From contig SCSX01000069.1 of NCBI GenBank assembly GCA_004297825.1, forward strand, positions 62,001 to 126,000: 64,000 bases of DNA. Reading direction: 5' to 3'. The notes beneath the pieces were generated by a model. The model saw nothing but the letters and a program-made list of their open reading frames with translations, did not search any database and was not told the DNA's origin. The stretch is from Spirochaetota bacterium (GTDB lineage Bacteria > Spirochaetota > UBA4802 > UBA5368). Shown here piece after piece: positions 1-64,000 of this stretch. How positions within the stretch are numbered: the stretch's first letter is position 1; every line of letters starts with the position of its first letter. A program made the position numbers and the translations under genes.

Positions 1-1404
1 CGCTTCACGGCGCAGGGCATCACCACCTTCATCGGGGGGAATTGCGGATTCGGTCCCGGCGGCTACAAGAAGGGCAGCGCCCATATGGAGCGCATCGGCA
101 CCAGGTCGAAGGAATATTACCCGATCACCTGGTCCACCATGGACGAGTATTTTACGGCGCTCAGGCGGACCGGCCTGTCGCATAACCTCGCGAGCTACGT
201 GGGCCACGGCACGACGCGTACCACTATCCGCGGGTTCGACGCCTCGCCGCTCAAGCCCGAGGAGATGAAGGAGATGCTCGCGCTCCTCGAGGAGGGCATG
301 GACCAGGGGGCGCTGGGCGTCTCGCTGGGGCTCCAGTACGAGCCCGGAATATTCGCCGATAAGGCCGAGCTCATCGAGATCGCGAAGCTCGTGAAGAAAA
401 AGAACAAGGTGCTCGCCGTCCACATGCGGGCGTACTCGGCCCTCTCTCCCGGCTACCCCATGAGCGTCGCGAAGATCCTCATCGACAAGTTCACCCCGTT
501 CCAGGGCTACACGCCGCACAATATCCTCGCGATCGACGAGATGCTGGACGTTGCGCGCGAGACGGGCGTGCGACTCCAGCTTTCGCACCTCATCTTTGTG
601 GGGAAACAGAGCTTCAAGAACTATGGCGACGCGCTGGAGCACATCGACGAGGCGATAAAGCAGGGCGTGGACGTGAAGCTTGACACCTACCCGTACCACT
701 GCGGCCAGTCGCACATCAACGTCGTCCTTCCCCCGTGGTTCCTCGCGAAGGTGCCGGGCGCGTACGCCGACAAGGAGATGCTCGGGAAGCTCAAGAGCGA
801 GCTCGGTTCCATCCAGACATTCCTGGGGTTCGGCTACGACGACATCCAGATCACCTACGCCAACCACGAGGAGCTCAACAAATACAACGGCATGTTCCTG
901 GGTGAGATCGCGAAGGCGCGGGGCATGGACTGGTTCGACAGCACCATGGACATCGCGCACAGGAGCGGAGGCCTCGCGGAGGTGCTCAACCACCGCTACA
1001 CGAACATGGAGATCGTCGAGGCGCTCATGCGGCACAAGGCGTCGCTCTTCATGACCGACGCGCTGCCCACCCTGAAGGGCGTGCAGAATCCCGCGAGCAC
1101 GGGCGCCTTCCCGCTCTTCCTCCAGTACGCGCGCGACAAAAAGCTCCTCACGCTCGAAGAGGCGATTTACAAGATGAGCGGCGCCTCGGTCGACCGGTTC
1201 GGCTTGAAAGATCGGGGCCTCCTTAAAGAAGGGTTGGCCGCCGATATTACCGTCTTCGACTGGAACGCGGTGAAAGACAACAACACCATCACCGAGACGA
1301 GCAAGGTCCCCTCGGGGATCGAGGCCGTGTACATCAACGGACGCCGCGTGATGGAGCGCGGCACGGTCGACGGATCGATACAGGCGGGCGTCATAAGCGC
1401 GTGA
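1..1404 (+). CDS. N-acyl-D-amino-acid deacylase family amidohydrolase, 5' truncated
   Basis: Metal-dependent amidohydrolase (Amidohydrolase_3/D-aminoacylase group) that would cleave N-acyl groups from D-amino acids. The reading frame is open from the first base, and the stretch before the first internal ATG (position 85) already encodes the family motif ITTFIGGNCGF, so the true start lies left of the window. Further family marks are a His-containing strand AVHMRAY, LSHLIFVGK, the FMTDALPT segment, and the C-terminal composite-domain block RGLLKEGLAADITVFD. It converges with the next gene with one base between the stop codons, so it is not part of that operon. The family is clear; the exact substrate (D-aminoacylase, dihydroorotase-like or other) is not. 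Confidence 0.85.
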   Translation, partial: RFTAQGITTFIGGNCGFGPGGYKKGSAHMERIGTRSKEYYPITWSTMDEYFTALRRTGLSHNLASYVGHGTTRTTIRGFDASPLKPEEMKEMLALLEEGMDQGALGVSLGLQYEPGIFADKAELIEIAKLVKKKNKVLAVHMRAYSALSPGYPMSVAKILIDKFTPFQGYTPHNILAIDEMLDVARETGVRLQLSHLIFVGKQSFKNYGDALEHIDEAIKQGVDVKLDTYPYHCGQSHINVVLPPWFLAKVPGAYADKEMLGKLKSELGSIQTFLGFGYDDIQITYANHEELNKYNGMFLGEIAKARGMDWFDSTMDIAHRSGGLAEVLNHRYTNMEIVEALMRHKASLFMTDALPTLKGVQNPASTGAFPLFLQYARDKKLLTLEEAIYKMSGASVDRFGLKDRGLLKEGLAADITVFDWNAVKDNNTITETSKVPSGIEAVYINGRRVMERGTVDGSIQAGVISA

Positions 1405-1405
1405 T

Positions 1406-3466
1406 TCAGACGTACCCGCTCGCCTCACGCCTTCCCCTCTCGAAGTCGAGCACCAGGGAATGCTTTCCCAGGGCAAGGCGTATCTCTCCCGGGGGGAACG
1501 GCACACGTGCGTAGGGATTTTCAAACCTCGCGTACCCGTGGACGCCCGTGATCGCGCCGTTCACCCGCAGCGGCCCCGACCAGCCGAAACGCATTTCCCC
1601 GAGTGAGGGGGAATCGTAGGCCACGCGGCTCCCCCTGAACGACAATCGGGCTGCGCCGATTCGCTTCACGAATTCATCGAACGGGCCGTCGTCCGCGCGC
1701 CTTCCCATCTCGCAGATCCATATGTTCTTTCTTCCGGGGGCGATCATCTCGTTTCCCGCGTCCTCCCCGGTTTCCTGCCACGCGTAGCCGTTACGCGAAA
1801 AGAGCGCGATGAATCCGTCGCCCTTCCGGCCGAACACCCAGCCGCCCTCTTCACGGACCTCATCGAATTCCCTACGCGGGAACCACGCGTGGGTGAAGAA
1901 GAGCCTGTTGGTCATGTACAGCCCGGGCATCCTGGACGCCCTGTAGCATGCGATGAGGACGTTCCTGTGCTGTACCGCGCGCGGCAGGGTCCCCGAGCCC
2001 ACCCAGTAACCCCCGGAGGTGTTTTCATGGTGGCCGGGATGCGTCGTGAAGCACACGGCCGTGGGCGAGAGCGTCGCCTGCCAGATATGCTGCTGGTCCC
2101 CACCGTAGCCCTTCCGGTAGTCCTGCGCGCAGCTTAACATGTAGTCCGGCGTCTTGAACGTGTATGTATTCACCTCTTCACGGGTGTTCCGGGTGATGTC
2201 CTTCTCCATTATTGTCGCGAGGAGCGGCAGGAGCCGCGTTGCGCGCATCGCTTTTAACAGCGACTTCTTCGACGCGAACATTCTGAAAAAATTATTCCGC
2301 CACCAGCGGTAGCGGTCGAACAGGTCCATCACGGCGTTGATCGTTCGGGGATGCGTGTAGGCCTCCAGGCTCAGCAGTATCATCGCGTCATCGGGGCGCT
2401 TCGGGTCCAGGCCCCAGCGCTTCGATTCACGGAGCTTAATCCCCATCCTCTGGCGGTTTTCCATACCCCCGGCCGGGAGATGCCCGGCGATCTCGCAGAT
2501 AACGCGCGGCAGCCTGTATCGTTCGCTCAGCGCGAGCGTGACGGCGCTCATATTATCGGCCCCCGAAAATATGCCCGTGCCGAACAGGAGCTTCTCCGTG
2601 TCGGTGGTCGATTCCGACAGGGCGTTGCGCTTTTCCTTCGCGTAGCTCCTCCCGTGCGTGGAGCCGAACACCCCCTTGAAGCTACCCAGGGCCATGTCGA
2701 GAACCATGAGGTCGAGCACTATCCGGGCGCGATGCGCGATCAGCGTATCGGCGCAGAAATCCGCGAGGTTCACGAGCGCCGTGATGTCCTCGTCGTAATA
2801 GACGTGAGAAAGCCATTCGCTGAAGCCTGTCGCATAACGAAGCTCCAGCCATTTCATGATGCGCGTCCGGGCCTTCTGCATCTTCTCTATGCCGGTCATG
2901 CCCGAGTTCTCGAAGACGCGGTCGGGAAAGCGCTGTCCCGCGAGGTACTCGTTCGCGGAAAACATTATCTGGTGGTTTTCCGTCCACGTGCACATCGAAT
3001 CGATGCCGGGCTCGTCGGGCCAGTACTTGAATTCGAGTATCGTACGCTCCGCGCGCCCCATGAGCGCCGCGCCGATACGCCGCGTTCCCGGGAACTGGTA
3101 CAGCAGGCGCATGATGCCCAGCATGACGAAATCCGCACAGTCATAGCGCGCGTCGATATAGTCAAGCGCGCTGCGCAGCGCCCCCTCGTGGACGGGGCCC
3201 TTGTTCTTATAGAGCCGCACGAGCTCATAGTAATACCCCTTGATTCCCGTCCCGGCCGGGTTGGCCAGGCAATGACGAAAGAATGCCTCCCGCCGATCCC
3301 CGTAGTCTTTCGCAAACGGAAACGGCGCGTACTCGTCCGCGCGTTTTTTCGCGGGGTAATTCGCGGGCGGCTTTCCGTAAGCCTTTAAGGCGAAATCGGT
3401 GACGCTCTTTGTTTCAAAGAATTCCTGGTTGTAGTCTTTTTCCGCTGTTTGGTTCTTGTGCTTCAC
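1406..3466 (-). CDS. Heparinase-like / (alpha/alpha)6-toroid lyase candidate, uncharacterised
   Basis: 686-residue protein without signal peptide or membrane segment, so probably cytoplasmic. The N-terminal two thirds are helix-rich with a conserved-looking WTENHQIMFS at residues 161-170. The C-terminal third is beta-rich, with GYGGDQQHIWQ and FTTHPGHHENTSGG. This architecture resembles heparinase II/III-type polysaccharide lyases and related uncharacterised toroid proteins; that is an inference from layout and motifs. The start is GTG with GAGGTG eight bases upstream. It is the last gene of the leftward cluster, 36 bases after a GPH sugar symporter, which suggests it acts on an imported oligosaccharide. 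It could also be a hydrolase or a non-catalytic toroid. Confidence 0.55.
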   Translation of the reverse strand: MKHKNQTAEKDYNQEFFETKSVTDFALKAYGKPPANYPAKKRADEYAPFPFAKDYGDRREAFFRHCLANPAGTGIKGYYYELVRLYKNKGPVHEGALRSALDYIDARYDCADFVMLGIMRLLYQFPGTRRIGAALMGRAERTILEFKYWPDEPGIDSMCTWTENHQIMFSANEYLAGQRFPDRVFENSGMTGIEKMQKARTRIMKWLELRYATGFSEWLSHVYYDEDITALVNLADFCADTLIAHRARIVLDLMVLDMALGSFKGVFGSTHGRSYAKEKRNALSESTTDTEKLLFGTGIFSGADNMSAVTLALSERYRLPRVICEIAGHLPAGGMENRQRMGIKLRESKRWGLDPKRPDDAMILLSLEAYTHPRTINAVMDLFDRYRWWRNNFFRMFASKKSLLKAMRATRLLPLLATIMEKDITRNTREEVNTYTFKTPDYMLSCAQDYRKGYGGDQQHIWQATLSPTAVCFTTHPGHHENTSGGYWVGSGTLPRAVQHRNVLIACYRASRMPGLYMTNRLFFTHAWFPRREFDEVREEGGWVFGRKGDGFIALFSRNGYAWQETGEDAGNEMIAPGRKNIWICEMGRRADDGPFDEFVKRIGAARLSFRGSRVAYDSPSLGEMRFGWSGPLRVNGAITGVHGYARFENPYARVPFPPGEIRLALGKHSLVLDFERGRREASGYV

Positions 3467-3502
3467 GGTATCACCTCGAAAAATCCCCTCAGCCTCCTTC
3501 CT

Positions 3503-4954
3503 TCACACCAGGAGCTTTCTGAGCTCCGCCTCTTCGCCGGCAAGCTCCGTCGCCCTGCCTTCACCGCTCCGGCGCACCATGAGAAACTTTTTCAACCGAT
3601 CGTGCACCTCGGGGGAAAGCTCGTAGTGCATCGCGAAATACAGGCACGCCAGCAGCAGCACCACCGGGGCCACGGCGAATATGACGCGCAGCACCATGAT
3701 GAACTGGGCGGACTGTACCTGGTTCACCGTTTTCATCACGCCCTCCACCATTGTGCTTTCGGGCGGCAGGTATCCCGCGAGGGAGATTGCCTGCGAAATG
3801 AGCAATATGGCGAAGGCCGAAGAAAATTTTCGCATGAACACGAACAGCCCCATGTAGGTCCCTTCCCGGCGTGCGCCGCTCACGAGCTCGTCTACGTCCG
3901 GCACGTCCGGGAAAATCGAGTAAATCATCACCACCACGCCGCTGGTCGAAGCCCCGATCAGGGCGGCGAAAATATAGATGATCGCCCGGTGGAGATCCGG
4001 CGTCATGGCGAAGCTGAACAGCATCACCCCGATCCAGACCGAGAGCGCCGCGACGAACGCGGTCTTCTTGCTCGTCCTCTTGCTCAGGTAATAAAAGAAC
4101 GGTATCATGAGCATCTGCATTACCAGGAGCGCCCCGAACACGTAATTCGTCTCCTCGCCCCTCCCGATATAATAGGTCATGAAATAGATGACGATACTCA
4201 TGACGATGTCCATGGAAAGGAAACTGAACAGGTACATGAGCAGCACCAGCACGAACGACCTGATCTTGAACGGGGTGATGTACATTTCCCTGAAACTGAA
4301 AGCCGGCACCTCCTTCTGGAAATCGCTGCGTTCCCGCGTCGTGAAAAACGTCACTAAATAGGGCAACGCGAAGAGCAACCCGAACGTGACCCCCATCACC
4401 ATGTGGCCCAGCCTCACGTCGGGGACCGCTTTGATGATCTCCATGGGGACGACGGCGCACACGATCGAGGAGAACATGGAAAAGAACATCCGGACCGATA
4501 CCAGCGAGGTGCGCTCCCCGTAATTGAGCGTAAGCTCCGAGGCAAGGGCGTTGTAGGGAATCATCACCATGGTGAGGACCGCGTCGAAGAAGAAATAGCC
4601 GAACAGCGCGAACGCGAAGCGCGCCGTGACGCTTTCGACGTCTATGGGATACCAGAGTATCACGTAAGAGACGAAGATGAACACGACGCCCGCCAGCAGG
4701 TAGGGCCTCCGGCGTCCGAAGCGCGAGCGCGTCCTGTCGGTGATGAATCCCATGAGGGGATCGTTCACCGCGTCCCATATCTTCGCGATGAGCACCACGA
4801 GCCCCGCGAGCGCCGGGGAGAGCCTGACCACGTCGGTCAGGAAGAAGAGATAGTAGATGCCTACGAAGACCATGGAACCGCCCCCATAAATATCGCCCAT
4901 CCCGAACCCGATCTTTGTAAACAGACTCAGCTTTTCCGTTTTCTCCGCCGCCAT
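3503..4954 (-). CDS. GPH-family sugar:cation symporter (MFS)
   Basis: 483-residue polytopic inner-membrane transporter with about twelve hydrophobic segments. The N-terminus (KIGFGMGDIYGGG, then LIAKIWDAVNDPLMGFITDRTRSRFGRRRPY) is the classical signature of the glycoside-pentoside-hexuronide:cation symporter family (MelB, XynB, UidB type). It would import a glycoside or uronide with Na+ or H+. A GGAGGT ribosome site precedes the ATG. It sits between the Gfo/Idh oxidoreductase and the lyase-like gene in the catabolic cluster and is the only transporter there, so it probably carries the cluster's substrate. Confidence 0.9.
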   Translation of the reverse strand: MAAEKTEKLSLFTKIGFGMGDIYGGGSMVFVGIYYLFFLTDVVRLSPALAGLVVLIAKIWDAVNDPLMGFITDRTRSRFGRRRPYLLAGVVFIFVSYVILWYPIDVESVTARFAFALFGYFFFDAVLTMVMIPYNALASELTLNYGERTSLVSVRMFFSMFSSIVCAVVPMEIIKAVPDVRLGHMVMGVTFGLLFALPYLVTFFTTRERSDFQKEVPAFSFREMYITPFKIRSFVLVLLMYLFSFLSMDIVMSIVIYFMTYYIGRGEETNYVFGALLVMQMLMIPFFYYLSKRTSKKTAFVAALSVWIGVMLFSFAMTPDLHRAIIYIFAALIGASTSGVVVMIYSIFPDVPDVDELVSGARREGTYMGLFVFMRKFSSAFAILLISQAISLAGYLPPESTMVEGVMKTVNQVQSAQFIMVLRVIFAVAPVVLLLACLYFAMHYELSPEVHDRLKKFLMVRRSGEGRATELAGEEAELRKLLV

Positions 4955-5025
4955 GTCCCGACCTCCGGTATTTTCAGAATACTCCTTTCAGGATTTTCCC
5001 GTACACGATGCGCCCGTTCCGCGTA

Positions 5026-6066
5026 TCATCCGGATTCCCGCAGGAATTCCAGGTACCGGTCGTCTACCGGTTCTTTGTTCCCCGTCCTCGCCGAACGGTA
5101 CATCGCCTCGATCACCGCAAGCACCGGGAGCGATTCTTCTATGGGGGTAAGGTACGCGGCACCGCCCGTAATCCATTGCCGGAAGGCCTCCAGGCTCCGT
5201 GAGAGGGGATGAATTCCCCTGACCGGGGGTTTCTTTCTCTTGACTCTCGCGCCCCTGAACTCCAGGCGCGACGTATAGTCGGTTCCGGAGTAGAGACCGG
5301 TTCCCTTGCTGCCGTAAAGCTCGATGCTCACCGGCTGCTCGGGGACCGCGATCATGGAGCTTGAAACCTGTACAAGGCTCCCGTTCGTCAACTCGATCGC
5401 GCCCATGGCGAGGTCCTCGACCTCCACGTCGGCGAACCTGCGGCGCGCGATCATCGCCTGGACGCGCACCGGCCTGGAGGGGAAAGACCACAGGAGGATG
5501 TCGAGAATGTGGCTGGCGTGAATGAGAAGGGTTCCTCCGCCGGATGCGGCGAGCGACGCCCGCCACGTCCCGCCGGAAAAATATTTCTCGTCCCGGTGCC
5601 ATGCCAGGTTACAGCGCCCGTGATAAAGCTCTCCCAGGGCGCCGATACGCCCGGCCCCTGCAAGCGCGTGGCACCCGTAATCGTACCGGTACTGGTAGTT
5701 CACACCGACCTTCAACCCGGTATGCCGCGCGCGCGCGGATACCCCCAGGGCCTCGTCGAGCGTGCGGGCGACCGGCTTTTCGCAAAGCACGTGCAGCCCA
5801 CGCTCCAGCGCGTCGAGCATCATGGGACCGTGCAGGTCGTGGGGAACCGCGAGGTACACCGCGTCGAGCGGCGTTTCCGCGATCATCTCACGGTAGTCCA
5901 GAAAGCTTCGCCTGATGCCGTGTCTGCGGGCGAAGGACGACGCGTGTCCCTCGCCGGGGGCCGCGCAGGCGGCGAAGGTGATCCGGGGATTAAGCCGCGC
6001 CAGCATCGCGATGAAGTGCGAGATATCGCCGCATCCCGCGAGCCCGACCCTGATCGAATTTTTCAT
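5026..6066 (-). CDS. Gfo/Idh/MocA family NAD(P)-dependent oxidoreductase
   Basis: 346-residue Rossmann oxidoreductase. The nucleotide-binding motif GLAGCGDIS is at residues 8-16 and the EKP substrate/cofactor motif (CEKPVA) at 95-100, followed by the usual beta-sheet domain. Family members oxidise or reduce sugars, inositols and 3-keto-glycosides. I chose the ATG whose first bases overlap the upstream ThuA-like stop codon (ATGA); a longer frame starting 33 bases earlier has no such support. Pairing with ThuA recalls ThuA/ThuB, where a ThuB-type Gfo/Idh enzyme takes part in forming 3-keto disaccharides. The substrate here is not known. Confidence 0.88.
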   Translation of the reverse strand: MKNSIRVGLAGCGDISHFIAMLARLNPRITFAACAAPGEGHASSFARRHGIRRSFLDYREMIAETPLDAVYLAVPHDLHGPMMLDALERGLHVLCEKPVARTLDEALGVSARARHTGLKVGVNYQYRYDYGCHALAGAGRIGALGELYHGRCNLAWHRDEKYFSGGTWRASLAASGGGTLLIHASHILDILLWSFPSRPVRVQAMIARRRFADVEVEDLAMGAIELTNGSLVQVSSSMIAVPEQPVSIELYGSKGTGLYSGTDYTSRLEFRGARVKRKKPPVRGIHPLSRSLEAFRQWITGGAAYLTPIEESLPVLAVIEAMYRSARTGNKEPVDDRYLEFLRESG

Positions 6067-6695
6067 CCTTTGTCCCCCCCTTCCTCCCCGGCGACCCATC
6101 GCATTCCCTGCCGGAGCATTTCGAGGACATGCGGGTTTTTAATCGCGGGCGCGCGATGCCCCAGGGAAATGTAACACACCCTCCCCTGCCCGTGCGCGCG
6201 GGTCCAGGCGACAGGCTCCGCGCGTCCCTCATGGTCCGCGGTGAAGTGAACGGTCACGCCCGGATCGTATTCATGCAGGTAAAGCTCGTCCCTTATCGTG
6301 AAGGACGGAATCCCGGTGAATATCCCGGGGTCCTGCACAGATGCGCTCACGGTGAATTCATGCACGCGGTCGTGCCGCACGAACCTCCCGCCCAGTATGT
6401 CGAAAAAGCGGGATTCCTTCTTGAACGATGCCGATGCCGAATGCACCGCGAGCAGCCCGCCGCCCGACCTGACGAACCCGTCCAGCGCATCGAGCGCCCC
6501 CCGGCTAATTACCTGCCGGTGCAGGTACATGACCAGCGCCGCGTATTCCGGATAACGGAGACGCGCCAGCGATTCGATGCTGCTAGTCTCGCGCACTACG
6601 ATTCCGGAAAGCTCCGCTATACACCGCCGGAGATAGTGCCGCCCAAGAAGGCTGGGATGAATAAAACCCTTTGACAACAGGAATACATTTTTCAC
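6063..6695 (-). CDS. ThuA-like domain protein
   Basis: About 210 residues with the class-I-glutamine-amidotransferase-like fold typical of ThuA/trehalose-utilisation proteins. Visible blocks are ALDGFVRSGGGLLAVHSAS in the first half, GGRFVRHDRVHEF in the middle and GRVCYISLGHR near the end. The most likely start is the GTG preceded by AAGGTGG; a longer in-frame ATG 63 bases upstream lacks a ribosome site. ThuA-like proteins often accompany Gfo/Idh oxidoreductases in keto-sugar utilisation. It is translationally coupled to the Gfo/Idh gene by an ATGA overlap. The function is inferred from family and context only. Confidence 0.8.
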   Translation of the reverse strand: MKNVFLLSKGFIHPSLLGRHYLRRCIAELSGIVVRETSSIESLARLRYPEYAALVMYLHRQVISRGALDALDGFVRSGGGLLAVHSASASFKKESRFFDILGGRFVRHDRVHEFTVSASVQDPGIFTGIPSFTIRDELYLHEYDPGVTVHFTADHEGRAEPVAWTRAHGQGRVCYISLGHRAPAIKNPHVLEMLRQGMRWVAGEEGGDKG

Positions 6696-6757
6696 AATTC
6701 CACCTTCAGGATGATAGGATGCGTTCGCTTTGCCTCGACGGACATTTCGCGCCATCA

Positions 6758-6785
6758 CCCCCCTTTATCCTTTCCCAAAGGGGGG
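6758..6785. repeat. GC-rich hairpin between operon genes
   Basis: Perfect nine-base arms CCCCCCTTT and AAAGGGGGG around a ten-base loop, in the 113-base gap between the FAD oxidoreductase and the ThuA-like gene. It has no U-tract in the direction of transcription (leftward), so it is not a standard terminator. It may be an RNA processing or stability element, or a small dispersed repeat. Confidence 0.6.
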
Positions 6786-6808
6786 CCGGGGGGTATTTGA
6801 AAGGCTTA

Positions 6809-8806
6809 CTATTCATAGATTTTCCCCTCCCGGTAGTCGGCCCATACGCGCTCGAACCAGGGATCGCTTTCGGGAATCTCCCGTACGTCCACCCATCGAA
6901 GATCGGGCTCCATCGATTCGTCGAAGCTCATTTCCAGTATCTTCCCGTTTAGCGAGAAATCGGTGCGCGCGGCTGGACGGGGCTTCCCCGATGAAATGCT
7001 CTCGTGCAATTCGCGAAGGAATGCGCCGATATCTTCGGTTATAAATGAGCCCCGGCCCCCGCGAAGCATACGCAGCATCTCGATATTCGAAATCAGAAAC
7101 GCCTTTTCCGTAACGAGCAGGTCCTCGTTCAGCATGCGCCCGGGGATCTCTTCGCGCGCGGCAATGCCCTGTTCCCCGAGCCCCGCGCGCATCGCCGCGT
7201 TTTCCACGAGCGCGGCCTCGAGCCGCCCCAGGTTCCGCGCGATCCCCAGGCTCCCCGAGACCCGTTCCCTGATCGCGCGTCTCTGCGCGAGGAGATCGCA
7301 TTTGACCGGCTTATTTAGGAGCGTCTCGATGTACTCGAGTCTTCCGGACGCGGCCCGCACCGATGCGTCCATGGCGATATCGGACCCCCCGCCCCCGCCT
7401 TTTTTCATCCGGTGGGCGACACACCCCGCTGCGCGCAGCGATCCCACCTGGCCGGAGTTGAGGGCGCTGCCCCCGGGGCGGTAGACGCCGTGGCTCCCGT
7501 TGCACTCGCCCACAGGAAATAAATTTCCAATGCTCGATTCCCACCACGCGCTTCCCCTGAGTCCCCCGTTCATGTGCTGGTGGCACACCGCGATCTCGAC
7601 CGGGTCGCGCCGGGGATCGATTCCCCTGGCCGCGAGCAGGTCGAAGGCCGGGGGATTCATCTTGCGCAGGCGCTCCCAGGGAAGCGCGGCCGTTGCCCCG
7701 GAATTGGAGAGATAGTCCCGCACGATATCCCCCGCCTCGTCGGGCGACAACGCGCGGCCGTTAAACGAGGGATTGGCTGAGTAATCCATGAACACGCGCC
7801 TGCCCTTCGCCTCGCGCTCGTGGTGGACGGCCATGTCGACCAGGGACGAACCGCCGGCGCCGGTTTTCCGCACGTCGAAGGGCCACTCGTATCCCTTCAG
7901 GAACTGGGCCGTGAGCAATTCGCGCGAGTGTGCGAAATATTCGTTCAGGAACTCGACCGGGCCGGACCCGTCCCGGTTCGATGAGACGTACCGGGGAAGG
8001 ACCTGCTGGTAGCTTCCTGACAGGTTCCACCGAATCTTCACGGCGGCAATGCCGAACTGCGACTCCGTGAGGTTCTGCGCCGCCGCGCCCGCCGCGAGGG
8101 CCGCGCCAAGGGCCCCGCGCTGCGAGGCCGGGTACACCGAATCCCGGTACAACGCTCCCGGCCCCCCGGTGCCGCAGACGCAGTAGTCCGCGAGGATTAT
8201 CGTAAGCCCGTATGCGCCGCCGTGGAGGGCGCCCGTATCCAGGGCCAGAAGCCCCGCGAATTTTTTTTCGTCCGCGCCCGCGGTCACGATATCGATCACG
8301 CGAAGCCCGTCCATGACCGGCACACCCAGGAGCCTGGTCTCGGCCAGGAGCTTTTCAAACATCTGCATAGAGGTCCCGGGACCGGCCGAGGTGCCGCGCC
8401 CGCGCTCGTCGTGATCGGTCCGGAAGCCCGCGTATTCGCCGAAACGGCTGCACGGAAACGGAACCCCGAGCTCCACCAGGTGATAGAATTCCCTTTCCGA
8501 GAGCGCGGCCTCCGCGAGGGCGATGTCCCCGTGCATGCATCCGCCGCTATACAAGTCGCGCGCCATTTCGAGCGCGCCATCGGGAACGGCGCCGGGATTG
8601 AGCCGGTAGTAGGTCTGCTTGTCGGAGCCCGCGTTAGCCGACACGCCGCCGCCCAGCGTATCGGTCACCACGAGGACGTCGTCGATCCCCAGCCTGCGGC
8701 AGTGCACGGCGGCGTTCAGCGAGGCCGCGCCCGAGCCCGCGATGACGACGGCCACCTGGATGACCGGAACGCGCATTCCGCGAATTGCGATATCGGACCG
8801 CTTCAT
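6809..8806 (-). CDS. FAD-dependent oxidoreductase (fumarate reductase/FAD_binding_2 type)
   Basis: 665-residue flavoprotein. The ADP-binding beta-alpha-beta unit is near the N-terminus (VVIAGSGAASLNAA, residues 21-34), and the C-terminal FAD site reads FPVGECNGSHGVYRPGGSALNSGQ, the arrangement seen in succinate dehydrogenase/fumarate reductase-like flavoproteins. It lacks a signal peptide and heme motifs, so it is probably cytosolic. It follows the SDR stop with two bases between and shares the operon with OYE-, SDR- and Gfo/Idh-type enzymes, which points to serial redox steps on one substrate. The substrate cannot be read from the sequence. Confidence 0.82.
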   Translation of the reverse strand: MKRSDIAIRGMRVPVIQVAVVIAGSGAASLNAAVHCRRLGIDDVLVVTDTLGGGVSANAGSDKQTYYRLNPGAVPDGALEMARDLYSGGCMHGDIALAEAALSEREFYHLVELGVPFPCSRFGEYAGFRTDHDERGRGTSAGPGTSMQMFEKLLAETRLLGVPVMDGLRVIDIVTAGADEKKFAGLLALDTGALHGGAYGLTIILADYCVCGTGGPGALYRDSVYPASQRGALGAALAAGAAAQNLTESQFGIAAVKIRWNLSGSYQQVLPRYVSSNRDGSGPVEFLNEYFAHSRELLTAQFLKGYEWPFDVRKTGAGGSSLVDMAVHHEREAKGRRVFMDYSANPSFNGRALSPDEAGDIVRDYLSNSGATAALPWERLRKMNPPAFDLLAARGIDPRRDPVEIAVCHQHMNGGLRGSAWWESSIGNLFPVGECNGSHGVYRPGGSALNSGQVGSLRAAGCVAHRMKKGGGGGSDIAMDASVRAASGRLEYIETLLNKPVKCDLLAQRRAIRERVSGSLGIARNLGRLEAALVENAAMRAGLGEQGIAAREEIPGRMLNEDLLVTEKAFLISNIEMLRMLRGGRGSFITEDIGAFLRELHESISSGKPRPAARTDFSLNGKILEMSFDESMEPDLRWVDVREIPESDPWFERVWADYREGKIYE

Positions 8807-8808
8807 TC

Positions 8809-9588
8809 TTATAATCTCCGTATGTGAAAGCCGCCGTCGATATCGAGCACCGCGCCCGTCGCGTACGGGTAATATCCCTTCACGATCCCGAGCGCCGCCT
8901 TCGCGACGTCGCCGGGCTCCCCAATCCGCGCGACGGGGAGCAGTCCCCCGCGAATCAGCTCGTCGTATTTTTCAATGACGCCCTCCGTCATGGGGGTGCG
9001 GATTATCCCCGGTCGAATCTCGAATACCCCGATATTCATCGATGCGAGGCGCGCGGCGAAGAGCCCCGTCATCATGGACATTCCCGCCTTCGAGATACAG
9101 TAGTCGGCCCGCTCGGTGGAAACCGCGTAGGCGGATATCGAAGAGATATTGATGATGAAGGCGCCGTCCGCGCACGCGGAAAGGAGCGGCACGAGCCTCG
9201 TCGTCAGCATGAACGGGGCCACGAGGTTCACCGAAAGGATTTCCTGCAACGCCTCTTCCGTGAGGAGCAGCATGTCCTTGCGTTCCCGCGCGCCCATCCC
9301 GGCGTTGTTTACCAGGACCCTGAGCGCGCCCGGACCCCTCCCGGCCTCCTTCGCGATCGCCTCACGCGTCGCGGGGAGGGCGATATCTCCTTGCACATAA
9401 CGGCACGCGCCGGCGCGTCCCGCCGCGCGCTCGATCTCCGCGATCGCCTTTTCCGCGTTGGCCCGCGTCCTTCTTCCATTGATGACGACCGAGTACCCCT
9501 CGCCCGCGAGCGCAACCGCGATCGCGAGCCCAATGCCCGACGTCCCGCCGGTGACGACGGCCGTGAAATTATTTTTTTCCGCGGACAT
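8809..9588 (-). CDS. Short-chain dehydrogenase/reductase (SDR, 3-ketoacyl reductase-like)
   Basis: 259-residue classical SDR. The cofactor motif TGGTSGIG is at residues 13-20, followed by VNNAG, the catalytic pattern YCISK (YxxxK) and a C-terminal GAVLDIDGG. I place the start at the ATG opening MSAEKNNF; the frame stays open upstream, but those residues are low-quality translation inside the LacI gene. It overlaps the LacI reading frame by 20 bases, so the two are probably translationally coupled. It is probably a sugar- or polyol-type dehydrogenase in the catabolic cluster. Confidence 0.88.
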   Translation of the reverse strand: MSAEKNNFTAVVTGGTSGIGLAIAVALAGEGYSVVINGRRTRANAEKAIAEIERAAGRAGACRYVQGDIALPATREAIAKEAGRGPGALRVLVNNAGMGARERKDMLLLTEEALQEILSVNLVAPFMLTTRLVPLLSACADGAFIINISSISAYAVSTERADYCISKAGMSMMTGLFAARLASMNIGVFEIRPGIIRTPMTEGVIEKYDELIRGGLLPVARIGEPGDVAKAALGIVKGYYPYATGAVLDIDGGFHIRRL

Positions 9589-10600
9589 CGCCCGCCCCCG
9601 ATGTTTTTTTCGGCACCGTTTCTCCCTCGATGAACACGCCGTCCACCTCCAGGCGCAGCCGCCTCGTTTCCTTCCGGTAGATGTTGTCCAGTATCCAGCG
9701 CGCCGCGAAAAATCCCATCTCGTAGGTCGAGAGGCTGATCGTGGTGAGGCTGGGCTTGAAGACCCTGCGCAGGGGCGAATCGTCGAAGCCCGTGACCGCG
9801 ATCCCGCCCGGCACCTGGATCCCAAGCTTCCTGAATTCGCCGATAAGCCTGATCGCGAAATTATCGTTGAAGCACATCACGGCGTCGCACTCACGCTCGA
9901 CGAAGAACTGCGCGACCGCCGGGCTTACCTCGTCTATGGACGCGAGGCCCAGTTGCGTGATGCCCTCGAACGACTGCGTGTGTTCGGCCACCGCGACGCA
10001 ATAGCCGCGGAACCGGTCGCGGTTAACGGGGATCGTTTCGCAGCCCAGGTAGCCGATGCTCCGGCAGCCGCTGTCGTACAGGTGCGTCCCCAGGGTGAGC
10101 ATGCCGTGGAAATGGTTGCAGGAGATGTAATTTTCATCGGGGAACGTGCGGTTCAGAAACACGTAGGGGACGCCGCGCGCCCGGAGGACCCCTTTTGCCG
10201 CTGCGCTGATATCGCCGAAGGCGCAGATGACGCCGTCGACTTTCAACGAATCGCCGCCCATCGCCTCCTCCATCGCCGAGTACGTGGTGATCTCGATGCG
10301 CTTCTTCACCGCGTCGAACGCGTCCCCGATCGCGTTGATGAGCTCGCCCACTTCGTAGAAGGGGTTATGCGCGACCTCGACGCCGTCCGGAACGACTATG
10401 AGCAGCTCGATGAGGCTTCGCGTGACCGGCTTCCTGCGCCGCTGGAGAGTGAACCGATTCCTGTGCGCGCAGGCGAGCACCCTGTCGCGCGTATCCCGCG
10501 AGATGCCCTGTTCGTTGTTCAATACGCGCGAGACGGTGCTCGCGGACACCTTGCATTCCCGCGCGATATCGTCCAGCGTCGAAACCTCATTTTTTTTCAT
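9569..10600 (-). CDS. LacI-family transcriptional regulator
   Basis: 343 residues. The N-terminal helix-turn-helix and hinge reads TLDDIARECKVSASTVSRVL, followed by NNEQGISRDTRDRV. The rest is a periplasmic-binding-protein-like sensor domain (VDGVICAFG, CDAVMCFNDNFAIRLIGEF, VTGFDDSPLRR). Such proteins repress catabolic operons until a sugar-type inducer binds. The gene is the second of the cluster, overlapping the upstream OYE gene by 14 bases. The 16-bp palindrome in the cluster promoter is its likely operator. Local control of the whole cluster is inferred. Confidence 0.93.
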   Translation of the reverse strand: MKKNEVSTLDDIARECKVSASTVSRVLNNEQGISRDTRDRVLACAHRNRFTLQRRRKPVTRSLIELLIVVPDGVEVAHNPFYEVGELINAIGDAFDAVKKRIEITTYSAMEEAMGGDSLKVDGVICAFGDISAAAKGVLRARGVPYVFLNRTFPDENYISCNHFHGMLTLGTHLYDSGCRSIGYLGCETIPVNRDRFRGYCVAVAEHTQSFEGITQLGLASIDEVSPAVAQFFVERECDAVMCFNDNFAIRLIGEFRKLGIQVPGGIAVTGFDDSPLRRVFKPSLTTISLSTYEMGFFAARWILDNIYRKETRRLRLEVDGVFIEGETVPKKTSGAGDVRGKK

Positions 10601-11699
10601 AGAACGAGCAGTACACCTCCTGCTGGTTTTTCAGCAGGGTCGAACACCCGCCGCACAGGGTGCAGAAGCGTATCGAATCGGGCGCATCAAGGGCCTTCGC
10701 CGGGAAGCGCGGATCGGCAAGGGTCTGCCTGCCGAACCCCGCGAAATCCGCGTATCCCTTCCGGATATTTTCCCCGGCCCAGTCCAGCGAGCGCTCCCCG
10801 CCCGCCGAATAGGCCGATCCGACGACGGCGACCCCGGGAAACCGGTCCCTGATAAGTTTCGCATAACGGAAATGGTAATACAGGAAGAACGAATTTGCCT
10901 TGACCGGGCGGGTGATGTGCGGGGTCACCGCGGGTATCCCCGCGGACACGTTGATGAACGAGGCCCCGGCCTTCACCATGAGGGAAATGATCCCCGTCAT
11001 GTCGTCCAGGTCCTCAACCACCTCATCCGCCGCGGCCGTTCCGCATCCCCCACGTATCCCCTCGTATAGTGAGACGCGGCTGCCCGCGATAAAGCCGGGC
11101 ATTTCCCCGGACACGCCGCCGATCACGTTCGTGATCAACCGGGCCCTGTTTTCCCTGGTCCCCCCGTAAGTGTCGTCCCTGTCGTTGGACGGGCGCAGAA
11201 ACTCGCCCAGGAGGTAGCCGTGGCAGGCCTTGATGTCGACGCCGTCGGCCCCGGCCTCGCGGGCGAGACGCGCCGCGTCGATGAATTCTTCCTCGATCCG
11301 GCGGAGGTCCGCCTCGCCGAGTACGGGTATGCCGTCATCCTCCGCCCCGAAGGCCTTCACGCGGCGGGAGAATGCCCCGCTCTGCCTCCCGGAATGGGAG
11401 AGCTGGAAGATCAATAGCGCCGATTCGCTTTTCGCGCGAAACGCCTCCACGAGTCGCTTGAAGCCGTCCAGGTTTTTCCGGTCGAGCACCAGGCCCCGGC
11501 TTCGCGCGAGGGATTCGCCCGTCACGGAAATCGCCTCGACCGAGACCGCTCCCCATCCCCCGTCGGCAAGTGCCGCGTAGCGCTCGACGACGCGCGGCGT
11601 CACCCCGCCGCGCGCGTCCGCGCTGTTGATCTCCATGGACTGCGCCCATATCCTGTTGGGGACCCGTTTCGATTGAAGCTGGTAAGGTTCGAAGAGCAT
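10587..11699 (-). CDS. NADH:flavin oxidoreductase, old yellow enzyme family
   Basis: 370-residue TIM-barrel flavin enzyme. Visible features are an N-terminal FEPYQLQSKRVPNRI, LIFQLSHSGRQS (FMN/substrate region), the ADGVDIKACHGYLLGEFLRPSNDRDD block and a C-terminal GFGRQTLADPRFPAK. The pattern CTLCGGCSTLL near the end keeps cysteines reminiscent of the Fe-S cluster of 2,4-dienoyl-CoA-reductase-type enzymes, but only the beginning of such a domain is present. It is the first gene of the leftward cluster, directly downstream of the palindrome-bearing promoter. The reaction is probably reduction or oxidation of an enone or keto-sugar-like intermediate. Confidence 0.85.
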   Translation of the reverse strand: MLFEPYQLQSKRVPNRIWAQSMEINSADARGGVTPRVVERYAALADGGWGAVSVEAISVTGESLARSRGLVLDRKNLDGFKRLVEAFRAKSESALLIFQLSHSGRQSGAFSRRVKAFGAEDDGIPVLGEADLRRIEEEFIDAARLAREAGADGVDIKACHGYLLGEFLRPSNDRDDTYGGTRENRARLITNVIGGVSGEMPGFIAGSRVSLYEGIRGGCGTAAADEVVEDLDDMTGIISLMVKAGASFINVSAGIPAVTPHITRPVKANSFFLYYHFRYAKLIRDRFPGVAVVGSAYSAGGERSLDWAGENIRKGYADFAGFGRQTLADPRFPAKALDAPDSIRFCTLCGGCSTLLKNQQEVYCSFYEKK

Positions 11700-11716
11700 G
11701 CATTCACCTGTCAGGC

Positions 11717-11746
11717 TATATATGTTATTGCATGCAATAATTGCAA
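11717..11746 (-). promoter_or_regulatory. Promoter of the catabolic cluster
   Basis: Read leftward, TTGCAA (-35-like) and TATATA (-10-like) are separated by 18 bases and lie about 20 bases upstream of the OYE start codon. The spacer is occupied by a perfect palindrome, listed separately. The promoter is inferred from spacing and match to the sigma-70 consensus. Confidence 0.55.
11725..11740. promoter_or_regulatory. Candidate LacI-family operator (perfect 16-bp palindrome)
   Basis: TTATTGCATGCAATAA is identical on both strands and fills the spacer between the -35 and -10 elements of the cluster promoter. Binding there would block RNA polymerase. The LacI gene second in the cluster is the natural candidate to bind it. 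The central TGCATGCA differs from the CG-centred core of most LacI operators. Confidence 0.6.
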
Positions 11747-11797
11747 GAAAAAAATATTATGATAATTCCCGGGCAAAACGCACCGTACCTGTGGAAT

Positions 11798-11853
11798 CGG
11801 CGGTAACGCGTGTAGAGACGCGATTAATCGCGTCTCTACACGCGTTACCGCCG
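11798..11853. repeat. 56-bp perfect palindrome with GTAGAGACG core
   Basis: Two 28-base arms are perfectly complementary with no loop. Bases 15-23 of the left arm read GTAGAGACG, and the right arm carries the mirrored CGTCTCTAC. It lies in the 188-base gap between the catabolic cluster promoter and the DUF2804-like gene. A second element of the same length and layout occurs between argF and argG. It resembles the REP/MITE-like GTAGAGACG palindromes known from several bacterial groups. Confidence 0.85.
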
Positions 11854-11887
11854 GCGCATCCCCACAATTCCGATCAGGCGCCGCCCT

Positions 11888-13099
11888 TCACCACACCTGG
11901 TACATCTGTTCCGCGAAACCCGGCATTTTTTCGATCGCGATTTTCGTCCCGTCATCGAGCACGAGAAAGCCCGTGTAATGACCGAAAACCTTGTTGAGGT
12001 AGGCCTTAGTTGAAAGCAGGTGCATGATCTCCCCGATCGAGAAATTGCTCCAGAGTTGCGAGAGAAAACCGAGCATCTCGCCCAGCTTCAGATCGGAATG
12101 CAGGAGAAATTCCGGCGTGAACTTCATTTCGAGGCGCCCGTCGTTAGCGGTGAAACTCCAGGGCGCCCTGTAGTTCGCGACGTCGTAGTTCCAGCGCACC
12201 TTGTCCAGCTTGTGCACTCTCCCTCGGTAGACGATGCCGTTCTCGGTCGCGGGCGCTTTTTCGCCAAACCCGTACCCCAGGTTAACGCTCATGAGCTCGC
12301 CGTTCACGTAGCACGCGCCCGCGGCCCAGAGCCATCGGTTGTCGCGCGGCCAGGCTCCCCGGCCCCAGTCCAGGACCGCGAAGCTTTTCCCGGCGGGGAA
12401 ATCGTACACCTTCCCGCCGTACGCCAGGCTTCCTTTTACGGAGAGCGAGGGCATCTTGTATTCATAAAAGAAAAGCGCGGGGTCGTTGAAAGGCGTCACG
12501 ATCGCCAGCGCCTCCGGCGACGCCTCTTTCAGAAGAAGCTCGCAGGTTACATCCCGATCCGGATCCGCGTTATCGAAGCGGAACGCCAGGCGGCGCGTCC
12601 CCGCCTTCTTCTCGAAATCCACGAAACTCTTTCCCTTTTTAAAATGCAGGTCCCGCGACGCGTCCGCGGGGAACACGATCTCCCCCGGGCGGACTATGTC
12701 TATCAGTGAAACGATCACCTTCCCGCTTTTCAAATCGAGAAGCTCCATGCTCCCGAAACCGAGCGTCCCGATGTCGGACACCGTGACCGCGCCGGCATAG
12801 TCGTCGGTATAGAAGGTATAGTGCTCCCATATCTTGACCCGCTCCGCCTCCGCGGCAACGCGCGTGCGGTCGAACGCGAACAGGGGCCTGCGCGACCAGC
12901 CGGCCGCGGCGAGCGCACCCTTCGCGTCCAGGAGCGGTACCGCGGCCGTATATTCCCTCTGGATCATACGCTCCGTTCCCGGGGGATCGATGGGCGCGAT
13001 CTTCTTTCCGTGCTGATCCGTGAGCATGCCCGCGTCCCCGGAACATGATAGCATGAACGCGGACACAAGACCGCATAGCGTCATGCGCATGATTTTCAT
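11888..13099 (-). CDS. DUF2804-like lipoprotein
   Basis: 403 residues starting with a lipoprotein signal (hydrophobic LCGLVSAFML followed by SCSG), so it is probably membrane-anchored after cleavage at the cysteine. The body has the DUF2804 hallmark VLDWGRGAWPRDNRWLWAAG and repeated beta strands, suggesting a lipocalin-like or beta-sandwich fold. The biochemical role of the family is not established. It lies 25 bases downstream of the MCP gene on the same strand and may be co-transcribed with it. Confidence 0.7.
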   Translation of the reverse strand: MKIMRMTLCGLVSAFMLSCSGDAGMLTDQHGKKIAPIDPPGTERMIQREYTAAVPLLDAKGALAAAGWSRRPLFAFDRTRVAAEAERVKIWEHYTFYTDDYAGAVTVSDIGTLGFGSMELLDLKSGKVIVSLIDIVRPGEIVFPADASRDLHFKKGKSFVDFEKKAGTRRLAFRFDNADPDRDVTCELLLKEASPEALAIVTPFNDPALFFYEYKMPSLSVKGSLAYGGKVYDFPAGKSFAVLDWGRGAWPRDNRWLWAAGACYVNGELMSVNLGYGFGEKAPATENGIVYRGRVHKLDKVRWNYDVANYRAPWSFTANDGRLEMKFTPEFLLHSDLKLGEMLGFLSQLWSNFSIGEIMHLLSTKAYLNKVFGHYTGFLVLDDGTKIAIEKMPGFAEQMYQVW

Positions 13100-13124
13100 A
13101 TGGCCTCCTGCAATTATTTACGGC

Positions 13125-15023
13125 TCACACCTTGAAGAAATCCACCGACTCCTTGAGGTTCGCCGCCATCTGCGCGACCTGGGTGGAGGAGCCCGCGATC
13201 TGTTCGGCGCCGGCGGCGTAGGAGTTCGTGATATCGTAGATGCTCGTCATGGATTGCGTGATCTCGTAGACGGCGATCTTCTGTTCGCCCGTGGACAGCT
13301 TTATGTTCTCGGATTTCAAACGGAGGTTCGACACCTTCTCCTGCACCGCGGAGTTGGTGTCGATCTGCGAATCCATGGTGAGATTTATCTGCTCCATGCC
13401 GTTTTCGATCCTGTTTACGCCCTCGATTATCTTTCCCAGGCTTGCGGTCGTTTCAAGCATCTCTTTTAGCCCGCCGGAAATCTCGCCCTTGTTCATCGTA
13501 ATGAGCGAGGTGATCTCCCCGATGCTCTGCGCCGTCTGGTCCGCGAGCTTGGATATCTGCTCCGCGACCACGGCGAAGCCCCGTCCCGCGTCACCCGCGC
13601 GCGCCGCCTCGATGGACGCGTTGAGCGAAAGAAGGTTTATGCGGTCCGATATGTCATTGATGATATTGACGATGCTCATCATGTCGTCGGAGCTCTTCAC
13701 CACCTTTTGCATGGTCGCGTTCATCTTCATCAGTGACTGTTCCCCGGACTTGACGTCCCCGGCGATCGCCTGGGTGACCTTGAAGGTTTCGTTCACCGAA
13801 TGGCCCATTCCCGTTATGTGCTGCGAGAGCGATTGCATTTTATCGATGAGGTCGATGAGGCTCGTGAAGAGATCCTCGGTATTGGACGCCACGTTCCCTA
13901 TGCTCGCCGACATCTCCTCCATGGACGCGGTTATTTCCTCCACGTTCGCCGCCTCCCTCTGGGCGCTTTCCGAAAAGGTGCCCGATGCGCCCGACATCTC
14001 CTCGGACGAGGCGGCGAGCTCGCCCGAAAGCGCCATGATGCGGCTCACGATCTCCCTGATCCTGTCGGTGAGAATCCTGGTGGAGGATCCCAGCATCCCT
14101 ATTTCGTTGCCCCCCGGGTAGTAGTAAGGCTCGCCCGTGAAATCCCCCTTCGCGCGGATGACGATATCCTTCCGGTAATGGATGAGCGGCTCCAGCCTGT
14201 CCTTCATGCTCTTATAGAGAATGAGCGCCCCCACGCCCAGCCAGAAGACGCCCATGCCCGTGAGCCAGAGCGCAAGCTCCACCGAATGCTCCGTGATCTC
14301 CGCCCCCACCGCGGCGATATCCCTGCCCGCGGCTTCGCGCGCCACGTGCTCGAGCAGGCGGTGCGCCACGGAGATTGCCGTAGCCGTGAGAATAAGCGTA
14401 ATGATAAAACACACCAGGACGGACGCGAAGGCGAGCTGCCCGGTTATTGACCCCAGGAATGACCTGGTCCTGTCGGAGACCACGGTCTCGAGACCACGGA
14501 AAATATCCTGTCCCGAAAAGCGCTTCACCTGTCCCTTGGTGACGAAATTGTACTCGATAACCGAGTACGTCATGACCGCGGCGGCCGCGATCCAGAGGTT
14601 CAGCAACTGGTCGAAACTGATTCCCGAAATCAGGTTGACGCTCACGCTCACGGCGAGGAAGCCGGCAAGCCACCGTGCGGTAATGCAGATCGCCGCGAGC
14701 ACGTTGAAGCTCGAAAAACGCTCCCTGACCCTGATTTTCAGTATATCCTCGATGACCTCCCCACGGTCATACTTCCCGCAATAGGAGGCAAAGGGTGCAA
14801 AGAGGTAGCGGTACCACAGGGCGTTGAGCGCCGCGAAGACGGCCGTGATCGCGCCCACCGTGTAGATGAACGCCCGGACCTGTTCCGGAGAGAGCGTGAC
14901 GCTCGACAGGTAGGCCGCCACCACGAGGGGAATGATCACGAAATAGCTGATCCCGTCCGTGGCGAGGATGTTCCGGAGCATGAACGACTTGAATGACGCG
15001 CGTGCGCTGTTACCCTTGACCAT
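13125..15023 (-). CDS. Methyl-accepting chemotaxis protein
   Basis: 632-residue membrane receptor. The N-terminal half has several hydrophobic segments instead of a large periplasmic ligand domain, then a HAMP-like linker (YRKDIVIRAKGDFTGEPYYYPGGNEIG), a long coiled coil and the conserved hairpin tip LLSLNASIEAARAGDAGRGFAVVAEQ. It would signal through CheA/CheW to the flagellar motor or a chemosensory pathway; no che genes are in the window. The ribosome site GGGAGG precedes the ATG. The multi-TM sensor suggests it senses membrane or energy state rather than a soluble ligand. Confidence 0.93.
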   Translation of the reverse strand: MVKGNSARASFKSFMLRNILATDGISYFVIIPLVVAAYLSSVTLSPEQVRAFIYTVGAITAVFAALNALWYRYLFAPFASYCGKYDRGEVIEDILKIRVRERFSSFNVLAAICITARWLAGFLAVSVSVNLISGISFDQLLNLWIAAAAVMTYSVIEYNFVTKGQVKRFSGQDIFRGLETVVSDRTRSFLGSITGQLAFASVLVCFIITLILTATAISVAHRLLEHVAREAAGRDIAAVGAEITEHSVELALWLTGMGVFWLGVGALILYKSMKDRLEPLIHYRKDIVIRAKGDFTGEPYYYPGGNEIGMLGSSTRILTDRIREIVSRIMALSGELAASSEEMSGASGTFSESAQREAANVEEITASMEEMSASIGNVASNTEDLFTSLIDLIDKMQSLSQHITGMGHSVNETFKVTQAIAGDVKSGEQSLMKMNATMQKVVKSSDDMMSIVNIINDISDRINLLSLNASIEAARAGDAGRGFAVVAEQISKLADQTAQSIGEITSLITMNKGEISGGLKEMLETTASLGKIIEGVNRIENGMEQINLTMDSQIDTNSAVQEKVSNLRLKSENIKLSTGEQKIAVYEITQSMTSIYDITNSYAAGAEQIAGSSTQVAQMAANLKESVDFFKV

Positions 15024-15137
15024 TACAATACCTCCCTGTTCCCAGCGTGCGGTGCGCGGTGAAGGGGAAGCGAGCCCATGGCGCGGAGGAAAGCGGCCAC
15101 GACTGCGTATCCATGTACGCGCACCGATATTATCCGC

Positions 15138-15157
15138 GCCGGGCTTTCGTGCCCGGC
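15138..15157. repeat. Hairpin in the MCP / hybrid kinase divergent region
   Basis: GCCGGGC and GCCCGGC arms of seven bases flank TTTCGT. The 299-base gap between the divergent MCP and kinase genes also holds a longer dyad with arms TATGATGGG (15179-15187) and CCTATCATA (15208-15216). No convincing full promoter is seen. Either element may regulate one of the flanking genes. Confidence 0.4.
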
Positions 15158-15322
15158 ATTCTCGCCGCTGAATCTTTATATGATGGGAAATTTATGACTA
15201 ATAGTAACCTATCATAATCGGGAGGTAATGTCAACAATGGAACCGGTCTATCATTCGGGCATGGCCTGCACGGGGATCGCGAGCCGTAATGAGGGGGCGG
15301 CCGGGTACGGAAATTTGTAGTC

Positions 15323-18094
15323 ATGAAAACATTAATTGGAATGCAGGGCCGGCCGGTGATACGATTTTTTCGTTGGTGTCTGCAACTGCCGAGGGTGCAA
15401 GATTTGCCGATTATGCCGGGCTCCCCATTGCGAGGCCGGTTCGAGGCCGCGATTGACGTGAGACACCCCGGCGATGGGCGTGCGATGACAGGGGACATGG
15501 GCCTGCTACACGGGAAACGATATGGAGTGCCGGGGTGCAATCACGGATACTTGTCGAACGTGGCGCCTCGAAGGTTCCTGTGCAGGTGGAACCGTGCACT
15601 ATTCGCGTGCTTCCTGCTTTTTTCCCTTTCCTGCCGGCTTCCCCCCTTTAGCTCAGAAGAACGAACCGCCCGAGGCGGGGTGATCGACCTTCGCGCCGAG
15701 CTTCCCGCCCTTGACCGCACCGTCCGCCTGGACGGTGAATGGGAATTTTTCTGGAAAAAATTCATCGGCCCCGGCAGGAGCCATTCGGACAACGCGCCGC
15801 GGCCGGACGCCCTCGCAATCGTCCCCTCCAACTGGAACGGGCTGGCGATTGACGGACGGGAGATCGGGGGAACCGGTTTCGCGAGTTATCGTCTGACCGT
15901 GCTCCTGCCCCCTGAATCCCGGGGGCCCCTGGCCTTCGAATTCAAGGAGATGGGGACCGCGTATACCATCTTCGTCAACGGGGAGCGGATCGGGAGCAGG
16001 GGGGATGTAGCGGATTCCGCGGAGGCGGAGCGGCCTTCCCTTCGTCCGGGAACGTACCTGTACGTTCCCGCCTCGCCCGAGCTCGAAATTATCCTGCATG
16101 TGTCGAACTTCCATTACCGCAAGGGCGGGATCTGGCACCCCATAGAGTTCGGCCCGGCGGCGCGGCTGGGTGAAACCAATACGAGGCATGTCATCGCGGA
16201 GGCCGTCCTGGCGGGCGCCCTCCTGCTCATCGGGCTCTACCACCTTATCATCAGCGCGCTGGCACGGGGCGAACGATCGCCGGTATATTTCGGTTTTATC
16301 TGTCTGAATATCGCGCTGCGCGAGCTCGTGCTGGGGCATAAGAACCTCCTGAGCCTGCTGCCCGCGCTTCCGTTCGAGGTTTATCTGCCCCTCGAATATT
16401 TCACGTTCGGCCTGACCGTGCCGCTTTTCGCCGAGTACTTCGGCGCGCTCTTTCCCCGGCGCTTTCCGCGCGCATATATTCGCGCGCTTTGGATCGTGTT
16501 CGGCGTCTTCGCGGCGGCCGTTCTCTTTACGCCTCCCGTGTTCTTCACGTGGCTGGTTTTTCCGTATTATGCCAACATCCTCGCGTTCTGCGGCTACGCG
16601 CTGTGCGCGGTCTGCCTCTCATCGCGGCGCGGAAACCCGGACGCCCGCCTGGTGTTGTGGCCCGGCCTCGCGATGATCTTCGCGGGTGTCAATGACATCG
16701 CGTACGCGAGCAAGCTCATCGACACCACGAACCTGCTCGCCCCGGGCCTCCTCGTCTTCATGCTCGCCCAGGCGCTGCTTATCGCGGGCCGCTTCTCGCG
16801 GGCCTTCAGGAAGGTCGAGGTTCTCTCCGGCGAGCTCTCATCGAAGAACACGAGCCTTGAAGCGGTGAACCGCGAGATCACCGGGCTAAAAGACGCCCTG
16901 GAGTACAAGGTGCGGGAGAGAACCCTGGACCTGGAGCTCGCGCGCGACCGCGCCGAGAGCGCGAACCGCGCAAAGAGCACCTTCCTCGCCAACGTGAGCC
17001 ACGAAATCCGGACGCCGCTCAACGTGGTCCTGGGATTCAGCCAGCTCCTGGAAACGCGCACGGATTCGCTGTCGAACGAAGAGCTGGAATGGATAGGGCA
17101 TATCAGGAACGCGGGGGAAAATCTGCTGGGCACCGTAAACGACATTCTTGACATCTCCAGGGTAGAGGCCGGAAAGCTCAAGCTCGAGATGGCCCCGGTC
17201 CAGGTAGGTGAGCTGCTGGCCGGGTGCGTGCAGTCGATCATGCCCCTGGCGCGCGAAAAGGGCCTTACCGTCCGCACGGAGGTGCGCGACGAAACCGCGA
17301 TCATCCGGGGCGACGCCGCAAGGCTCAAACAGATATTCGCCAACCTGCTCTCGAACGCGATCAAGTTCACCGGCGACGGATTGGAGATCGGCGTCATCGC
17401 CGCGAAGACCGGCGCGGAAATCCGCATAACGGTCTGGGACCAGGGACCGGGCGTGAGGCCCCAGGACCGGGAGCGGATATTCCTGCCGTTCGAGCAGGCT
17501 TACGAGGCTAACTCGGGCAAACCCCAGGGGACCGGGCTGGGGCTGGCGATCTCGTCCAAGCTCGCCGAGCTCCACGGGGGGCGCATCACCCTGGAAAGCA
17601 GGCAGGGAGGGGGAAGCCTGTTCCACCTCGTGTTTCCGCTGGAATGCGGGGCCGGAATTCCGGCGCCGCATGCGGGCAGGGGGAAACCAGGGCCGGCACC
17701 GGGCTCCCTCCGCGGAAACGTGCTTATTATAGAAGACAACGACTCCATCCTCAAGCTCTACCATTCGATATTCGAGCGTACGGGACTCAATGTGGTGTAC
17801 GCGGTGAGCGGGGAGGAAGGCGTCCTCACCGCGGCGAACCGGGACTTTCACCTCATCCTCATGGACATGCAGCTTCCGGGAATGGACGGGATCGCCGCCG
17901 CGCGCGAGATACGGAAGACCCTGGGCGACCGTACGCCGCCCATCATCGCCCTCACCGCGCACGCGATGACCGGCGACAGGGAGCACTTCATGCGCGAGGG
18001 CTTTTTCGACTACATCTCGAAGCCCTTCAAGATAGAGGACCTTATGGAAAAGCTGGCGCAGATAATGGGCCTTCGCGCAACGGACCCCGAATAA
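15323..18094 (+). CDS. Hybrid sensor histidine kinase with 7TMR-DISM sensor and receiver
   Basis: Up to 923 residues. Order: a hydrophobic signal/lipoprotein-like stretch (FACFLLFSLSC), an extracytoplasmic beta-rich domain of 7TMR-DISM type (DGEWEFFWKKF), about seven transmembrane helices, a coiled coil, HisKA (LANVSHEIRTPLNVVLGFSQ), HATPase (TGLGLAISSKLAELHGG) and a C-terminal receiver (VLIIEDNDSI, LMDMQLPGMDG). It would phosphorylate its own receiver and pass the signal on. The start is uncertain: the first ~75 residues look untypical, and a TTG or GTG at about 15551-15560, just before the signal-like segment, may be the real one. Confidence 0.88.
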   Translation: MKTLIGMQGRPVIRFFRWCLQLPRVQDLPIMPGSPLRGRFEAAIDVRHPGDGRAMTGDMGLLHGKRYGVPGCNHGYLSNVAPRRFLCRWNRALFACFLLFSLSCRLPPFSSEERTARGGVIDLRAELPALDRTVRLDGEWEFFWKKFIGPGRSHSDNAPRPDALAIVPSNWNGLAIDGREIGGTGFASYRLTVLLPPESRGPLAFEFKEMGTAYTIFVNGERIGSRGDVADSAEAERPSLRPGTYLYVPASPELEIILHVSNFHYRKGGIWHPIEFGPAARLGETNTRHVIAEAVLAGALLLIGLYHLIISALARGERSPVYFGFICLNIALRELVLGHKNLLSLLPALPFEVYLPLEYFTFGLTVPLFAEYFGALFPRRFPRAYIRALWIVFGVFAAAVLFTPPVFFTWLVFPYYANILAFCGYALCAVCLSSRRGNPDARLVLWPGLAMIFAGVNDIAYASKLIDTTNLLAPGLLVFMLAQALLIAGRFSRAFRKVEVLSGELSSKNTSLEAVNREITGLKDALEYKVRERTLDLELARDRAESANRAKSTFLANVSHEIRTPLNVVLGFSQLLETRTDSLSNEELEWIGHIRNAGENLLGTVNDILDISRVEAGKLKLEMAPVQVGELLAGCVQSIMPLAREKGLTVRTEVRDETAIIRGDAARLKQIFANLLSNAIKFTGDGLEIGVIAAKTGAEIRITVWDQGPGVRPQDRERIFLPFEQAYEANSGKPQGTGLGLAISSKLAELHGGRITLESRQGGGSLFHLVFPLECGAGIPAPHAGRGKPGPAPGSLRGNVLIIEDNDSILKLYHSIFERTGLNVVYAVSGEEGVLTAANRDFHLILMDMQLPGMDGIAAAREIRKTLGDRTPPIIALTAHAMTGDREHFMREGFFDYISKPFKIEDLMEKLAQIMGLRATDPE

Positions 18095-18204
18095 TTCCCG
18101 TACCCCCCTCGCCCGCGGGACCCGATATGCCGATAGAAATATCAGACACCCGTAAAAGGTTCTTGATAAATTACGATCCCATGGTCTATTGATTCTAAGC
18201 CACC

Positions 18205-19464
18205 ATGTCCCTATTTAAACTTCCCAGGATCCTTAAACGAACGAGGCGCGCCCCCGCCCGTCTCTTCATCTCCATTGGCATGGGGGAGAACCAACTGCCG
18301 CTCATCCGGGAGGCCCGCGCGCTTGGATTCAGGGTGATCGGCGTGGACCGCGACACCAGGGCGTTCGCGGCAACCCATTGCGATCTGAAAATCCAGGAAT
18401 CCATAGAAAACTTTGCAGAGATTTTCACCCATCTCGAGGACATCTCGGTGTACGGCGACATACGCGGGGTGCTTTCGAAATCCTACGGCCCGGCGGTGCG
18501 GACCGCAAGCTATATCGCAAACATGCTCGGCTTCCCCATGTTCCCCAGCAGGCGCATGGACGATTTTATCGTCAAGAAGCGGATGAAAGAGGTTTTCCAG
18601 GCCGGGGGGATTCCCTCGCCGGAATACCTGGTGGTCGAGACGTCCGCCAGGGGGGCAGCCGGGGCCGCGCGACTCGGATTTCCCCTCGTGGTGAAACCAG
18701 TTACCGGTCATGCCAAGACCGGGGTGAGAATGGTGACCAGCCGCAGGGAGCTGCAGCGCTTCGCCGGCTCCATTCGCGGAAAGGGCGCCGGTTTCATCGC
18801 GGAGCGCTTCGTGGAAGGCGACGAGATCATCGCGCTGGGGATTATTCACGGGCGCACGTTTCATCTCGCCTCGCTCAGCGACAAGGAAACCACCCCGGCC
18901 CCGTATTTCGTCGACCTCCTGCATGTCACGCCCTCCCGGCACCATGCCCTGTGGACGGAGGTCACCGCTATCGGGCAGCGCATCGCCGAGGCCTTCGAGA
19001 TCGAGTTTTCCCCCCTCGTCATCGAGATGCGCGTCGATTCCCGGCAGGGCATCCAGGTAATCGAAGCGGTGCCCGAGTTTGGCGGGGAATGCCTTCCCGA
19101 CCACCTCGTACCGCTTGCCACCGGGTATAACTTCCTGGAACAGGCGGTGCGCGCGGCGACCGGCATGACCTTCACCCCGCCCCCCGCACGGGCGCCGCGC
19201 CTGGCCGTGGCCGTGAAGTACCTGACCGCCGACAAGGGCCGCCTCCTTTCCCTTGACACCCGGGCGCCGCGCGGCGTACCGGGGATCGTCTACTCCCGGT
19301 TCTTCAAGGCCCTGGGCGCGGAGGTGGGCCCCCCGGCGGACAACCACGATCGTATCGGCGTGATCGTCGCAAAGGGCCGCACGCGGGAGGCGGCGCTGGA
19401 CGCCGCGGCGCTCGCCGCGCGCGCGTGTGCCGTCACCGTAGGCAGGGGGGGATCGGAAAAATGA
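18205..19464 (+). CDS. ATP-grasp family ligase, substrate unknown
   Basis: 419 residues. An N-terminal Rossmann-like preATP-grasp domain (SIGMGENQLPLIREARALGFRVIGVD) is followed by the ATP-grasp core with FPLVVKPVTGHAKTGV and FIAERFVEGDEI, then the metal/phosphate segment VIEAVPEFGGECLPDHLVP. It is related to carbamoyl-phosphate-synthase-large-chain and PurK-like ligases that join a carboxylate to an amine via an acyl phosphate. The start lacks a strong ribosome site. It overlaps the following methyltransferase by ATGA, forming a three-gene unit for making or modifying a small molecule or surface component. The product is unknown. Confidence 0.8.
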   Translation: MSLFKLPRILKRTRRAPARLFISIGMGENQLPLIREARALGFRVIGVDRDTRAFAATHCDLKIQESIENFAEIFTHLEDISVYGDIRGVLSKSYGPAVRTASYIANMLGFPMFPSRRMDDFIVKKRMKEVFQAGGIPSPEYLVVETSARGAAGAARLGFPLVVKPVTGHAKTGVRMVTSRRELQRFAGSIRGKGAGFIAERFVEGDEIIALGIIHGRTFHLASLSDKETTPAPYFVDLLHVTPSRHHALWTEVTAIGQRIAEAFEIEFSPLVIEMRVDSRQGIQVIEAVPEFGGECLPDHLVPLATGYNFLEQAVRAATGMTFTPPPARAPRLAVAVKYLTADKGRLLSLDTRAPRGVPGIVYSRFFKALGAEVGPPADNHDRIGVIVAKGRTREAALDAAALAARACAVTVGRGGSEK

Positions 19465-20105
19465 GCTCGGAACGCGCCTGGGAGCGTCACTACACCCGCG
19501 GCAAATCGGTACTCGCCCACCCCGATGAAAATCTCGTGCGGATGCTCGCCCCCTGGCTCGCCGAAAAAGACATGTCACGCCTGGCCGCCGCGGATATCGG
19601 ATGCGGAACAGGGCGCCACCTGAGGCTCTTCCTCGAGTACGGGATCCCCTCGCCCGCCGGTCTGGACACGAGCGCCAACGCGCTCGCGGTTTGCCGCGAC
19701 CTGTATCATGTCCCGGTCCTGCGCGGCGACGCGCGCGCGCTCCCGTTCAAAGAGGGCTCGCTTGACCTCGCCGTGGCCTGGGGATCGCTGCATTATACCA
19801 TAAAGGAAGACCTTCCCGTAATGCTCGCCCAAATCCGGCGCGCGCTCAAGGCCGGGGGGCGCCTCTTCGCCACGCTCCGCAACAGCAGGGACACCTATTT
19901 AAAAAAAGGCACCCACCGCGGCAACGACGTCTGGGTCACCGACCTCGCGGATATAGAGCACTCGGTGGTCTCGTTTTACGCCGAGGAAGAGGTTCGGTCC
20001 GCGCTCGCGCCCTTCGCGCGCTTCGCGTACGGCATGATGGAGCGCACGCTCCCCGGCGACATGAACGCGCGCATAGCGCACTGGTATTTCTGGGCGGAGC
20101 GATGA
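19461..20105 (+). CDS. Class I SAM-dependent methyltransferase
   Basis: 214 residues with the SAM-binding motif I AADIGCGTGRHLRLF, acidic loop GLDTSANAL, motif RGDARALPFKEGSLD and LAQIRRALKAGG. This is the methyltransferase_11/25 layout. I chose the ATG overlapping the ATP-grasp stop (ATGA) rather than an earlier in-frame start. It overlaps the second methyltransferase, again by ATGA, so all three genes are translationally coupled. The methyl acceptor is not identifiable. Confidence 0.87.
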   Translation: MSSERAWERHYTRGKSVLAHPDENLVRMLAPWLAEKDMSRLAAADIGCGTGRHLRLFLEYGIPSPAGLDTSANALAVCRDLYHVPVLRGDARALPFKEGSLDLAVAWGSLHYTIKEDLPVMLAQIRRALKAGGRLFATLRNSRDTYLKKGTHRGNDVWVTDLADIEHSVVSFYAEEEVRSALAPFARFAYGMMERTLPGDMNARIAHWYFWAER

Positions 20106-21001
20106 GCGCCGGGACGCCCCTCTACGACCCGCCCCTCGCGGCATGCCCCCTGTGCGGCGCGCCGGCACCGTCGCCCCTGTATCGCATCGATCGCTCTACG
20201 CCCCCCTTCTCCGTGGGCCGATGCGCCAACTGCGATTTCATCTTCATGAATCCCCGTTTCACGCGCGAGGTCATCGCCTCGTTTTACGGTCCGGGCTATT
20301 ACGAAGGGAACGCCGAGTATTCCTACTACGACGAGCGCGCCGCGGAGAAATACGCGCGGTACGTGTGGGAGCGGAGAATCGGCGTCCTCAGGCGGTATGC
20401 GCCGTCGGGGAAATTCCTGGATGTGGGGTGCGCGTTCGGCGGCCTGCTCAAATGCGCCTCCCGCCATTACGCCCCCTATGGCATCGAGATGTCGGGGTAT
20501 TCGGGCCGATACGCGAAAGCGCTCTTCGGGGACGCGGTCCATATCGGAACCCTCGAAGACCATCCCTTCCCACTCGGTGGCTTCTCGGTCGTCACGATGG
20601 TCGAGGTGATCGAGCACTGCCCGGACCCCGCCGCGGTTCTGCGCGAATGCCGCAGGCTCCTCGCCCCGGGCGGCGTCCTCCTCGTCCAGACCGCGAACAT
20701 GGACGGGCTCCAGGCGGCAATGCAGGGGGCCGATTACGCGTATTTCATGCCCGGCCATCTTTCCTATTTTTCAAAGCGCACCCTCACGAAGGCGCTCACT
20801 GACGCGGGCTTTTCCCGGGTGATCGCCTTCCACCCGGTAGAATTCGGGCTTCTGCCCAAGCTCCTCAAATCGCGCTCCTCCTTCCGCCGCTGGACCGATT
20901 ACCGTCACTGGCTGCGCATTTCCCTCTACCACCTCCTGGGAAAGGTGCATGCCGGCGATTTCGCGCTCACTAGTTCCATGGTGCTGTACGCAATCGTGTA
21001 A
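20102..21001 (+). CDS. SAM-dependent methyltransferase with N-terminal zinc ribbon
   Basis: 299 residues. The N-terminus has a four-cysteine ribbon (ACPLCGAP and CANCDFIF) followed by NPRFTREVIASFYGPGYYEG, then a SAM-binding core (FLDVGCAFGGLLKCA) and MVEVIEHCPDPAAVLRECRRLLAPGG. Proteins with this layout often methylate sugars or lipids of surface glycans and secondary metabolites. It is the last gene of the ATP-grasp/methyltransferase unit. The acceptor is unknown. Confidence 0.87.
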   Translation: MSAGTPLYDPPLAACPLCGAPAPSPLYRIDRSTPPFSVGRCANCDFIFMNPRFTREVIASFYGPGYYEGNAEYSYYDERAAEKYARYVWERRIGVLRRYAPSGKFLDVGCAFGGLLKCASRHYAPYGIEMSGYSGRYAKALFGDAVHIGTLEDHPFPLGGFSVVTMVEVIEHCPDPAAVLRECRRLLAPGGVLLVQTANMDGLQAAMQGADYAYFMPGHLSYFSKRTLTKALTDAGFSRVIAFHPVEFGLLPKLLKSRSSFRRWTDYRHWLRISLYHLLGKVHAGDFALTSSMVLYAIV

Positions 21002-21010
21002 CTTTTTGCG

Positions 21011-21039
21011 TTGACATTTGTCTGCAAACGATTTATTCA
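21011..21039 (+). promoter_or_regulatory. Sigma-70-type promoter of first Omp85-like gene
   Basis: TTGACA and TATTCA are separated by 17 bases, about 100 bases upstream of the start codon. The -35 is a perfect consensus match and the -10 is weaker. Confidence 0.55.
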
Positions 21040-21139
21040 TGCCCAACGGCATATTGAGCTCCCGGCGGGGAGGGGTTTATACGCGCAGTATTCGCACCTT
21101 GATCAGCTTCAATAACTTACATTAAAGGAGCGGCACCGT

Positions 21140-22507
21140 ATGAAGAAATTATTATGCATTCTCGCGGCCTTCGCGCTCATATTTTCGCTTGCCTCGACGC
21201 TCGCGGCACAGGAAAAAGAGCCCGCAAAGGACTCAAAGGTTGAAAAAACGGCTGATCTCGCCGATGAGGGAGAACAGAAGCTCTCGCCCGAAAAGCTCGA
21301 AAAAAAGAAAGAGGGATGGTATCCTACCGGCCTGCCGCTGGTGAACTTTTCCAGCGACGACGGCTTCGGGTACGGCCTGCGCGGTTATATCTATTACAAC
21401 GGCGAGCGCGGGGATCGCTATTTCGACTCCGCACCGTATTTCCTCCAGCTCTACGCGCAGTTTTTCCAGACGACGAACGGCTACCAGTACCATGAGCTCA
21501 ACGCGGACATGCCCTATTTCATGGGAACCAAGTTCCGCATTAAGAGCGCGTTCGTGTACGAAAAGAACCTGAACGCGAACTTCTTCGGCCTGGGCGCGAA
21601 AAACGCGAACAAGCCTCTTACCGACTTTAACGGTGTTGAGTACGACAAGTACGAGGACTACCAGAAATTCATCGACGACAATGAAGACCAGACCAAATGG
21701 TACAAGTACACGCTGACGAAGCCCAAATACTACTTCTACCTGTTCCGCAACCTCCCGCAGCATTTCAAGGTTATGGCGGGCGCGGAATTCAAAAAAGTCA
21801 ACGTAGACCCGTGGGGCGGTCGCAAGTTCGACGGAACGACCATGGCCACGACCTACCTGGAAACCCTGGGCGAGGATGCGGTCCCCGGCTACAACGGCGG
21901 ATGGACGAATTACGCGCGCCTGGGCTTCGCCTGGGACACCCGCGATTATGAGCCCGACCCCAACAAGGGATTTTACCTGGACTACTGCTTCGAGGCGGCG
22001 ACGAACTACCTGGGGTCCGATTATGACTTCCAGAAGAACACGGCCGGCGCCCGCGCCTACTTCAACCCGTTCAAGCCGATCGTGCTGGCCTTCAGGGCGG
22101 CATATACCACCGCGTCGAACGACATTCCTTTCTATGAAATGAACCAGTTCGGCTTCGCACTCTCGCGCCAGAACGGCCTGGGCGGCAACAGGACCCTGCG
22201 CGGCTACAAGGCCGATCGCTTCGTCGGCAAAACCATGACCCTCGCGAACGCCGAAATCCGCGGGCAGTTCTACGAGGTCTCCGGAGCAGGCCAGCGCTTC
22301 GCCTTCAAGCTTGTCGGCTTCTTCGACTCAGGGAACGTGTACGACGCATCGGGTGACCCGTTCTCCGATCCGCGCTGGGGCGATTACAAGAACTCTTACG
22401 GCGGCGGACTCGTCATAGCCTGGAACCTCGCCACGATCGTCCATGTATATTATGGCATCAGCAAGGAAGACACGGGCCTGTTCATCAACTTCGAGCATAA
22501 CTTCTAG
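21140..22507 (+). CDS. Omp85/BamA-like outer-membrane beta-barrel, POTRA-less (paralog 1)
   Basis: 455 residues with a Sec signal peptide (KLLCILAAFALIFSLASTLAAQ). A charged linker leads to GWYPTGLPLVNFSSDDGFGYG, then about sixteen alternating amphipathic strands rich in Y/F. The late motif NRTLRGYKADRFVGK matches the (V/L)RGY/F L6-loop signature of the Omp85 surface-antigen barrel, and the protein ends in F. No POTRA repeats fit before the barrel. It may export or insert something or serve as a surface protein. The next gene is a close paralog. It has its own promoter and a strong terminator. Confidence 0.8.
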   Translation: MKKLLCILAAFALIFSLASTLAAQEKEPAKDSKVEKTADLADEGEQKLSPEKLEKKKEGWYPTGLPLVNFSSDDGFGYGLRGYIYYNGERGDRYFDSAPYFLQLYAQFFQTTNGYQYHELNADMPYFMGTKFRIKSAFVYEKNLNANFFGLGAKNANKPLTDFNGVEYDKYEDYQKFIDDNEDQTKWYKYTLTKPKYYFYLFRNLPQHFKVMAGAEFKKVNVDPWGGRKFDGTTMATTYLETLGEDAVPGYNGGWTNYARLGFAWDTRDYEPDPNKGFYLDYCFEAATNYLGSDYDFQKNTAGARAYFNPFKPIVLAFRAAYTTASNDIPFYEMNQFGFALSRQNGLGGNRTLRGYKADRFVGKTMTLANAEIRGQFYEVSGAGQRFAFKLVGFFDSGNVYDASGDPFSDPRWGDYKNSYGGGLVIAWNLATIVHVYYGISKEDTGLFINFEHNF

Positions 22508-22524
22508 CAGAAGCCTCATTCAGG

Positions 22525-22560
22525 AAAGAAGGCGCGAATTCAAGTTCGCGCCTTCTTTTT
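22525..22560 (+). terminator. Rho-independent terminator
   Basis: Eleven perfect base pairs (GAAGGCGCGAA / TTCGCGCCTTC) enclose a six-base loop TTCAAG and are followed by five T; flanking A and T bases extend the stem. It ends the first Omp85-like transcript. Confidence 0.92.
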
Positions 22561-22563
22561 GCA

Positions 22564-22592
22564 TTGACAAACGAGCGGACGCTCAGTAGGGT
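22564..22592 (+). promoter_or_regulatory. Promoter candidate of second Omp85-like gene
   Basis: TTGACA lies four bases after the preceding terminator. TAGGGT follows after a 17-base spacer as a weak -10. Its position gives the second paralog independent expression. Confidence 0.45.
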
Positions 22593-22645
22593 TTTCCGGA
22601 TATTCAGGTTGGAAATCATATAAACCCAAGGGGGTGTATCGGCCC

Positions 22646-23953
22646 ATGAAAAGATGGCATGTTTACCTGCTTCCCGTAATTTTTATTCTCATAGCCACCC
22701 TTCCCGCAATCGCCGCCGAAGACACAAAGATGGACAAGGAGACGCTCGAGAACAAGATCGAGGGGTGGTACCCCACCGGCCTTCCGCTTATCAACTATTC
22801 AAGCGACGAAGGATTCGGGTACGGCCTCCGCGGCTATATCTATTACGATGGCAACAAGGATGACCCGTACTACGACGTGGCCCCCTACTTCCTGCAAATG
22901 TATGCCCAGTTCTTCCAGACCACGAACGGGGTCCAGTATCACGAGCTGAACGTGGACATGCCCTATTTCATGGGCACGAAATTCCGTATCATGACCGCGC
23001 TCGTGTACGAAAAAAATCTGAACGCGAACTATTTCGGCCTGGGCGCGAAGAACGCGACGCGCCCGCTCACCGACAACACGGGCGACACCCATTCGACGTA
23101 CTCCGGGTTCCTGGATTACACCGAGGAGAACGAAGGCTACGCGAAATGGTACAACTACACCATCACGAAGCCAAAGTACTTCTTTTCCCTCTTCCGCAAG
23201 CTGCCCGCGAATTTCCAGGTGATGGCCGGGGTCGAATTCAAGAAGGTGACGATCGAAACATGGGACGGTGACAAGTTCGACGGGGACAACCAGGTTGAGA
23301 CACTACTCTACCGGGACCGGAACATCGTCCCCGGGTACAAGGGCGGATGGACCAACTACGCCCGCTTCGGCGCGGGCTACGACACGCGCGATTACGAGCC
23401 CGATCCCAACCGGGGCGTGTACGTCGATTACTGCATCGAGGTATCGACGCCGGCCCTGGGATCCGAGTACAGCTTCTATAAGAATACCTTCGGCGCCCGC
23501 ACGTATCTGAACCCGGTGAAGCCGCTCGTGTTCGCCTTCAGGGTCGGCTACACCACCGCGGCGGAGGACATCCCCTTCTACGAGCAGAACTGGTTCGGCT
23601 TCCCCCTCTCGCGTAAAAACGGGCTGGGCGGAAACTGGACACTGCGCGGCTACAAGGCCGACCGCTTTGTAGGACGCACCATGACGCTCGCGAACGTAGA
23701 GGCGCGCTGGCGCTTCGCGGGGGTATCGGGTGCCGGGCAGAAATTCGATTTCAAGCTCGTGGGCTTCGCCGATACCGGCTGCGTCTATGACGAGGCTGCC
23801 GACCCCGTCACCAAGCCGCGGTTCGCCGACTACCACCATTCCTTTGGCGGCGGACTGGTCATCGCGTGGAACCAGGCGACTATCATCCACTTCTACGCCG
23901 GTTTCAGCAAGGAGGACATGGGCATATTCATCAACTTCGAGCACGTGATCTGA
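22646..23953 (+). CDS. Omp85/BamA-like outer-membrane beta-barrel, POTRA-less (paralog 2)
   Basis: 435 residues with a signal peptide (VYLLPVIFILIATLPAIAA). It shares almost every landmark with the gene before it: GWYPTGLPLINYSSDEGFGYG, MPYFMGTKFRIM, GLGAKNA, GLGGNWTLRGYKADRFVGRTM and a terminal barrel strand. The two clearly arose by duplication. It lacks the longer charged linker of paralog 1. The start chosen has AAGGGGG nine bases upstream; a GTG four codons earlier overlaps that ribosome site. The function beyond outer-membrane barrel is unknown. Confidence 0.8.
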   Translation: MKRWHVYLLPVIFILIATLPAIAAEDTKMDKETLENKIEGWYPTGLPLINYSSDEGFGYGLRGYIYYDGNKDDPYYDVAPYFLQMYAQFFQTTNGVQYHELNVDMPYFMGTKFRIMTALVYEKNLNANYFGLGAKNATRPLTDNTGDTHSTYSGFLDYTEENEGYAKWYNYTITKPKYFFSLFRKLPANFQVMAGVEFKKVTIETWDGDKFDGDNQVETLLYRDRNIVPGYKGGWTNYARFGAGYDTRDYEPDPNRGVYVDYCIEVSTPALGSEYSFYKNTFGARTYLNPVKPLVFAFRVGYTTAAEDIPFYEQNWFGFPLSRKNGLGGNWTLRGYKADRFVGRTMTLANVEARWRFAGVSGAGQKFDFKLVGFADTGCVYDEAADPVTKPRFADYHHSFGGGLVIAWNQATIIHFYAGFSKEDMGIFINFEHVI

Positions 23954-23963
23954 TCGACTTCGC

Positions 23964-23992
23964 GGGATACCGGCCGCCGATACCGGTATCCC
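23964..23992. terminator. Hairpin between convergent genes
   Basis: Ten perfect pairs (GGGATACCGG / CCGGTATCCC) with a nine-base loop lie between the convergent second barrel gene and the next leftward gene. It has no clear U-tract on either side, so any terminator role is inferred from position. Confidence 0.55.
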
Positions 23993-24005
23993 GGCCGTAT
24001 ACTGC

Positions 24006-24833
24006 CTAAAGCTCGATCATTGATGTTACGATGAACCCGATAACGCTCGCCCTGTAGGTCACGCGGTATTTCGTTCCCGGGACCTCGCGGCGCGCGTCAT
24101 CCGATGTGCCCCACACGACCTCCCTGCGCGCCCCGTATACGCCGATCTTGATTATTTCGCTCGCGTGGTACATGATCCCCAGGTACATCCATTTCTCATA
24201 TATCGCCGACACGCCGTAGTTCAGGGGGTAGTAAAGCTCGTACTGCGCGTACACGTTGAGGATCGGCTGTTGGCGCCGCATGACCACGTACATGATGCCC
24301 GGCCTGACGGTGATCGTCTGCTGGCCGAAATACGAATTGCAAAGATAGCGGGCCTTGATCTCCGCTACCCAGTTCTCGCCGGGCAGAAACGCCAGTTGGA
24401 CGCGCGGCGTCGCGTCAAGGATGAGGAGATGCTCGTTCCTGGACGTGGTATCGCGCCATTCCCAGCCGGGATGCGTGGCAACCCAGTCGTCGTCGTGCCG
24501 TGCCCCCTGCTGCAGGCGGTAGAACGCGCCCGCCTGTAAGTTTCGGAACACGCGGTAGTACGGCCCCGCGGTGAGCGCCCGATACCCGAAATCCGAGCGC
24601 TCCCCCTCGTAGCGCCCGCGCGCCTCGGTGAAAAACGACCACCCGTCCCCATTCAGGAATACGCGCAGGTTACCCTCATAATCGAGATCGTTTTCGGACG
24701 GGACCGGTATGTGGTCGGCCGCCGCGGGCGCCCCCAGGAACAGGATGCACAGAACGCACCTTCCCGCCGCCGGTGCGATCACGCGCACCGCACCCGCGAT
24801 CCCGCCGAATGCCCGCAGCGCGAACCTAATCAT
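24006..24833 (-). CDS. Putative outer-membrane beta-barrel protein, unknown family
   Basis: 275 residues. A hydrophobic N-terminus ending in LGAPAAADH acts as a likely signal peptide. The mature part is a run of short amphipathic strands (NLRVFLNGDGWSFFTEARGRYEGERSD, ALTAGPYYRVFRNLQAGAFYRLQQGA, ILNVYAQYELYYPLNYG), consistent with a small barrel of about ten strands. The gene overlaps the end of the FecR-domain gene by eight bases, so the two are translationally coupled. I do not recognise the family; a DUF2490-like barrel is one possibility. Confidence 0.55.
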   Translation of the reverse strand: MIRFALRAFGGIAGAVRVIAPAAGRCVLCILFLGAPAAADHIPVPSENDLDYEGNLRVFLNGDGWSFFTEARGRYEGERSDFGYRALTAGPYYRVFRNLQAGAFYRLQQGARHDDDWVATHPGWEWRDTTSRNEHLLILDATPRVQLAFLPGENWVAEIKARYLCNSYFGQQTITVRPGIMYVVMRRQQPILNVYAQYELYYPLNYGVSAIYEKWMYLGIMYHASEIIKIGVYGARREVVWGTSDDARREVPGTKYRVTYRASVIGFIVTSMIEL

Positions 24834-25500
24834 AGTTGTGGTCCGTCAGATCGCCGTATGCCTTGAGGATATTGGTTGCGTCCTTCACGGTCCCGGCGGC
24901 AGGGTTCATGTTCCAGTTGAGCTCTTTCGTCCATTTATATTCCTTGGGAGGGGTAATGCCGCCCTTCCCCGTGATGAAAATCCCCTTCCCCTTGGTGACC
25001 AACTCCTTTCCCGTCCCTGCGGCGCTCGTCACCTCCACGGATCCCTCGTTCACGCAGAGCCAGATATCGCTCGTGTTCTTCGCGGTCTTTCCGTAGGCGG
25101 TAAAAAACTCCGTGCCCCGCACCGACGCAACCACGGTCTGGGCCCTTAGCCTGAAGCCCTCCCCGGCAGTCTTTTTTATTATGCGGCTGAATACGCTCCC
25201 GGCCGTAAGCTCGAGCTCGGTGTTCGCGCCGGCTCCGGACCGATCGATCCTGAGCACGGTGTTCTCGCTCAGCTTGAGCATACTGCCGTCATTGAGCGCG
25301 AGAATCGCGAGGGATCCCGCCCCGGTCCTGATCGAGTCACCCTCCTGCAGGGGCGTCCCCGTCGCGACACCGGTCCATGTTCCGCCGCGTTCGACATCGA
25401 CGCTTCCGATCATGAACGTCACCTCCGCCGCCGCTGCGGGCAAGGCCGCCGTGAGCAGTCCCGCGATGAGCAGTGCGCATGACGATAATGCATTCTTCAT
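24826..25500 (-). CDS. FecR-domain periplasmic protein
   Basis: 224 residues with a signal peptide (CALLIAGLLTAALPAAAA). The FecR domain occupies most of the rest: IGSVDVERGGTWTGVATGTPLQEGD, then SLAILALNDGSMLKLSENTVLRI and the hallmark TVVASVRGTEFFTAYG. It has no FecI sigma factor or FecA receptor beside it and no transmembrane anti-sigma segment, so a structural or surface role together with the coupled barrel gene is more likely than iron signalling. Confidence 0.85.
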   Translation of the reverse strand: MKNALSSCALLIAGLLTAALPAAAAEVTFMIGSVDVERGGTWTGVATGTPLQEGDSIRTGAGSLAILALNDGSMLKLSENTVLRIDRSGAGANTELELTAGSVFSRIIKKTAGEGFRLRAQTVVASVRGTEFFTAYGKTAKNTSDIWLCVNEGSVEVTSAAGTGKELVTKGKGIFITGKGGITPPKEYKWTKELNWNMNPAAGTVKDATNILKAYGDLTDHNYD

Positions 25501-25712
25501 GGTTGGTATTCCTCCTTGAACGGGGCCTGCTTACTGGAAGTGCGTGATTGCGCGCATCGAGGACGCGTCCCCGGGAAAGCTTCATCAATTCCTGCCCCGA
25601 AAACGCATCCTGCCGGCCACGTGCTCCCAATATAATTAAATCCGTCTGACTAGAAAACACATGTCCTGAAAAATTGAGGAATAGAATCAATTCCAACGGG
25701 TGCCCAGGCAAG

Positions 25713-25842
25713 CCAATCCCTGTCCATCCTGCCAATCCCTGTTATAATGCCTTCGAGAAATTAACAGGGATTTGCAGGATATTCAGGATTGGTATAATCA
25801 CCGGACAGGCTAATCCCTGTCCATCCTGACCATCCCTGTTAA
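25713..25842. repeat. Three copies of an ~32-bp AATCCCTGT repeat
   Basis: Two direct copies (25713-25744 and 25811-25842) of the type AATCCCTGTCCATCCTG followed by ATCCCTGTTA flank an inverted copy (25761-25792). This belongs to the widespread short intergenic repeats built from CAGGGAT and CAGGAT words. Confidence 0.8.
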
Positions 25843-25884
25843 TGAATCTTTGCCGTGGTTACGCGAAGATAAGCGTGCGATCGT

Positions 25885-25920
25885 ATGAAGATGCTGCGCA
25901 TCGATCGGCAGCATCTTCAT
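25885..25920. terminator. Hairpin downstream of the DoxX-like gene
   Basis: Thirteen perfect pairs (ATGAAGATGCTGC / GCAGCATCTTCAT) with a ten-base loop lie 16 bases past the leftward stop codon. It lacks a U-tract, so termination is inferred from position and stem strength. Confidence 0.5.
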
Positions 25921-25935
25921 GCAATCGGCCGGAAA

Positions 25936-26364
25936 TTATCCGGTGTGATGATGCGATACCTTGCAGGCATGCGTCATCCTGAACAGGGGCATGGAACATG
26001 CGATCCTGTTAATCCCCTCGGGCATGCTCGAGAGCGCGACCATCCACGATCCTATGAAGAACAGGATCGGCATGACCAGCGTCAGGTAATCCACGGCCCC
26101 AAGCCCGTAGACGATCCCCACGACGGTGCTCAAGACCGTAAGCGCGCCGCCGTAAAATCTTATATCCTCGATGAGCAGCATGATCCCGCCCACCAGCTCA
26201 AACAGGCTGATCACATACGTCAGCCACAGCGGGAAATCCGCGCCGGGTATGATCACGAACGGCGAGGTCACGCCCACCAGCTTGACGATCCCGTCCAGCG
26301 TGAACGCGACACCCAGCAGGAACGAGAATATGCTCGTCAGTGTTTTCCTAGTTTTTTCTTCCAT
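25936..26364 (-). CDS. DoxX-like small membrane protein
   Basis: 142 residues with four hydrophobic helices (SIFSFLLGVAFTLDGIVKL, LWLTYVISLFELVGGIMLLI, ALTVLSTVVGIVYGL, LVMPILFFIGSWMVAL). The first helices carry the GxxFxxxGxxKL- and FElxGGixLl-like patterns of the DoxX/DoxD family. The role is unknown, though relatives are linked to redox and stress functions. The ATG chosen has GGAGGTC just upstream; an in-frame ATG 42 bases earlier has none. The promoter region contains a 28-bp dyad. Confidence 0.7.
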   Translation of the reverse strand: MEEKTRKTLTSIFSFLLGVAFTLDGIVKLVGVTSPFVIIPGADFPLWLTYVISLFELVGGIMLLIEDIRFYGGALTVLSTVVGIVYGLGAVDYLTLVMPILFFIGSWMVALSSMPEGINRIACSMPLFRMTHACKVSHHHTG

Positions 26365-26404
26365 TTCGACCTCCGGAAAAAACACGGTGAGTCTCATTGA
26401 AAAC

Positions 26405-26432
26405 ACATCAGTATTTAAGCATATACTAATGT
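26405..26432. promoter_or_regulatory. 28-bp dyad, candidate operator of the DoxX-like gene
   Basis: Arms ACATCAGTAT and ATACTAATGT match as inverted repeats at nine of ten positions around an eight-base centre. It lies about 40-70 bases upstream of the start codon and overlaps a weak promoter (leftward TTGTAA with a TAAATA -10-like element). A dimeric repressor of HxlR, MarR or TetR type could bind; no such gene is adjacent. Confidence 0.5.
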
Positions 26433-26689
26433 ATTACAATATAATGAAGGCCAAGGACAAAGGCAAGTTTCGGGGACCGATATTACCGGCTGCGGGATTG
26501 TACGATTGTTTAGCAGACCATGCTTTGATTAGCACGATGCGGGATAACAGCATTTGCCACAGAGGCTCGGAGACACGGAGACACGGAGAACTGTGAAATT
26601 TATTTGGGAAAAACCCCAATCTCCGTGCCGTGTCTCGAGTGAGTGATAACGAGCAGGTGGCGCGTAGTGCTTTTGTTCCAAATTTATGA
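26433..26689. other. Intergenic region with ACGGAG repeat, no gene seen
   Basis: No coding frame. It contains a tandem GGAGACACGGAGACACGGAG-type tract at 26558-26590 and its partial inverse TCTCCGTG...GTGTCTCGAG at 26619-26640. This is a widespread intergenic repeat of unknown function. Confidence 0.65.
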
Positions 26690-28240
26690 CTAGCGGGCAA
26701 GGGACGCCATAGCCATCCGGATGAAGCGGACACCGTCGGTGGCCTTCATGACCTCGAGTCCCTGCTCGGCGCTGCAGAGGTCCGCCGCCAGTCCGTGGAT
26801 ATGGGCGCCGAGCGCCGCCGCATCCAGGGGGGGCATGTCCCGCAGTAAAAGCGCCCCAATAATTCCCGAAAGCACGTCGCCCGAGCCCGCCGTGGCGAGC
26901 GCGGGGTTTCCCGTGGTATTGATGCGCGCGTCCGCGCCGTCGTGGATCACGGTTCCGGGTCCCTTGAGCAGCGCCGTGCACCCGGTGCGCTCCGCGAGCG
27001 CCCCGGCAGCGCCAAAGCGGTTGTTCTTTATTTCCTCCACGCTCATCCCCAGGATCCGCGATGCCTCCAGGAAATGCGGGGTGATAATGAACCGGACCCC
27101 GCCCGGAAGTCTGTTTTCCTTCAGGTATTCCGCGAGGTGGTAGAGTCCGTCCCCATCTATAAGAACGCTCGGTATCCCGCCGGCCGCGCACGTCCCGATG
27201 AGCGTATCGAATACTATGCGGGAGTACGCCCCCCTCCCCATGCCCGGACCGATCACGAGCGCCCCGTAACGGCGGTCCTCCCCCATCAAGCGCTCCAGTC
27301 CCTGTGCGATCGCGGTCCCCTCGCCACCTTCCAGGGAGCGCGTAATGAGCTCAGGGACCGCGCCCGCGATAGCCACGCGTGCGCCCGGGGTCGTAATGAG
27401 CGTGGCGAGCCCCACGCCCGTCTGGAAGGCCGCCTCGGCGGTCATGATGATCGCGCCCTCCATGGTATCGAACCCGCCCGCGAGCAGGAGGTGGCCCGCC
27501 GCGCCCTTGTGGAAATCGGCGCCGGGGGGCGGGGGGAATATCCGTCGCGCATAACGCGTATCGGCGAGCTCGGTACGAATGTCGCCTCCCTCCGCGAGCG
27601 CCGCGGGAAACCCTATGTCCGCGATGCGAAGCTCTCCCGCGAACGGGCGCCCCGGCCAGGTGACGAGGGATACCTTGGGCAGGCCAATGGTTACGGTCAT
27701 GTCCGCGCGCACCGCCTCGCCGGCCGGTCCCTCCCCGTCCGAGGGCAGGCCGCTCGGCATGTCCACGGACAGCACGCGCGCCCCGCAGGCGTTGATCGCC
27801 GCGATTGCGGCCGCGAGCAGTCCGCGCGGCGCCCCCGTGAAACCGGTTCCCGCGAGCGCGTCCACGACGAGTCCCGCGTCCGCGAAGAGCGCCGGGCGGA
27901 GCTCGTTCTCGTCCCGGACCTCTTCGACCGTGACGCCCGATCGCTCGCATATGTTCAGGAATACCGCCGCGGTCGGCGTCATTTTAGACCTGGAGCCCGC
28001 CAGGATTACCCTTGCCCGCATGCCCCGGTTTGCGAGGAGATAGGCGATCACGAAACCGTCGCCGCCGTTGTTGCCCGTCCCGGAACAGACGACCACCTGT
28101 CCGGCATCGCGCATCTCTTCGAAGATGATATCGGCCACCGCCTTCCCCGCGAACCCCATGAGGACCTCGCTGGGAATTCCCGCCCCGTCGATCGCGGCGC
28201 GGTCGATGCGCCGCATCTCGTCCGCGGTGACGACCTTCAT
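26690..28240 (-). CDS. nnr: Bifunctional NAD(P)HX epimerase / ADP-dependent NAD(P)HX dehydratase
   Basis: 516-residue YjeF-type fusion repairing hydrated NADH/NADPH. The N-terminal epimerase domain (about residues 1-215) has GTGNNGGDGFVIAYLLANRG. The C-terminal ribokinase-like dehydratase domain (about 225-516) has KGAAGHLLLAGG, VIGPGMGRG, GTVIHDG and the signature ATAGSGDVLSGIIGALL. The length is normal for the fused enzyme. It starts at the base next to the stop codon of the upstream lipoprotein gene, so the two are co-transcribed. Cytosolic housekeeping function. Confidence 0.95.
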   Translation of the reverse strand: MKVVTADEMRRIDRAAIDGAGIPSEVLMGFAGKAVADIIFEEMRDAGQVVVCSGTGNNGGDGFVIAYLLANRGMRARVILAGSRSKMTPTAAVFLNICERSGVTVEEVRDENELRPALFADAGLVVDALAGTGFTGAPRGLLAAAIAAINACGARVLSVDMPSGLPSDGEGPAGEAVRADMTVTIGLPKVSLVTWPGRPFAGELRIADIGFPAALAEGGDIRTELADTRYARRIFPPPPGADFHKGAAGHLLLAGGFDTMEGAIIMTAEAAFQTGVGLATLITTPGARVAIAGAVPELITRSLEGGEGTAIAQGLERLMGEDRRYGALVIGPGMGRGAYSRIVFDTLIGTCAAGGIPSVLIDGDGLYHLAEYLKENRLPGGVRFIITPHFLEASRILGMSVEEIKNNRFGAAGALAERTGCTALLKGPGTVIHDGADARINTTGNPALATAGSGDVLSGIIGALLLRDMPPLDAAALGAHIHGLAADLCSAEQGLEVMKATDGVRFIRMAMASLAR

Positions 28241-29350
28241 CTATTTCCACTCCATGACATCGATTTCCTTGCGCGTCGCGTGGATGGAATACAACTGGCC
28301 CGTCTCATCCGTGAATACGTCCTCATAGAGCTTGCCGTCCTGGGTCTCGATGCGGATATTGTTGATGACGTTCCCGTCGAAATTGTAGATTACGAATTTC
28401 AGCCTGCGGTCCTCGACGTTCCACAGGAACATGTGCTTGTCGTCCACGAGGGAGAAGAGCTCGTTCTTGGGATCGGGTATCTGCACCACGGTCTGCTGCT
28501 TTCCCTTTGCGAGCGAATAATCGAAAATCCTCCGGTACTTGAAGCGCGTGCCGCTGTAATAGGCGACGGAGACCAGGTAATTCTCGCCCGACCTGAACAC
28601 GCGCACGCTCTCGATACGGCCCTTGTAGGTCTCGCCGCCCTCGGTTTCCTTGAAATCCAGGTTTGCGAGCGTCGCGTGGTATTCGCGTTTCTTGTTATTG
28701 AACCGGTAGACGCTCCAGGAGTCCATGGTGCGCGCGACCACGAGAAGCCTGTCGCTCTTGTCGATATCGATGCTCTCGATATAATAGAAGGGTATGTCGG
28801 GATTTCCCTTCTGGCCGTTCACGTAATTAAGGCCCCCATCCTTGTCGAACACGAGCACGTAGGAGGGGGAGAAGTCCATATCGTCGGATTTTTCGGTCTT
28901 GGCCTGCCCGCCCGGCTGGAGCCGGTTCTGCACGTATATGGCCCCGTTCGAATCGGCGGTGATGTGGCCCACCACGCCGAAATTGAAGTGCGCCGATCTG
29001 ACCTTGTCGGCGGACTCCTTTGATTCTTTCGCTTCTTTCGCTTCCTTCCCCTCTTTGCCCTCTTTGCCCTTCTGCCCGATAACGAGCAGCGGCGTGCCGT
29101 CGGTATCGAGCACCTGGACACGCTTGAGGAGGTTGTCGGCGGTATAGAGGCGGCCGTGGTAGGCCCTGACCAGGAACGAGACGTTCAGGATGGCGCTTTC
29201 TTCCTGTTCCACCATGATGTTTCCCGGCTCCGAGCCCGCCTTGATGGAGCACAATTTCTTCGCCTTGAGCGAGCTCACCCTCCAGTGACCGCAGGAAAGG
29301 GCCGCGGCCAGGCCCGCCAGGCAGATGAGCACTACAAGCTTTTTATTCAT
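28241..29350 (-). CDS. Lipoprotein, predicted beta-propeller, with K/E/G repeat
   Basis: 369 residues from an ATG preceded by GAGGATTT; a longer frame upstream has no support. The lipobox is LSC at residues 18-20. The rest has regularly spaced strands with Asp-rich turns (VLDTDGTPLLVIG, YVLVFDKDGGLNYVNGQKG, IYVQNRL), typical of NHL/6-bladed propeller proteins. Residues 92-116 are a low-complexity run of KEG/KEA/KES units encoded by imperfect 9-base repeats at 29003-29077. It resembles Leptospira-type LIC_12708 lipoproteins in layout. The function is unknown. Confidence 0.65.
   Translation of the reverse strand: MNKKLVVLICLAGLAAALSCGHWRVSSLKAKKLCSIKAGSEPGNIMVEQEESAILNVSFLVRAYHGRLYTADNLLKRVQVLDTDGTPLLVIGQKGKEGKEGKEAKEAKESKESADKVRSAHFNFGVVGHITADSNGAIYVQNRLQPGGQAKTEKSDDMDFSPSYVLVFDKDGGLNYVNGQKGNPDIPFYYIESIDIDKSDRLLVVARTMDSWSVYRFNNKKREYHATLANLDFKETEGGETYKGRIESVRVFRSGENYLVSVAYYSGTRFKYRRIFDYSLAKGKQQTVVQIPDPKNELFSLVDDKHMFLWNVEDRRLKFVIYNFDGNVINNIRIETQDGKLYEDVFTDETGQLYSIHATRKEIDVMEWK
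29003..29077 (-). repeat. Tandem 9-base-type repeat inside lipoprotein gene
   Basis: Imperfect in-frame units coding KEG, KEG, KEA, KEA, KES, KES. Changes in unit number would keep the frame, so length variation is possible without loss of the protein. Confidence 0.65.
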
Positions 29351-29482
29351 AAATCCTCGATTCGTATTCAAGTGCGGCCCCGGGGATGCCCCGCCACCGT
29401 CAGGTATCCGATTATACGCGTGCAGGGAATTATTCAAGAGAAATTTCCTCCATCTTTTTACCGGACGGCAGCCAATATTGCA

Positions 29483-29512
29483 TTGACAGGAGAACGCCCC
29501 GATTTTTAGTTT
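29483..29512 (+). promoter_or_regulatory. Promoter candidate of acyl-CoA dehydrogenase gene
   Basis: A perfect TTGACA is followed after 18 bases by TAGTTT, with an AT-rich stretch TTTAATATAA just beyond, about 46 bases before the start codon. Confidence 0.5.
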
Positions 29513-29557
29513 AATATAAGAAGGGAATCTCATCCAAACCCAATCTAGGAGACACGT

Positions 29558-30715
29558 ATGGACTTCAATCTTTCCGAAGAACAGCAGATGGTCAAGGATA
29601 TGTGCCGGAAATTCGCGGATAACGAGCTCGCGCCCAAGGCGGCAGAGTACGACAAATCGCACGCCTTCCCGTGGGAACACGTCAAGAAGCTGGGCGAGAT
29701 GGGCATGATGGGCGTCGTATATCCCGAAGAGTACAACGGCTCCGGGATGGATTACGTATGCTACGCGATCGCCGTCGAGGAACTTTCACGCGGGTGCGCA
29801 TCGACCGGCGTCATCGTGTCCGCGCACAATTCGCTCTGCCTCTCACCCATCTACTATTTCGGCACGGAGGCGCAAAAGAAGAAATACCTCTCGAAGCTCT
29901 GCACCGGGGAATGGTTAGGCTGCTTCGGCCTCACCGAGCCCTCCGCCGGCAGCGACGCCGCGGGCACGAAGACCACCGCGGAGCTCAAGAACGGCAAATG
30001 GGTGCTTAACGGCACCAAGAACTTCATCACGAACGGCGGCGTCGCGAACGTGGCCGTGGCGATCGCGGTGACCGAAAAGGGAATCGGCCACAAGGGCCTC
30101 ACCTTCTTCATCATCGAGAACACCACTCCCGGGTACTCCGTGGGCAAGAGCGAGGACAAGCTCGGCATCTGCGCCTCCTCCACCACCGAGCTCATCTTCG
30201 ACAACTGCGAGATCCCCGAGGAGAATATCCTGGGCAAGAAGGGCGAGGGATTCAAGGTCGCGATGCATACCCTGGACGGCGGCCGTGTGGGCATTGCCGC
30301 GCAGGCGCTGGGCATTGCGCAGGCCGCGCTCGACGCGTCGGCGAAGTACGCCAAGGAGCGGGTGCAGTTCAACCAGCCCATCGCGAAGAACCAGGCCATC
30401 CAGTGGATGCTCGCCGACATGGCCACCGAGATCCAGGCGTCCCGCCTGCTCGTGTACCAGGCCGCGCAGCTGCTCACGGAAGGCCACGGCGACCGGCGCA
30501 AGGCGTCCAAGTTCGCAGCCATGGCCAAGCTCTACGCCTCCGAGGCCAGCCACCGCGTAACCCACAAGGCCATCCAGATTTTCGGCGGCTACGGCTACGT
30601 GAAGGACTACCCGGCGGAACGCTACTACCGCGATTCGCGCATCACGGAGATCTACGAGGGCACCTCGGAGATCCAGAGGCTCGTGATCGCGTCGAACGTG
30701 CTTGCGGAATATTGA
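29558..30715 (+). CDS. Acyl-CoA dehydrogenase (short-chain/butyryl-CoA type)
   Basis: 385-residue flavoenzyme introducing the trans-2,3 double bond into acyl-CoA, passing electrons to ETF. Domains in order: N-terminal helical domain (FNLSEEQQMVKDMCRKFADN), beta domain (CFGLTEPSAGSDAAGTKTTA and GTKNFITNGG) and C-terminal helical domain (FNQPIAKNQAIQWMLADM, IQIFGGYGYVKDYPAERYYRD). The catalytic glutamate is in ITEIYEGTSEIQ near the end. The length is standard. It stands alone, with its own promoter and a terminator, and no etf genes beside it. Start supported by AGGAGA. Confidence 0.95.
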   Translation: MDFNLSEEQQMVKDMCRKFADNELAPKAAEYDKSHAFPWEHVKKLGEMGMMGVVYPEEYNGSGMDYVCYAIAVEELSRGCASTGVIVSAHNSLCLSPIYYFGTEAQKKKYLSKLCTGEWLGCFGLTEPSAGSDAAGTKTTAELKNGKWVLNGTKNFITNGGVANVAVAIAVTEKGIGHKGLTFFIIENTTPGYSVGKSEDKLGICASSTTELIFDNCEIPEENILGKKGEGFKVAMHTLDGGRVGIAAQALGIAQAALDASAKYAKERVQFNQPIAKNQAIQWMLADMATEIQASRLLVYQAAQLLTEGHGDRRKASKFAAMAKLYASEASHRVTHKAIQIFGGYGYVKDYPAERYYRDSRITEIYEGTSEIQRLVIASNVLAEY

Positions 30716-30740
30716 TTAACGCTTTCAGCGGATTCAATGA

Positions 30741-30770
30741 AAGGGGTGCGAGTGATCGCGCCCCTTTTTT
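30741..30770 (+). terminator. Rho-independent terminator
   Basis: AAGGGGTGCG / CGCGCCCCTT stem with one wobble pair and a short loop, followed by a T-run. It ends the acyl-CoA dehydrogenase transcript and marks the left border of the AT-rich island. Confidence 0.85.
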
Positions 30771-30829
30771 GTTTGTACGCACGAGTATCTGGTTGGTGCG
30801 AAAAATATCGTATCAAACGCCATTTCCTG

Positions 30830-30858
30830 TTGACAGAAATGCCATATGTCGCTATCTT
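30830..30858 (+). promoter_or_regulatory. Promoter of the toxin-antitoxin operon
   Basis: A consensus TTGACA and TATCTT are separated by exactly 17 bases. Transcription would start near 30865, which excludes an earlier in-frame ATG at 30846 and supports the antitoxin start used here. Confidence 0.75.
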
Positions 30859-30860
30859 GT

Positions 30861-30874
30861 ATGTCAGATGACAT
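30861..30874. promoter_or_regulatory. Candidate autoregulatory operator of the TA operon
   Basis: ATGTCA and TGACAT form an inverted repeat with a two-base centre, at the predicted transcription start. Xre-type antitoxins usually repress their own promoter at such sites. Confidence 0.5.
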
Positions 30875-30890
30875 CATATCGAGGAACATA

Positions 30891-31331
30891 ATGAATTACG
30901 ATTTTCTACATTATATGTATAAGTTACCGCCCAAGGTGGTTAGCAGCATACACAATGACAACGAGCTGATCGAAGTTATTCGGAATAAATTCACTGCCGA
31001 CAATGCCAGGAATTTTATTAATTTTTCGGAACTTTCATTAAACGAATGGTCAACCATATTACCTATATCAAAACGAACTCTACAGAGAGAACTTGAAAAA
31101 AAGCATAAAATTTTAGAATTTAAAGTTACTGAAACTTTTGTTGAAATTGGTGAAATATATTCCATTGGCCTTGAGGCATTTGATGAAAACAAAGAAAGGT
31201 TTAACAATTGGCTGAATACTGAAAATGCTTATTTCAACCATAAAAAACCCATCGAGATTATGGATTCGCACAAGGGACGCGATTTGATAAAAGCAGAATT
31301 AAACAGAATTGAATATAGTGAATTCAGCTAA
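30891..31331 (+). CDS. Antitoxin of RES/Xre system (MbcA/ParS-like)
   Basis: 146-residue protein just upstream of the RES toxin, with a TAATG overlap. The segment ELSLNEWSTILPISKRTLQRELEKK resembles the N-terminal helix-turn-helix region of Xre/MbcA/ParS antitoxins. The C-terminal half (YSIGLEAFDENKERFNNWLNTENAYFNHKKPIEIMDSHKGRDLIKAEL) is the DUF2384/MbcA toxin-binding domain, with the characteristic NxW-L and P-x-x-x-M/L-D-G/S blocks. It would neutralise the toxin and repress the operon. The ribosome site is GAGGAA. The gene is much richer in A+T than its surroundings, a sign of transfer. Confidence 0.88.
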   Translation: MNYDFLHYMYKLPPKVVSSIHNDNELIEVIRNKFTADNARNFINFSELSLNEWSTILPISKRTLQRELEKKHKILEFKVTETFVEIGEIYSIGLEAFDENKERFNNWLNTENAYFNHKKPIEIMDSHKGRDLIKAELNRIEYSEFS

Positions 31332-31795
31332 TGGTTCTTTATCGGGTCTCAAAACTTCGTCATGCTGATGATTTAAGTGGAAAGGGAGCGGAACTACCGG
31401 GTGGGCGCTGGAACAAGAAGGGCTATCCGGCAATATATTTAGCTGAAAATATCTCACTTGCCATTCTTGAGACAATTGTTCATTGCCAATGCATCAATGA
31501 TTTGCATAATAGATTGATATTATCATTCGAAGTACCCGATTCATCCATAAAAGTTTATAACCGCTCTTTATTACCTCCAGACTGGAATTCTATTCCCTGG
31601 AATAATTATACAATCGAAAACGGCACTATTTGGCTTGAATCACGGGAAACATTATTGCTTAAAGTTCCTTCTTCAATTGTTCCAAACGAAAATATTTTTA
31701 TTTTAAATCCCAAACACGTCGATTTTCAAAATGTAAGAATAATAAATCGAGAAATATTACAGCCGGATAATCGTCTCGTTTTAGCACAAACATAA
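31331..31795 (+). CDS. RES-domain toxin (NAD+-degrading/ADP-ribosylating family)
   Basis: 154 residues matching the RES domain: RVSKLRHADDLSGKGAELPGGRWNKKGYPAIYLAENISLAILETIVH supplies the conserved Arg, the GGRWN block, Y and the A-x-x-E motif, and IWLESRETLLLKVPS supplies the late Ser. Characterised relatives (MbcT, ParT) degrade NAD+ or ADP-ribosylate a host enzyme. Translation is coupled to the antitoxin. Its stop codon lies inside an attC-like site. AT-rich like its partner. Confidence 0.92.
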   Translation: MVLYRVSKLRHADDLSGKGAELPGGRWNKKGYPAIYLAENISLAILETIVHCQCINDLHNRLILSFEVPDSSIKVYNRSLLPPDWNSIPWNNYTIENGTIWLESRETLLLKVPSSIVPNENIFILNPKHVDFQNVRIINREILQPDNRLVLAQT

Positions 31796-31846
31796 CGCGT
31801 CGTACGCCACAACCAGCGCAACATCGGGTATGCTTTGACGTTATAG
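31791..31846. other. attC-like site overlapping the toxin stop codon
   Basis: A 56-base imperfect inverted repeat. The ends are CATAACG and CGTTATAG, whose ATAACG/CGTTAT cores are perfectly complementary; a GTC...GAC step and a variable centre follow inwards. Integron attC sites have this shape (RYYYAAC to GTTRRRY) and typically begin at the end of the cassette gene, as here. No integrase or second convincing site is visible in the window, so this is a candidate only. Confidence 0.35.
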
Positions 31847-31947
31847 GACATTTTGTATTGGCTTTTTGTATTTGATATTTAACATTATCTATTTGTGACT
31901 TGTAAAAGTGAAACAAGTATAATATTTACCATGGATGAATCAAAACA

Positions 31948-32442
31948 ATGCAGGATGAATATTTTTCAGTCTTGATCTTGATAATAACATCAATTTCTAT
32001 GTTATATTATATTTTGCCCAAAAATGGAGACAGAGAATTTTATAAAGACTTTTCAAATTATAATTTCTGTCTAAACGTTGCTGATGAAGATTTAATTATG
32101 GAAATCTTTACATCTTCAAATGAAAATGAAATAATGATTTATCGAATTATACTAGATGCTCATAACATTAATTATTACATAATCAATTCAATTTTTCATC
32201 ATCTATATCCAGGACCATATATTTGGGGTTATAATGTAGCAAGATTTTATATAAAACGAAGTGATTATAAATCTGCATTTGAATTGTTAGTCGATTATAA
32301 AATATCCACAAGTAACCTTAAACCACAAACAAGGACAAAAGTAAAAATTAGAAATATATTTGAAGCTTTAGTTTTAGGATGGATAATTCACGAAAAAGAG
32401 TTTAAAGGTAATACATATCTTGCAAAGCATAAATATAAATGA
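31948..32442 (+). CDS. AT-rich membrane-anchored protein with DUF2007-like domain
   Basis: 164 residues. An N-terminal transmembrane segment (FSVLILIITSISMLYYILP) is followed by a short linker and IMEIFTSSNENEIMIYRIILDAHNINYYI...ARFYIKRSDYKSAFELLVDY. That matches the layout of DUF2007 (putative signal-transducing) domains: a strand, a helix covering an inherited position, a hypervariable loop, a strand and a final helix. Codon use is strongly AT-biased and unlike the chromosome around it. It follows the attC-like site, so it may be a second cassette. The function is unknown. Confidence 0.6.
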   Translation: MQDEYFSVLILIITSISMLYYILPKNGDREFYKDFSNYNFCLNVADEDLIMEIFTSSNENEIMIYRIILDAHNINYYIINSIFHHLYPGPYIWGYNVARFYIKRSDYKSAFELLVDYKISTSNLKPQTRTKVKIRNIFEALVLGWIIHEKEFKGNTYLAKHKYK

Positions 32443-32681
32443 AACATATTATTATATAATGATGATTTAATAAAATATTGTTGTGAAACCATTACAAAAC
32501 GTCATACAACCCCCCAGTGTCAAGATAGTTGTCGCCTCATAAGGAGGAGGCAACAATGAAGTACAGTAAAGTTTCCCCAAGTGTCAGATTTCGATTCATT
32601 TTGTTATTGCATTTCTTCCCCCCTCCCCCCTCATTATTCCTCCTGCACAGCGCGATGAATCATTACGTACGGAGCTTCACC
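32443..32681. other. Right edge of AT-rich island, possible mobile-element remnant
   Basis: 239 bases. AT-rich sequence gives way to a segment with direct AGTGTCA words (32516-32522 and 32580-32586) and an AAGGAGGAGG ribosome site before ATG 32556. That ATG opens a frame that runs on into argJ without a stop, but its ~40 residues do not resemble ArgJ. It looks like the left end of a lost insertion joined to argJ. Confidence 0.4.
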
Positions 32682-33872
32682 ATGAAAATCCTCGACGGCG
32701 GCCTGGAGCTCGTTCCCGGCTACACCTTTTCCGCGATCGAATGCGGCATCAAGTACGCGGGTCGGCTCGACTTTTCGCTCATTTTTTCGGAGAAACCGTG
32801 CCGCGCGGCCGGGGCGTTCACCACGAATCGCATCTTTGCCGCGCCGGTCCGCCTGTGCAGGGAGCGTATCGGCGGAACGGTGCACGGCGTGCTCATCAAC
32901 GCGACGAACGCGAACGCGTGCACGGGCGACGAGGGGTACCGCAACGCCGTGGCGCTCACGCGCGAGACCGCCCTGAAGCTTGCCGTTCCGGCGGACTCCC
33001 TGCTCATGGCCTCGACCGGCGTTATCGGCGTCCAGCTCCCCGCGGATAAGATGCGCGCATCGGTCCCGTCGCTCGTAGGGGGGCTTTCCCGCGAGGCGGG
33101 CGCGGTCGTCCCCAGGGCGATTATGACCACGGACACGTATCCCAAGGCGGCCGCGGCGTCCTTCGAAACCTCGGCGGGCGCGTTCACTATCGCGGGCACG
33201 GCCAAAGGCGTGGGCATGATCGCGCCCAATATGGCGACGCTGCTCGCCTTTCTCGTCACCGATGCGCCCCTGGCGGGCCCGGTCATGGATGGGGTTTTCG
33301 GGCGGTGCATAGCGCGCTCGCTCAACGCGATCACCATCGACGGGGACATGTCGACCAACGACACCGCAATCCTCCTTGCCCCCCGTGCGGACGCGCCCCT
33401 GGGCGATCCCCGCGACGCGGAGGCGTTCGAGGAGGCGCTCCTGTACGTCCTCACGCGTCTCGCGGAGCTCCTCGTGCGGGACGGTGAAGGCGCCACCAAG
33501 TTCGTGACGGTCGACGTGACGCGCGCCGAATCCGACGACGACGCGCGGCGCGCCGCCCGGTCAATCGCCGAATCCCTGCTCGTGAAAACCGCCCTTTTCG
33601 GGAATGATCCCAACTGGGGGCGCATCGCATGCGCGGCGGGCTACTCCGGGGCCGCCCTGTCCGAGGACACGCTCTCGGTGAGCATCAACGGGGTGCTTCT
33701 TCTTTCCCGCGGGGTCCCGCAGGCGGTCAACCGAAAAGAGGTGATCGAAAAGATGAGCGTAAAGGACCTGATCATCGAGCTCGATATCGGCCGGGGGACG
33801 GGAAGCGCACGATTCTATACGAGCGATATCTCGTACGACTATGTGAAGATCAACGCGGAGTACACGACATAA
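32682..33872 (+). CDS. argJ: Bifunctional ornithine acetyltransferase / N-acetylglutamate synthase
   Basis: 396 residues of normal length. It moves the acetyl group from N-acetylornithine to glutamate, and may also use acetyl-CoA. The proenzyme cleaves itself before the nucleophilic threonine of APNMATLLAF (Thr187). Other family marks are the N-terminal DGGLELVPGYTFSAIECGIK, STGVIGVQLP, and NDPNWGRIACAAGYSG. The start has GGAG eight bases upstream; the open frame extends further left into unrelated sequence. It is the first of four arginine genes here but is separated from argD by a beta-barrel gene. Confidence 0.95.
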   Translation: MKILDGGLELVPGYTFSAIECGIKYAGRLDFSLIFSEKPCRAAGAFTTNRIFAAPVRLCRERIGGTVHGVLINATNANACTGDEGYRNAVALTRETALKLAVPADSLLMASTGVIGVQLPADKMRASVPSLVGGLSREAGAVVPRAIMTTDTYPKAAAASFETSAGAFTIAGTAKGVGMIAPNMATLLAFLVTDAPLAGPVMDGVFGRCIARSLNAITIDGDMSTNDTAILLAPRADAPLGDPRDAEAFEEALLYVLTRLAELLVRDGEGATKFVTVDVTRAESDDDARRAARSIAESLLVKTALFGNDPNWGRIACAAGYSGAALSEDTLSVSINGVLLLSRGVPQAVNRKEVIEKMSVKDLIIELDIGRGTGSARFYTSDISYDYVKINAEYTT

Positions 33873-33914
33873 TATCAGGGGGCGCATTATTTCATTCTTG
33901 ACGAATCCGCGATT

Positions 33915-35063
33915 GTGCCCCATATTACCCCAATGAGATCACTACCATCGCGAACTGCCGGGATTCTCACCGCAGGGTTCATTTCCCTCATAATCCTGGG
34001 CGGAGCCGCCCGCCCGGCGCTTGCGCAAAAAGACATCCAGACCCATAGGGACGCCGACCTCAAGGGCAAGGTCATCGTCTACCATTTCCAGAACACGGGG
34101 AAATCGACCGAGTTCGGATACTATTCGTATATCATACCCGAAAACATAGCCACCGACATCAAGAGGTCCGATAAATTCACAGTCCAGACGTTTCCGGTGG
34201 TCATGGAGTACGTCGATCAATCGGCCCCCGCCGAACAGCAGAAAAACCGCATACGCCTGCTTGCCGACAGGGGCAGGGAATTCGACGCGCAGTACGTGAT
34301 CACCGGCAGCTTTTCGGTCGAGGGAAGGATAATCCGGATCAGGACCCAGATATTCGACGTTCACGAGCTCAAGATGCGCGATATCAGCGAAACCACCGAG
34401 GAGCTGGGGGCGCTCCTCCTGGTGATCATCGACCAGATATCCACAAGAATCAATACCGAACTGCAGAAAGACATCGAGATCAAGAAGGTGCACGCGACGG
34501 CGTCCCCCTTCCTCCCCTTTTATGAACGCATCAAGGGAGCAACGCTGGGCCTGACCCACGGCCAGGCCGATATCTCCGGAGACTGGGGGGATATCTACGA
34601 CGGTAAGGCAACGATGATGTCCCTGTCGTTCGCCTATGACCTCTCGTACTTTACCAATCAGCCGATCTACAGGGACCTCACGGGCTCGCTTCAGTTCGAC
34701 TACATGAGCGTCAGCAACGAGGACGGCGGTTCGGGCGGGAACAACAATTACCTGACGATCAGGACCGCGGGATTCGCCTGCGGCTATAATTACGTGCTCT
34801 CTCCCGCGTTTTCCGCTACGGCGACGGTGGGGCTGGGAGGGGCGTGGAGCACGCTCGAAATCACGGATACGGGAAGCAACGGTCCGCCGGCGATAATTCA
34901 TACCGCGAAGACGGTGGACCCCTATCTCTCGCTGGCAGCGGGGCTCAAGTTCCAGTTCAGCCATCTCCAGATCACCACCGGTCTTTCCTGGAGGACCATC
35001 TTCTACTCCGACGTATTCATGAACATGACCGTGCTCTATTTCGGATTCGGGTTCATGCTCTAG
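33915..35063 (+). CDS. Secreted protein: TolB-N/FlgO-like domain plus C-terminal barrel
   Basis: Up to 382 residues; the second ATG at 33933 may be the start, and neither has a strong ribosome site. A signal peptide (ILTAGFISLIILGGAARPALAQ) is followed by an alpha/beta region (GKVIVYHFQNTG, ADRGREFDAQYVITGSFSVEGRIIRIRTQIFDV) resembling the TolB N-terminal/FlgO-type fold. From about residue 205 come repeated strands ending in VLYFGFGFML, suggesting an outer-membrane barrel. Such two-part proteins are common, poorly described envelope proteins in spirochaetes. It interrupts the arginine gene run and has no obvious link to it. Confidence 0.55.
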   Translation: MPHITPMRSLPSRTAGILTAGFISLIILGGAARPALAQKDIQTHRDADLKGKVIVYHFQNTGKSTEFGYYSYIIPENIATDIKRSDKFTVQTFPVVMEYVDQSAPAEQQKNRIRLLADRGREFDAQYVITGSFSVEGRIIRIRTQIFDVHELKMRDISETTEELGALLLVIIDQISTRINTELQKDIEIKKVHATASPFLPFYERIKGATLGLTHGQADISGDWGDIYDGKATMMSLSFAYDLSYFTNQPIYRDLTGSLQFDYMSVSNEDGGSGGNNNYLTIRTAGFACGYNYVLSPAFSATATVGLGGAWSTLEITDTGSNGPPAIIHTAKTVDPYLSLAAGLKFQFSHLQITTGLSWRTIFYSDVFMNMTVLYFGFGFML

Positions 35064-35088
35064 CGCCCTGTTGCGGCCCTTTTTTTGA

Positions 35089-35106
35089 TTGACAGGGTAT
35101 ACCCTG
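35089..35106 (+). promoter_or_regulatory. Promoter -35 with 14-bp palindrome upstream of argD
   Basis: TTGACA overlaps the start of a perfect palindrome, CAGGGTATACCCTG (35093-35106). An AT-rich TTATAC lies further down at 35118-35123, too far for a standard spacer. The palindrome is a candidate operator for the argD-argF-argG unit. It does not match the ArgR box. Confidence 0.4.
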
Positions 35107-35169
35107 CAAGAATGCAATTATACATGGCGATCGGGGGAGCCCCGATTTTTTCAATTTTAAGGCGGCTTT

Positions 35170-36387
35170 ATGACTTCCAGGAAATTGCAGGCAATCATCG
35201 ACGAGGACAGGGAATATCTGTTCCAGAATTACGGCGACAGGCTCCCCGTGTGCTTCGTGCGCGGCGAGGGGGCATACCTCTACGACCAGGACGACCGGCG
35301 CTACCTGGATTTTTTCTGCGGCATCGCGGTGACCTCGCTGGGGCACGGCCTCCCGGCGTTTTCGAAAAAACTGCACGCGCAGCTGGGCAGGATCATCCAC
35401 ACCTCCAACTGGTTCTACAACCGCGAGCAGGCGGCGGCGGCGCGGCTGGTCTCCACCCTCGCGTTCAAGGGCCGCACGCTGTTCGTGAACAGCGGCACGG
35501 AGGCGAACGAGGCCGCCATTAAGCTCGCGCGCCGCTACGGGCAGGAGACGTCGCCTGAAAAATACGAGATCATATCCTTCGAGGGATCGTTCCATGGGCG
35601 AACGTTCGGGGGAATGTCGGCGACCGCGCAGGAGAAGATACGCAAGGGATTTGGTCCGATAGTGCCCGGCTTCAAGTACCTGCCCTTCAATGACACGGCG
35701 GCGCTCGAAAAAGAACTCTCCGGAAACCCGCGCGTGTGCGCCGTCATCACCGAGCTCGTCCAGGGCGAGGGCGGCATCCGCATCGCCGATACGCGATTCG
35801 TGAAATCGATGATCGCATCGTGTAAAAGGCACGGCGCGATCTCAATTATCGACGAGGTGCAGACGGGCGTGGGCAGGACCGGAACGGCATTCGCCTACCA
35901 GCATTACGGCGTCACCCCGGACGTCATCACCCTGGCCAAGGGGCTGGGCGGGGGCATCCCGGTCGGGGCGCTCCACGCACGGGGCGAGCTCATGCGGCTC
36001 TTCGAAAAAGGCGCGCACGGCACCACGTTCGGCGGAAATCATTTCGCGTGCGCGGCGGTCGAGGCGGTGCTCAAGGAGCTGGCCAAACCCGCGATGCTCA
36101 AAAAGGTGCGCGCGAGCGGCGAATACATCATGAAGCGCATGAACGACATGGCCGCTCGTTACCCCGTGATCCGCGAGGTGCGGGGGCTGGGTCTTCACAT
36201 TGGCGTCGAGCTCGCGGTTCCCGGCGCGGCGCTCGTTAAAAAGGCGCTGGAAAGGGGGCTCGTGATCAACTGCACCGCGGACCGCGTCATCCGGATAATG
36301 CCTCCCCTCACGATCGGCCGGAAGGCGATCGACGAGGGGCTTGTAATACTCGAAAAACTATTATCCGGCGAGGTTGAAAAACCGTGA
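35170..36387 (+). CDS. argD: Acetylornithine aminotransferase
   Basis: 405-residue class III PLP enzyme converting N-acetylglutamate semialdehyde and glutamate to N-acetylornithine and 2-oxoglutarate. Motifs: DFFCGIAVTSLGH, FVNSGTEANEAAIKLAR, SFEGSFHGRTFGGMSAT, IIDEVQTGVGRTG and the PLP-lysine segment ITLAKGLGGGIPVGA. The GTG start of argF overlaps its stop (GTGA). Assignment to argD over other class III enzymes rests on this context. Confidence 0.93.
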   Translation: MTSRKLQAIIDEDREYLFQNYGDRLPVCFVRGEGAYLYDQDDRRYLDFFCGIAVTSLGHGLPAFSKKLHAQLGRIIHTSNWFYNREQAAAARLVSTLAFKGRTLFVNSGTEANEAAIKLARRYGQETSPEKYEIISFEGSFHGRTFGGMSATAQEKIRKGFGPIVPGFKYLPFNDTAALEKELSGNPRVCAVITELVQGEGGIRIADTRFVKSMIASCKRHGAISIIDEVQTGVGRTGTAFAYQHYGVTPDVITLAKGLGGGIPVGALHARGELMRLFEKGAHGTTFGGNHFACAAVEAVLKELAKPAMLKKVRASGEYIMKRMNDMAARYPVIREVRGLGLHIGVELAVPGAALVKKALERGLVINCTADRVIRIMPPLTIGRKAIDEGLVILEKLLSGEVEKP

Positions 36388-37325
36388 AAATACCGGCACT
36401 GGCGCACAAGGACCTGCTGTCCGTCAAGGACCTGTCGGCGAAGGAAATCATCGCGCTGTTCGATTTCGCCGCAAAACTGAAGAAGGCGCAGAAAACCGGG
36501 AAGCCCCACCGCCTTCTCGAGGGGAAGTCCCTTGCGATGATATTCGAGAAAACCTCGACGCGCACGCGCGTATCCTTCGAAATAGGGATGTACCAACTGG
36601 GAGGGTACGCCCTCTTCCTGAGCCACAACGACATCCAACTCGGCCGCGGTGAGTCCGTGGCCGACACGGCGCGCGTGCTCGCGCGGTACGCGGACGGCAT
36701 AATGATACGGACCTTTTCGCACGGCAAGGTGATCGAGCTTGCCCGGATCGCCGACATACCGGTGATCAATGGCCTGTCGGACCTCTTCCATCCCTGCCAG
36801 GCCCTGAGCGACCTTTTCACGATCTACGAGCGTGAGCCCGGGTTCGCGGGAAGAAAGCTCGCCTATGTGGGGGACGGAAACAACGTGGCGCACTCGCTCA
36901 TGCTGTGCGCGGCGATCCTGGGCATGGACATCGCTGTCGCGTCCCCGAAGGACTACCAGCCCGACCGGGAGGTGGTGAGCATCGCCTTCGGGCTGTGTTC
37001 GAAATCGGGATCGCACGTAACGGTCACGAGCGATATCGGCATGGCGGTCGAGAACGCGGATTACCTCTACACCGACGTGTGGACCAGCATGGGCCAGGAG
37101 CGCGAGGCGGCTAGGCGGCGCAAGGCGTTCCGCGATTACAAGATCACGCGCAAGCTCCTCGACAAGTGCGCCGACGGGTGCCGCGTCATGCACTGCCTGC
37201 CCGCGCACCGCGGTGAAGAGATCGAGGAGGAGGTCCTTGATTCCGAGGTCTCGATCGTGTTCGACCAGGCGGAGAACCGGCTGCACGTGCAGAAGGCGCT
37301 CCTGTGCGCGCTCATGGGTAAGTAA
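36384..37325 (+). CDS. argF: Ornithine carbamoyltransferase
   Basis: 313 residues, the usual length, making citrulline from ornithine and carbamoyl phosphate. Carbamoyl-phosphate site: [13 protein letters not shown]; then [36 protein letters not shown] and the ornithine-site motif [11 protein letters not shown]. It starts with GTG overlapping the argD stop. The 76-base gap to argG contains a 56-bp palindrome. Confidence 0.96.
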
Positions 37326-37328
37326 CCG

Positions 37329-37384
37329 CGTACCGGGCGTAGTAAAGACGGGCCCGGCGGGCCGTCTCTACCACGCCCGGTACG
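37329..37384. repeat. 56-bp near-palindrome with GTAAAGACG core, between argF and argG
   Basis: Outer arms CGTACCGGGCG / CGCCCGGTACG pair perfectly. The GTAAAGACG / CGTCTCTAC core carries two A-C mismatches with the flanking base, which become wobble pairs on the other strand. The centre forms a second small stem (GGCCC / GGGCC). Length and core offset match the palindrome near 11.8 kb. In the transcript it would fold strongly just before the argG ribosome site. Confidence 0.8.
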
Positions 37385-37401
37385 TTATAAGGAGAACTGC
37401 A

Positions 37402-38610
37402 ATGAAAATCAAAAAAGTCGTCCTCGCCTATAGCGGGGGGCTGGACACCTCGATCATCGTCCAGTGGCTTCGCGAAACATACGAGTGCGAGGTGATCTGC
37501 TTCGCCGCGGACGTGGGCCAGGCCGAGGAGCTTGACGGGCTCGAGCAGAAGGCGATAAACACGGGCGCGAGCAAGTGCTATATCGAAGACCTGCGCGAGG
37601 AGTTTGTGCGCGAATACGTGTTCAAGGCGGTCAAGGCGAACGCGATCTACGAGGACCGCTACCTGCTGGGCACGTCCCTGGCGCGCCCCATCATCGCGCA
37701 GAAACAGGTGGAGATCGCCCTCAGGGAAGGCGCCGACGCGGTGTGCCACGGCGCCACCGGCAAGGGAAACGACCAGGTGCGCTTCGAGATGACCTTCAAG
37801 GCGCTCGCGCCCAACCTCACGATCATAGCGCCCTGGCGCATCTGGGACCTGCATTCCCGGACGCTTCTCTTCGACTACGCCGAGAAGCACCACATCCCGG
37901 TACCGGTGAGCAAGGACAAGCCCTACAGCATGGACCGCAACCTCCTGCATATCTCCTACGAGGGCGGCATACTCGAGGACCCGTACCGTGAGCCGGACGA
38001 AGACATGTTCATACTCACGAAGTCCCCGGAAAGGGCACCCGACAAGCCCACCTACGTGGAGATCGGGTTCGAGCGCGGCAATCCTGTGTCGCTTGACGGC
38101 AAGGCGTATGGTCCGATAGAGCTTATGATGAAACTGAACACCCTCGCCGGTGAAAACGGCGTGGGACGCATCGATATCGTCGAAAACAGGCTCGTGGGCA
38201 TCAAGTCGCGCGGCGTGTACGAGACGCCGGCGGGTACCGTCCTCTACACCGCGCATCGCGACCTGGAGTCCATTACCATAGACCGGGAAACGCAGCACCT
38301 CAAGGACAAGCTATCGCACGAGTACGCCACCCTTGTGTACAATGGCCTCTGGTTTACCCGGAAGCGCGAGTCCCTGGACGCCTTTATCGAGGAAACACAG
38401 AAGAACGTAACCGGCATGGTGCGGATGAAGCTCTACAAGGGCAACTGCATCGTCGTCGGCAGAAAATCTCCCGTGACCCTGTACGAGCCCGATATCGCGA
38501 CCTTCGACAAGAGCGAGCTGTATGACCACAAGGACGCCAGCGGGTTCATGAACATCTACGGGCTGCCCATTAAGGTCGAAGCACTTCTGAACGAGAAAAG
38601 GGGAAAATGA
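37402..38610 (+). CDS. argG: Argininosuccinate synthase
   Basis: 402 residues, the standard length, joining citrulline and aspartate with ATP. Motifs: the PP-loop [12 protein letters not shown] at the N-terminus, [26 protein letters not shown] and [11 protein letters not shown]. The start follows AAGGAG; the frame is open further upstream inside argF, but that part is not ArgG. Its last bases overlap the next start codon (ATGA). argB, argC and argH are not in the window. Confidence 0.97.
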
Positions 38611-39575
38611 CGGCCCCCGCGGACCTGTTCGCGAGGCTCGACGAGGGCTTCGCCTCCCGCTGCGGCGACTTCGACTTGCAGCGGGCCGCGTGGGTGGAGC
38701 TGGCCGGCGAGTATCCCCCTTTCCTCGAACGCTACCGTGAGGCGGCGGGCCCGCTTCCATCGGGTATCGTTGCGCGGCGCTCGGGGGACCTGGGCCTGTC
38801 CATGCTCTGGATCGTGCAGGCCACGATTATCCGCGCCCTCCTCGCCGATCTCAGGAGCGCAGGCGACGCGGACAAGATCGCCGCACTCCTGGACATGCTG
38901 GAACACGACCGAATCGCCTCCCTCGCCCACTCAGAGGACGCGGCAAACCCCGTCACGGTGGAGCGCAGCGAAAGCAACGAGGCATGCGTGAGCGGCACCA
39001 AGAAATACATTACCGGGGGATACCTCTGCGATCTCGTCATCCTCACGATGCGTCTCGCCGGCGAGCAAAAGGTGTCGCGTGCCGCGGTCATTCCCGCGTA
39101 TATTATTCCCGACGACGCCTTCGAGGAGCTTCATCTTGCCGCGCTTCGCTCGATGAGCCACACCCGCCTGACGCTCCGAAAATTTCTGATCCCCGAAAGC
39201 GACCTGTTCGCGATCGAAGGGGCGGACCTGCGCCGCGCCATTAAAAGGTGGGGCATCGTGGAGCGGGCACTCATCATGGAGGCGTTCATCGCCTTCTGCA
39301 TGTACATGGGCGAGGCGCTTCCCGCCGGCGCGATTCCCAACCACGCGCTTGATGACCTGCAATCCCTGCTTACAGCCCAGTCGGCGACCACGAAGAGCGC
39401 GTACGACCAGGCGCGGGCCGGCGAGCGCGTCGACGAAAGATCGGCGGACCTTGCGTCCGTGCTGGCGCTCGCAGGCGCTATCCGCGATGCGCATAAAAAA
39501 ACCGGCGACGCCAATAACGAGGGGTTGGCGGCGCGCCTCCAGGACCTGGACCTCTTCTCGCACCTGCGTGCGTAG
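38607..39575 (+). CDS. Divergent acyl-CoA dehydrogenase-like protein, coupled to argG
   Basis: 322 residues. The middle segment [49 protein letters not shown] aligns by eye with the acyl-CoA dehydrogenase beta domain (compare SAGSD and GTKNFITNGG in the true enzyme at 29.6 kb), followed by [22 protein letters not shown] and a helical part [24 protein letters not shown]. The SAGSD flavin/substrate motif is degraded, the C-terminal helical domain is short, and no YEGT-type catalytic glutamate is visible. It may be a non-catalytic flavin or CoA binder. It overlaps the argG stop by ATGA, so it is co-translated with arginine synthesis. The role is unknown. Confidence 0.6.
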
Positions 39576-39920
39576 TCCGGGAAAACCCCTTAAAGTACCG
39601 GGATTAATCCGACCGTTCCGCCGTGGAACCTTGTGTATCGGCACCCCATGTCTTTGACGTTTTTGCTCAACTCCAACTATCAGATCTTGTTTTTGGACAG
39701 TATTTGCCAATGAACCAGGTCCGATAATTACCCTGCCCTCATCTCCTTATATCCACCATCTCGTCATCTCCCATTGAAGGCACAACCAGAACTCGCGCCC
39801 TTTCGCGCACAGCCGAAAAAACACCGCACCCGGTGGAAAGTTCTTGCGGGATTGCATACTCGGTTTGATCATGGTCGAGGCGCACAAGCATCGATTATTA
39901 TAGTCGCACGGACACGCCCT
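39576..39920. other. Intergenic, no gene seen
   Basis: 345 bases with lower GC than the flanking genes. An in-frame extension of the following MoxR gene back to 39774 exists but has neither a ribosome site nor family-like residues. No terminator or convincing promoter could be recognised. Confidence 0.55.
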
Positions 39921-40829
39921 ATGTTTAAAGATGTCGAAACTACCGTCCAGGCTCTTGAAACCCAGGAGTACATCTGCTCGCGCGAGATCGCGACAACCGT
40001 CTACCTCGCGATGAAGATGGAAAAGCCGGTGCTGGTAGAGGGGCCCGCGGGCGTGGGCAAGACCGAATTGGGCAAGTGCATCGCGGGGGCGCTGGGGATG
40101 GACCTGATACGCCTCCAGTGCTACGAGGGGCTCGACGAGGCCAAGGCACTCTACGAATGGGAATACGCGAAACAGCTTCTCTATACCCAGATACTAAAAG
40201 ATAAGCTTTCGGCAATGCTTGAAAGCGAGAAGACGCTTACCGACGCGGTGAACCGACTGAGCGGCGAGGAAAACATATTCTTCTCCGAAAAATTCCTGAT
40301 CGCCCGTCCCATCCTGCGCGCCATTACCTCTCCCAGCCCCACGCTGCTGCTCATAGACGAAATCGACAAGTCGGATTCCGAGTTCGAGGCCTTCCTGCTC
40401 GAGGTGCTGTCGGACTTCCAGGTGTCCATCCCGGAGATCGGGACCATAAAGGCCGGCAAGAAGCCTTTCGTGCTCCTGACTTCGAACAACGCCCGCGAGA
40501 TGTCCGATGCGCTCAAGCGCCGCTGCCTTCACCTGTATATCAATTTCCCCTCCCGCGCGCTCGAGGAGAAGATCGTGTCCATTAAAGTGCCCGAGGCCGG
40601 TGAATTCCTTATCAAGGAGATGGTGGGCGCCGTGCACAAGATCCGCACGCTCCCGCTCAAGAAGGAACCCAGTATAAGCGAAACGCTCGACTGGGCAAAG
40701 GCGCTCGCGATACTGGGCTGCGAGGTGCTCAACGACACGGCCGCGATCGATACGCTGAACTTCATACTGAAATACGAAAAGGACATCGAGCTTGTAAAGA
40801 AGCACGCCAAAGAAGTATTCGTGCACTGA
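39921..40829 (+). CDS. MoxR-family AAA+ ATPase
   Basis: 302 residues. Walker A GPAGVGKTELGKC and Walker B LLLIDEIDKSD, the sensor-1 region VLLTSNNAREMSDALKRRCLH and an arginine-rich lid are visible. MoxR proteins act as chaperones that load or remodel partners together with a VWA-domain protein, which here is the next gene, overlapping by one base (TGATG). I chose the ATG opening MFKDVETT because family similarity begins there. It may mature a metalloenzyme, as CoxD/CoxE-type pairs do, but no target gene is adjacent. Confidence 0.93.
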   Translation: MFKDVETTVQALETQEYICSREIATTVYLAMKMEKPVLVEGPAGVGKTELGKCIAGALGMDLIRLQCYEGLDEAKALYEWEYAKQLLYTQILKDKLSAMLESEKTLTDAVNRLSGEENIFFSEKFLIARPILRAITSPSPTLLLIDEIDKSDSEFEAFLLEVLSDFQVSIPEIGTIKAGKKPFVLLTSNNAREMSDALKRRCLHLYINFPSRALEEKIVSIKVPEAGEFLIKEMVGAVHKIRTLPLKKEPSISETLDWAKALAILGCEVLNDTAAIDTLNFILKYEKDIELVKKHAKEVFVH

Positions 40830-42181
40830 TGGAACATCCCAGGATCACAAGGAAAATTCTCGAGTTCACCCGCGTGCTCAAGGACGCCGACGTCACCGTT
40901 TCGCCCACGGAGACAATCGACCTCATGAACGCCCTTCCCCTCGTTGACTTCACGGACAGGGTCCAGTTTCGCCAGACGCTCGCGACGACGCTGGTAAAAG
41001 ACTACACCGACATACCCGTATTCAACCGCTGCTTCGAGGAGTTTTTCGAGAAGAAGGCCGGCAAGGACGGATCACTGGAAACCGCGCTCGCCGACCTGAG
41101 GGGACGCGAATCGGCGCAGCAGGACCTCGGCCTTTCTCCCGAGGAGTTAGAGAGCATGCAGGACGAGATCGACCGCTACCTGGAATCGCTCCCCGAGGAG
41201 CTTCTTCTCACCCGCTCGCCCCGCGAAATCCTGAACCTCATGCTCGAGGACCCGGCGGTCGCGACGTCGGGCGGGGGGCTTGGCATGATGCTCCTGAATG
41301 CGCGGGCGCGCGCGTCATCGGGAAGCGCGAACGAGCCCGACGAGGGAGAGGGCGGGAACAGGCTCGCGAACATCATTCTCCCGCGCATCAAGCGGCGCTT
41401 GCGCGAGCGGAATGTGGGAAACGCGATTCACAAGCGCGAGCAGTATCTCCTTAACAGGTTTCTCTACCAGCTGAAGCCCGCGGAGGTCCAGGAGATGCGG
41501 GAGCTCGTCAAGCGCTTCGGCCAGAAACTCAAGAACCGGATCTCGCTCAGGAAAAAGCGCATGAAGCGCGGCGGCCTGGACGTGAAACGCACCTTCCGGT
41601 CCAACCTCCCGCACGGCGGCATCCCCTTCAAGCTCTACTTCCGCAACCGGCGCATAGACCGGCCGCAGCTCGTGGTCATGTGCGATATCTCAAGCTCCGT
41701 GAACCAGTATTCCCGGTTCATGCTTCTTCTCACGTATACACTGCAGAGCCTCTTTTCCAAGGTGCGCACCTTCGCGTTCATCAGCCGCATGGTCGAAATC
41801 ACGCCGCTGTTCATGGAGATGAACCCGGAGCGCGCCCTCAATTCCATCTTCACCGACACCGACTTTACGTACGGGTGGGGCTCCAATTACGGGCGCTGCT
41901 TCGACATTTTCATGAACGAGTACAGCGATTCCTGCACCCGCAAGACCACCGTGATAATCATCGGCGACGCACGGAACAACAACCAGGACCCCGGGCTCGA
42001 CGCGTTCATCAGGATGAAGGAGCGCGTGCGCAACGTCTACTGGCTCAATCCCGAGAAGCGCCACCTTTGGGACTGGAGCGACAGCATCGCCTCGGTGTAC
42101 GGCACCCACTGCACCGAGATGAAGGAAGTAAATAACTTCCTTGACCTTTCCGAATTCATCGACAAGCTGTTTACCAAGTAA
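40829..42181 (+). CDS. VWA-domain protein, CoxE-like
   Basis: 450 residues. The N-terminal part is helical and charged. The C-terminal von Willebrand A domain begins near residue 285 with the MIDAS motif VMCDISSSVNQYS (DxSxS), followed by a threonine-containing loop and TVIIIGDARNNNQDPG. It is the partner of the MoxR ATPase upstream, with which it is translationally coupled. Such pairs work as metal-dependent assembly chaperones. The histidine kinase downstream starts six bases after its stop, so the three are probably one operon. Confidence 0.9.
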   Translation: MEHPRITRKILEFTRVLKDADVTVSPTETIDLMNALPLVDFTDRVQFRQTLATTLVKDYTDIPVFNRCFEEFFEKKAGKDGSLETALADLRGRESAQQDLGLSPEELESMQDEIDRYLESLPEELLLTRSPREILNLMLEDPAVATSGGGLGMMLLNARARASSGSANEPDEGEGGNRLANIILPRIKRRLRERNVGNAIHKREQYLLNRFLYQLKPAEVQEMRELVKRFGQKLKNRISLRKKRMKRGGLDVKRTFRSNLPHGGIPFKLYFRNRRIDRPQLVVMCDISSSVNQYSRFMLLLTYTLQSLFSKVRTFAFISRMVEITPLFMEMNPERALNSIFTDTDFTYGWGSNYGRCFDIFMNEYSDSCTRKTTVIIIGDARNNNQDPGLDAFIRMKERVRNVYWLNPEKRHLWDWSDSIASVYGTHCTEMKEVNNFLDLSEFIDKLFTK

Positions 42182-42187
42182 TTTCCC

Positions 42188-44134
42188 ATGCCCATCTTCC
42201 GCATATTACGGGTGAAGCCCACCCTACGTTTCAAGCTTATCGCGAGCATCGTGTCCGTGGTGCTTATAATAGGCGTGTCATCGGTGTGGCTGGGCCTGCG
42301 CATCATCAACAACAACATCGTGGGCCAGGCATACGACCAGGTTCAGAACGATCTCAAGACCGCGCAGTTCATTTACGACGGAAAGATCAATGTCATCCAC
42401 CTGTTCATGAAACACCTGGCGTCGCTTCCCTATATAAAGGACGCGGTACTGGGCGACAACAGGGTCCTTCTTATCAACAAGCTTCAGGAGGTCGAAAAGG
42501 AGCTTGGCCTCGATATCGTGAACATTACGGCCCCGGACGGACGCGTGATAGTCCGTTCCCGCAACCCGCGCGTCGCGGGAGACTACGTATCCGACGACAT
42601 CTTCATCCGGTTCATCCTCGAAAACGGAATTTCCTGCTCGGGAACCGATATCATGAGCCGCGAGTATCTCCTGCGCGAGGGAGAGGATCTGGCGAACCAG
42701 GCGTATATCCAATTCGTGCCCACGGCGATGTCCCGCGCCGCGGCTTCGCTCAACGAGGAGCGCGGCATGGTGATCAAGGCGGCCGCGCCGATCTATTACG
42801 AGGGGAAATTAATCGCGATCATCTACGGCGCAAAACTCCTGAATAAAAACTACGAGATTGTCGACCAGATCAAGAGCCTGGTTTTCAAGGATGAAAAATA
42901 CGAGGGCTATGAGTACGGCACCGCGACCATCTTCCTCGAGGATATGCGCATTTCGACGAACGTGCTCATCAGCCGCACCCGTGCGATCGGCACCAAGGTC
43001 TCGGAAGAAGTCTACGACCGGGTATTCACGCAGGGAAGGCTGTGGCTCGACAAGGCATTCGTCGTGAACAACTGGTACATCGCGGCTTACAGCCCAATCT
43101 ACAATATCCGCAGCGAGGTAATCGGGATCCTCTACGTGGGCATTATAGAGAGCAAGTTCGAACAGATTAAAAAAGAGACCGCCATTTTCTTTCTCATAAT
43201 CCTGCTCGTCACGCTCCAGGTGGCGCTGATAATATACATCTACCTGATCCACAACATTCTCAATCCCATCCGCTACCTGGTCAACGCGTCCAACAGCATC
43301 GCAAAGGGCGACTATACCATCAATATCCCGGTCGAGACCAGGGATGAGCTCGGGATACTCTGCAAAACATTTAACACCATGGTGGGCGCCATCGTGGAGC
43401 GCGACACGATGCTGAAGGAAGACACGCACCAGCAGATCATCAACTCGGAGAAGCTCGCCTCGCTCGGCAAGCTCGCCGCGGGCATCGCCCACGAGATCAA
43501 CAACCCGCTCACCGGCGTACTCACCTACAGCTCCATACTGCTCGAGGATCTCAAGGATACGGAGTACAAGGACGATCTGGAAATAATCGTCAACGAAACC
43601 ATGCGCTGCCGCAAGATCGTGCGCGAAATCCTCAATTTTGCGCGCGAGACGAAGATCGAAAAAGAGCGTGTCAATATTAACCTTATCATTTCGGAGACGC
43701 TTTCCATCCTGGAAAAACACGTGTCGTTCCACAACATCGGGATCGTCAAGGCATTTCGCGACGATCTTCCCCCCATGTACGTGGACATAAACCAGATAAA
43801 ATCGGTTATCAACAATCTCGCGCTCAATGCCGCCGACGCGATGAGCGACGGCGGAACGCTTACCATTGCGACGAATCTCGACAGCGAAAATGACTCGGTG
43901 GTCATCACCGTGAACGACACCGGGTGCGGCATCCCCGAGGGAAATTTAATAAAGATATTCGACCCGTTTTTTACGACCAAGGAGACCGGCAAGGGGACCG
44001 GGCTTGGACTGGCCGTGACCTATGGAATCATCAAGCGGCACAACGGGCAGATAACCGTGCACAGCATTCCGGGAGAGGGTACCAAGTTCGTCATCACCCT
44101 GCCCGTGAATCCCGTCGACGCGAGCGGGGTCTAG
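42188..44134 (+). CDS. Sensor histidine kinase with Cache and HAMP domains
   Basis: 648 residues. One N-terminal TM helix ([21 protein letters not shown]), a ~300-residue extracytoplasmic sCache-like sensor ([39 protein letters not shown]), a second TM ([23 protein letters not shown]), HAMP, HisKA with [24 protein letters not shown], and HATPase with [38 protein letters not shown]. It has no receiver, so it may signal to the receiver-bearing protein encoded next. Confidence 0.94.
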
Positions 44135-44190
44135 GCGGGGAATGCACGATCCGGGTCCACGGGGGCCCGCCTTAAAAAAATGAGTGACAT

Positions 44191-44220
44191 TTGCAGAGCG
44201 CGCGCTAGATTACGTATACT
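44191..44220 (+). promoter_or_regulatory. Promoter of receiver-kinase gene
   Basis: TTGCAG and TATACT are separated by 18 bases, about 43 bases before the start codon. The -10 matches the consensus at five of six positions. Confidence 0.55.
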
Positions 44221-44262
44221 GAATATTATGGTGTTCGCGGGGGAGAAGGCTCAGGGGCCGAT

Positions 44263-45336
44263 ATGGAAAACCAGACCAGGATTCTGCTTATCGATGACGA
44301 AGAAATCGTGCTTAAGAGCTCGACCCGCATACTGCGCAGCACCGACTACATGATAGCCACCGCCGGATCGGGGATCGAGGGGCTCGATAAGGCCCGGGCG
44401 CAGAAATTCGACATTGTCATCACCGATCTGAAAATGCCCCAGTTGGGCGGGATGGAGATACTCAAAACCCTCAAAAAGGAGCAGCCCGACGTCACGGTGA
44501 TAATCTTCACCGGTTACGCGACAGTGGAAACTGCCCGCGAAGCCCTTAAAAACGGCGCATTTGACTACATCCCGAAACCCTTCACCCCCGACGAGCTCCG
44601 GGAGGTGGTGAAAAACGCAATTGCCTCCCGGACCAACAGCTCCGAAGCGAAAATGCTCGACTTGATGTCGATCGTCTCCCACGAGCTCAAGAGCCCGATA
44701 TCCGTGGTGCACACCACCGCCGAAACCCTCTACAAGGGCTACTTCGGGAAGCTGGACCAGGGACAGGAAAAGACCATCGAAACTATCCTGCGCAACTGCC
44801 AGTACCTCGAGGATATAATCCGCAATTACCTGGACCTCTCCAAGATGGAGATCGATAACATCGAATCGTTCGCGCAGCAGGTCAACCTTGTGGACGAAAT
44901 CGTGCTCCCCATCGTGGAGATACCCGAGCACCACAGCAATATGAAGGCCATGCCCATAATGACGGATTTCCGGGTGAAACCCGTCATTTCAGGCGACCCC
45001 AATTTATTGAAGATCGTCGTCACCAACCTGGTTAACAACGCTATTAAATACGGAATCGCCGGAACCCCCATTAAAATCGAGCTGTCGGAAACCGCGGATT
45101 CCTACGTCCTTTCCGTCTATAACGAGGGCGTGGGCATCTCAAAGGAAGATATAGAGCAGCGCCTTTTCCAGCGGTTCGCGCGGCTCAAGCAAAAGGGCAC
45201 GGAGGGCGTAAAGGGCTCGGGCCTGGGACTCTATATATGCAGAACGATAGTGGAAAAACATAACGGCAGGATCTGGGTCGAATCGGAAGTCGGCAAGTGG
45301 GTGAGGTTTCTCATTTCACTTCCAAAAAAGGCATAA
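44263..45336 (+). CDS. Receiver-histidine kinase hybrid (REC-HisKA-HATPase)
   Basis: 357-residue cytoplasmic protein. The N-terminal receiver has the acidic pocket ILLIDDEE, phospho-acceptor VITDLKMPQLGG, TGYATVETAREALKNGAFDYIPKPF. HisKA is MSIVSHELKSPISVVHTTAETLY and HATPase has NLVNNAIKYG and KGSGLGLYICRTIVEKHNG. The receiver-first order suggests that phosphorylation by another kinase, perhaps the membrane kinase encoded just before, controls this kinase's activity. It has its own promoter. Confidence 0.93.
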   Translation: MENQTRILLIDDEEIVLKSSTRILRSTDYMIATAGSGIEGLDKARAQKFDIVITDLKMPQLGGMEILKTLKKEQPDVTVIIFTGYATVETAREALKNGAFDYIPKPFTPDELREVVKNAIASRTNSSEAKMLDLMSIVSHELKSPISVVHTTAETLYKGYFGKLDQGQEKTIETILRNCQYLEDIIRNYLDLSKMEIDNIESFAQQVNLVDEIVLPIVEIPEHHSNMKAMPIMTDFRVKPVISGDPNLLKIVVTNLVNNAIKYGIAGTPIKIELSETADSYVLSVYNEGVGISKEDIEQRLFQRFARLKQKGTEGVKGSGLGLYICRTIVEKHNGRIWVESEVGKWVRFLISLPKKA

Positions 45337-45361
45337 ATTTTTCTGCGTAATTCTTTTTTGC

Positions 45362-45390
45362 TTTACATCCAATGTCTCATGAATTATACG
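45362..45390 (+). promoter_or_regulatory. Promoter candidate of STAS gene
   Basis: TTTACA and TATACG are separated by 17 bases, about 147 bases upstream of the start codon, leaving a long 5' leader. Confidence 0.45.
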
Positions 45391-45536
45391 ATAACGATGG
45401 AGCTTGGAGCTTTCTTTCCGGCTGCATGGTCGCACAGTCGTTACATCGGATCACGCAATCTCCATCACGATGAGTAATAAATTCGAATTGAGCACAGGGC
45501 AAGGGGCGTAGCGCCCGGCTGGTTTGGGAGGAACGG

Positions 45537-45860
45537 ATGGAAATAGATTTCAAAGACCTTGGCGAACATAAAATCGTGCTCGTGAGCGGAGAGGTCGATC
45601 TGTATAACGTAAGCGATCTTAAAAAGGCGTTATTCAGCATCACGGACGGGAAGCACATGAGCGTGATCGTGGATCTGAAAAATGTGAACTACATGGATTC
45701 ATCCGGAATCGGGGCCCTGGTCGCCGGGCAGAAAAAAATGAAGGCGCACAACGGAAAATTCGCGCTTATAAACATACACGACGACGTGCTCAATATCCTC
45801 AAGCTTGCTACGCTGGATAAGTTTTTCAAGATCTACGAGGACGAAGAGGATCTGCTCTAG
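45537..45860 (+). CDS. STAS-domain anti-sigma factor antagonist
   Basis: 107 residues, the standard size of SpoIIAA/RsbV proteins. The phosphorylatable serine lies in VNYMDSSGIGALVAGQKKM. When dephosphorylated, such proteins bind an anti-sigma kinase and free its partner. The ribosome site is GGGAGGAA. The convergent neighbour is a SpoIIE-type phosphatase, its natural activator; the matching RsbW-type kinase is not in the window. Confidence 0.95.
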   Translation: MEIDFKDLGEHKIVLVSGEVDLYNVSDLKKALFSITDGKHMSVIVDLKNVNYMDSSGIGALVAGQKKMKAHNGKFALINIHDDVLNILKLATLDKFFKIYEDEEDLL

Positions 45861-45861
45861 G

Positions 45862-47463
45862 TCAGGATACCCTTTTCATCACGAGCGTGGTCATATCGTC
45901 GTGGGGGCTCGCGTTTCCCCTGAAAATATCCACATCGGTCACTATTTTCTCCACTATCTCCTGCGCGTTCAACCGGTGGCTTTCGACAAGCAGCTTTTGC
46001 AGTCGGGTTCTGCCGTATTCCTCCCTTGACTCGTTTCTCATTTCCGTTATACCGTCCGTATAGAGAACCACCACGTCCCCCGGGTTCAGCTTCAATTTCG
46101 CCTGCTCGTACTCCACGTCCTCCGTTATGCCGATCGGGACGCCGTCCAGCTTGGTTACCGTGCAGCGCGACAGGGCCTCACGATAGCAGAAAAGCGGCCC
46201 GTGGCCCGCGTTGGTAAAAGAGAGCTCCCCGGTCTCCCTGTTGTAGATCATGAAAAACAACGTGGCGAATTTGTCGATGGCGAAATCCGCGCTCAGCGCG
46301 TCGTTGATCGACCGCACGATGGTCGCGCAGTCCACGTGCCGGTTATTCTTGACCGAGTTGGTGAACACCGTGCGTATCATGACCATGACCAGCGACGCGG
46401 GAACGCCCTTCCCGGACACGTCGCTTATCAGCGCCCCGACCTTCGATTCCCCTATGTCAATGTAGTCGAAATAATCCCCCCCCACGCCCTTGGCCGCGCG
46501 GGTATACCCCTTGATCTGGATTCCGTTCCGGTCGTAAAACGCCATCGGGTTGAGTCCTTCCTGGATCTCCTTGGCGAGCTCCAGTTGCTCCTGCATGATC
46601 CTCGATTCGATCTCTATATCCTTGGCTTTTTTGAGATGTTCGGTCATCAGGTTGAAATCGCGCGCGAGCGCGCCCAGTTCGTCGGAGGTTCCGATATCAA
46701 TTTTAAAGTCGAGGTCGCCCGTACTGATGATCGCCGCCCCCTGCGACAGTTTCCTTATGGGCTTGATCGTGATGCTCGCGAGGACAATTGCGCCGAAAAT
46801 TGAAAACACCAGGAAAAAGCCGCCGATATACAGGATGGATTGCGTGACGCGCGCGATTTCCTCCCTGATCATGCTGTCGGAAAACCCCATGCGAACGGTG
46901 GCTATTCGGTTCTTGAAGAACGGGTGCATGACCGGCTTCGAGAAGTCGTAGATAATACCGCCTCTTTCCGCGGGGTCGGGCACGTCTATCCGGAGGGGCT
47001 TATCCGTATCCGCGAATTCCCTGGCCTTCCTGGTAATCTCGTCGTCCTCCACGGTCGTCCCGATCACCGCGGGATCGAAATGCTGGATTACCCTTCCGTT
47101 TGCGTCGAAAATGATCACGTACTTGACCGCGGGAATCTTCTTGATATTCTCGATTGCGGGAATCAGGTTGAGTTCCTGCTCGGAGGCTATCGCGTCCTGC
47201 GCGGTGTTCGCGAGGTGTTCGATCTCCCTCTCCGCGAACTTGAAGATTTCGTTTTTAAGCGTCCCGCTTTCAAGCTGGATGAAATAGATGGTCATGACGA
47301 CAACGACCACCGCAACGAGGGCGATAATCGCGAGAGAAAACTTAACCCTGAGACCGAACCGCACCTTCGCCGCGGTTGGTGTGTTCGGTTCCCCAACGGG
47401 TTTCCCCGCGGATTTAACCGGTGTTCCGGCCGGCTTCGATGAGCCGGTGCCCCGTTCAGCCAT
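45862..47463 (-). CDS. RsbU-type membrane protein phosphatase (HAMP-PP2C/SpoIIE)
   Basis: 533 residues. Pro/Ala/Gly-rich cytoplasmic N-terminus, first TM (FSLAIIALVAVVVVVMTIYFI), an extracytoplasmic sensor of about 150 residues (VKYVIIFDANGRVIQHFDP), second TM (ILYIGGFFLVFSIFGAIVLASI), HAMP, coiled coil, and a C-terminal PP2C-like domain (GVGGDYFDYIDIGESKVGALISDVSGKGVPASL, FTNAGHGPLFCY, VLYTDGITEMRN). It probably dephosphorylates the adjacent STAS protein in response to an external signal. The upstream TPR gene ends four bases before it. Confidence 0.95.
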   Translation of the reverse strand: MAERGTGSSKPAGTPVKSAGKPVGEPNTPTAAKVRFGLRVKFSLAIIALVAVVVVVMTIYFIQLESGTLKNEIFKFAEREIEHLANTAQDAIASEQELNLIPAIENIKKIPAVKYVIIFDANGRVIQHFDPAVIGTTVEDDEITRKAREFADTDKPLRIDVPDPAERGGIIYDFSKPVMHPFFKNRIATVRMGFSDSMIREEIARVTQSILYIGGFFLVFSIFGAIVLASITIKPIRKLSQGAAIISTGDLDFKIDIGTSDELGALARDFNLMTEHLKKAKDIEIESRIMQEQLELAKEIQEGLNPMAFYDRNGIQIKGYTRAAKGVGGDYFDYIDIGESKVGALISDVSGKGVPASLVMVMIRTVFTNSVKNNRHVDCATIVRSINDALSADFAIDKFATLFFMIYNRETGELSFTNAGHGPLFCYREALSRCTVTKLDGVPIGITEDVEYEQAKLKLNPGDVVVLYTDGITEMRNESREEYGRTRLQKLLVESHRLNAQEIVEKIVTDVDIFRGNASPHDDMTTLVMKRVS

Positions 47464-47467
47464 TGCA

Positions 47468-49405
47468 TTACCTTCCTAACAGTACCAGGCATTTTTTTAT
47501 ATTATTGCGGGCCTTCTCGTGGGTCGGATCGATCGCGAGGACCTTGTACCACTCCTCGATGGCCTTGTCGAAATTGTTGCTGGTGTAATAGGCGATCCCG
47601 TTATAATAATACTGGCGCACAAGCTGGCGCTGCCGCTCGGTAAGCGCGACGCCCTCCTCCGCCGCGATCACGCCGCCCCCAACGCGCAGCTGGGACGCTA
47701 TCTTGTTCAGGTTGATGAGCGCCTTAACGTTATTCGGATCGCGCGCCACGACCCACTGGAATTTCTCCATGGCGAGCTTGACGTTGCCCTCGCCCCCGCG
47801 CTGGTAATACGCCATGCCCTCGTTGTACGCGCCCTCGATCTCATCCGCCGTGGCGCCCCCGCCGAAAACCTTTCTTTCCTGGTTCCCGCGGCGGGAGGCC
47901 GCGATCAGTTCGTCGATCTGGGGATACTCGGGAGAAATGGATTTCACCATTTCGAAATTCGCGAGCGCCTTGTCAAACCGGTTTTCCTTCATGAGATCCT
48001 TTCCCTCATCCACGTACTTCCCCGCGATTTCGCCGAAGCGCCGCGGATTCATCTTGAATTCACACTTCAACAAAAATTCGAACGCGATCTTGTTCTTGGG
48101 AAAGAGCTTGAGAATTTTCTCCCACCGCTGGCGCGATTCCGGGTAATCGCCCTGGTCGAAGAGGCGGCGGCCCGACACCACCAGGGAATTCACGATATCG
48201 TAATACGGGGAGTCCGTATCGACGGTCTCCTCCTCGACGTCCTTGAGCGCGTCCTTGACCAGGTCGATGTACTTCTTCGCGAGTTCGTTGCCGGGATCCA
48301 GGCGCAGCGTTTTCTCGAAGTAGGACAGCGCATCCTTGAATTTCCTGTTGGCGTAGGCAAAAAGCCCGTTCTGGAACTCCTTGTCGATGTCCTTCAGGCG
48401 CTGGAATTTCTGCTCCTCGGCCCACTCCTTGCGCAGGCGGTCCATGTTCGCAAGGCGATCCTTCACGTCCTTGTAGCCGGGTATGAGCGAGAGCACGCTC
48501 TCGAAGTCGTCCACCGCCTGGTCGAAATTCTTCTTTTGCACGTTTTCTATGCCGCGCTGGTACAGCTGTTCCGACTGCGCGCGCTTGAGCTCGAGATTGC
48601 GGCCCTCCTCGAGGATATCGTCGATCTTCCGCATGAATCGCGCCGCGTCCTTGTTTTTTTCATCGAGCGCGATTATCTGCTCATACTCCATCCGGGCTTC
48701 CTTGTACTTCTTTTCGTTGAATAACGCGAGCCCCGCCACGAGTAATGTCTGGATCTTCTCGAATTTGAGACGGTTGTTGAGCGCCATCTCGGCGGTCCGG
48801 TAACCCTCGGCCGCCTTGAGATCCTTGGGCAGAAGTTTCAGGGCGGCCTTGTAGGCCTTTACCGCGGGTTCGAAATCCTGCTTCTTCATGTACTCCTCTG
48901 CAAGAAGCATGAAATCGTCGAACCTCTTTTTATTCTCCGCCGAAAGCCTGCGCTTCTCTTCTTCTATCCGGACCTCTTCCTGCAGTTTGCGCATGTCCTC
49001 GCGCATCGCCTGAAGATCGGGGTCGTTCGGGTCGACGCGATACGCGGAAACGAAATTCTTTATCGCCTCCTCCGAGCTGAGCTTCGCGAGCGCGAAATTC
49101 ACGCCCATCTGCTCCGCCGCCCGTCGAAAATAGGCGCGCGCGCGCTGGTAACTGAGGTCTTTCTTGTGCTTCTCCTCATAGAGCATTTCGATCTTTTTCT
49201 GCGCATTCTCATTGTTCTGGTCGATATCGAGTATACGCAGCCAGTCGGCGAGCGCCTTGCTGAACTCCTTCTGTTCGTAATACATGCTCGCCCTCTGGTC
49301 GAGCTCTTCGATCGTTTCTCCACGCGCAATCCGCCCCCCCTGGAGGCCGATGACTACTGTAGTGATGAGGATAAGGGATACGGTTCTCTTTTTCATTGCG
49401 TCCAT
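47468..49405 (-). CDS. Large periplasmic TPR protein
   Basis: 645 residues with an N-terminal signal peptide (RTVSLILITTVVIGLQGG), then tetratricopeptide-type helix pairs over nearly the whole length (for example EFSKALADWLRILDIDQNNENAQ, DFEPAVKAYKAALKLLPKDLKA, NFDKAIEEWYKVLAIDPTHEKA), interrupted by charged coiled-coil stretches. TPRs mediate protein contacts, here probably in the periplasm. It is four bases upstream of the RsbU-type gene in the same direction, so it may be functionally linked to that sensor. The start could be the ATG three codons in. Confidence 0.85.
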   Translation of the reverse strand: MDAMKKRTVSLILITTVVIGLQGGRIARGETIEELDQRASMYYEQKEFSKALADWLRILDIDQNNENAQKKIEMLYEEKHKKDLSYQRARAYFRRAAEQMGVNFALAKLSSEEAIKNFVSAYRVDPNDPDLQAMREDMRKLQEEVRIEEEKRRLSAENKKRFDDFMLLAEEYMKKQDFEPAVKAYKAALKLLPKDLKAAEGYRTAEMALNNRLKFEKIQTLLVAGLALFNEKKYKEARMEYEQIIALDEKNKDAARFMRKIDDILEEGRNLELKRAQSEQLYQRGIENVQKKNFDQAVDDFESVLSLIPGYKDVKDRLANMDRLRKEWAEEQKFQRLKDIDKEFQNGLFAYANRKFKDALSYFEKTLRLDPGNELAKKYIDLVKDALKDVEEETVDTDSPYYDIVNSLVVSGRRLFDQGDYPESRQRWEKILKLFPKNKIAFEFLLKCEFKMNPRRFGEIAGKYVDEGKDLMKENRFDKALANFEMVKSISPEYPQIDELIAASRRGNQERKVFGGGATADEIEGAYNEGMAYYQRGGEGNVKLAMEKFQWVVARDPNNVKALINLNKIASQLRVGGGVIAAEEGVALTERQRQLVRQYYYNGIAYYTSNNFDKAIEEWYKVLAIDPTHEKARNNIKKCLVLLGR

Positions 49406-49477
49406 ACCGCTATCGCACGGACAAAAAGCGTCTGTTTAACGTATTAATATACCCTGTTTCATGCGCGAAATCAAGCA

Positions 49478-49939
49478 TCACCTGTCCACGGTTATAAATG
49501 TACGATTCGACATGAGCCAGCCCTGTTTTGCCCTTTTTCCCTCCGCGAATTTGATAAATACCGCGTCGCCCCTGGCGAGCTGCGACGGATGGGCGGCGCC
49601 CCTTTTAATTACGCCCGCTTCGAACGAAAGGGAACAGTGGATATAGGCATTCCCTTCGTAATCGGTTTTTACGTCGCTTTCGGACGGCTCCTCGATCGAG
49701 GTCACCATCATGTCGGTAAAGTAGAAATCCCTGTACATTTCCGCAAACACGTCGGCTCCGCGGGGATAGGCCTCGCAGCGGGAATACTCCGCATAGTTGA
49801 GATCCTGGATCGACCTGCTCCAATTCGCGAGCACCTGCTGGGGGCCGGCGAATTTCGGCTTGCCGCATCCCGGCCAGACGACGAGCGGGGCGAAAAGCAG
49901 GGTGACGAGAGCGATCCTCATGATGGTGGCAAAATGCAT
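49478..49939 (-). CDS. Small lipoprotein, unknown family
   Basis: 153 residues. The N-terminus (RIALVTLLFAPLVVWPGCGK) is a lipoprotein signal with cysteine after WPG. The mature part has QVLANWSRSIQDLNYAEYSRCEAYPR, then strands (AYIHCSLSFEAGVIKRG, AVFIKFAEGKRAKQGWLMSNRTFITVD), reminiscent of small NTF2-like or DUF4878-type lipoproteins. That fold is a guess. The start has AAGG upstream; a longer open frame exists but looks non-coding. It lies upstream of the TPR gene on the same strand, 72 bases away. Confidence 0.55.
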   Translation of the reverse strand: MHFATIMRIALVTLLFAPLVVWPGCGKPKFAGPQQVLANWSRSIQDLNYAEYSRCEAYPRGADVFAEMYRDFYFTDMMVTSIEEPSESDVKTDYEGNAYIHCSLSFEAGVIKRGAAHPSQLARGDAVFIKFAEGKRAKQGWLMSNRTFITVDR

Positions 49940-50180
49940 TTTAATAACCTTGGAATTTATTTGACATAAAACCGCGCCGCACACTATCTTTCCTGTGTAT
50001 CGATAGGTTAGATGCAGTTCAATTACTATATAGAGACGGCGGAATAAAAAAAGATACTGCGACTCTCCCGTCAATCTAATTATCGTGCTCCCGGGTGAAG
50101 GTCTTTACCTCGAATACGGCATTTTGCCTACACAATAGACGGGGTGAGGGCGAGTCCGGGGAACGGTCGACAAGGGTGAC

Positions 50181-51761
50181 ATGGCCAGGAAAAATCCAAC
50201 AGGACCCGCCAAATCCGACCGCCCGGCGTCACGAGGCACGTCGCGTCCGCGCAAGGAAAACCATCGGCTTGATTCCCTCATGCTGCTGCCCGAAAGCTGC
50301 GTCCTTATCGACCGCCGCGGCATAATAATCCGCGTTAACGAGGCCTTCATGCGGATGTTTTCGATCGGCGGATCGCACCTGAGCGGTGAGGACATACGGG
50401 ATTTCATTTCACCAGCCGACGGGCGCACCCTGCCGGCCGCCATCGACAAGGCCGCCGGCAGGGGAAGGAAGGAACAATCGCTGGAGCTCGCGTGCATTCG
50501 CAGGGACGGAACCGGTTTTCCCGCGTCTCTAAGGCTCGTAACCGTCCAGGACGGCGATAACCGGCACCTGCTGATCCGGTTCACCGACCTGACCGGGGAG
50601 ATGGAGCTTCGGGAACGCATGGATCACCTCCAGAGCCTCGCATCCATAGGCACCTTCGCTTCCGGTGTCGTACACGAGTTCAACAACGTGCTCACGGGCA
50701 TCCGGGGATACGCACAGCTCGCCGCGCGCGACCTCTCGAACTCGGCCCTGCTCGAGAAGGCCTTCCGGATCATCGAAAGCGAAACCCGAAGAGGGGCGGA
50801 CCTGTGCAAGAACATGGGACTCTATTCCTCCCGCACGCAGATCAACCCGGAACCGGTTTCAATCGGGGACCTGGTCGATACGGTTATCTCCCTGCAGCGC
50901 AAGTACACGGCGCAGGAAGGGATCGAGGTTATAACGGATGTGGACGACCTGCCGCGCCACATGCTCGACAGGTTCCAGATCCAACAGGTGCTCCTCAACC
51001 TGGTAATCAACGCGCGTCACGCGATAATCCCCAAGGGAGGCGGCACCATCACCATCCGGGCCCGGATGAGCCGCGGCATGATCGTGATCGAGGTGAAGGA
51101 TACGGGGATAGGCATCGACAAGAACAACATATCGAGGATATTCGATCCCTTTTTTACAAGCAAGGGTCCCATAGGAATGAACCTCTACGGGTCCGAAATC
51201 AAGGGTTCGGGGCTGGGGCTGGCCGTCTCAAGCGCGATAATAAGGAAACACCAGGGTACGATACGCGTGGAGAGCATCCCCGGCGAGGGCTCTCGTTTCA
51301 TCGTGAGGCTTCCCGCCGTCCCGGCGCAGGGCCACCCGCGCGAACCGGCGCCCGCCGCGACAACGGCACCTCCCATGCTACGGCACCCCCTTAACGTGCT
51401 GGTCGTGGACGACGAGATGAGCATCCGCGAGCTTCTTTTCCGCGCGCTGACCGCGCGCAACATCCGCGTGACACTCGCGCGCAACGCGGAGGAAGCGACC
51501 GTGCTGTGCAAGTCGGAGCGGTTCGACGTGGTGCTGCTCGACTACATCCTTCCCGAAAAGAACGGCGACCATCTCATTCCCGTCATCCGGGAGCACCTCC
51601 CCGATGCCAAGATCGTCATGCTGAGCGGATGGTCGTCGTCGCCGCTCAAGAAAAAGAAGATCGAGAAAGAGGTGAGCGCCTGGATCGACAAGCCCTTCGA
51701 GGTTTCCGATCTTCTCGCCACCCTGAGCGCGCTGACCGAGGAAAAAGGCCTGGAGCACTGA
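50181..51761 (+). CDS. PAS-histidine kinase-receiver hybrid
   Basis: 526-residue cytoplasmic protein. A PAS domain (about residues 30-140: LLPESCVLIDRRGIIIRVNEAFMRMF) is followed by HisKA (SIGTFASGVVHEFNNVLTGIRGYAQLA), HATPase (KDTGIGIDKNNISRIFDPFFTSKG, KGSGLGLAVSSAIIRKHQG) and a C-terminal receiver (NVLVVDDEMSIREL, VVLLDYILPEKNGD, LSGW, IDKPFEVSDLL). The ribosome site is AAGGGTG. No output regulator lies next to it. Confidence 0.94.
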   Translation: MARKNPTGPAKSDRPASRGTSRPRKENHRLDSLMLLPESCVLIDRRGIIIRVNEAFMRMFSIGGSHLSGEDIRDFISPADGRTLPAAIDKAAGRGRKEQSLELACIRRDGTGFPASLRLVTVQDGDNRHLLIRFTDLTGEMELRERMDHLQSLASIGTFASGVVHEFNNVLTGIRGYAQLAARDLSNSALLEKAFRIIESETRRGADLCKNMGLYSSRTQINPEPVSIGDLVDTVISLQRKYTAQEGIEVITDVDDLPRHMLDRFQIQQVLLNLVINARHAIIPKGGGTITIRARMSRGMIVIEVKDTGIGIDKNNISRIFDPFFTSKGPIGMNLYGSEIKGSGLGLAVSSAIIRKHQGTIRVESIPGEGSRFIVRLPAVPAQGHPREPAPAATTAPPMLRHPLNVLVVDDEMSIRELLFRALTARNIRVTLARNAEEATVLCKSERFDVVLLDYILPEKNGDHLIPVIREHLPDAKIVMLSGWSSSPLKKKKIEKEVSAWIDKPFEVSDLLATLSALTEEKGLEH

Positions 51762-51766
51762 GGGTA

Positions 51767-52342
51767 TTATCGGACCCCCTTCCTTTTTTCACAGAACACC
51801 TGCGCGGAAAATTTCTGAATGCGAACCCCCGGTTTCTTCCACGCGTTGCACGGCATCCCAGCCTTGGTGCACGTGTGCTCGATGAACTCGGCCGTATCCC
51901 AGTTATACTCGGTCGCCACTTGAGGAAGGAGAAGGCCCGACTGGCGTCCCGAGGACACGATGAGACCGTCACGCCCGACCTTGATGTCGCCGATATCGCT
52001 TACATCCTCAAGGGGCGACATTACGGATATCTCAATCTCCGCAAGGTCGCACTCCTGCGCACGCAGGGGCGGAAAGCGCGGATCCTGGAACGCCGACGCG
52101 CGCGCCATATCCACGACCGTGTCCGGGATATTCTTGATCCCGGTGATGTAGCCGATGCAGCCGCGGAGCCGGCCGTCTATGTGCAATGTCACGAAGGCCC
52201 CGCACCGTTCGCAGAAAACCGGGTCGCTGAACTCCTCCTCCATGTCGGGTATCGGGAGCGTTTTTGTTTCCAGGTACTGGCGTATGGCCTTGCGCGCGAG
52301 GGCGAGCAGTTTTTGCTGCTGCTGTTCGTTCAATTCTATCAT
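51767..52342 (-). CDS. amrA: AmmeMemoRadiSam system protein A (AMMECR1 domain)
   Basis: 191 residues of AMMECR1 fold: GAFVTLHIDGRLRGCIGYITGIKNIPDTVVDMARASAFQDPRFPPL is the core, with ISVMSPLEDVSDIGDIKVGRDGLIVS and LLLPQVATEYNWDTAEF after it. The domain co-occurs with a Memo-like protein and a radical-SAM enzyme; the Memo gene is immediately upstream, the radical-SAM gene is absent from this window. The molecular function is not known for the bacterial family. Confidence 0.93.
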   Translation of the reverse strand: MIELNEQQQQKLLALARKAIRQYLETKTLPIPDMEEEFSDPVFCERCGAFVTLHIDGRLRGCIGYITGIKNIPDTVVDMARASAFQDPRFPPLRAQECDLAEIEISVMSPLEDVSDIGDIKVGRDGLIVSSGRQSGLLLPQVATEYNWDTAEFIEHTCTKAGMPCNAWKKPGVRIQKFSAQVFCEKRKGVR

Positions 52343-52367
52343 GCGGCGCCTCCGGGGCTTCGTAGTT

Positions 52368-53189
52368 TCATTTGACCACCGCGGCCGCGAGGTAGCCCAC
52401 GACCTGGTCCTTCCCGCCCGCGGTGTCGCCGGAATTGGCGTATTTCAAAATTTCAACCGCGCGTGCCCCCATGATCTTGGCGAGGGCGAGGCCAGTGAGG
52501 ACCGGTCCCTCGCCGCAGGCCTGCGACTCCTCGACGCCCAGGGATTGCGCGAGCGCGTCCAGGTCAAAACCCGTGAGCCTGCTTATGAACATGCCGTCGA
52601 TCTTTTTTGCGCGCTCGTACGGAAAATAGTGCGAGAGGTCCGTCGATATCACCACCGCGAATTTCCGTGTTTCGTTTTCTAAGACCGATGCGATCTCGGC
52701 GGCGATGGCCCTGCAGAGCCCCAGGTCGACCGTACCGATGATGAGCGGCACGAGGCTGAATGAAGGGAGCGTCTTCTGCAAAAACGGGAGCTGTACCTCG
52801 AGGGAATGCTCGTTGAGATGGGCCTCCTTGATGAAGCTTATATGGGGCTGCTTCTCGAGCCTGCTCCCCAATTCCTGGTCCACCGGCACGCTCCCCAGCG
52901 GCGTGTCGAACGCCCCGGACGGCCAGACCGAGGCGCCGCTGAAACGCGCCCGGTGGGACGGCGCGAGCACTATGACGAGCTCGACCCCCGAACCTTCCAG
53001 GAGCGCGTATGAGTAGGCCGCTACCGGGCCTGAGTACACATAACCCGCATGCGGCACGATAAGGGCGACAAGCTCGCCGTCCAGCCTGGCCTTGCCGGCC
53101 CCGTTGAGATATTCCTCCACGTCCCCGGCAAGGCGCTGGGGATTGGAAGGGTAGAACGATCCCGCGACTACCGGGCTTCTTCGCAACAT
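52368..53189 (-). CDS. amrB: AmmeMemoRadiSam system protein B (Memo-like)
   Basis: 273 residues with the Memo/class III extradiol dioxygenase-like fold: SPVVAGSFYPSNPQRL, ALIVPHAGYVYSGPVAAYSYALLE (first histidine of the metal site), NEHSLEVQLPFLQ and VVISTDLSHYFPYERA. It precedes the AMMECR1 gene by 25 bases and follows coaB by 17 bases, so it belongs to the leftward run that begins at mutL or SIR2. The role is unknown. Confidence 0.94.
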   Translation of the reverse strand: MLRRSPVVAGSFYPSNPQRLAGDVEEYLNGAGKARLDGELVALIVPHAGYVYSGPVAAYSYALLEGSGVELVIVLAPSHRARFSGASVWPSGAFDTPLGSVPVDQELGSRLEKQPHISFIKEAHLNEHSLEVQLPFLQKTLPSFSLVPLIIGTVDLGLCRAIAAEIASVLENETRKFAVVISTDLSHYFPYERAKKIDGMFISRLTGFDLDALAQSLGVEESQACGEGPVLTGLALAKIMGARAVEILKYANSGDTAGGKDQVVGYLAAAVVK

Positions 53190-53206
53190 GGGAACCTCCC
53201 CCGAGT

Positions 53207-53890
53207 TCAGAGTTTGCGCGCACCCATATCCGATTCGATGAGATCGAGTATCCTCACGGCAATGTCGCGCTTCGAGGCGAGCGCGAGCTCCACGCGCGCC
53301 CCCCGCCGCGTGAACACGGTCATGATGTTGGTATCGACCGAGAAACCCGCCCCGGGTTTTCCCACGTCGTTAAGGCATATCATGTCCAGGTTTTTATAGG
53401 CGAGTTTTTCCCGGGCAAAGGCCTCCGCGTCATGGGTTTCGGCGGCAAACCCCGCGGTATAGAGGCCCTCCATTTCCGGTTCCGCAGCTCTCCGCGCCAC
53501 GACCGCCATGAGTATATCGGGATTTTTAACCAGATCGATGGTCAGGTGCTCGTCGTCCTTCTTGATTTTCACAGGAGATTTGGACGCGGGACGATAATCC
53601 GCGGGCGCGGCCGCCATGATGAGCACCGCCGATCCGTCAATCTCCCGCATGACGGCGTCGAGCAATTCGCCGGTCGTCTCCACTGCCACGGTTCGGTACG
53701 GCCTCCCCTCCAGGAGGGAGCGCTCAATGGGACCGTGAACGAATACGGTTTCCGCGCACCGCGGCCCGGCCGCGTCCGCGAGGGCGATACCCATTTTCCC
53801 GGACGAGGCGTTCGAAATATAGCGGACGGGATCGATCCATTCCCTGGTGGGGCCTCCCGTCACCACGACCTTTCTATTTTTCAAGGACAT
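53207..53890 (-). CDS. coaB: Phosphopantothenate-cysteine ligase, stand-alone
   Basis: 227 residues equal to the C-terminal half of the usual fused CoaBC. It condenses 4'-phosphopantothenate with cysteine. Motifs: VVVTGGPTREWIDPVRYISNASSGKMG, IMAAAPADYRP (with the NTP-binding region), KIKK and LVKNPDIL, AGFAAETHD. The start (MSLKNRK) overlaps the coaC reading frame by 17 bases, so the two proteins come from overlapping genes rather than one polypeptide. The frame continues upstream, but in non-CoaB residues. Cytosolic CoA biosynthesis. Confidence 0.93.
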   Translation of the reverse strand: MSLKNRKVVVTGGPTREWIDPVRYISNASSGKMGIALADAAGPRCAETVFVHGPIERSLLEGRPYRTVAVETTGELLDAVMREIDGSAVLIMAAAPADYRPASKSPVKIKKDDEHLTIDLVKNPDILMAVVARRAAEPEMEGLYTAGFAAETHDAEAFAREKLAYKNLDMICLNDVGKPGAGFSVDTNIMTVFTRRGARVELALASKRDIAVRILDLIESDMGARKL

Positions 53891-54407
53891 CGCTTGCGAC
53901 CCTGTAGATGGTATCGATGTCGGCGAGTTTGCCGTAGCCAAGGTCGCCGCAGGCGACCCTGCCCTCCGCGGGCTCGACGAAGCGCACGCCCCATGCCGTC
54001 AGGCGGTCGATATTGGCCTGTACGGCGGGGTGCATCCACATGTTCGGATTCATTGCCGGCGCCATGAGCACCGGACAGGTCACGGAAAGAAAGGTCGTGC
54101 TCAGGAGATCGTCGGCGATGCCGTTCGCGAATTTACCGATAATGTTCGCCGTGGCGGGCGCCACGACCATGAGCGCAGCGTCTTCCTTGAGCTCGATATG
54201 GCCCATGGCGCGCCTGTCGTCGACGAACGTCTGCGTGTAGACGGGGTTTCCCGAAAGCGTTTCAAGCGTGAGCGGCGTCACCAGCCTGGTCGCGTTCTCC
54301 GTGAGCACGCAATGGACCGAGTGACCGGCCTTCACAAAGAGCCGCACCAGCTCGCAGGCTTTGTAGGCCGCGATAGACGACGATACACCTAGTATGATTT
54401 TTTTCAT
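53874..54407 (-). CDS. coaC: Phosphopantothenoylcysteine decarboxylase, stand-alone
   Basis: 177-residue flavoprotein equal to the N-terminal half of CoaBC. Motifs: ILGVSSSIAAYKACELVRLF, HIELKEDAALMVVAPATANIIGKFANGIADDLLST (with the active-site histidine) and the substrate clamp APAMNPNMW. It decarboxylates phosphopantothenoylcysteine to phosphopantetheine. It is coupled to mutL by an ATGA overlap and overlaps coaB. Confidence 0.94.
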   Translation of the reverse strand: MKKIILGVSSSIAAYKACELVRLFVKAGHSVHCVLTENATRLVTPLTLETLSGNPVYTQTFVDDRRAMGHIELKEDAALMVVAPATANIIGKFANGIADDLLSTTFLSVTCPVLMAPAMNPNMWMHPAVQANIDRLTAWGVRFVEPAEGRVACGDLGYGKLADIDTIYRVASDVLEK

Positions 54408-56200
54408 GAGCGCCTGAACATCCTCTCGATATCTTTTTTTCCCATTTTGTAAAGAAACGGCCTGCCGTGCGGGCAGCGAAGATCGTGCCTCCCCGAAAGG
54501 GCCTCGGAGGTGAGACGTTCCGCCTCGTCCATGGAGAGCGCATCCCCCGCCCTCCTGGCCGCGTGACAGGCGACCGTCTCGGCGGCGCGACCCTCGATGT
54601 CCGCCTCCGTCCCGTTCTTCAAGGCCTCCACCAGGTCTCTGAAAAAGGTATCCATATCCGCTCTTCCCAGCGCAGCGGGCACGCCCCTCACCACCACAGA
54701 GTGGTCCGGGAACGGGTCTATGTCAAATCCAATTTCGCCCAGCCGCTCCCGGTGCTCGATGACCGAATCATATTCCTCAATTGAGAGCGCCAGGACGTGC
54801 GGAAAAATGAGCTCCTGCGTGACCTCCTCTTCCGTGCGGCTCATGATGCGGTCGTAGATGATGCGCTCGTGCGCCGCGTGGAAATCCATGACATGGAGCG
54901 CCCCCTCGCTCTCGAACACGATGTAACTCGCGAACGCGACGCCCAGCACCCTGAACCCGTCCCGGGCTGCCGCGTCATGCACGCCCGGATTTCCCTCGCG
55001 CACGAAAAGGCCGGGCGCAACGTGCAGCGGATCGATCGGGGGAACCAGGAGCGCATCCGCCCCCGCGGGCGACGGGTATACCTGGAACGATTCCTGCCCG
55101 GCCGCGCGTTCACCGGTTCCGTGCGCATCTTCCGCGTCGTACGATGAAGGGGGGCGCGGTATCTGGGCGTCGGGCCCGGCGGCCTGCCTGAACGCCCTGC
55201 CCGTGAGCCGATGCGCGGTCCGGTCGAGCGCCTTCCGGCACAGTCCCTGGATGAGCGAGTCGATGTAGCGCTGGTCGAAAAATTTGATCTCGCGCTTGGC
55301 CGGATGAATATTGACGTCGATAAGCCCGGGGTCCACGTCGAGAAAAAGTATCGCTGCCGGGTGCCGCCCCCGGGGGGCGATTGCCTCGTATCCCCGCGAC
55401 AGGAGAAAACCCATGTATCGGTACTCGACCAGGCGGTCGTTCACGAACAGCACCTGCATCGAGCGCGACGACTTGAGGAAGTCCGGCGCGGACAGGAACC
55501 CGTGTATCGACGCCCTGATGTCGCTCAGCCTTTCGTGGTAGAGGCTCCCGGTGACGCCCTTGCCGTATATTTGTTCGATCCTCTCTCCCACGCTCCCCGA
55601 GACCTCGAGCGCAAGCTCGCGCTTCCCGTCGCTCACCAGGGTGAAACGCACCGACGGGTGCGCCAGCGCGATCTTCAGGAACACGCTCTTGATATTTTTT
55701 ATTTCTGCGGCCCGCCCCTTCAGGAATTTTTTTCGCGCGGGCGTATTATAGAAGAGGTTCTCGACTATCACCATCGTGCCGCGGGGACCTGCGTAGTCGC
55801 CCATGTCTATGGAACCTTCCCGGCAGAGCAGGCGCCCTCCCAGGGGCGCGTCCCCGGTGCGGGACAGGATGGTGAGTCTCGATATGGCCGATATGCTGGA
55901 GAGGGCCTCCCCCCTGAAACCGAAGGTTTGGATCGTTTCGATATCGCCGGCGGTGCGTATCTTGCTCGTGGCGTGCTCCATGACCGAGAGGGGAATATCG
56001 TCGCGCACGATTCCTTCGCCGTTGTCCCTGACGGCGATTTTTTTGAGCCCGGCCTCCGCGATCTCGACCTCGATCTCCCCGGCATGCGCGTCCAGGGCAT
56101 TTTCCAAAAGCTCTTTCACTACGGAAAACGGGCCTTCCACCACCTCGCCCGCGGCGATGGTGCGCTTCACATGGTCGGGGAGTAATTCTATCCTGTTCAC
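54404..56200 (-). CDS. mutL: DNA mismatch repair protein MutL
   Basis: 598 residues, normal length. GHKL ATPase: ELLENALDAHAGEIEVEI, VRDNGEGI, TFGFRGEALSSISAIS. A linker of about 80 residues precedes the C-terminal dimerisation domain. The metal-binding endonuclease motif, usually DQHAxxExxxxE, reads DFHAAHERIIYD here, and CPHGRPF is kept near the end. So the nicking activity may be altered. It is first or second in a leftward run with coaC and coaB, an arrangement independent of mutS. Confidence 0.96.
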   Translation of the reverse strand: MNRIELLPDHVKRTIAAGEVVEGPFSVVKELLENALDAHAGEIEVEIAEAGLKKIAVRDNGEGIVRDDIPLSVMEHATSKIRTAGDIETIQTFGFRGEALSSISAISRLTILSRTGDAPLGGRLLCREGSIDMGDYAGPRGTMVIVENLFYNTPARKKFLKGRAAEIKNIKSVFLKIALAHPSVRFTLVSDGKRELALEVSGSVGERIEQIYGKGVTGSLYHERLSDIRASIHGFLSAPDFLKSSRSMQVLFVNDRLVEYRYMGFLLSRGYEAIAPRGRHPAAILFLDVDPGLIDVNIHPAKREIKFFDQRYIDSLIQGLCRKALDRTAHRLTGRAFRQAAGPDAQIPRPPSSYDAEDAHGTGERAAGQESFQVYPSPAGADALLVPPIDPLHVAPGLFVREGNPGVHDAAARDGFRVLGVAFASYIVFESEGALHVMDFHAAHERIIYDRIMSRTEEEVTQELIFPHVLALSIEEYDSVIEHRERLGEIGFDIDPFPDHSVVVRGVPAALGRADMDTFFRDLVEALKNGTEADIEGRAAETVACHAARRAGDALSMDEAERLTSEALSGRHDLRCPHGRPFLYKMGKKDIERMFRRS

Positions 56201-56261
56201 GAGTAAACTCCGGTTCGGGGCGGATGTCGGCCGGAATGAACCCCCGGCCTGAAAGCGCGCG

Positions 56262-57002
56262 TTACGAAAGTACCTGTTCTACCAGCGCGGGGAGGGTGGT
56301 CCCCGCCATGCCCTGGATGAAGACATCGGTGATGGAATTCGTGAGTCCCGTCGATTCGAGATTTATCTCGATGACCTTGGCGCCGCGCTGCTTGGCCGAG
56401 AAGGGAATGCTGCTCGCGGGATATACCACCGCGGAGGTTCCGATCACGAGGACGACATCGGCGGCGCGCGACTGCGTTTCGGAGTCGCGGAGGGCCTGGG
56501 CGGGGATCATTTCCCCGAAGAACACGACGCTCGGCTTAAGCACCTTTCCACAGGAATGACAGCGGGGCGGATTTCCGTTCAGGGTGAATTCATCCGCACT
56601 ATAGCTGGCCCCGCACCAGATGCAGTCAAGGAGATGGGCGTTCCCGTGGAATTCAATAACGTTGCGGCTCCCTGCGGACTGGTGGAGGTTGTCGATATTC
56701 TGGGTTATGATCGATTTCAATAAATTGTTCCGCTCGAGCGTCGCGAGCGCGACATGGGCGGGGTTGGGCCTGGCCCCCGAGGTGAGCGCCATGAGCTCGT
56801 AAAGCATCCGCCATATCTTGTCGGGATCCCTGCGAAAATTATCGATATGCGCGTATTCCATGGGATCGTACTTCTGCCACAGGCCGCAGGCGCCCCTGAA
56901 ATCCGGAATCCCGCTCTCGACGGAAATTCCCGCGCCGGTGAGCGCGATGCAGTGCCGGGAATGCTTGATTATTTCCGCGGCCTGCTGATAGGACTGATCC
57001 AT
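56262..57002 (-). CDS. SIR2-family NAD-dependent deacylase
   Basis: 246 residues of bacterial sirtuin. NAD site [18 protein letters not shown], catalytic region [22 protein letters not shown], zinc cysteines CIWCGASY and [17 protein letters not shown], and [15 protein letters not shown]. It removes acyl groups from lysines, consuming NAD. The start chosen has AAAGGAG upstream; an in-frame ATG nine codons earlier has none. It lies 61 bases upstream of mutL on the same strand. Confidence 0.95.
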
Positions 57003-57076
57003 GGGGCTTCTCCTTTTCTGTACAACCACACTACATATGTTAACTTATTCGTTTTCGGGCGTCAAGAGAAAAATGC

Positions 57077-57214
57077 TCATCGCCGGTTCGCGCAATCCTT
57101 GACCCCGCATCCCTCGCACCTGCACGCGTCACGCGAGCGAATCTCCCTCCTGATCTTGTAAAAAACGAAAAATCCGGCCGCAACGCACGCTATGATAACT
57201 CCCGCTTCCTGCAT
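57077..57214 (-). CDS. Small Cys-rich membrane protein (FeoB-associated-like)
   Basis: 45 residues: one N-terminal TM helix (AGVIIACVAAGFFVFYKI), a basic stretch and a Cys-rich tail CRCEGCGVKDC. This is the size and layout of FeoB-associated Cys-rich membrane proteins (PF12669), which may bind metal at the membrane; no feoAB is in the window. The start has GGGGAGAA upstream. The open frame extends far further 5', but without coding character. Confidence 0.6.
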   Translation of the reverse strand: MQEAGVIIACVAAGFFVFYKIRREIRSRDACRCEGCGVKDCANRR

Positions 57215-57438
57215 TGTAGTTCTCCCCGTTGCCGTCCCGGCGTCCTTTCCCGGCTTCCGCATCGCGATCATCACCGGACATCGCAGGCGGAAGCCTGCGT
57301 GATGAATATAACCCGCCCCGTGAAAATTATCAAGCGCGGGCTTTGGCGCCGATATTTTCCGTTTCCTGAAAAATTTTTCGGTTTTCCCGCCTGCCGATCG
57401 TATGAAGAGTAACAACATTCACACAAGGAGAGAGCGAG

Positions 57439-57804
57439 ATGCAAAATTACACTACGGCCACCATCGAGGGCTATGTAACCCACGATCCGGTGCTGCGTAC
57501 CACCAAGACCGGGAAGAACATCTGCCTGTTCTCGGTGGCGATCAACCATTTTTCCAACCCGGATTCTTCTCCCCGCGTATCGTTCATCGATATCGAGACA
57601 TGGGAAAAGACCGCCGACCTGTGTGCCAAGAGCGTCGCCAAGGGCAAGCACATCCTGGTCGCGGGAAGCCTCCGGCAGGACAGGTGGGAGGGAAAGGACG
57701 GAAAGACGCAATCGAAGCTGAAGCTCGTGGGCACCCAGGTGCGCTTCCTGGATCCGTCCAGGGAGGGCAAACCAGCCGTACAGGAGGCAGCCCAGCCGCG
57801 CTGA
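57439..57804 (+). CDS. ssb: Single-stranded DNA-binding protein, short, no acidic tail
   Basis: 121 residues covering one OB fold: NYTTATIEGYVTHDPVLRTTKTGKNICLFSVAINH, then FIDIETWEKTADLCAKSVAKGKHILVAGSLRQDRWEGKDGK. Typical SSBs end in an acidic tip such as DDDIPF that recruits repair partners; this one stops after VQEAAQPR. It may therefore be a secondary SSB, with a full-length copy elsewhere. The ribosome site is AAGGAGAG. Not linked to rpsF/rpsR as main ssb genes often are. Confidence 0.88.
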   Translation: MQNYTTATIEGYVTHDPVLRTTKTGKNICLFSVAINHFSNPDSSPRVSFIDIETWEKTADLCAKSVAKGKHILVAGSLRQDRWEGKDGKTQSKLKLVGTQVRFLDPSREGKPAVQEAAQPR

Positions 57805-57813
57805 GTCTTCCGA

Positions 57814-57842
57814 AGGGCGGCATGCGCACTGCATGCCGCCCT
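57814..57842 (+). terminator. Hairpin downstream of ssb
   Basis: Twelve perfect pairs (AGGGCGGCATGC / GCATGCCGCCCT) with a five-base loop, ten bases past the stop codon. The following sequence is pyrimidine-rich but not a clean T-run. Confidence 0.7.
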
Positions 57843-57876
57843 CCTCCCTTCAGTTGACTTGTTGCTTTTCTCTCAT

Positions 57877-57960
57877 TGTCATTTCGAACCCGGCCTTTTC
57901 GGGTGAGAAATCTTAGCCCCCGTATACGCTTTAAGATTTCTCCCTGCGGTCGAAATGACA
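57877..57960. repeat. 84-bp inverted-repeat element (TGTCATTTCGA type)
   Basis: Outer arms TGTCATTTCGA / TCGAAATGACA and inner arms GAGAAATCTTA / TAAGATTTCTC are both perfect. This resembles the widespread TGTCATTTCGA...GAGAAATCT intergenic repeats, thought to be non-autonomous mobile or REP-like elements. Confidence 0.85.
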
Positions 57961-58147
57961 GTTTTACAACAACTCTAGACTCTAGTATTGTCCCGTAACC
58001 CGCATGCGGCATAAGGCTTTAATACTCATATGGCGCCGATTCACCGCCGCCCGACGATATTCTTACCCATCAGGAAAACCCCTTTCCGGAACTTTTTTTG
58101 GACTTGCGAAAATAATATGATATATTCTGCGATTACGAGGATATCCG

Positions 58148-59374
58148 ATGCGCGATTTTTCCGGCGATAAGATTAACCGCACCACGAGGTTCGCGTCCCC
58201 CGAGCGTAGCGGCAACGACGCCATCAGGGCCGAGCATGAGCTCGTGCGCTCCCTTGAGCGATTCGAACAAATCTTCAATTCCATTTCAGCCGTAGCCGCG
58301 GTCATCAACGAAAACCGGCAGATAATCTACGCCAACCGTGAATTCCTGAAAATGCTCGGCACCGACGATCTCAGCAGTGTCCTGGGAAAACGGCCCGGCG
58401 AAACCCTCCAGTGCATCCACGCGGAAACCGGGGAGTACGGCTGCGGTACCGCGGAATCGTGCCGCGTGTGCGGCGCGGTGCACGCGGTCCTCGAATGCCG
58501 GGAGTCCGGCGCGCCGGTCGTTCGCGAGGCACGGATAAGCGCGATCACCGACGGGAGGCCCGTCTCCCTGGATATGCTCGTAACCGCGACGCCGTTCCCG
58601 TTCGACGGGAGGCGCTTTATCGCCGTAACCTTCCGGGACATAGGACCGCAGAAGCACCGGGAGAAGCTCGAGCACATCTTCTTCCACGACATCCTCAATA
58701 CGGTGGCCACGCTTAAATCCGCGCTCAATCTTGTCACGCTGCACGAGGACGGGGCGAAGAAATCGGAATTCATTTCCATGGCACACAAAATCTGCGAATC
58801 GCTGCTCGATGAAATAGAATCGCAGCACAAGCTCATCGATGCGGAAAATAACGCCCTGCGGGTCCAGCCGAGGGCGTTCGGTTCCATCGAGATACTTCGC
58901 GAGGTCGCGGGGAGATACGACCTGAACGCGGGCTACTCCGAAAAAGAAATTATTCTCGATGACGGGTCCCGTGACGAGATGATATTCGGCGACCCGGTCC
59001 TCGTGCGAAGGATTCTCATCAACATGCTCAAGAACGCGCTCGAGGCGACGCCGGCAGGCGGCGCGGTTACAATGGGATGTCGCGCGATGAATGAAACCGT
59101 CCGCTTCCATGTGCACAACGCCGGGGTCATTCCGCGGGACGCGCAGCTCCAGGTTTTCCAGCGCTCCTTTTCGACAAAGGGCAGCAACCGGGGGTTCGGG
59201 ACCTACAGCATGAGGCTGCTCGCGGAACACTACTTGAAGGGGAAGGTTTATTTCGAATCCTCGGAATCGGGCGGAACGACTTTTTTCCTGGAGATACCGG
59301 TTGATTTCCCGGCGTTTGCCGAGGGACCGGGCGAAAGCGCGGACGGGGGCGCCGATACGCGTCTTCCCGGCTAA
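58148..59374 (+). CDS. PAS histidine kinase with cysteine cluster in PAS domain
   Basis: 408-residue cytoplasmic kinase. The PAS domain (about residues 35-165) holds an insertion with C89, C99, C105, C108 and C117 in the context LQCIHA, YGCGTAESCRVCGAV. This pattern recurs in a group of PAS kinases and could bind metal, Fe-S or heme. The phospho-acceptor box is unusual (FFHDILNTVATL, His180), and the ATPase has INMLKNALEATPAGG and RGFGTYSMRLLAEHY. No receiver and no adjacent regulator. The ribosome site is GAGG. Confidence 0.88.
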   Translation: MRDFSGDKINRTTRFASPERSGNDAIRAEHELVRSLERFEQIFNSISAVAAVINENRQIIYANREFLKMLGTDDLSSVLGKRPGETLQCIHAETGEYGCGTAESCRVCGAVHAVLECRESGAPVVREARISAITDGRPVSLDMLVTATPFPFDGRRFIAVTFRDIGPQKHREKLEHIFFHDILNTVATLKSALNLVTLHEDGAKKSEFISMAHKICESLLDEIESQHKLIDAENNALRVQPRAFGSIEILREVAGRYDLNAGYSEKEIILDDGSRDEMIFGDPVLVRRILINMLKNALEATPAGGAVTMGCRAMNETVRFHVHNAGVIPRDAQLQVFQRSFSTKGSNRGFGTYSMRLLAEHYLKGKVYFESSESGGTTFFLEIPVDFPAFAEGPGESADGGADTRLPG

Positions 59375-60171
59375 CCCAGCACCTCTTTCACAATCCCCGC
59401 AAGAACCTCTGGCCTGTCGCTCACAATGGCGTCCACGCCGGACTTGAGGAGCCTTCTCATATCTTTCTCCTCGTTCACGGTCCACACGTGCACCCGCAGC
59501 CCCTTCCTGTGTGACACGTCGATAAACGCGTCGCTGGCGATATTTGAAGGCCCCAGGAATTCGGGAACCTGCAGCGCGTCGCCGGCGAACCTGTTTTTCA
59601 TGAACAGGAGCCCGGCCCTGAAAAGAAAATAATACCAGAGGGCCTCCCCGAGGGAGAACGAAGTGGCCATTCCGGGAATGGCCTTGCGCACGGCCCGGAG
59701 ATTGGGCGTGTATTCGGAAGCCGTGAGCACCCGGTCCGCCGCCCCGCAGCGCCCGATGATCGCGGCATAGTGCTTCACCTGCGCAGCGTTTTTCGTTTTA
59801 AGGTCGATATTGAATCGCGTGTCGGGAAAGCTGGTGAGCATCTCCTCGAGCGTCATAAAGGTGATGCCCTTTCCCCTCCAGGGGAAGGTCGTTCCGCCGT
59901 CAGGGCTGAAGCGGTAGGCCGCGTCGAGCTTCTTCAATTCTTCAACGGTGCGCTCCGCGATGGGTCCGCCGCCGTCCGATACGCGTTCGAGCTCCCCGTC
60001 GTGCGCGATCACGAAATTGCGGTCCTTCGTGAAATGGATGTCGGTCTCGATCACGTCGGCGCCCGACTCGATCGCCTTTCTGAACGAGAGCTCGGTGTTT
60101 TCAGGATATGCCCCGGACGCGCCCCTGTGCGCGATGACCCTGGGCTCCGGTATAAAAAAATGCCTGTCCAT
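59371..60171 (-). CDS. Glycerophosphodiester phosphodiesterase
   Basis: 266 residues of GDPD TIM-barrel type: VIAHRGASGAYPENTELSFRKAIESGADVIETDIHFTKDRNFVIAHD contains the catalytic histidines and metal ligands, and LRVHVWTVNEEKDMRRLLKSGVDAIVSDRPE closes the barrel. It hydrolyses phospholipid headgroup diesters to glycerol-3-phosphate and an alcohol. No signal peptide, so it acts in the cytosol (UgpQ-like). Its 3' end overlaps the convergent PAS kinase by four bases. Confidence 0.95.
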   Translation of the reverse strand: MDRHFFIPEPRVIAHRGASGAYPENTELSFRKAIESGADVIETDIHFTKDRNFVIAHDGELERVSDGGGPIAERTVEELKKLDAAYRFSPDGGTTFPWRGKGITFMTLEEMLTSFPDTRFNIDLKTKNAAQVKHYAAIIGRCGAADRVLTASEYTPNLRAVRKAIPGMATSFSLGEALWYYFLFRAGLLFMKNRFAGDALQVPEFLGPSNIASDAFIDVSHRKGLRVHVWTVNEEKDMRRLLKSGVDAIVSDRPEVLAGIVKEVLG

Positions 60172-60188
60172 GGCAACCCCCGTCGGAT

Positions 60189-61085
60189 TTACTCCGCGAT
60201 AATTATATCATTTATGGTATAAAGCATGCTTTTAAAAGACAGGGGAATCGCGTCCGCGGTCCCGCCCTCCTTCATCGCCTGTATATGCAGGTGCGGTTCA
60301 AGGCTGTTCCCCGAATTCCCTGCGCGCCCCAGGAGCTGACCGCGTTTCACGATGTCGCCCTTATTTACTTTCACGCTTCCCCGCGCGAAATGCGCCAGGA
60401 GAACAAGGCGACCGTCCGCAAGGAGCAGGACGTGGTTTCCGGGGCCCAGCGCCTCGTCCGCCGCGGGCGGGATATTGTCCCGCACGCCGTCACGCGCATC
60501 GAGCACCGTCGCGTCAAGGGGGCTGTACACGGGTTCGCCGTACACCATGTAATCCGCGCAATCCCCGGGGAGTATGCCGGCCGCGCGCCTCCCGCGATCG
60601 TCCAGCTTCACGATATCGAGCGCATAACGCGACCCCGGTTGCATCGCGTGAAAGGGATTCCCGACGAGGCTCGCGCCCCCCTGGTACACGAGGTATTCTC
60701 CCCCACGAAGCGGAAAATCCATTTCAAGGCGATCGCCTCCGGCGTACGCACCGCGGGCAAGATCGATATTGAGAACGAAAAACAGGATGATCGCCGCGAG
60801 CTTTGAAGCGGCCCATCTGTCCAGGCGGGCCGCACGGCCCGCCGAAAAATCCGCCCGCCGGAACGATATGAGCACCGTCGCGGCGTAGCACACGAGGGGG
60901 ACGTGCCGCAGGGAATGCCCGATCACGCCCCAGGACCCCGCGAGCGCGGTCAGCAGCACCGGGCCGAAAGCCGCCGCGCAATTCAGGAACCATTCGCGGC
61001 GGTCGACGGGGCGGGTCCGGAGAAGCATAATTATTCCTGCGGCGGGAAGCAGTATCGTGAGCAGGGAGATGACGTAGATTATCAT
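60189..61085 (-). CDS. Membrane-anchored M23-family peptidase-like protein
   Basis: 298 residues. Three to four N-terminal TM helices (IYVISLLTILLPAAGIIMLL, FGPVLLTALAGSWGVIGHSL, LAAIILFFVLNIDLARG) are followed by a C-terminal LytM/M23-like domain with SRYALDIVKLD, PVYSPLDATVLDARDGV, LAHFARGSVKVNKGDIVKRGQLLGRAGNSGNSLEPHLHIQ. The HLH motif is kept, but the first HxxxD ligand region reads RYALD, so zinc binding may use another residue or be lost. A role in cell-wall remodelling is the family expectation. Confidence 0.75.
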   Translation of the reverse strand: MIIYVISLLTILLPAAGIIMLLRTRPVDRREWFLNCAAAFGPVLLTALAGSWGVIGHSLRHVPLVCYAATVLISFRRADFSAGRAARLDRWAASKLAAIILFFVLNIDLARGAYAGGDRLEMDFPLRGGEYLVYQGGASLVGNPFHAMQPGSRYALDIVKLDDRGRRAAGILPGDCADYMVYGEPVYSPLDATVLDARDGVRDNIPPAADEALGPGNHVLLLADGRLVLLAHFARGSVKVNKGDIVKRGQLLGRAGNSGNSLEPHLHIQAMKEGGTADAIPLSFKSMLYTINDIIIAE

Positions 61086-61236
61086 GCGAATTCCGTGGAG
61101 TCCGATTCCCCGTTTTTAGGGTGGTGATTTCCCAGCGTCAACACAAATAGGTCGTCCGCACGGAATATTTATACATGCGAATGCGCGCACATGCGGACCC
61201 GGACCGGCCGTGATCTATGCGCCCGGATGTTTCCGG

Positions 61237-62751
61237 TCAGCGCTTTATCTTCCCCGGCAGGCGATACGAGTATTTTTTCCTGAGGATGGATTCCGTGATG
61301 AAGCGGTCGATCCGGCGGGCGAACTGGTAAAATTTCCAGATGAAGGCGTCCCCGGAATAGTACTTATCGACCTCCTCGCGGGTTATCGCGCCGCCCGTTA
61401 TGCCCAGTCTGTCTATGAACGCGTTCGCCATGGGAATGAAGTGCGGTATGAGCCCGGGCATTTGTTCCTTATGGAGGTTCGCGATGATGTCCACGATGAC
61501 GAGCCTGAGGTCGTAATAGCGATCGAGCACCTCCTGGAGGAAAAACCTGCGGACTACCCAGCGCAGGAACGAGGGCGTGGTCATGATGAACACCTCGGGA
61601 TTCATCTGCTCGCGGCCTTCCTTCCTGAACAGGGGCGTGCTGGTGTCGATGTAGAACATCCCGTCGCCCTCATGCACGTAGTTAAGCGCGCCGCCCTTCG
61701 AATCAAGCACCCAGTTCGAGAGCTGTCCGTCGATACCGATCCTCACCCCGCCGCCCCGGGCGTTGAAGGCAAACACCTTTTCGAGCTCCCTGAGCACCAT
61801 GAAAAACAGGCGTTTCGCGTTTTCCGTATCGAGCCTGCGAAGGAGAACGTGCGCGACGAAATCGGGATTGATGCGCGCCTGCCCCGCGTACACGGTGAGC
61901 GCGCCGGCGTAGTCGAAGCGCGAAAGCGCCTGCTCGGGGACCGCTATGCCCATGGCGACGAGCAGCGCGCGGTACTCGCGGTAGGCGGCGTCGTAGCGGT
62001 CGACCTCCTCACGGGACGGAAAGGGGGGCATGCGCTTCCATACCCATTTGCTCCCCTCCACCCGCTGGAGCTCGAAGCTGCGGTCGAGCACCCTTCCCTT
62101 CACCATGCTCATCACGGTCGAGATCTCGCCGTATCCCAGAATCGAAAGCTCGCCGCCCTCGCGGTAGTGTCCCCGGAAATCCTTCCGGAAACGCGCGTAA
62201 AGCGCCGTATCCTTCTGCAAGTTTTCCCGGATCACATCGAAGAGCTGTATCATTTCCCACAGCGTATCGATATCGGCTTTCGAGAGCACGAGCGCCTCCA
62301 TGTCGGTTCCGATACGGCCCATGGTGGGAAGGTAACGCTCCAGGTAGGGGATGCGGTCGCAGGCAAGCCTTTCCAATCGCTCCCCGGGACCAAAGAAGAG
62401 CTCGTAGAGATGATTCACCGAGGGAACGCTCGCGATTGTGGCGGAGAGAAAGTGGTTGAACCGGAGGCGGTCAATGGCGCACAACGCGCGATCCGCCTCC
62501 TGGATCGCCCCGGCCTCCTCTTTTTTCCCGAAGATCCCCGCAAGGATATCTATCGCGCCTTTAGACAGCGAGGGGTTCCGAAGCCGGTAGTCTTCGCCGT
62601 CCTTCCGCCACAGGAGATCGAACGAGTCCCTCATGCGGATAATCTCCGCGTTCACCGAGGCGCGCTTCATGAACGACAGGCGTTTCTTCTTAAACTTATG
62701 CGCGCGCTCGATCGCGTCGACGAGCGCGTGTATGTCCGTAAAGCGTTCCAT
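61237..62751 (-). CDS. Predicted kinase-fold protein of unknown function
   Basis: 504 residues, no signal or TM helices. I do not recognise a named family with certainty (DUF6206-like is possible), but kinase-fold landmarks can be read in order: a glycine loop LGYGEISTVM (205-214), a lysine in WVWKRM (239), a catalytic-loop-like IGIDGQLSN (D341, N346), and a metal-site-like FYIDTSTP (D369). This matches the HGDxxxxN...iDfe order of aminoglycoside-phosphotransferase/RIO-type kinases. The ~200-residue N-terminal part is helical. It starts three bases after the aminotransferase stop, so both work in one pathway. Confidence 0.5.
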   Translation of the reverse strand: MERFTDIHALVDAIERAHKFKKKRLSFMKRASVNAEIIRMRDSFDLLWRKDGEDYRLRNPSLSKGAIDILAGIFGKKEEAGAIQEADRALCAIDRLRFNHFLSATIASVPSVNHLYELFFGPGERLERLACDRIPYLERYLPTMGRIGTDMEALVLSKADIDTLWEMIQLFDVIRENLQKDTALYARFRKDFRGHYREGGELSILGYGEISTVMSMVKGRVLDRSFELQRVEGSKWVWKRMPPFPSREEVDRYDAAYREYRALLVAMGIAVPEQALSRFDYAGALTVYAGQARINPDFVAHVLLRRLDTENAKRLFFMVLRELEKVFAFNARGGGVRIGIDGQLSNWVLDSKGGALNYVHEGDGMFYIDTSTPLFRKEGREQMNPEVFIMTTPSFLRWVVRRFFLQEVLDRYYDLRLVIVDIIANLHKEQMPGLIPHFIPMANAFIDRLGITGGAITREEVDKYYSGDAFIWKFYQFARRIDRFITESILRKKYSYRLPGKIKR

Positions 62752-62754
62752 GGC

Positions 62755-63996
62755 CTACCCTCCCGTTCCCCGCACGAGCTCGACCAGGGAGTCCCGCACC
62801 GCGCGCACCAGGACGGCGATCTCCCTCCGCGTGATTATGAGCGGCGGAAGGAGCTGCAGCACCCTCCGGTCGTTGCCCGAGTATACCATGTACACGCCCC
62901 TGTCGAAGAGAAGCTTCAGCATGAACAGGGAGCGCATCTCGTCCGCGAATTCGAGCCCCAGCATGAGCCCCAGGCCCCGCACCCGGAAACCGGCCCCCGG
63001 GAATTCCTTCGCGAGGGCCCCCAGGCCGGCCCGGATCCGGTCCCCCGACGCGCGCACAGTGGAAAGAAATTTCTTTCCGGAGGAGATGCGTATCGCCTCC
63101 ATGGCCGCGAAGCACCCTGCCTCGCTCCCGCCAAAGGTGGAGATGTGCACGAAGGGGTCCTTCCTGAAGAAATCGCGGTGGCGTTCGTGGTAAATGGTCG
63201 CGCTCATGGGATAAATCCCGCCGCTCATTCCCTTTCCCGTCACCACGATGTCCGGCACGACGCGGAACTGCTCGAAGCACCAGAACGTCCCGGTGCGCCC
63301 GAACCCGGTCTGGACCTCGTCCATGACGAGAAGCGCCCCGGCGCGGGCGCACAGCGCCTTGACCTTACGGAAATAATCGCGTCCCGGGACCACGATCCCG
63401 AGCGTGGCGGGTATGGTTTCCATGATGACCGCCGCGGTCTGGTCGGACACCGCCGACTCGAGCGCGCCGATATCACCGAACGGCACCTGGAAGAAGCCCG
63501 GCGGCATGGGACCGAATTTTTCCCTGAACTTCGCATCCCCCGTCGCGAGGGCGAGCCCCGTGTGCCCGTGGTAACCCCCGAACGCCGAGATCACCCCCGG
63601 CCTGCCGGTCACGCCGCGCGCGAGCTTGATCGCGAGGTCGATCGCCTCACCGCCGCCCACCCCGAATACAACCTGGTTGAGCCCCGCGGGCAGCGTGCGC
63701 GCGAGCATCCGGGCCAGCATCGCCTTCGGTTCGCTCACGAGGTGGTGGTTCCCGATATCATACTCCGTCAGGGCGCGCGTCAGGGCGCGGATCACCCGCG
63801 GGTTACGATGTCCCAGGTTGAATACGCCCCCGTTGCAGTGGCAGTTCAGGTAGCGGGTCCCGTCCCGGTCGTAAATAAAGCAGCCCTCACGCCTGCCCGG
63901 GACCAGGAGCATGCCGTACTGCGCGTACACGTCCACCTTCCCCGGCGAGACGTGGTCGGCATAGAGACGAATAACCTCTTTTTTTGAAGGGCTCAC
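62755..63996 (-). CDS. Class III PLP-dependent aminotransferase, start at window edge
   Basis: 413 residues from a GTG four bases inside the right edge; an earlier start beyond the window is possible. Motifs: YLNCHCNGGVFNLGHRNPRVI, VFGVGGGEAIDLAIKLAR, SAFGGYHGHTGLALATG, LVMDEVQTGFGRTG and the PLP-lysine segment VTGKGMSGGIYPMSA. It belongs to the ornithine/4-aminobutyrate/acetylornithine group, but no feature fixes the substrate; GGGEA replaces the usual SGTEA/SGSEA. It is co-transcribed with the kinase-fold gene, which suggests an unexplored amino-compound pathway. Confidence 0.9.
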   Translation of the reverse strand: MSPSKKEVIRLYADHVSPGKVDVYAQYGMLLVPGRREGCFIYDRDGTRYLNCHCNGGVFNLGHRNPRVIRALTRALTEYDIGNHHLVSEPKAMLARMLARTLPAGLNQVVFGVGGGEAIDLAIKLARGVTGRPGVISAFGGYHGHTGLALATGDAKFREKFGPMPPGFFQVPFGDIGALESAVSDQTAAVIMETIPATLGIVVPGRDYFRKVKALCARAGALLVMDEVQTGFGRTGTFWCFEQFRVVPDIVVTGKGMSGGIYPMSATIYHERHRDFFRKDPFVHISTFGGSEAGCFAAMEAIRISSGKKFLSTVRASGDRIRAGLGALAKEFPGAGFRVRGLGLMLGLEFADEMRSLFMLKLLFDRGVYMVYSGNDRRVLQLLPPLIITRREIAVLVRAVRDSLVELVRGTGG

Positions 63997-64000
63997 GTGA

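Follow-up and report, generated by a model that had tools for sequence, protein, structure and literature searches.

A DUF6206 protein of predicted kinase-like fold and its conserved class III PLP enzyme partner

The stretch of Spirochaetota DNA analysed here (64,000 nucleotides, hereafter the window) ends with two minus-strand genes, one for a protein carrying ordered kinase landmarks and the other for a class III PLP enzyme. The question raised by this locus is whether the two proteins act together and, if so, on what kind of compound; the first-pass annotation had proposed that the pair phosphorylates and transaminates an amino alcohol or aminosugar.

The gene pair and its conservation

The kinase-like gene lies 3 bases downstream of the PLP-enzyme gene. 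The open reading frames, their positions and strand, the 504-residue size and the 3-base gap given in the first-pass annotation all agree with the ORF list:

61237..62751, minus strand: DUF6206 kinase-fold protein, 504 residues (ORF list, PF19709, structure model, fold search)
62752..62754, minus strand: 3-base spacer between the two genes (ORF list)
62755..63996, minus strand: class III (fold-type I) PLP enzyme, 413 residues (Pfam PF00202, 2.4e-79; nearest PDB entry 4uox)

An opposite-strand ORF of 925 amino acids (plus strand, 61210-63987) overlies both genes. The kinase-like gene was omitted at 61237-62751 by a gene picker weighted by length, and an amino-acid-composition score picked the two minus-strand genes instead. 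Because these two genes are conserved, we take the 925-residue frame to be a shadow ORF rather than a real gene.

A search of GTDB found 389 loci for the kinase-like gene, and in 73 of the 80 that were examined, from both bacteria and archaea, the two genes lie side by side. Among the 66 non-duplicate pairs, the PLP-enzyme gene comes first in 57 and the kinase gene in 9, with a median spacer of 19 bases, compared with 3 in the window. The pair is likewise adjacent at 15 of the 16 places where the kinase-like gene occurs in the window's genome and its relatives, the sixteenth ending at a contig edge, and in 6 of 7 further loci of the phylum. Moreover, the distances among the kinase-like proteins correlate with those among their partners (r 0.77 over 85 pairs; best of 1000 permutations 0.23). 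The pairing with an aminotransferase-like gene, to which the first-pass annotation had drawn attention, is real and old, and no title or abstract among the literature matches listed names it.

The DUF6206 protein and its predicted fold

The first-pass annotation assigned the 504-residue protein to no known family. This is nearly right, as NCBIfam gives no match at E<=1, but the protein is known to Pfam as DUF6206 (PF19709; E 3.4e-19, 69.5 bits, over the gathering cut-off of 30.4), an entry matched by all 53 scanned family sequences. Pfam gives no function for DUF6206, and the name was not found in the papers searched. The APH and choline-ethanolamine kinase families (PF01636, PF01633) have no Pfam match to this protein at E<=10 and none among the 53 family members at E<=1, and neither PDB nor Pfam yielded a useful kinase relative at the sequence level. 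The features of the protein are listed below, with residue counts over the non-gap rows of an alignment of 102 sequences in which 8 genomes are present twice:

62182..62751, minus strand: N-terminal extension, residues 1-190, mostly helical by predicted secondary structure
62113..62136, minus strand: glycine loop GYGEISTV, residues 206-213 (G206 in 95/97 and G208 in 98/98 rows)
62035..62037, minus strand: beta-3 lysine K239 (99/99; three truncated ORFs do not reach the position)
61714..61731, minus strand: catalytic-loop-like D341-GQLS-N346 (D341 in 101/102, N346 in 102/102)
61645..61647, minus strand: D369, equivalent of the metal-binding Asp, in YIDTSTP (102/102)

Residues 245-263 hold no invariant Glu for helix C, the candidates being E249 (65/102) and E259 (67/102). 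The N-terminal extension, which has no Pfam match in a scan of the whole protein, occurs in 10 of 149 genomes of the phylum, all of them from the taxonomic order to which the window belongs, and there only at places of the kinase-like gene; a short form of the protein lacks it.

Structure prediction had been set as the test of a kinase fold. The AlphaFold2 model of the C-terminal 327 residues (178-504), a prediction and not a solved structure, has pLDDT 87.8 and pTM 0.86, and in it the glycine loop lies between two strands, although the loop region is predicted with lower confidence than most, here as well as in the whole-protein model. With residues 178-504, Foldseek returned 21 PDB matches at E<=0.001, and the best 50 listed are kinases by title, with modest scores (best E 1.7e-4, TM 0.3-0.4); the whole-protein model gave no match at E<=0.001. 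VIA-align of the same region reached Z 12.0, and all 50 listed rows are kinase-like by title, a fold family missing from these rows not being counted as excluded. The C-terminal region is thus predicted to have a protein-kinase-like fold. Since the ordered landmarks of the first-pass annotation (G206-x-G208, K239, D341-x4-N346 and D369) are near-invariant over the 102 sequences and coincide with this predicted fold, they are, as judged from alignment and model, not a product of chance. The fold match does not pick a kinase subfamily, because PRPK and a KEOPS chain, which we take to be Bud32, do as well (Z 11.8, 12.0) as the small-molecule kinases AmiN (11.5), aminopropanol kinase (11.2) and APH(2'') (11.1); Rio1 is also among the best matches, and with PRPK and the KEOPS chain it spans Z 12.0-10.6. 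PRPK and Bud32 act on proteins or as ATPases.

The protein that scored highest against PF19709 in the phylum search (L055, 163.8 bits) lacks the catalytic Asp; its gene stands alone, in a genome with no match to the PLP partner at E<=1e-60. By comparison with this lone, Asp-less member, the paired and residue-complete proteins may therefore form a distinct subfamily of DUF6206.

Side chains of the partner PLP enzyme

The features of the partner that bear on its chemistry are as follows, with the counts for T198 and Q381 taken over enzymes encoded beside the kinase-like gene:

63643..63657, minus strand: GGGEA, residues 114-118, PLP-phosphate loop, aligned with SGTES, TGSEA and SGTEA of E. coli PatA, GabT and ArgD
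63397..63420, minus strand: ETIPATLG, residues 193-200, for EPIQGEGG of transaminases (T198 for Glu in 92/92 non-gap rows)
63232..63234, minus strand: PLP Schiff-base lysine K255 (92/92 non-gap rows)
62854..62856, minus strand: Q381 for the carboxylate-binding Arg of transaminases (90/93; I in 2, K in 1)

The GGGEA motif, which the first-pass annotation considered unusual, is indeed present. However, because it is the PLP-phosphate loop and its first residue varies within the subfamily (of 93 enzymes, 47 have G and 42 have S), it is not what sets this enzyme apart, and we ruled it out as a sign of unusual chemistry. The Glu switch and the carboxylate-binding Arg are the side chains used by class III transaminases of the 2-oxoglutarate type, and in E. 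coli PatA, GabT and ArgD the switch (QGE) and the Arg are both present. The paired enzymes lack this Glu/Arg pair, yet keep the PLP lysine and the Asp (D226, 92/92). Glu is kept in 14 and Arg in 12 of 17 comparators; a paralogue in the window's genome, 44% identical, keeps QGEGG and Arg, and this genome has no second DUF6206 gene. Both side chains are lost in one comparator outside the group, un_L165, which is not a known lyase. They are also both lost, as in the window's enzyme, in the PbfA-family lyase L169 (NF049939, 689.8 bits, over the cut-off of 525), although the window's enzyme itself scores 221.5 bits, far below that cut-off. Of the scheme proposed by the first-pass annotation, the predicted kinase fold and the conserved pairing therefore stand, whereas the transaminating half is weakened by the replacement of Glu with Thr198 and of Arg with Gln381; with these side chains missing, the paired proteins that match class III may be misnamed.

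The nearest PDB match is putrescine aminotransferase PatA (4uox, 232 bits), with which the window's enzyme has the fold and PLP residues in common. PatA, however, keeps EPIQGEGG and Arg in place of ETIPATLG and Gln, and the score against the PatA family is 267 bits compared with a cut-off of 612. ETNPPL (6tor) is a distant match, with 196 bits by profile versus 304 for putrescine aminotransferase, and none of the 25 NCBIfam matches listed, out of 73, exceeds its curated cut-off. In a tree of PLP enzymes, the 86 that carry the PAT motif all fall, together with one variant, in a single clade, though monophyly is weak because its support is only 0.285. As for the seven GTDB loci where the partner is missing next door, L062 ends at a contig edge, three Asgard genomes (L088, L108, L128) encode a PAT-type enzyme elsewhere, L121 has a PVT-type enzyme that lies inside the same clade, L074 has only QGE- and SEA-type paralogues and L124 has no match.

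Possible function and neighbouring genes

Comparable two-enzyme modules have been described. In a passage of PMC4564198, ethanolamine kinase feeds the PLP phospho-lyase ETNPPL, a class III enzyme (as stated in part of PMC8154272), and hydroxylysine kinase with 5-phosphohydroxylysine phospho-lyase, known here from a cited title, would be a second such pair. The likeness lies in the linkage of a kinase to a class III enzyme, here as adjacent genes in both orders, but the DUF6206 protein differs from ethanolamine kinase in having no sequence match to APH/choline kinases. Similarly, RMM/Aut microcompartment clusters encode an APH-type phosphotransferase (PF01636) together with an aminotransferase-like enzyme (sections of PMC6620236 and PMC4207490), for which the authors propose, in the relevant section of PMC6620236, a transaminase and a phosphotransferase and not a lyase. 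Their (S)-1-amino-2-propanol kinase (6ef6) is one of the leading fold matches of the DUF6206 protein (Z 11.1 and 11.2), yet it belongs to the APH family (same section). PbfA is described with phosphonate genes in a portion of PMC8154272. Among 296 genomes of the phylum, none has a protein over the cut-off of NF004799, presumably the family of kinase and PLP-enzyme fusions. By prediction, the DUF6206 proteins form a new kinase-fold family, and the two-enzyme module in which they are placed is of a type already known.

The two proteins probably act one after the other on the same small amino compound. We infer that ATP is used, that phosphate passes to an amino alcohol and that elimination and an amidase step take place, and the substrate is likewise inferred; we propose that the DUF6206 protein would be an ATP-dependent small-molecule kinase, phosphorylating a hydroxyl group of a small compound that also bears an amine. 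The PLP enzyme would then take the phosphorylated amine via a Lys255 aldimine and, in the manner of ethanolamine-phosphate phospho-lyase, eliminate phosphate and then ammonia, leaving an aldehyde or ketone. Such an elimination would need no 2-oxoglutarate half-reaction, and hence the Glu/Arg switch could be lost. In some lineages, an amidase of the N-terminal-nucleophile type in the same gene run would first release the amine from an amide, and our best guess for the substrate is an amino alcohol, perhaps so released. This combination of a small-molecule kinase with a PLP (phospho-)lyase is a tentative choice, possible rather than probable.

With Glu and Arg lost, a transaminase is no more likely than a lyase or some other non-standard PLP reaction, and we prefer a lyase in particular because the PbfA-family lyase has also lost both residues that Thr198 and Gln381 replace. 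The loss also fits an aminomutase, a racemase or a transaminase with another acceptor. A true transaminase, as in the first-pass scheme, interconverting aldehyde and amine with an acceptor or donor other than 2-oxoglutarate/glutamate while the kinase phosphorylates the amine product or alcohol precursor, would suit the intact PLP Lys and Asp, the characterised relatives nearest to the enzyme and the authors' reading of the microcompartment pair; most class III enzymes are transaminases, according to a passage of PMC8154272. We nevertheless consider it fairly unlikely, given that the paired enzymes have lost both side chains of the dual-specificity switch that most comparators keep. Aminomutases, racemases and decarboxylases, which class III also contains, need no second oxo-acid half-reaction, and racemases (9wrf/9wqz) and isoleucine 2-epimerase appear in the enzyme's match list. 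That the partner is one of these, acting on a phosphorylated amino compound from the kinase, is even so quite improbable, with no curated NCBIfam cut-off reached in the matches listed.

Other alternatives concern the DUF6206 protein. As a protein kinase or ATP-dependent regulator acting on the PLP enzyme or another protein, it would accord with the scores of PRPK, the KEOPS chain and Rio1 and with how seldom it lacks a partner next door (7/80 loci). However, APH-type small-molecule kinases score equally, and the PAT-type enzyme is encoded elsewhere in three Asgard genomes; we regard such a non-metabolic role as unlikely. Kinase-like folds with AMPylation-like or pseudokinase roles exist, and the lone, Asp-less L055 would suit other nucleotidyl chemistry or a pseudokinase scaffold, but every other sequence retains Lys, Asp, Asn and the second Asp wherever it covers these positions, which makes this reading very unlikely.

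Returning to the kinase and lyase, a wider claim would be that DUF6206 proteins are new metabolic kinases which, together with a dedicated non-transaminase class III lyase, joined in some lineages by an Ntn-type amidase, provide a previously undescribed route in which an amino alcohol is freed, phosphorylated and deaminated, common to many bacterial phyla and to archaea including Asgard; this we hold to be doubtful. DUF6206 becomes a testable family of predicted kinase fold whose partner can be named, with members in many uncultured bacterial lineages as well as in Archaeoglobus and Asgard archaea.

Keeping a single member of each sequence cluster reduced the 106 same-strand neighbours to 74. 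Pfam scanning covered 51 of these plus two genes of the window's contig, leaving aside the C69 gene and the majority of exact-cluster repeats. Among these 53 genes, no Pfam family was shared by more than 2, so operon context was dropped as a guide to the substrate, and neither an aldehyde dehydrogenase nor another fixed downstream gene was found among them. The only neighbour recurring across distant lineages is a C69/secernin-like gene. Its product has an MCDT motif at the called start or close to it in 16/16 loci, and in 14 of the 15 distinct loci carrying the gene it belongs to the same gene run as the pair. In five loci from Chloroflexi/Dehalococcoidia, a penicillin-amidase cluster, of which one member was scanned, precedes the pair; this cluster and the C69/secernin-like gene count in favour of the kinase and lyase scheme. 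Two families of glycerate kinase also occur nearby (MOFRL cluster at L102, L132, L137 and L059, Gly_kinase at L061; L132 and L061 scanned) and do not fit the kinase and lyase scheme. Two further genes look like lineage synteny: one, glycerophosphodiesterase-like, lies near the kinase-like gene in three genomes of the family to which the window belongs, and the other, aldehyde-dehydrogenase-like as named by eye only, is confined to one genus. Lastly, metK and/or ahcY adjoin the pair in L097, L106 and L138, all from Chloroflexi/Dehalococcoidia (scanned: metK of L097, ahcY of L106).

Linkage of K to a class III PLP-dependent enzyme

The right end of the window encodes two neighboring genes, both called as open reading frames:

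62755-63996, minus strand: class III PLP-dependent enzyme, 413 aa, at the right end of the window
61237-62751, minus strand: K, 504 aa, 3 bases downstream of the PLP-enzyme gene

The contig extends past the window (G000:C69:62001-126000) and the next picked gene lies ~310 bases to the right in the opposite orientation, so the two genes probably form the start of a transcription unit. A 298-aa gene 151 bases downstream of K and a glycerophosphodiesterase-like gene, which has relatives near K in two more genomes, follow on the same strand. The window's genome contains a single copy of K (E<=0.01).

The first-pass annotation had noted this pair, and the paired arrangement is real and stronger than could be known at that stage. 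Among the window's genome and its relatives, K is encoded by 15 of 59 genomes at 16 places; the partner adjoins it at 15 of these, while the sixteenth ends at a contig edge. Within 46 genomes of the order, PLP-enzyme matches of at least 60% identity all occur in K-bearing genomes and the next best drop to 44%. The Pfam family of K, DUF6206, was detected in 20/296 genomes of the phylum versus 0/14 control genomes, and the partner adjoins K in 6 of 7 further phylum loci opened. A scan of GTDB species genomes yielded 389 relatives, and the analysis covered the 80 best of them. These 80 span Spirochaetes, Chloroflexi, Deltaproteobacteria, Bacteroidetes, Actinobacteria, KSB1 and others, as well as the archaea Archaeoglobus, Loki-, Hod- and Heimdallarchaeota, and 73 of the 80 loci have the partner on the same strand at a distance of no more than 300 bases (66/72 after removal of 8 duplicate genomes). 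The PLP enzyme comes first in 57 of these 66 pairs and K in 9. Because both gene orders occur, the link appears to have been remade, not merely inherited. The evolutionary distances of K and the PLP enzyme are correlated (r 0.77 over 85 pairs; best of 1000 permutations 0.23), to which shared species history also contributes. Six non-duplicate GTDB loci have no adjacent partner: three, all in Asgard genomes, encode an enzyme with the partner's PAT motif elsewhere, one has a variant, one paralogues only and one nothing. At L020:7689-9108 (genome G003), one of the 15 places with an adjoining partner among the window's genome and its relatives, the PLP-enzyme gene is split into two overlapping open reading frames, so that it is probably broken by a frameshift or assembly error.

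K as a kinase-fold family

K matches DUF6206 at 69.5 bits (cut-off 30.4), as do all 53 sequences of its domain alignment, whereas an NCBIfam search gave no match and PDB sequence searches nothing useful. The other, weak Pfam matches of these 53 sequences at E<=1 include no protein-kinase or APH families; a diacylglycerol kinase domain is hit by a single member (E 0.13). The kinase landmarks initially noticed in K proved near-invariant in the alignment (G208 98/98, K239 99/99, D341 101/102, N346 102/102 and D369 102/102). No helix-C Glu is invariant.

Structure prediction places the kinase-fold claim on firmer ground than the first reading could have provided. AlphaFold2 models of whole K (mean pLDDT 86.4, pTM 0.64) and of residues 178-504 built with 53 aligned sequences (pLDDT 87.8, pTM 0.86) both include the glycine-loop region among their less confident parts. 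With the whole-K model, Foldseek retrieved 0 PDB chains at E<=0.001, although its list consists almost entirely of kinases; the domain model retrieved 21, and its best 50 are kinases by title. The 50 VIA-align matches listed all bear kinase-like titles too, if chains from KEOPS and pre-40S entries are taken to be the kinases of those complexes. Z scores were 12.0 for a KEOPS chain (presumably Bud32), 11.8 for PRPK, 11.5 for amicoumacin kinase, 11.2 for the microcompartment aminopropanol kinase, 11.1 for APH(2''), 10.6 for Rio1, 10.0 for LicA and 8.9 for ethanolamine kinase. Matches within 1 Z of one another were treated as ties, so the predicted fold is kinase-like but singles out no subfamily.

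The usual K is ~320 aa (<=360 aa in 62 of 72 open reading frames from non-duplicate GTDB loci). The N-terminal extension of the window's K occurs in 10 of 149 phylum genomes, only within its order and only at K places, and the long form is thus local. K open reading frames of 414-477 aa also occur in L070-L073, L075 and L076, two of which, when aligned, bear little likeness to the window's extension (18% and 14%).

The sole D341 exception is a lone gene (L055:8118-8960), whose genome gave no partner match at E<=1e-60. In the phylum search it scored highest against the Pfam family (163.8 bits). His replaces the catalytic Asp and the first loop glycine is missing; it may represent a branch that is degenerate or acts differently.

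Active site of the PLP enzyme and proposed chemistry

The partner is a class III enzyme (PF00202, 2.4e-79) with putrescine aminotransferase as its nearest PDB match, and it falls under the cut-off of every one of the best 25 of 73 NCBIfam families. K255, the PLP lysine, and D226 are kept in 92/92 paired enzymes. Class III transaminases use a Glu and an Arg as a dual-substrate switch. However, where E. coli PatA reads EPIQGEGG the window enzyme reads ETIPATLG, and the Arg of E. coli PatA, GabT and ArgD aligns with Gln. Among aligned paired enzymes, T198 is invariant (92/92), and 90/93 have Q381 (Ile 2, Lys 1). With duplicates and short sequences removed, PAT is present in 86/86, including three Asgard enzymes away from K, and the Arg position is Q in 80, K in 4 and I in 2. 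Seventeen comparator class III enzymes keep the Glu in 14 cases and the Arg in 12. Neither residue is kept in a PbfA-family lyase (T, T), in a variant with PVT (T, I) from the Anaerolineales genome that carries K at L121, or in an enzyme of unassigned role (N, V); in two tandem pairs the second member, which lacks the PLP lysine, has lost the Arg (E, I). A 44%-identical paralogue in the window's own genome keeps both residues. The transamination originally suggested for the partner is therefore doubtful.

Our preferred scheme is that K would phosphorylate first and the PLP enzyme would then eliminate. Ethanolamine kinase with ETNPPL provides a known kinase and PLP-enzyme parallel (PMC4564198). 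K represents a new family of predicted kinase fold within a known type of two-enzyme logic. The aminopropanol microcompartment is similar in gene content, with an APH phosphotransferase and an aminotransferase (PMC6620236 and PMC4207490), but the authors of PMC6620236 propose transamination there, which counts against the preferred scheme. PbfA is an example of a class III enzyme whose key residues differ and which turned out to be a lyase (PMC8154272).

Tandem class III enzymes were also encountered at L144:1277-3845 (G028:C171) and L145:5497-8159 (G035:C7), with more tandem matches in the order. Both second members carry Glu for the PLP lysine (GEALGAG/GESLGAG), suggesting that a catalytic/non-catalytic heterodimer exists in this order. 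The window's genome further contains two copies of a cassette (L142:4704-7855, C68; L143:6599-9606, C53) encoding a class III PLP enzyme, a ~120-aa protein and a ~460-aa protein, membrane-like by eye.

Genes near the pair

The recurrent third gene is C69/secernin-like (Peptidase_C69 1.6e-11 in the one scanned). It belongs to the pair's gene run in 14 of the 15 distinct loci having it, and all 16 copies have MCDT at the called start or close to it (11-12 residues further in for L021, L069 and L137). In L085 (the one scanned), L090, L092, L107 and L134 the pair is preceded by a penicillin-amidase cluster, a second type of amide hydrolase. Either type would set an amine free from an amide, and an amino compound as the pair's substrate would fit with this.

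Glycerate kinases, some of the MOFRL cluster and some of the Gly_kinase family, are further neighbors, downstream of K in L102, L132 and L137 and also near the pair in L059 and L061:7415-8530; the preferred scheme gives them no role. In Dehalococcoidia/Chloroflexi, an HpaB-family cluster, which resembles 4-hydroxybutyryl-CoA dehydratase, lies near the pair in L085 (scanned), L092, L103, L107 and L116. At L033:1600-4616, genes for an acyl-CoA dehydrogenase and for a kinase of the APH family (PF01636, 1.4e-54) lie upstream of a short-K pair.
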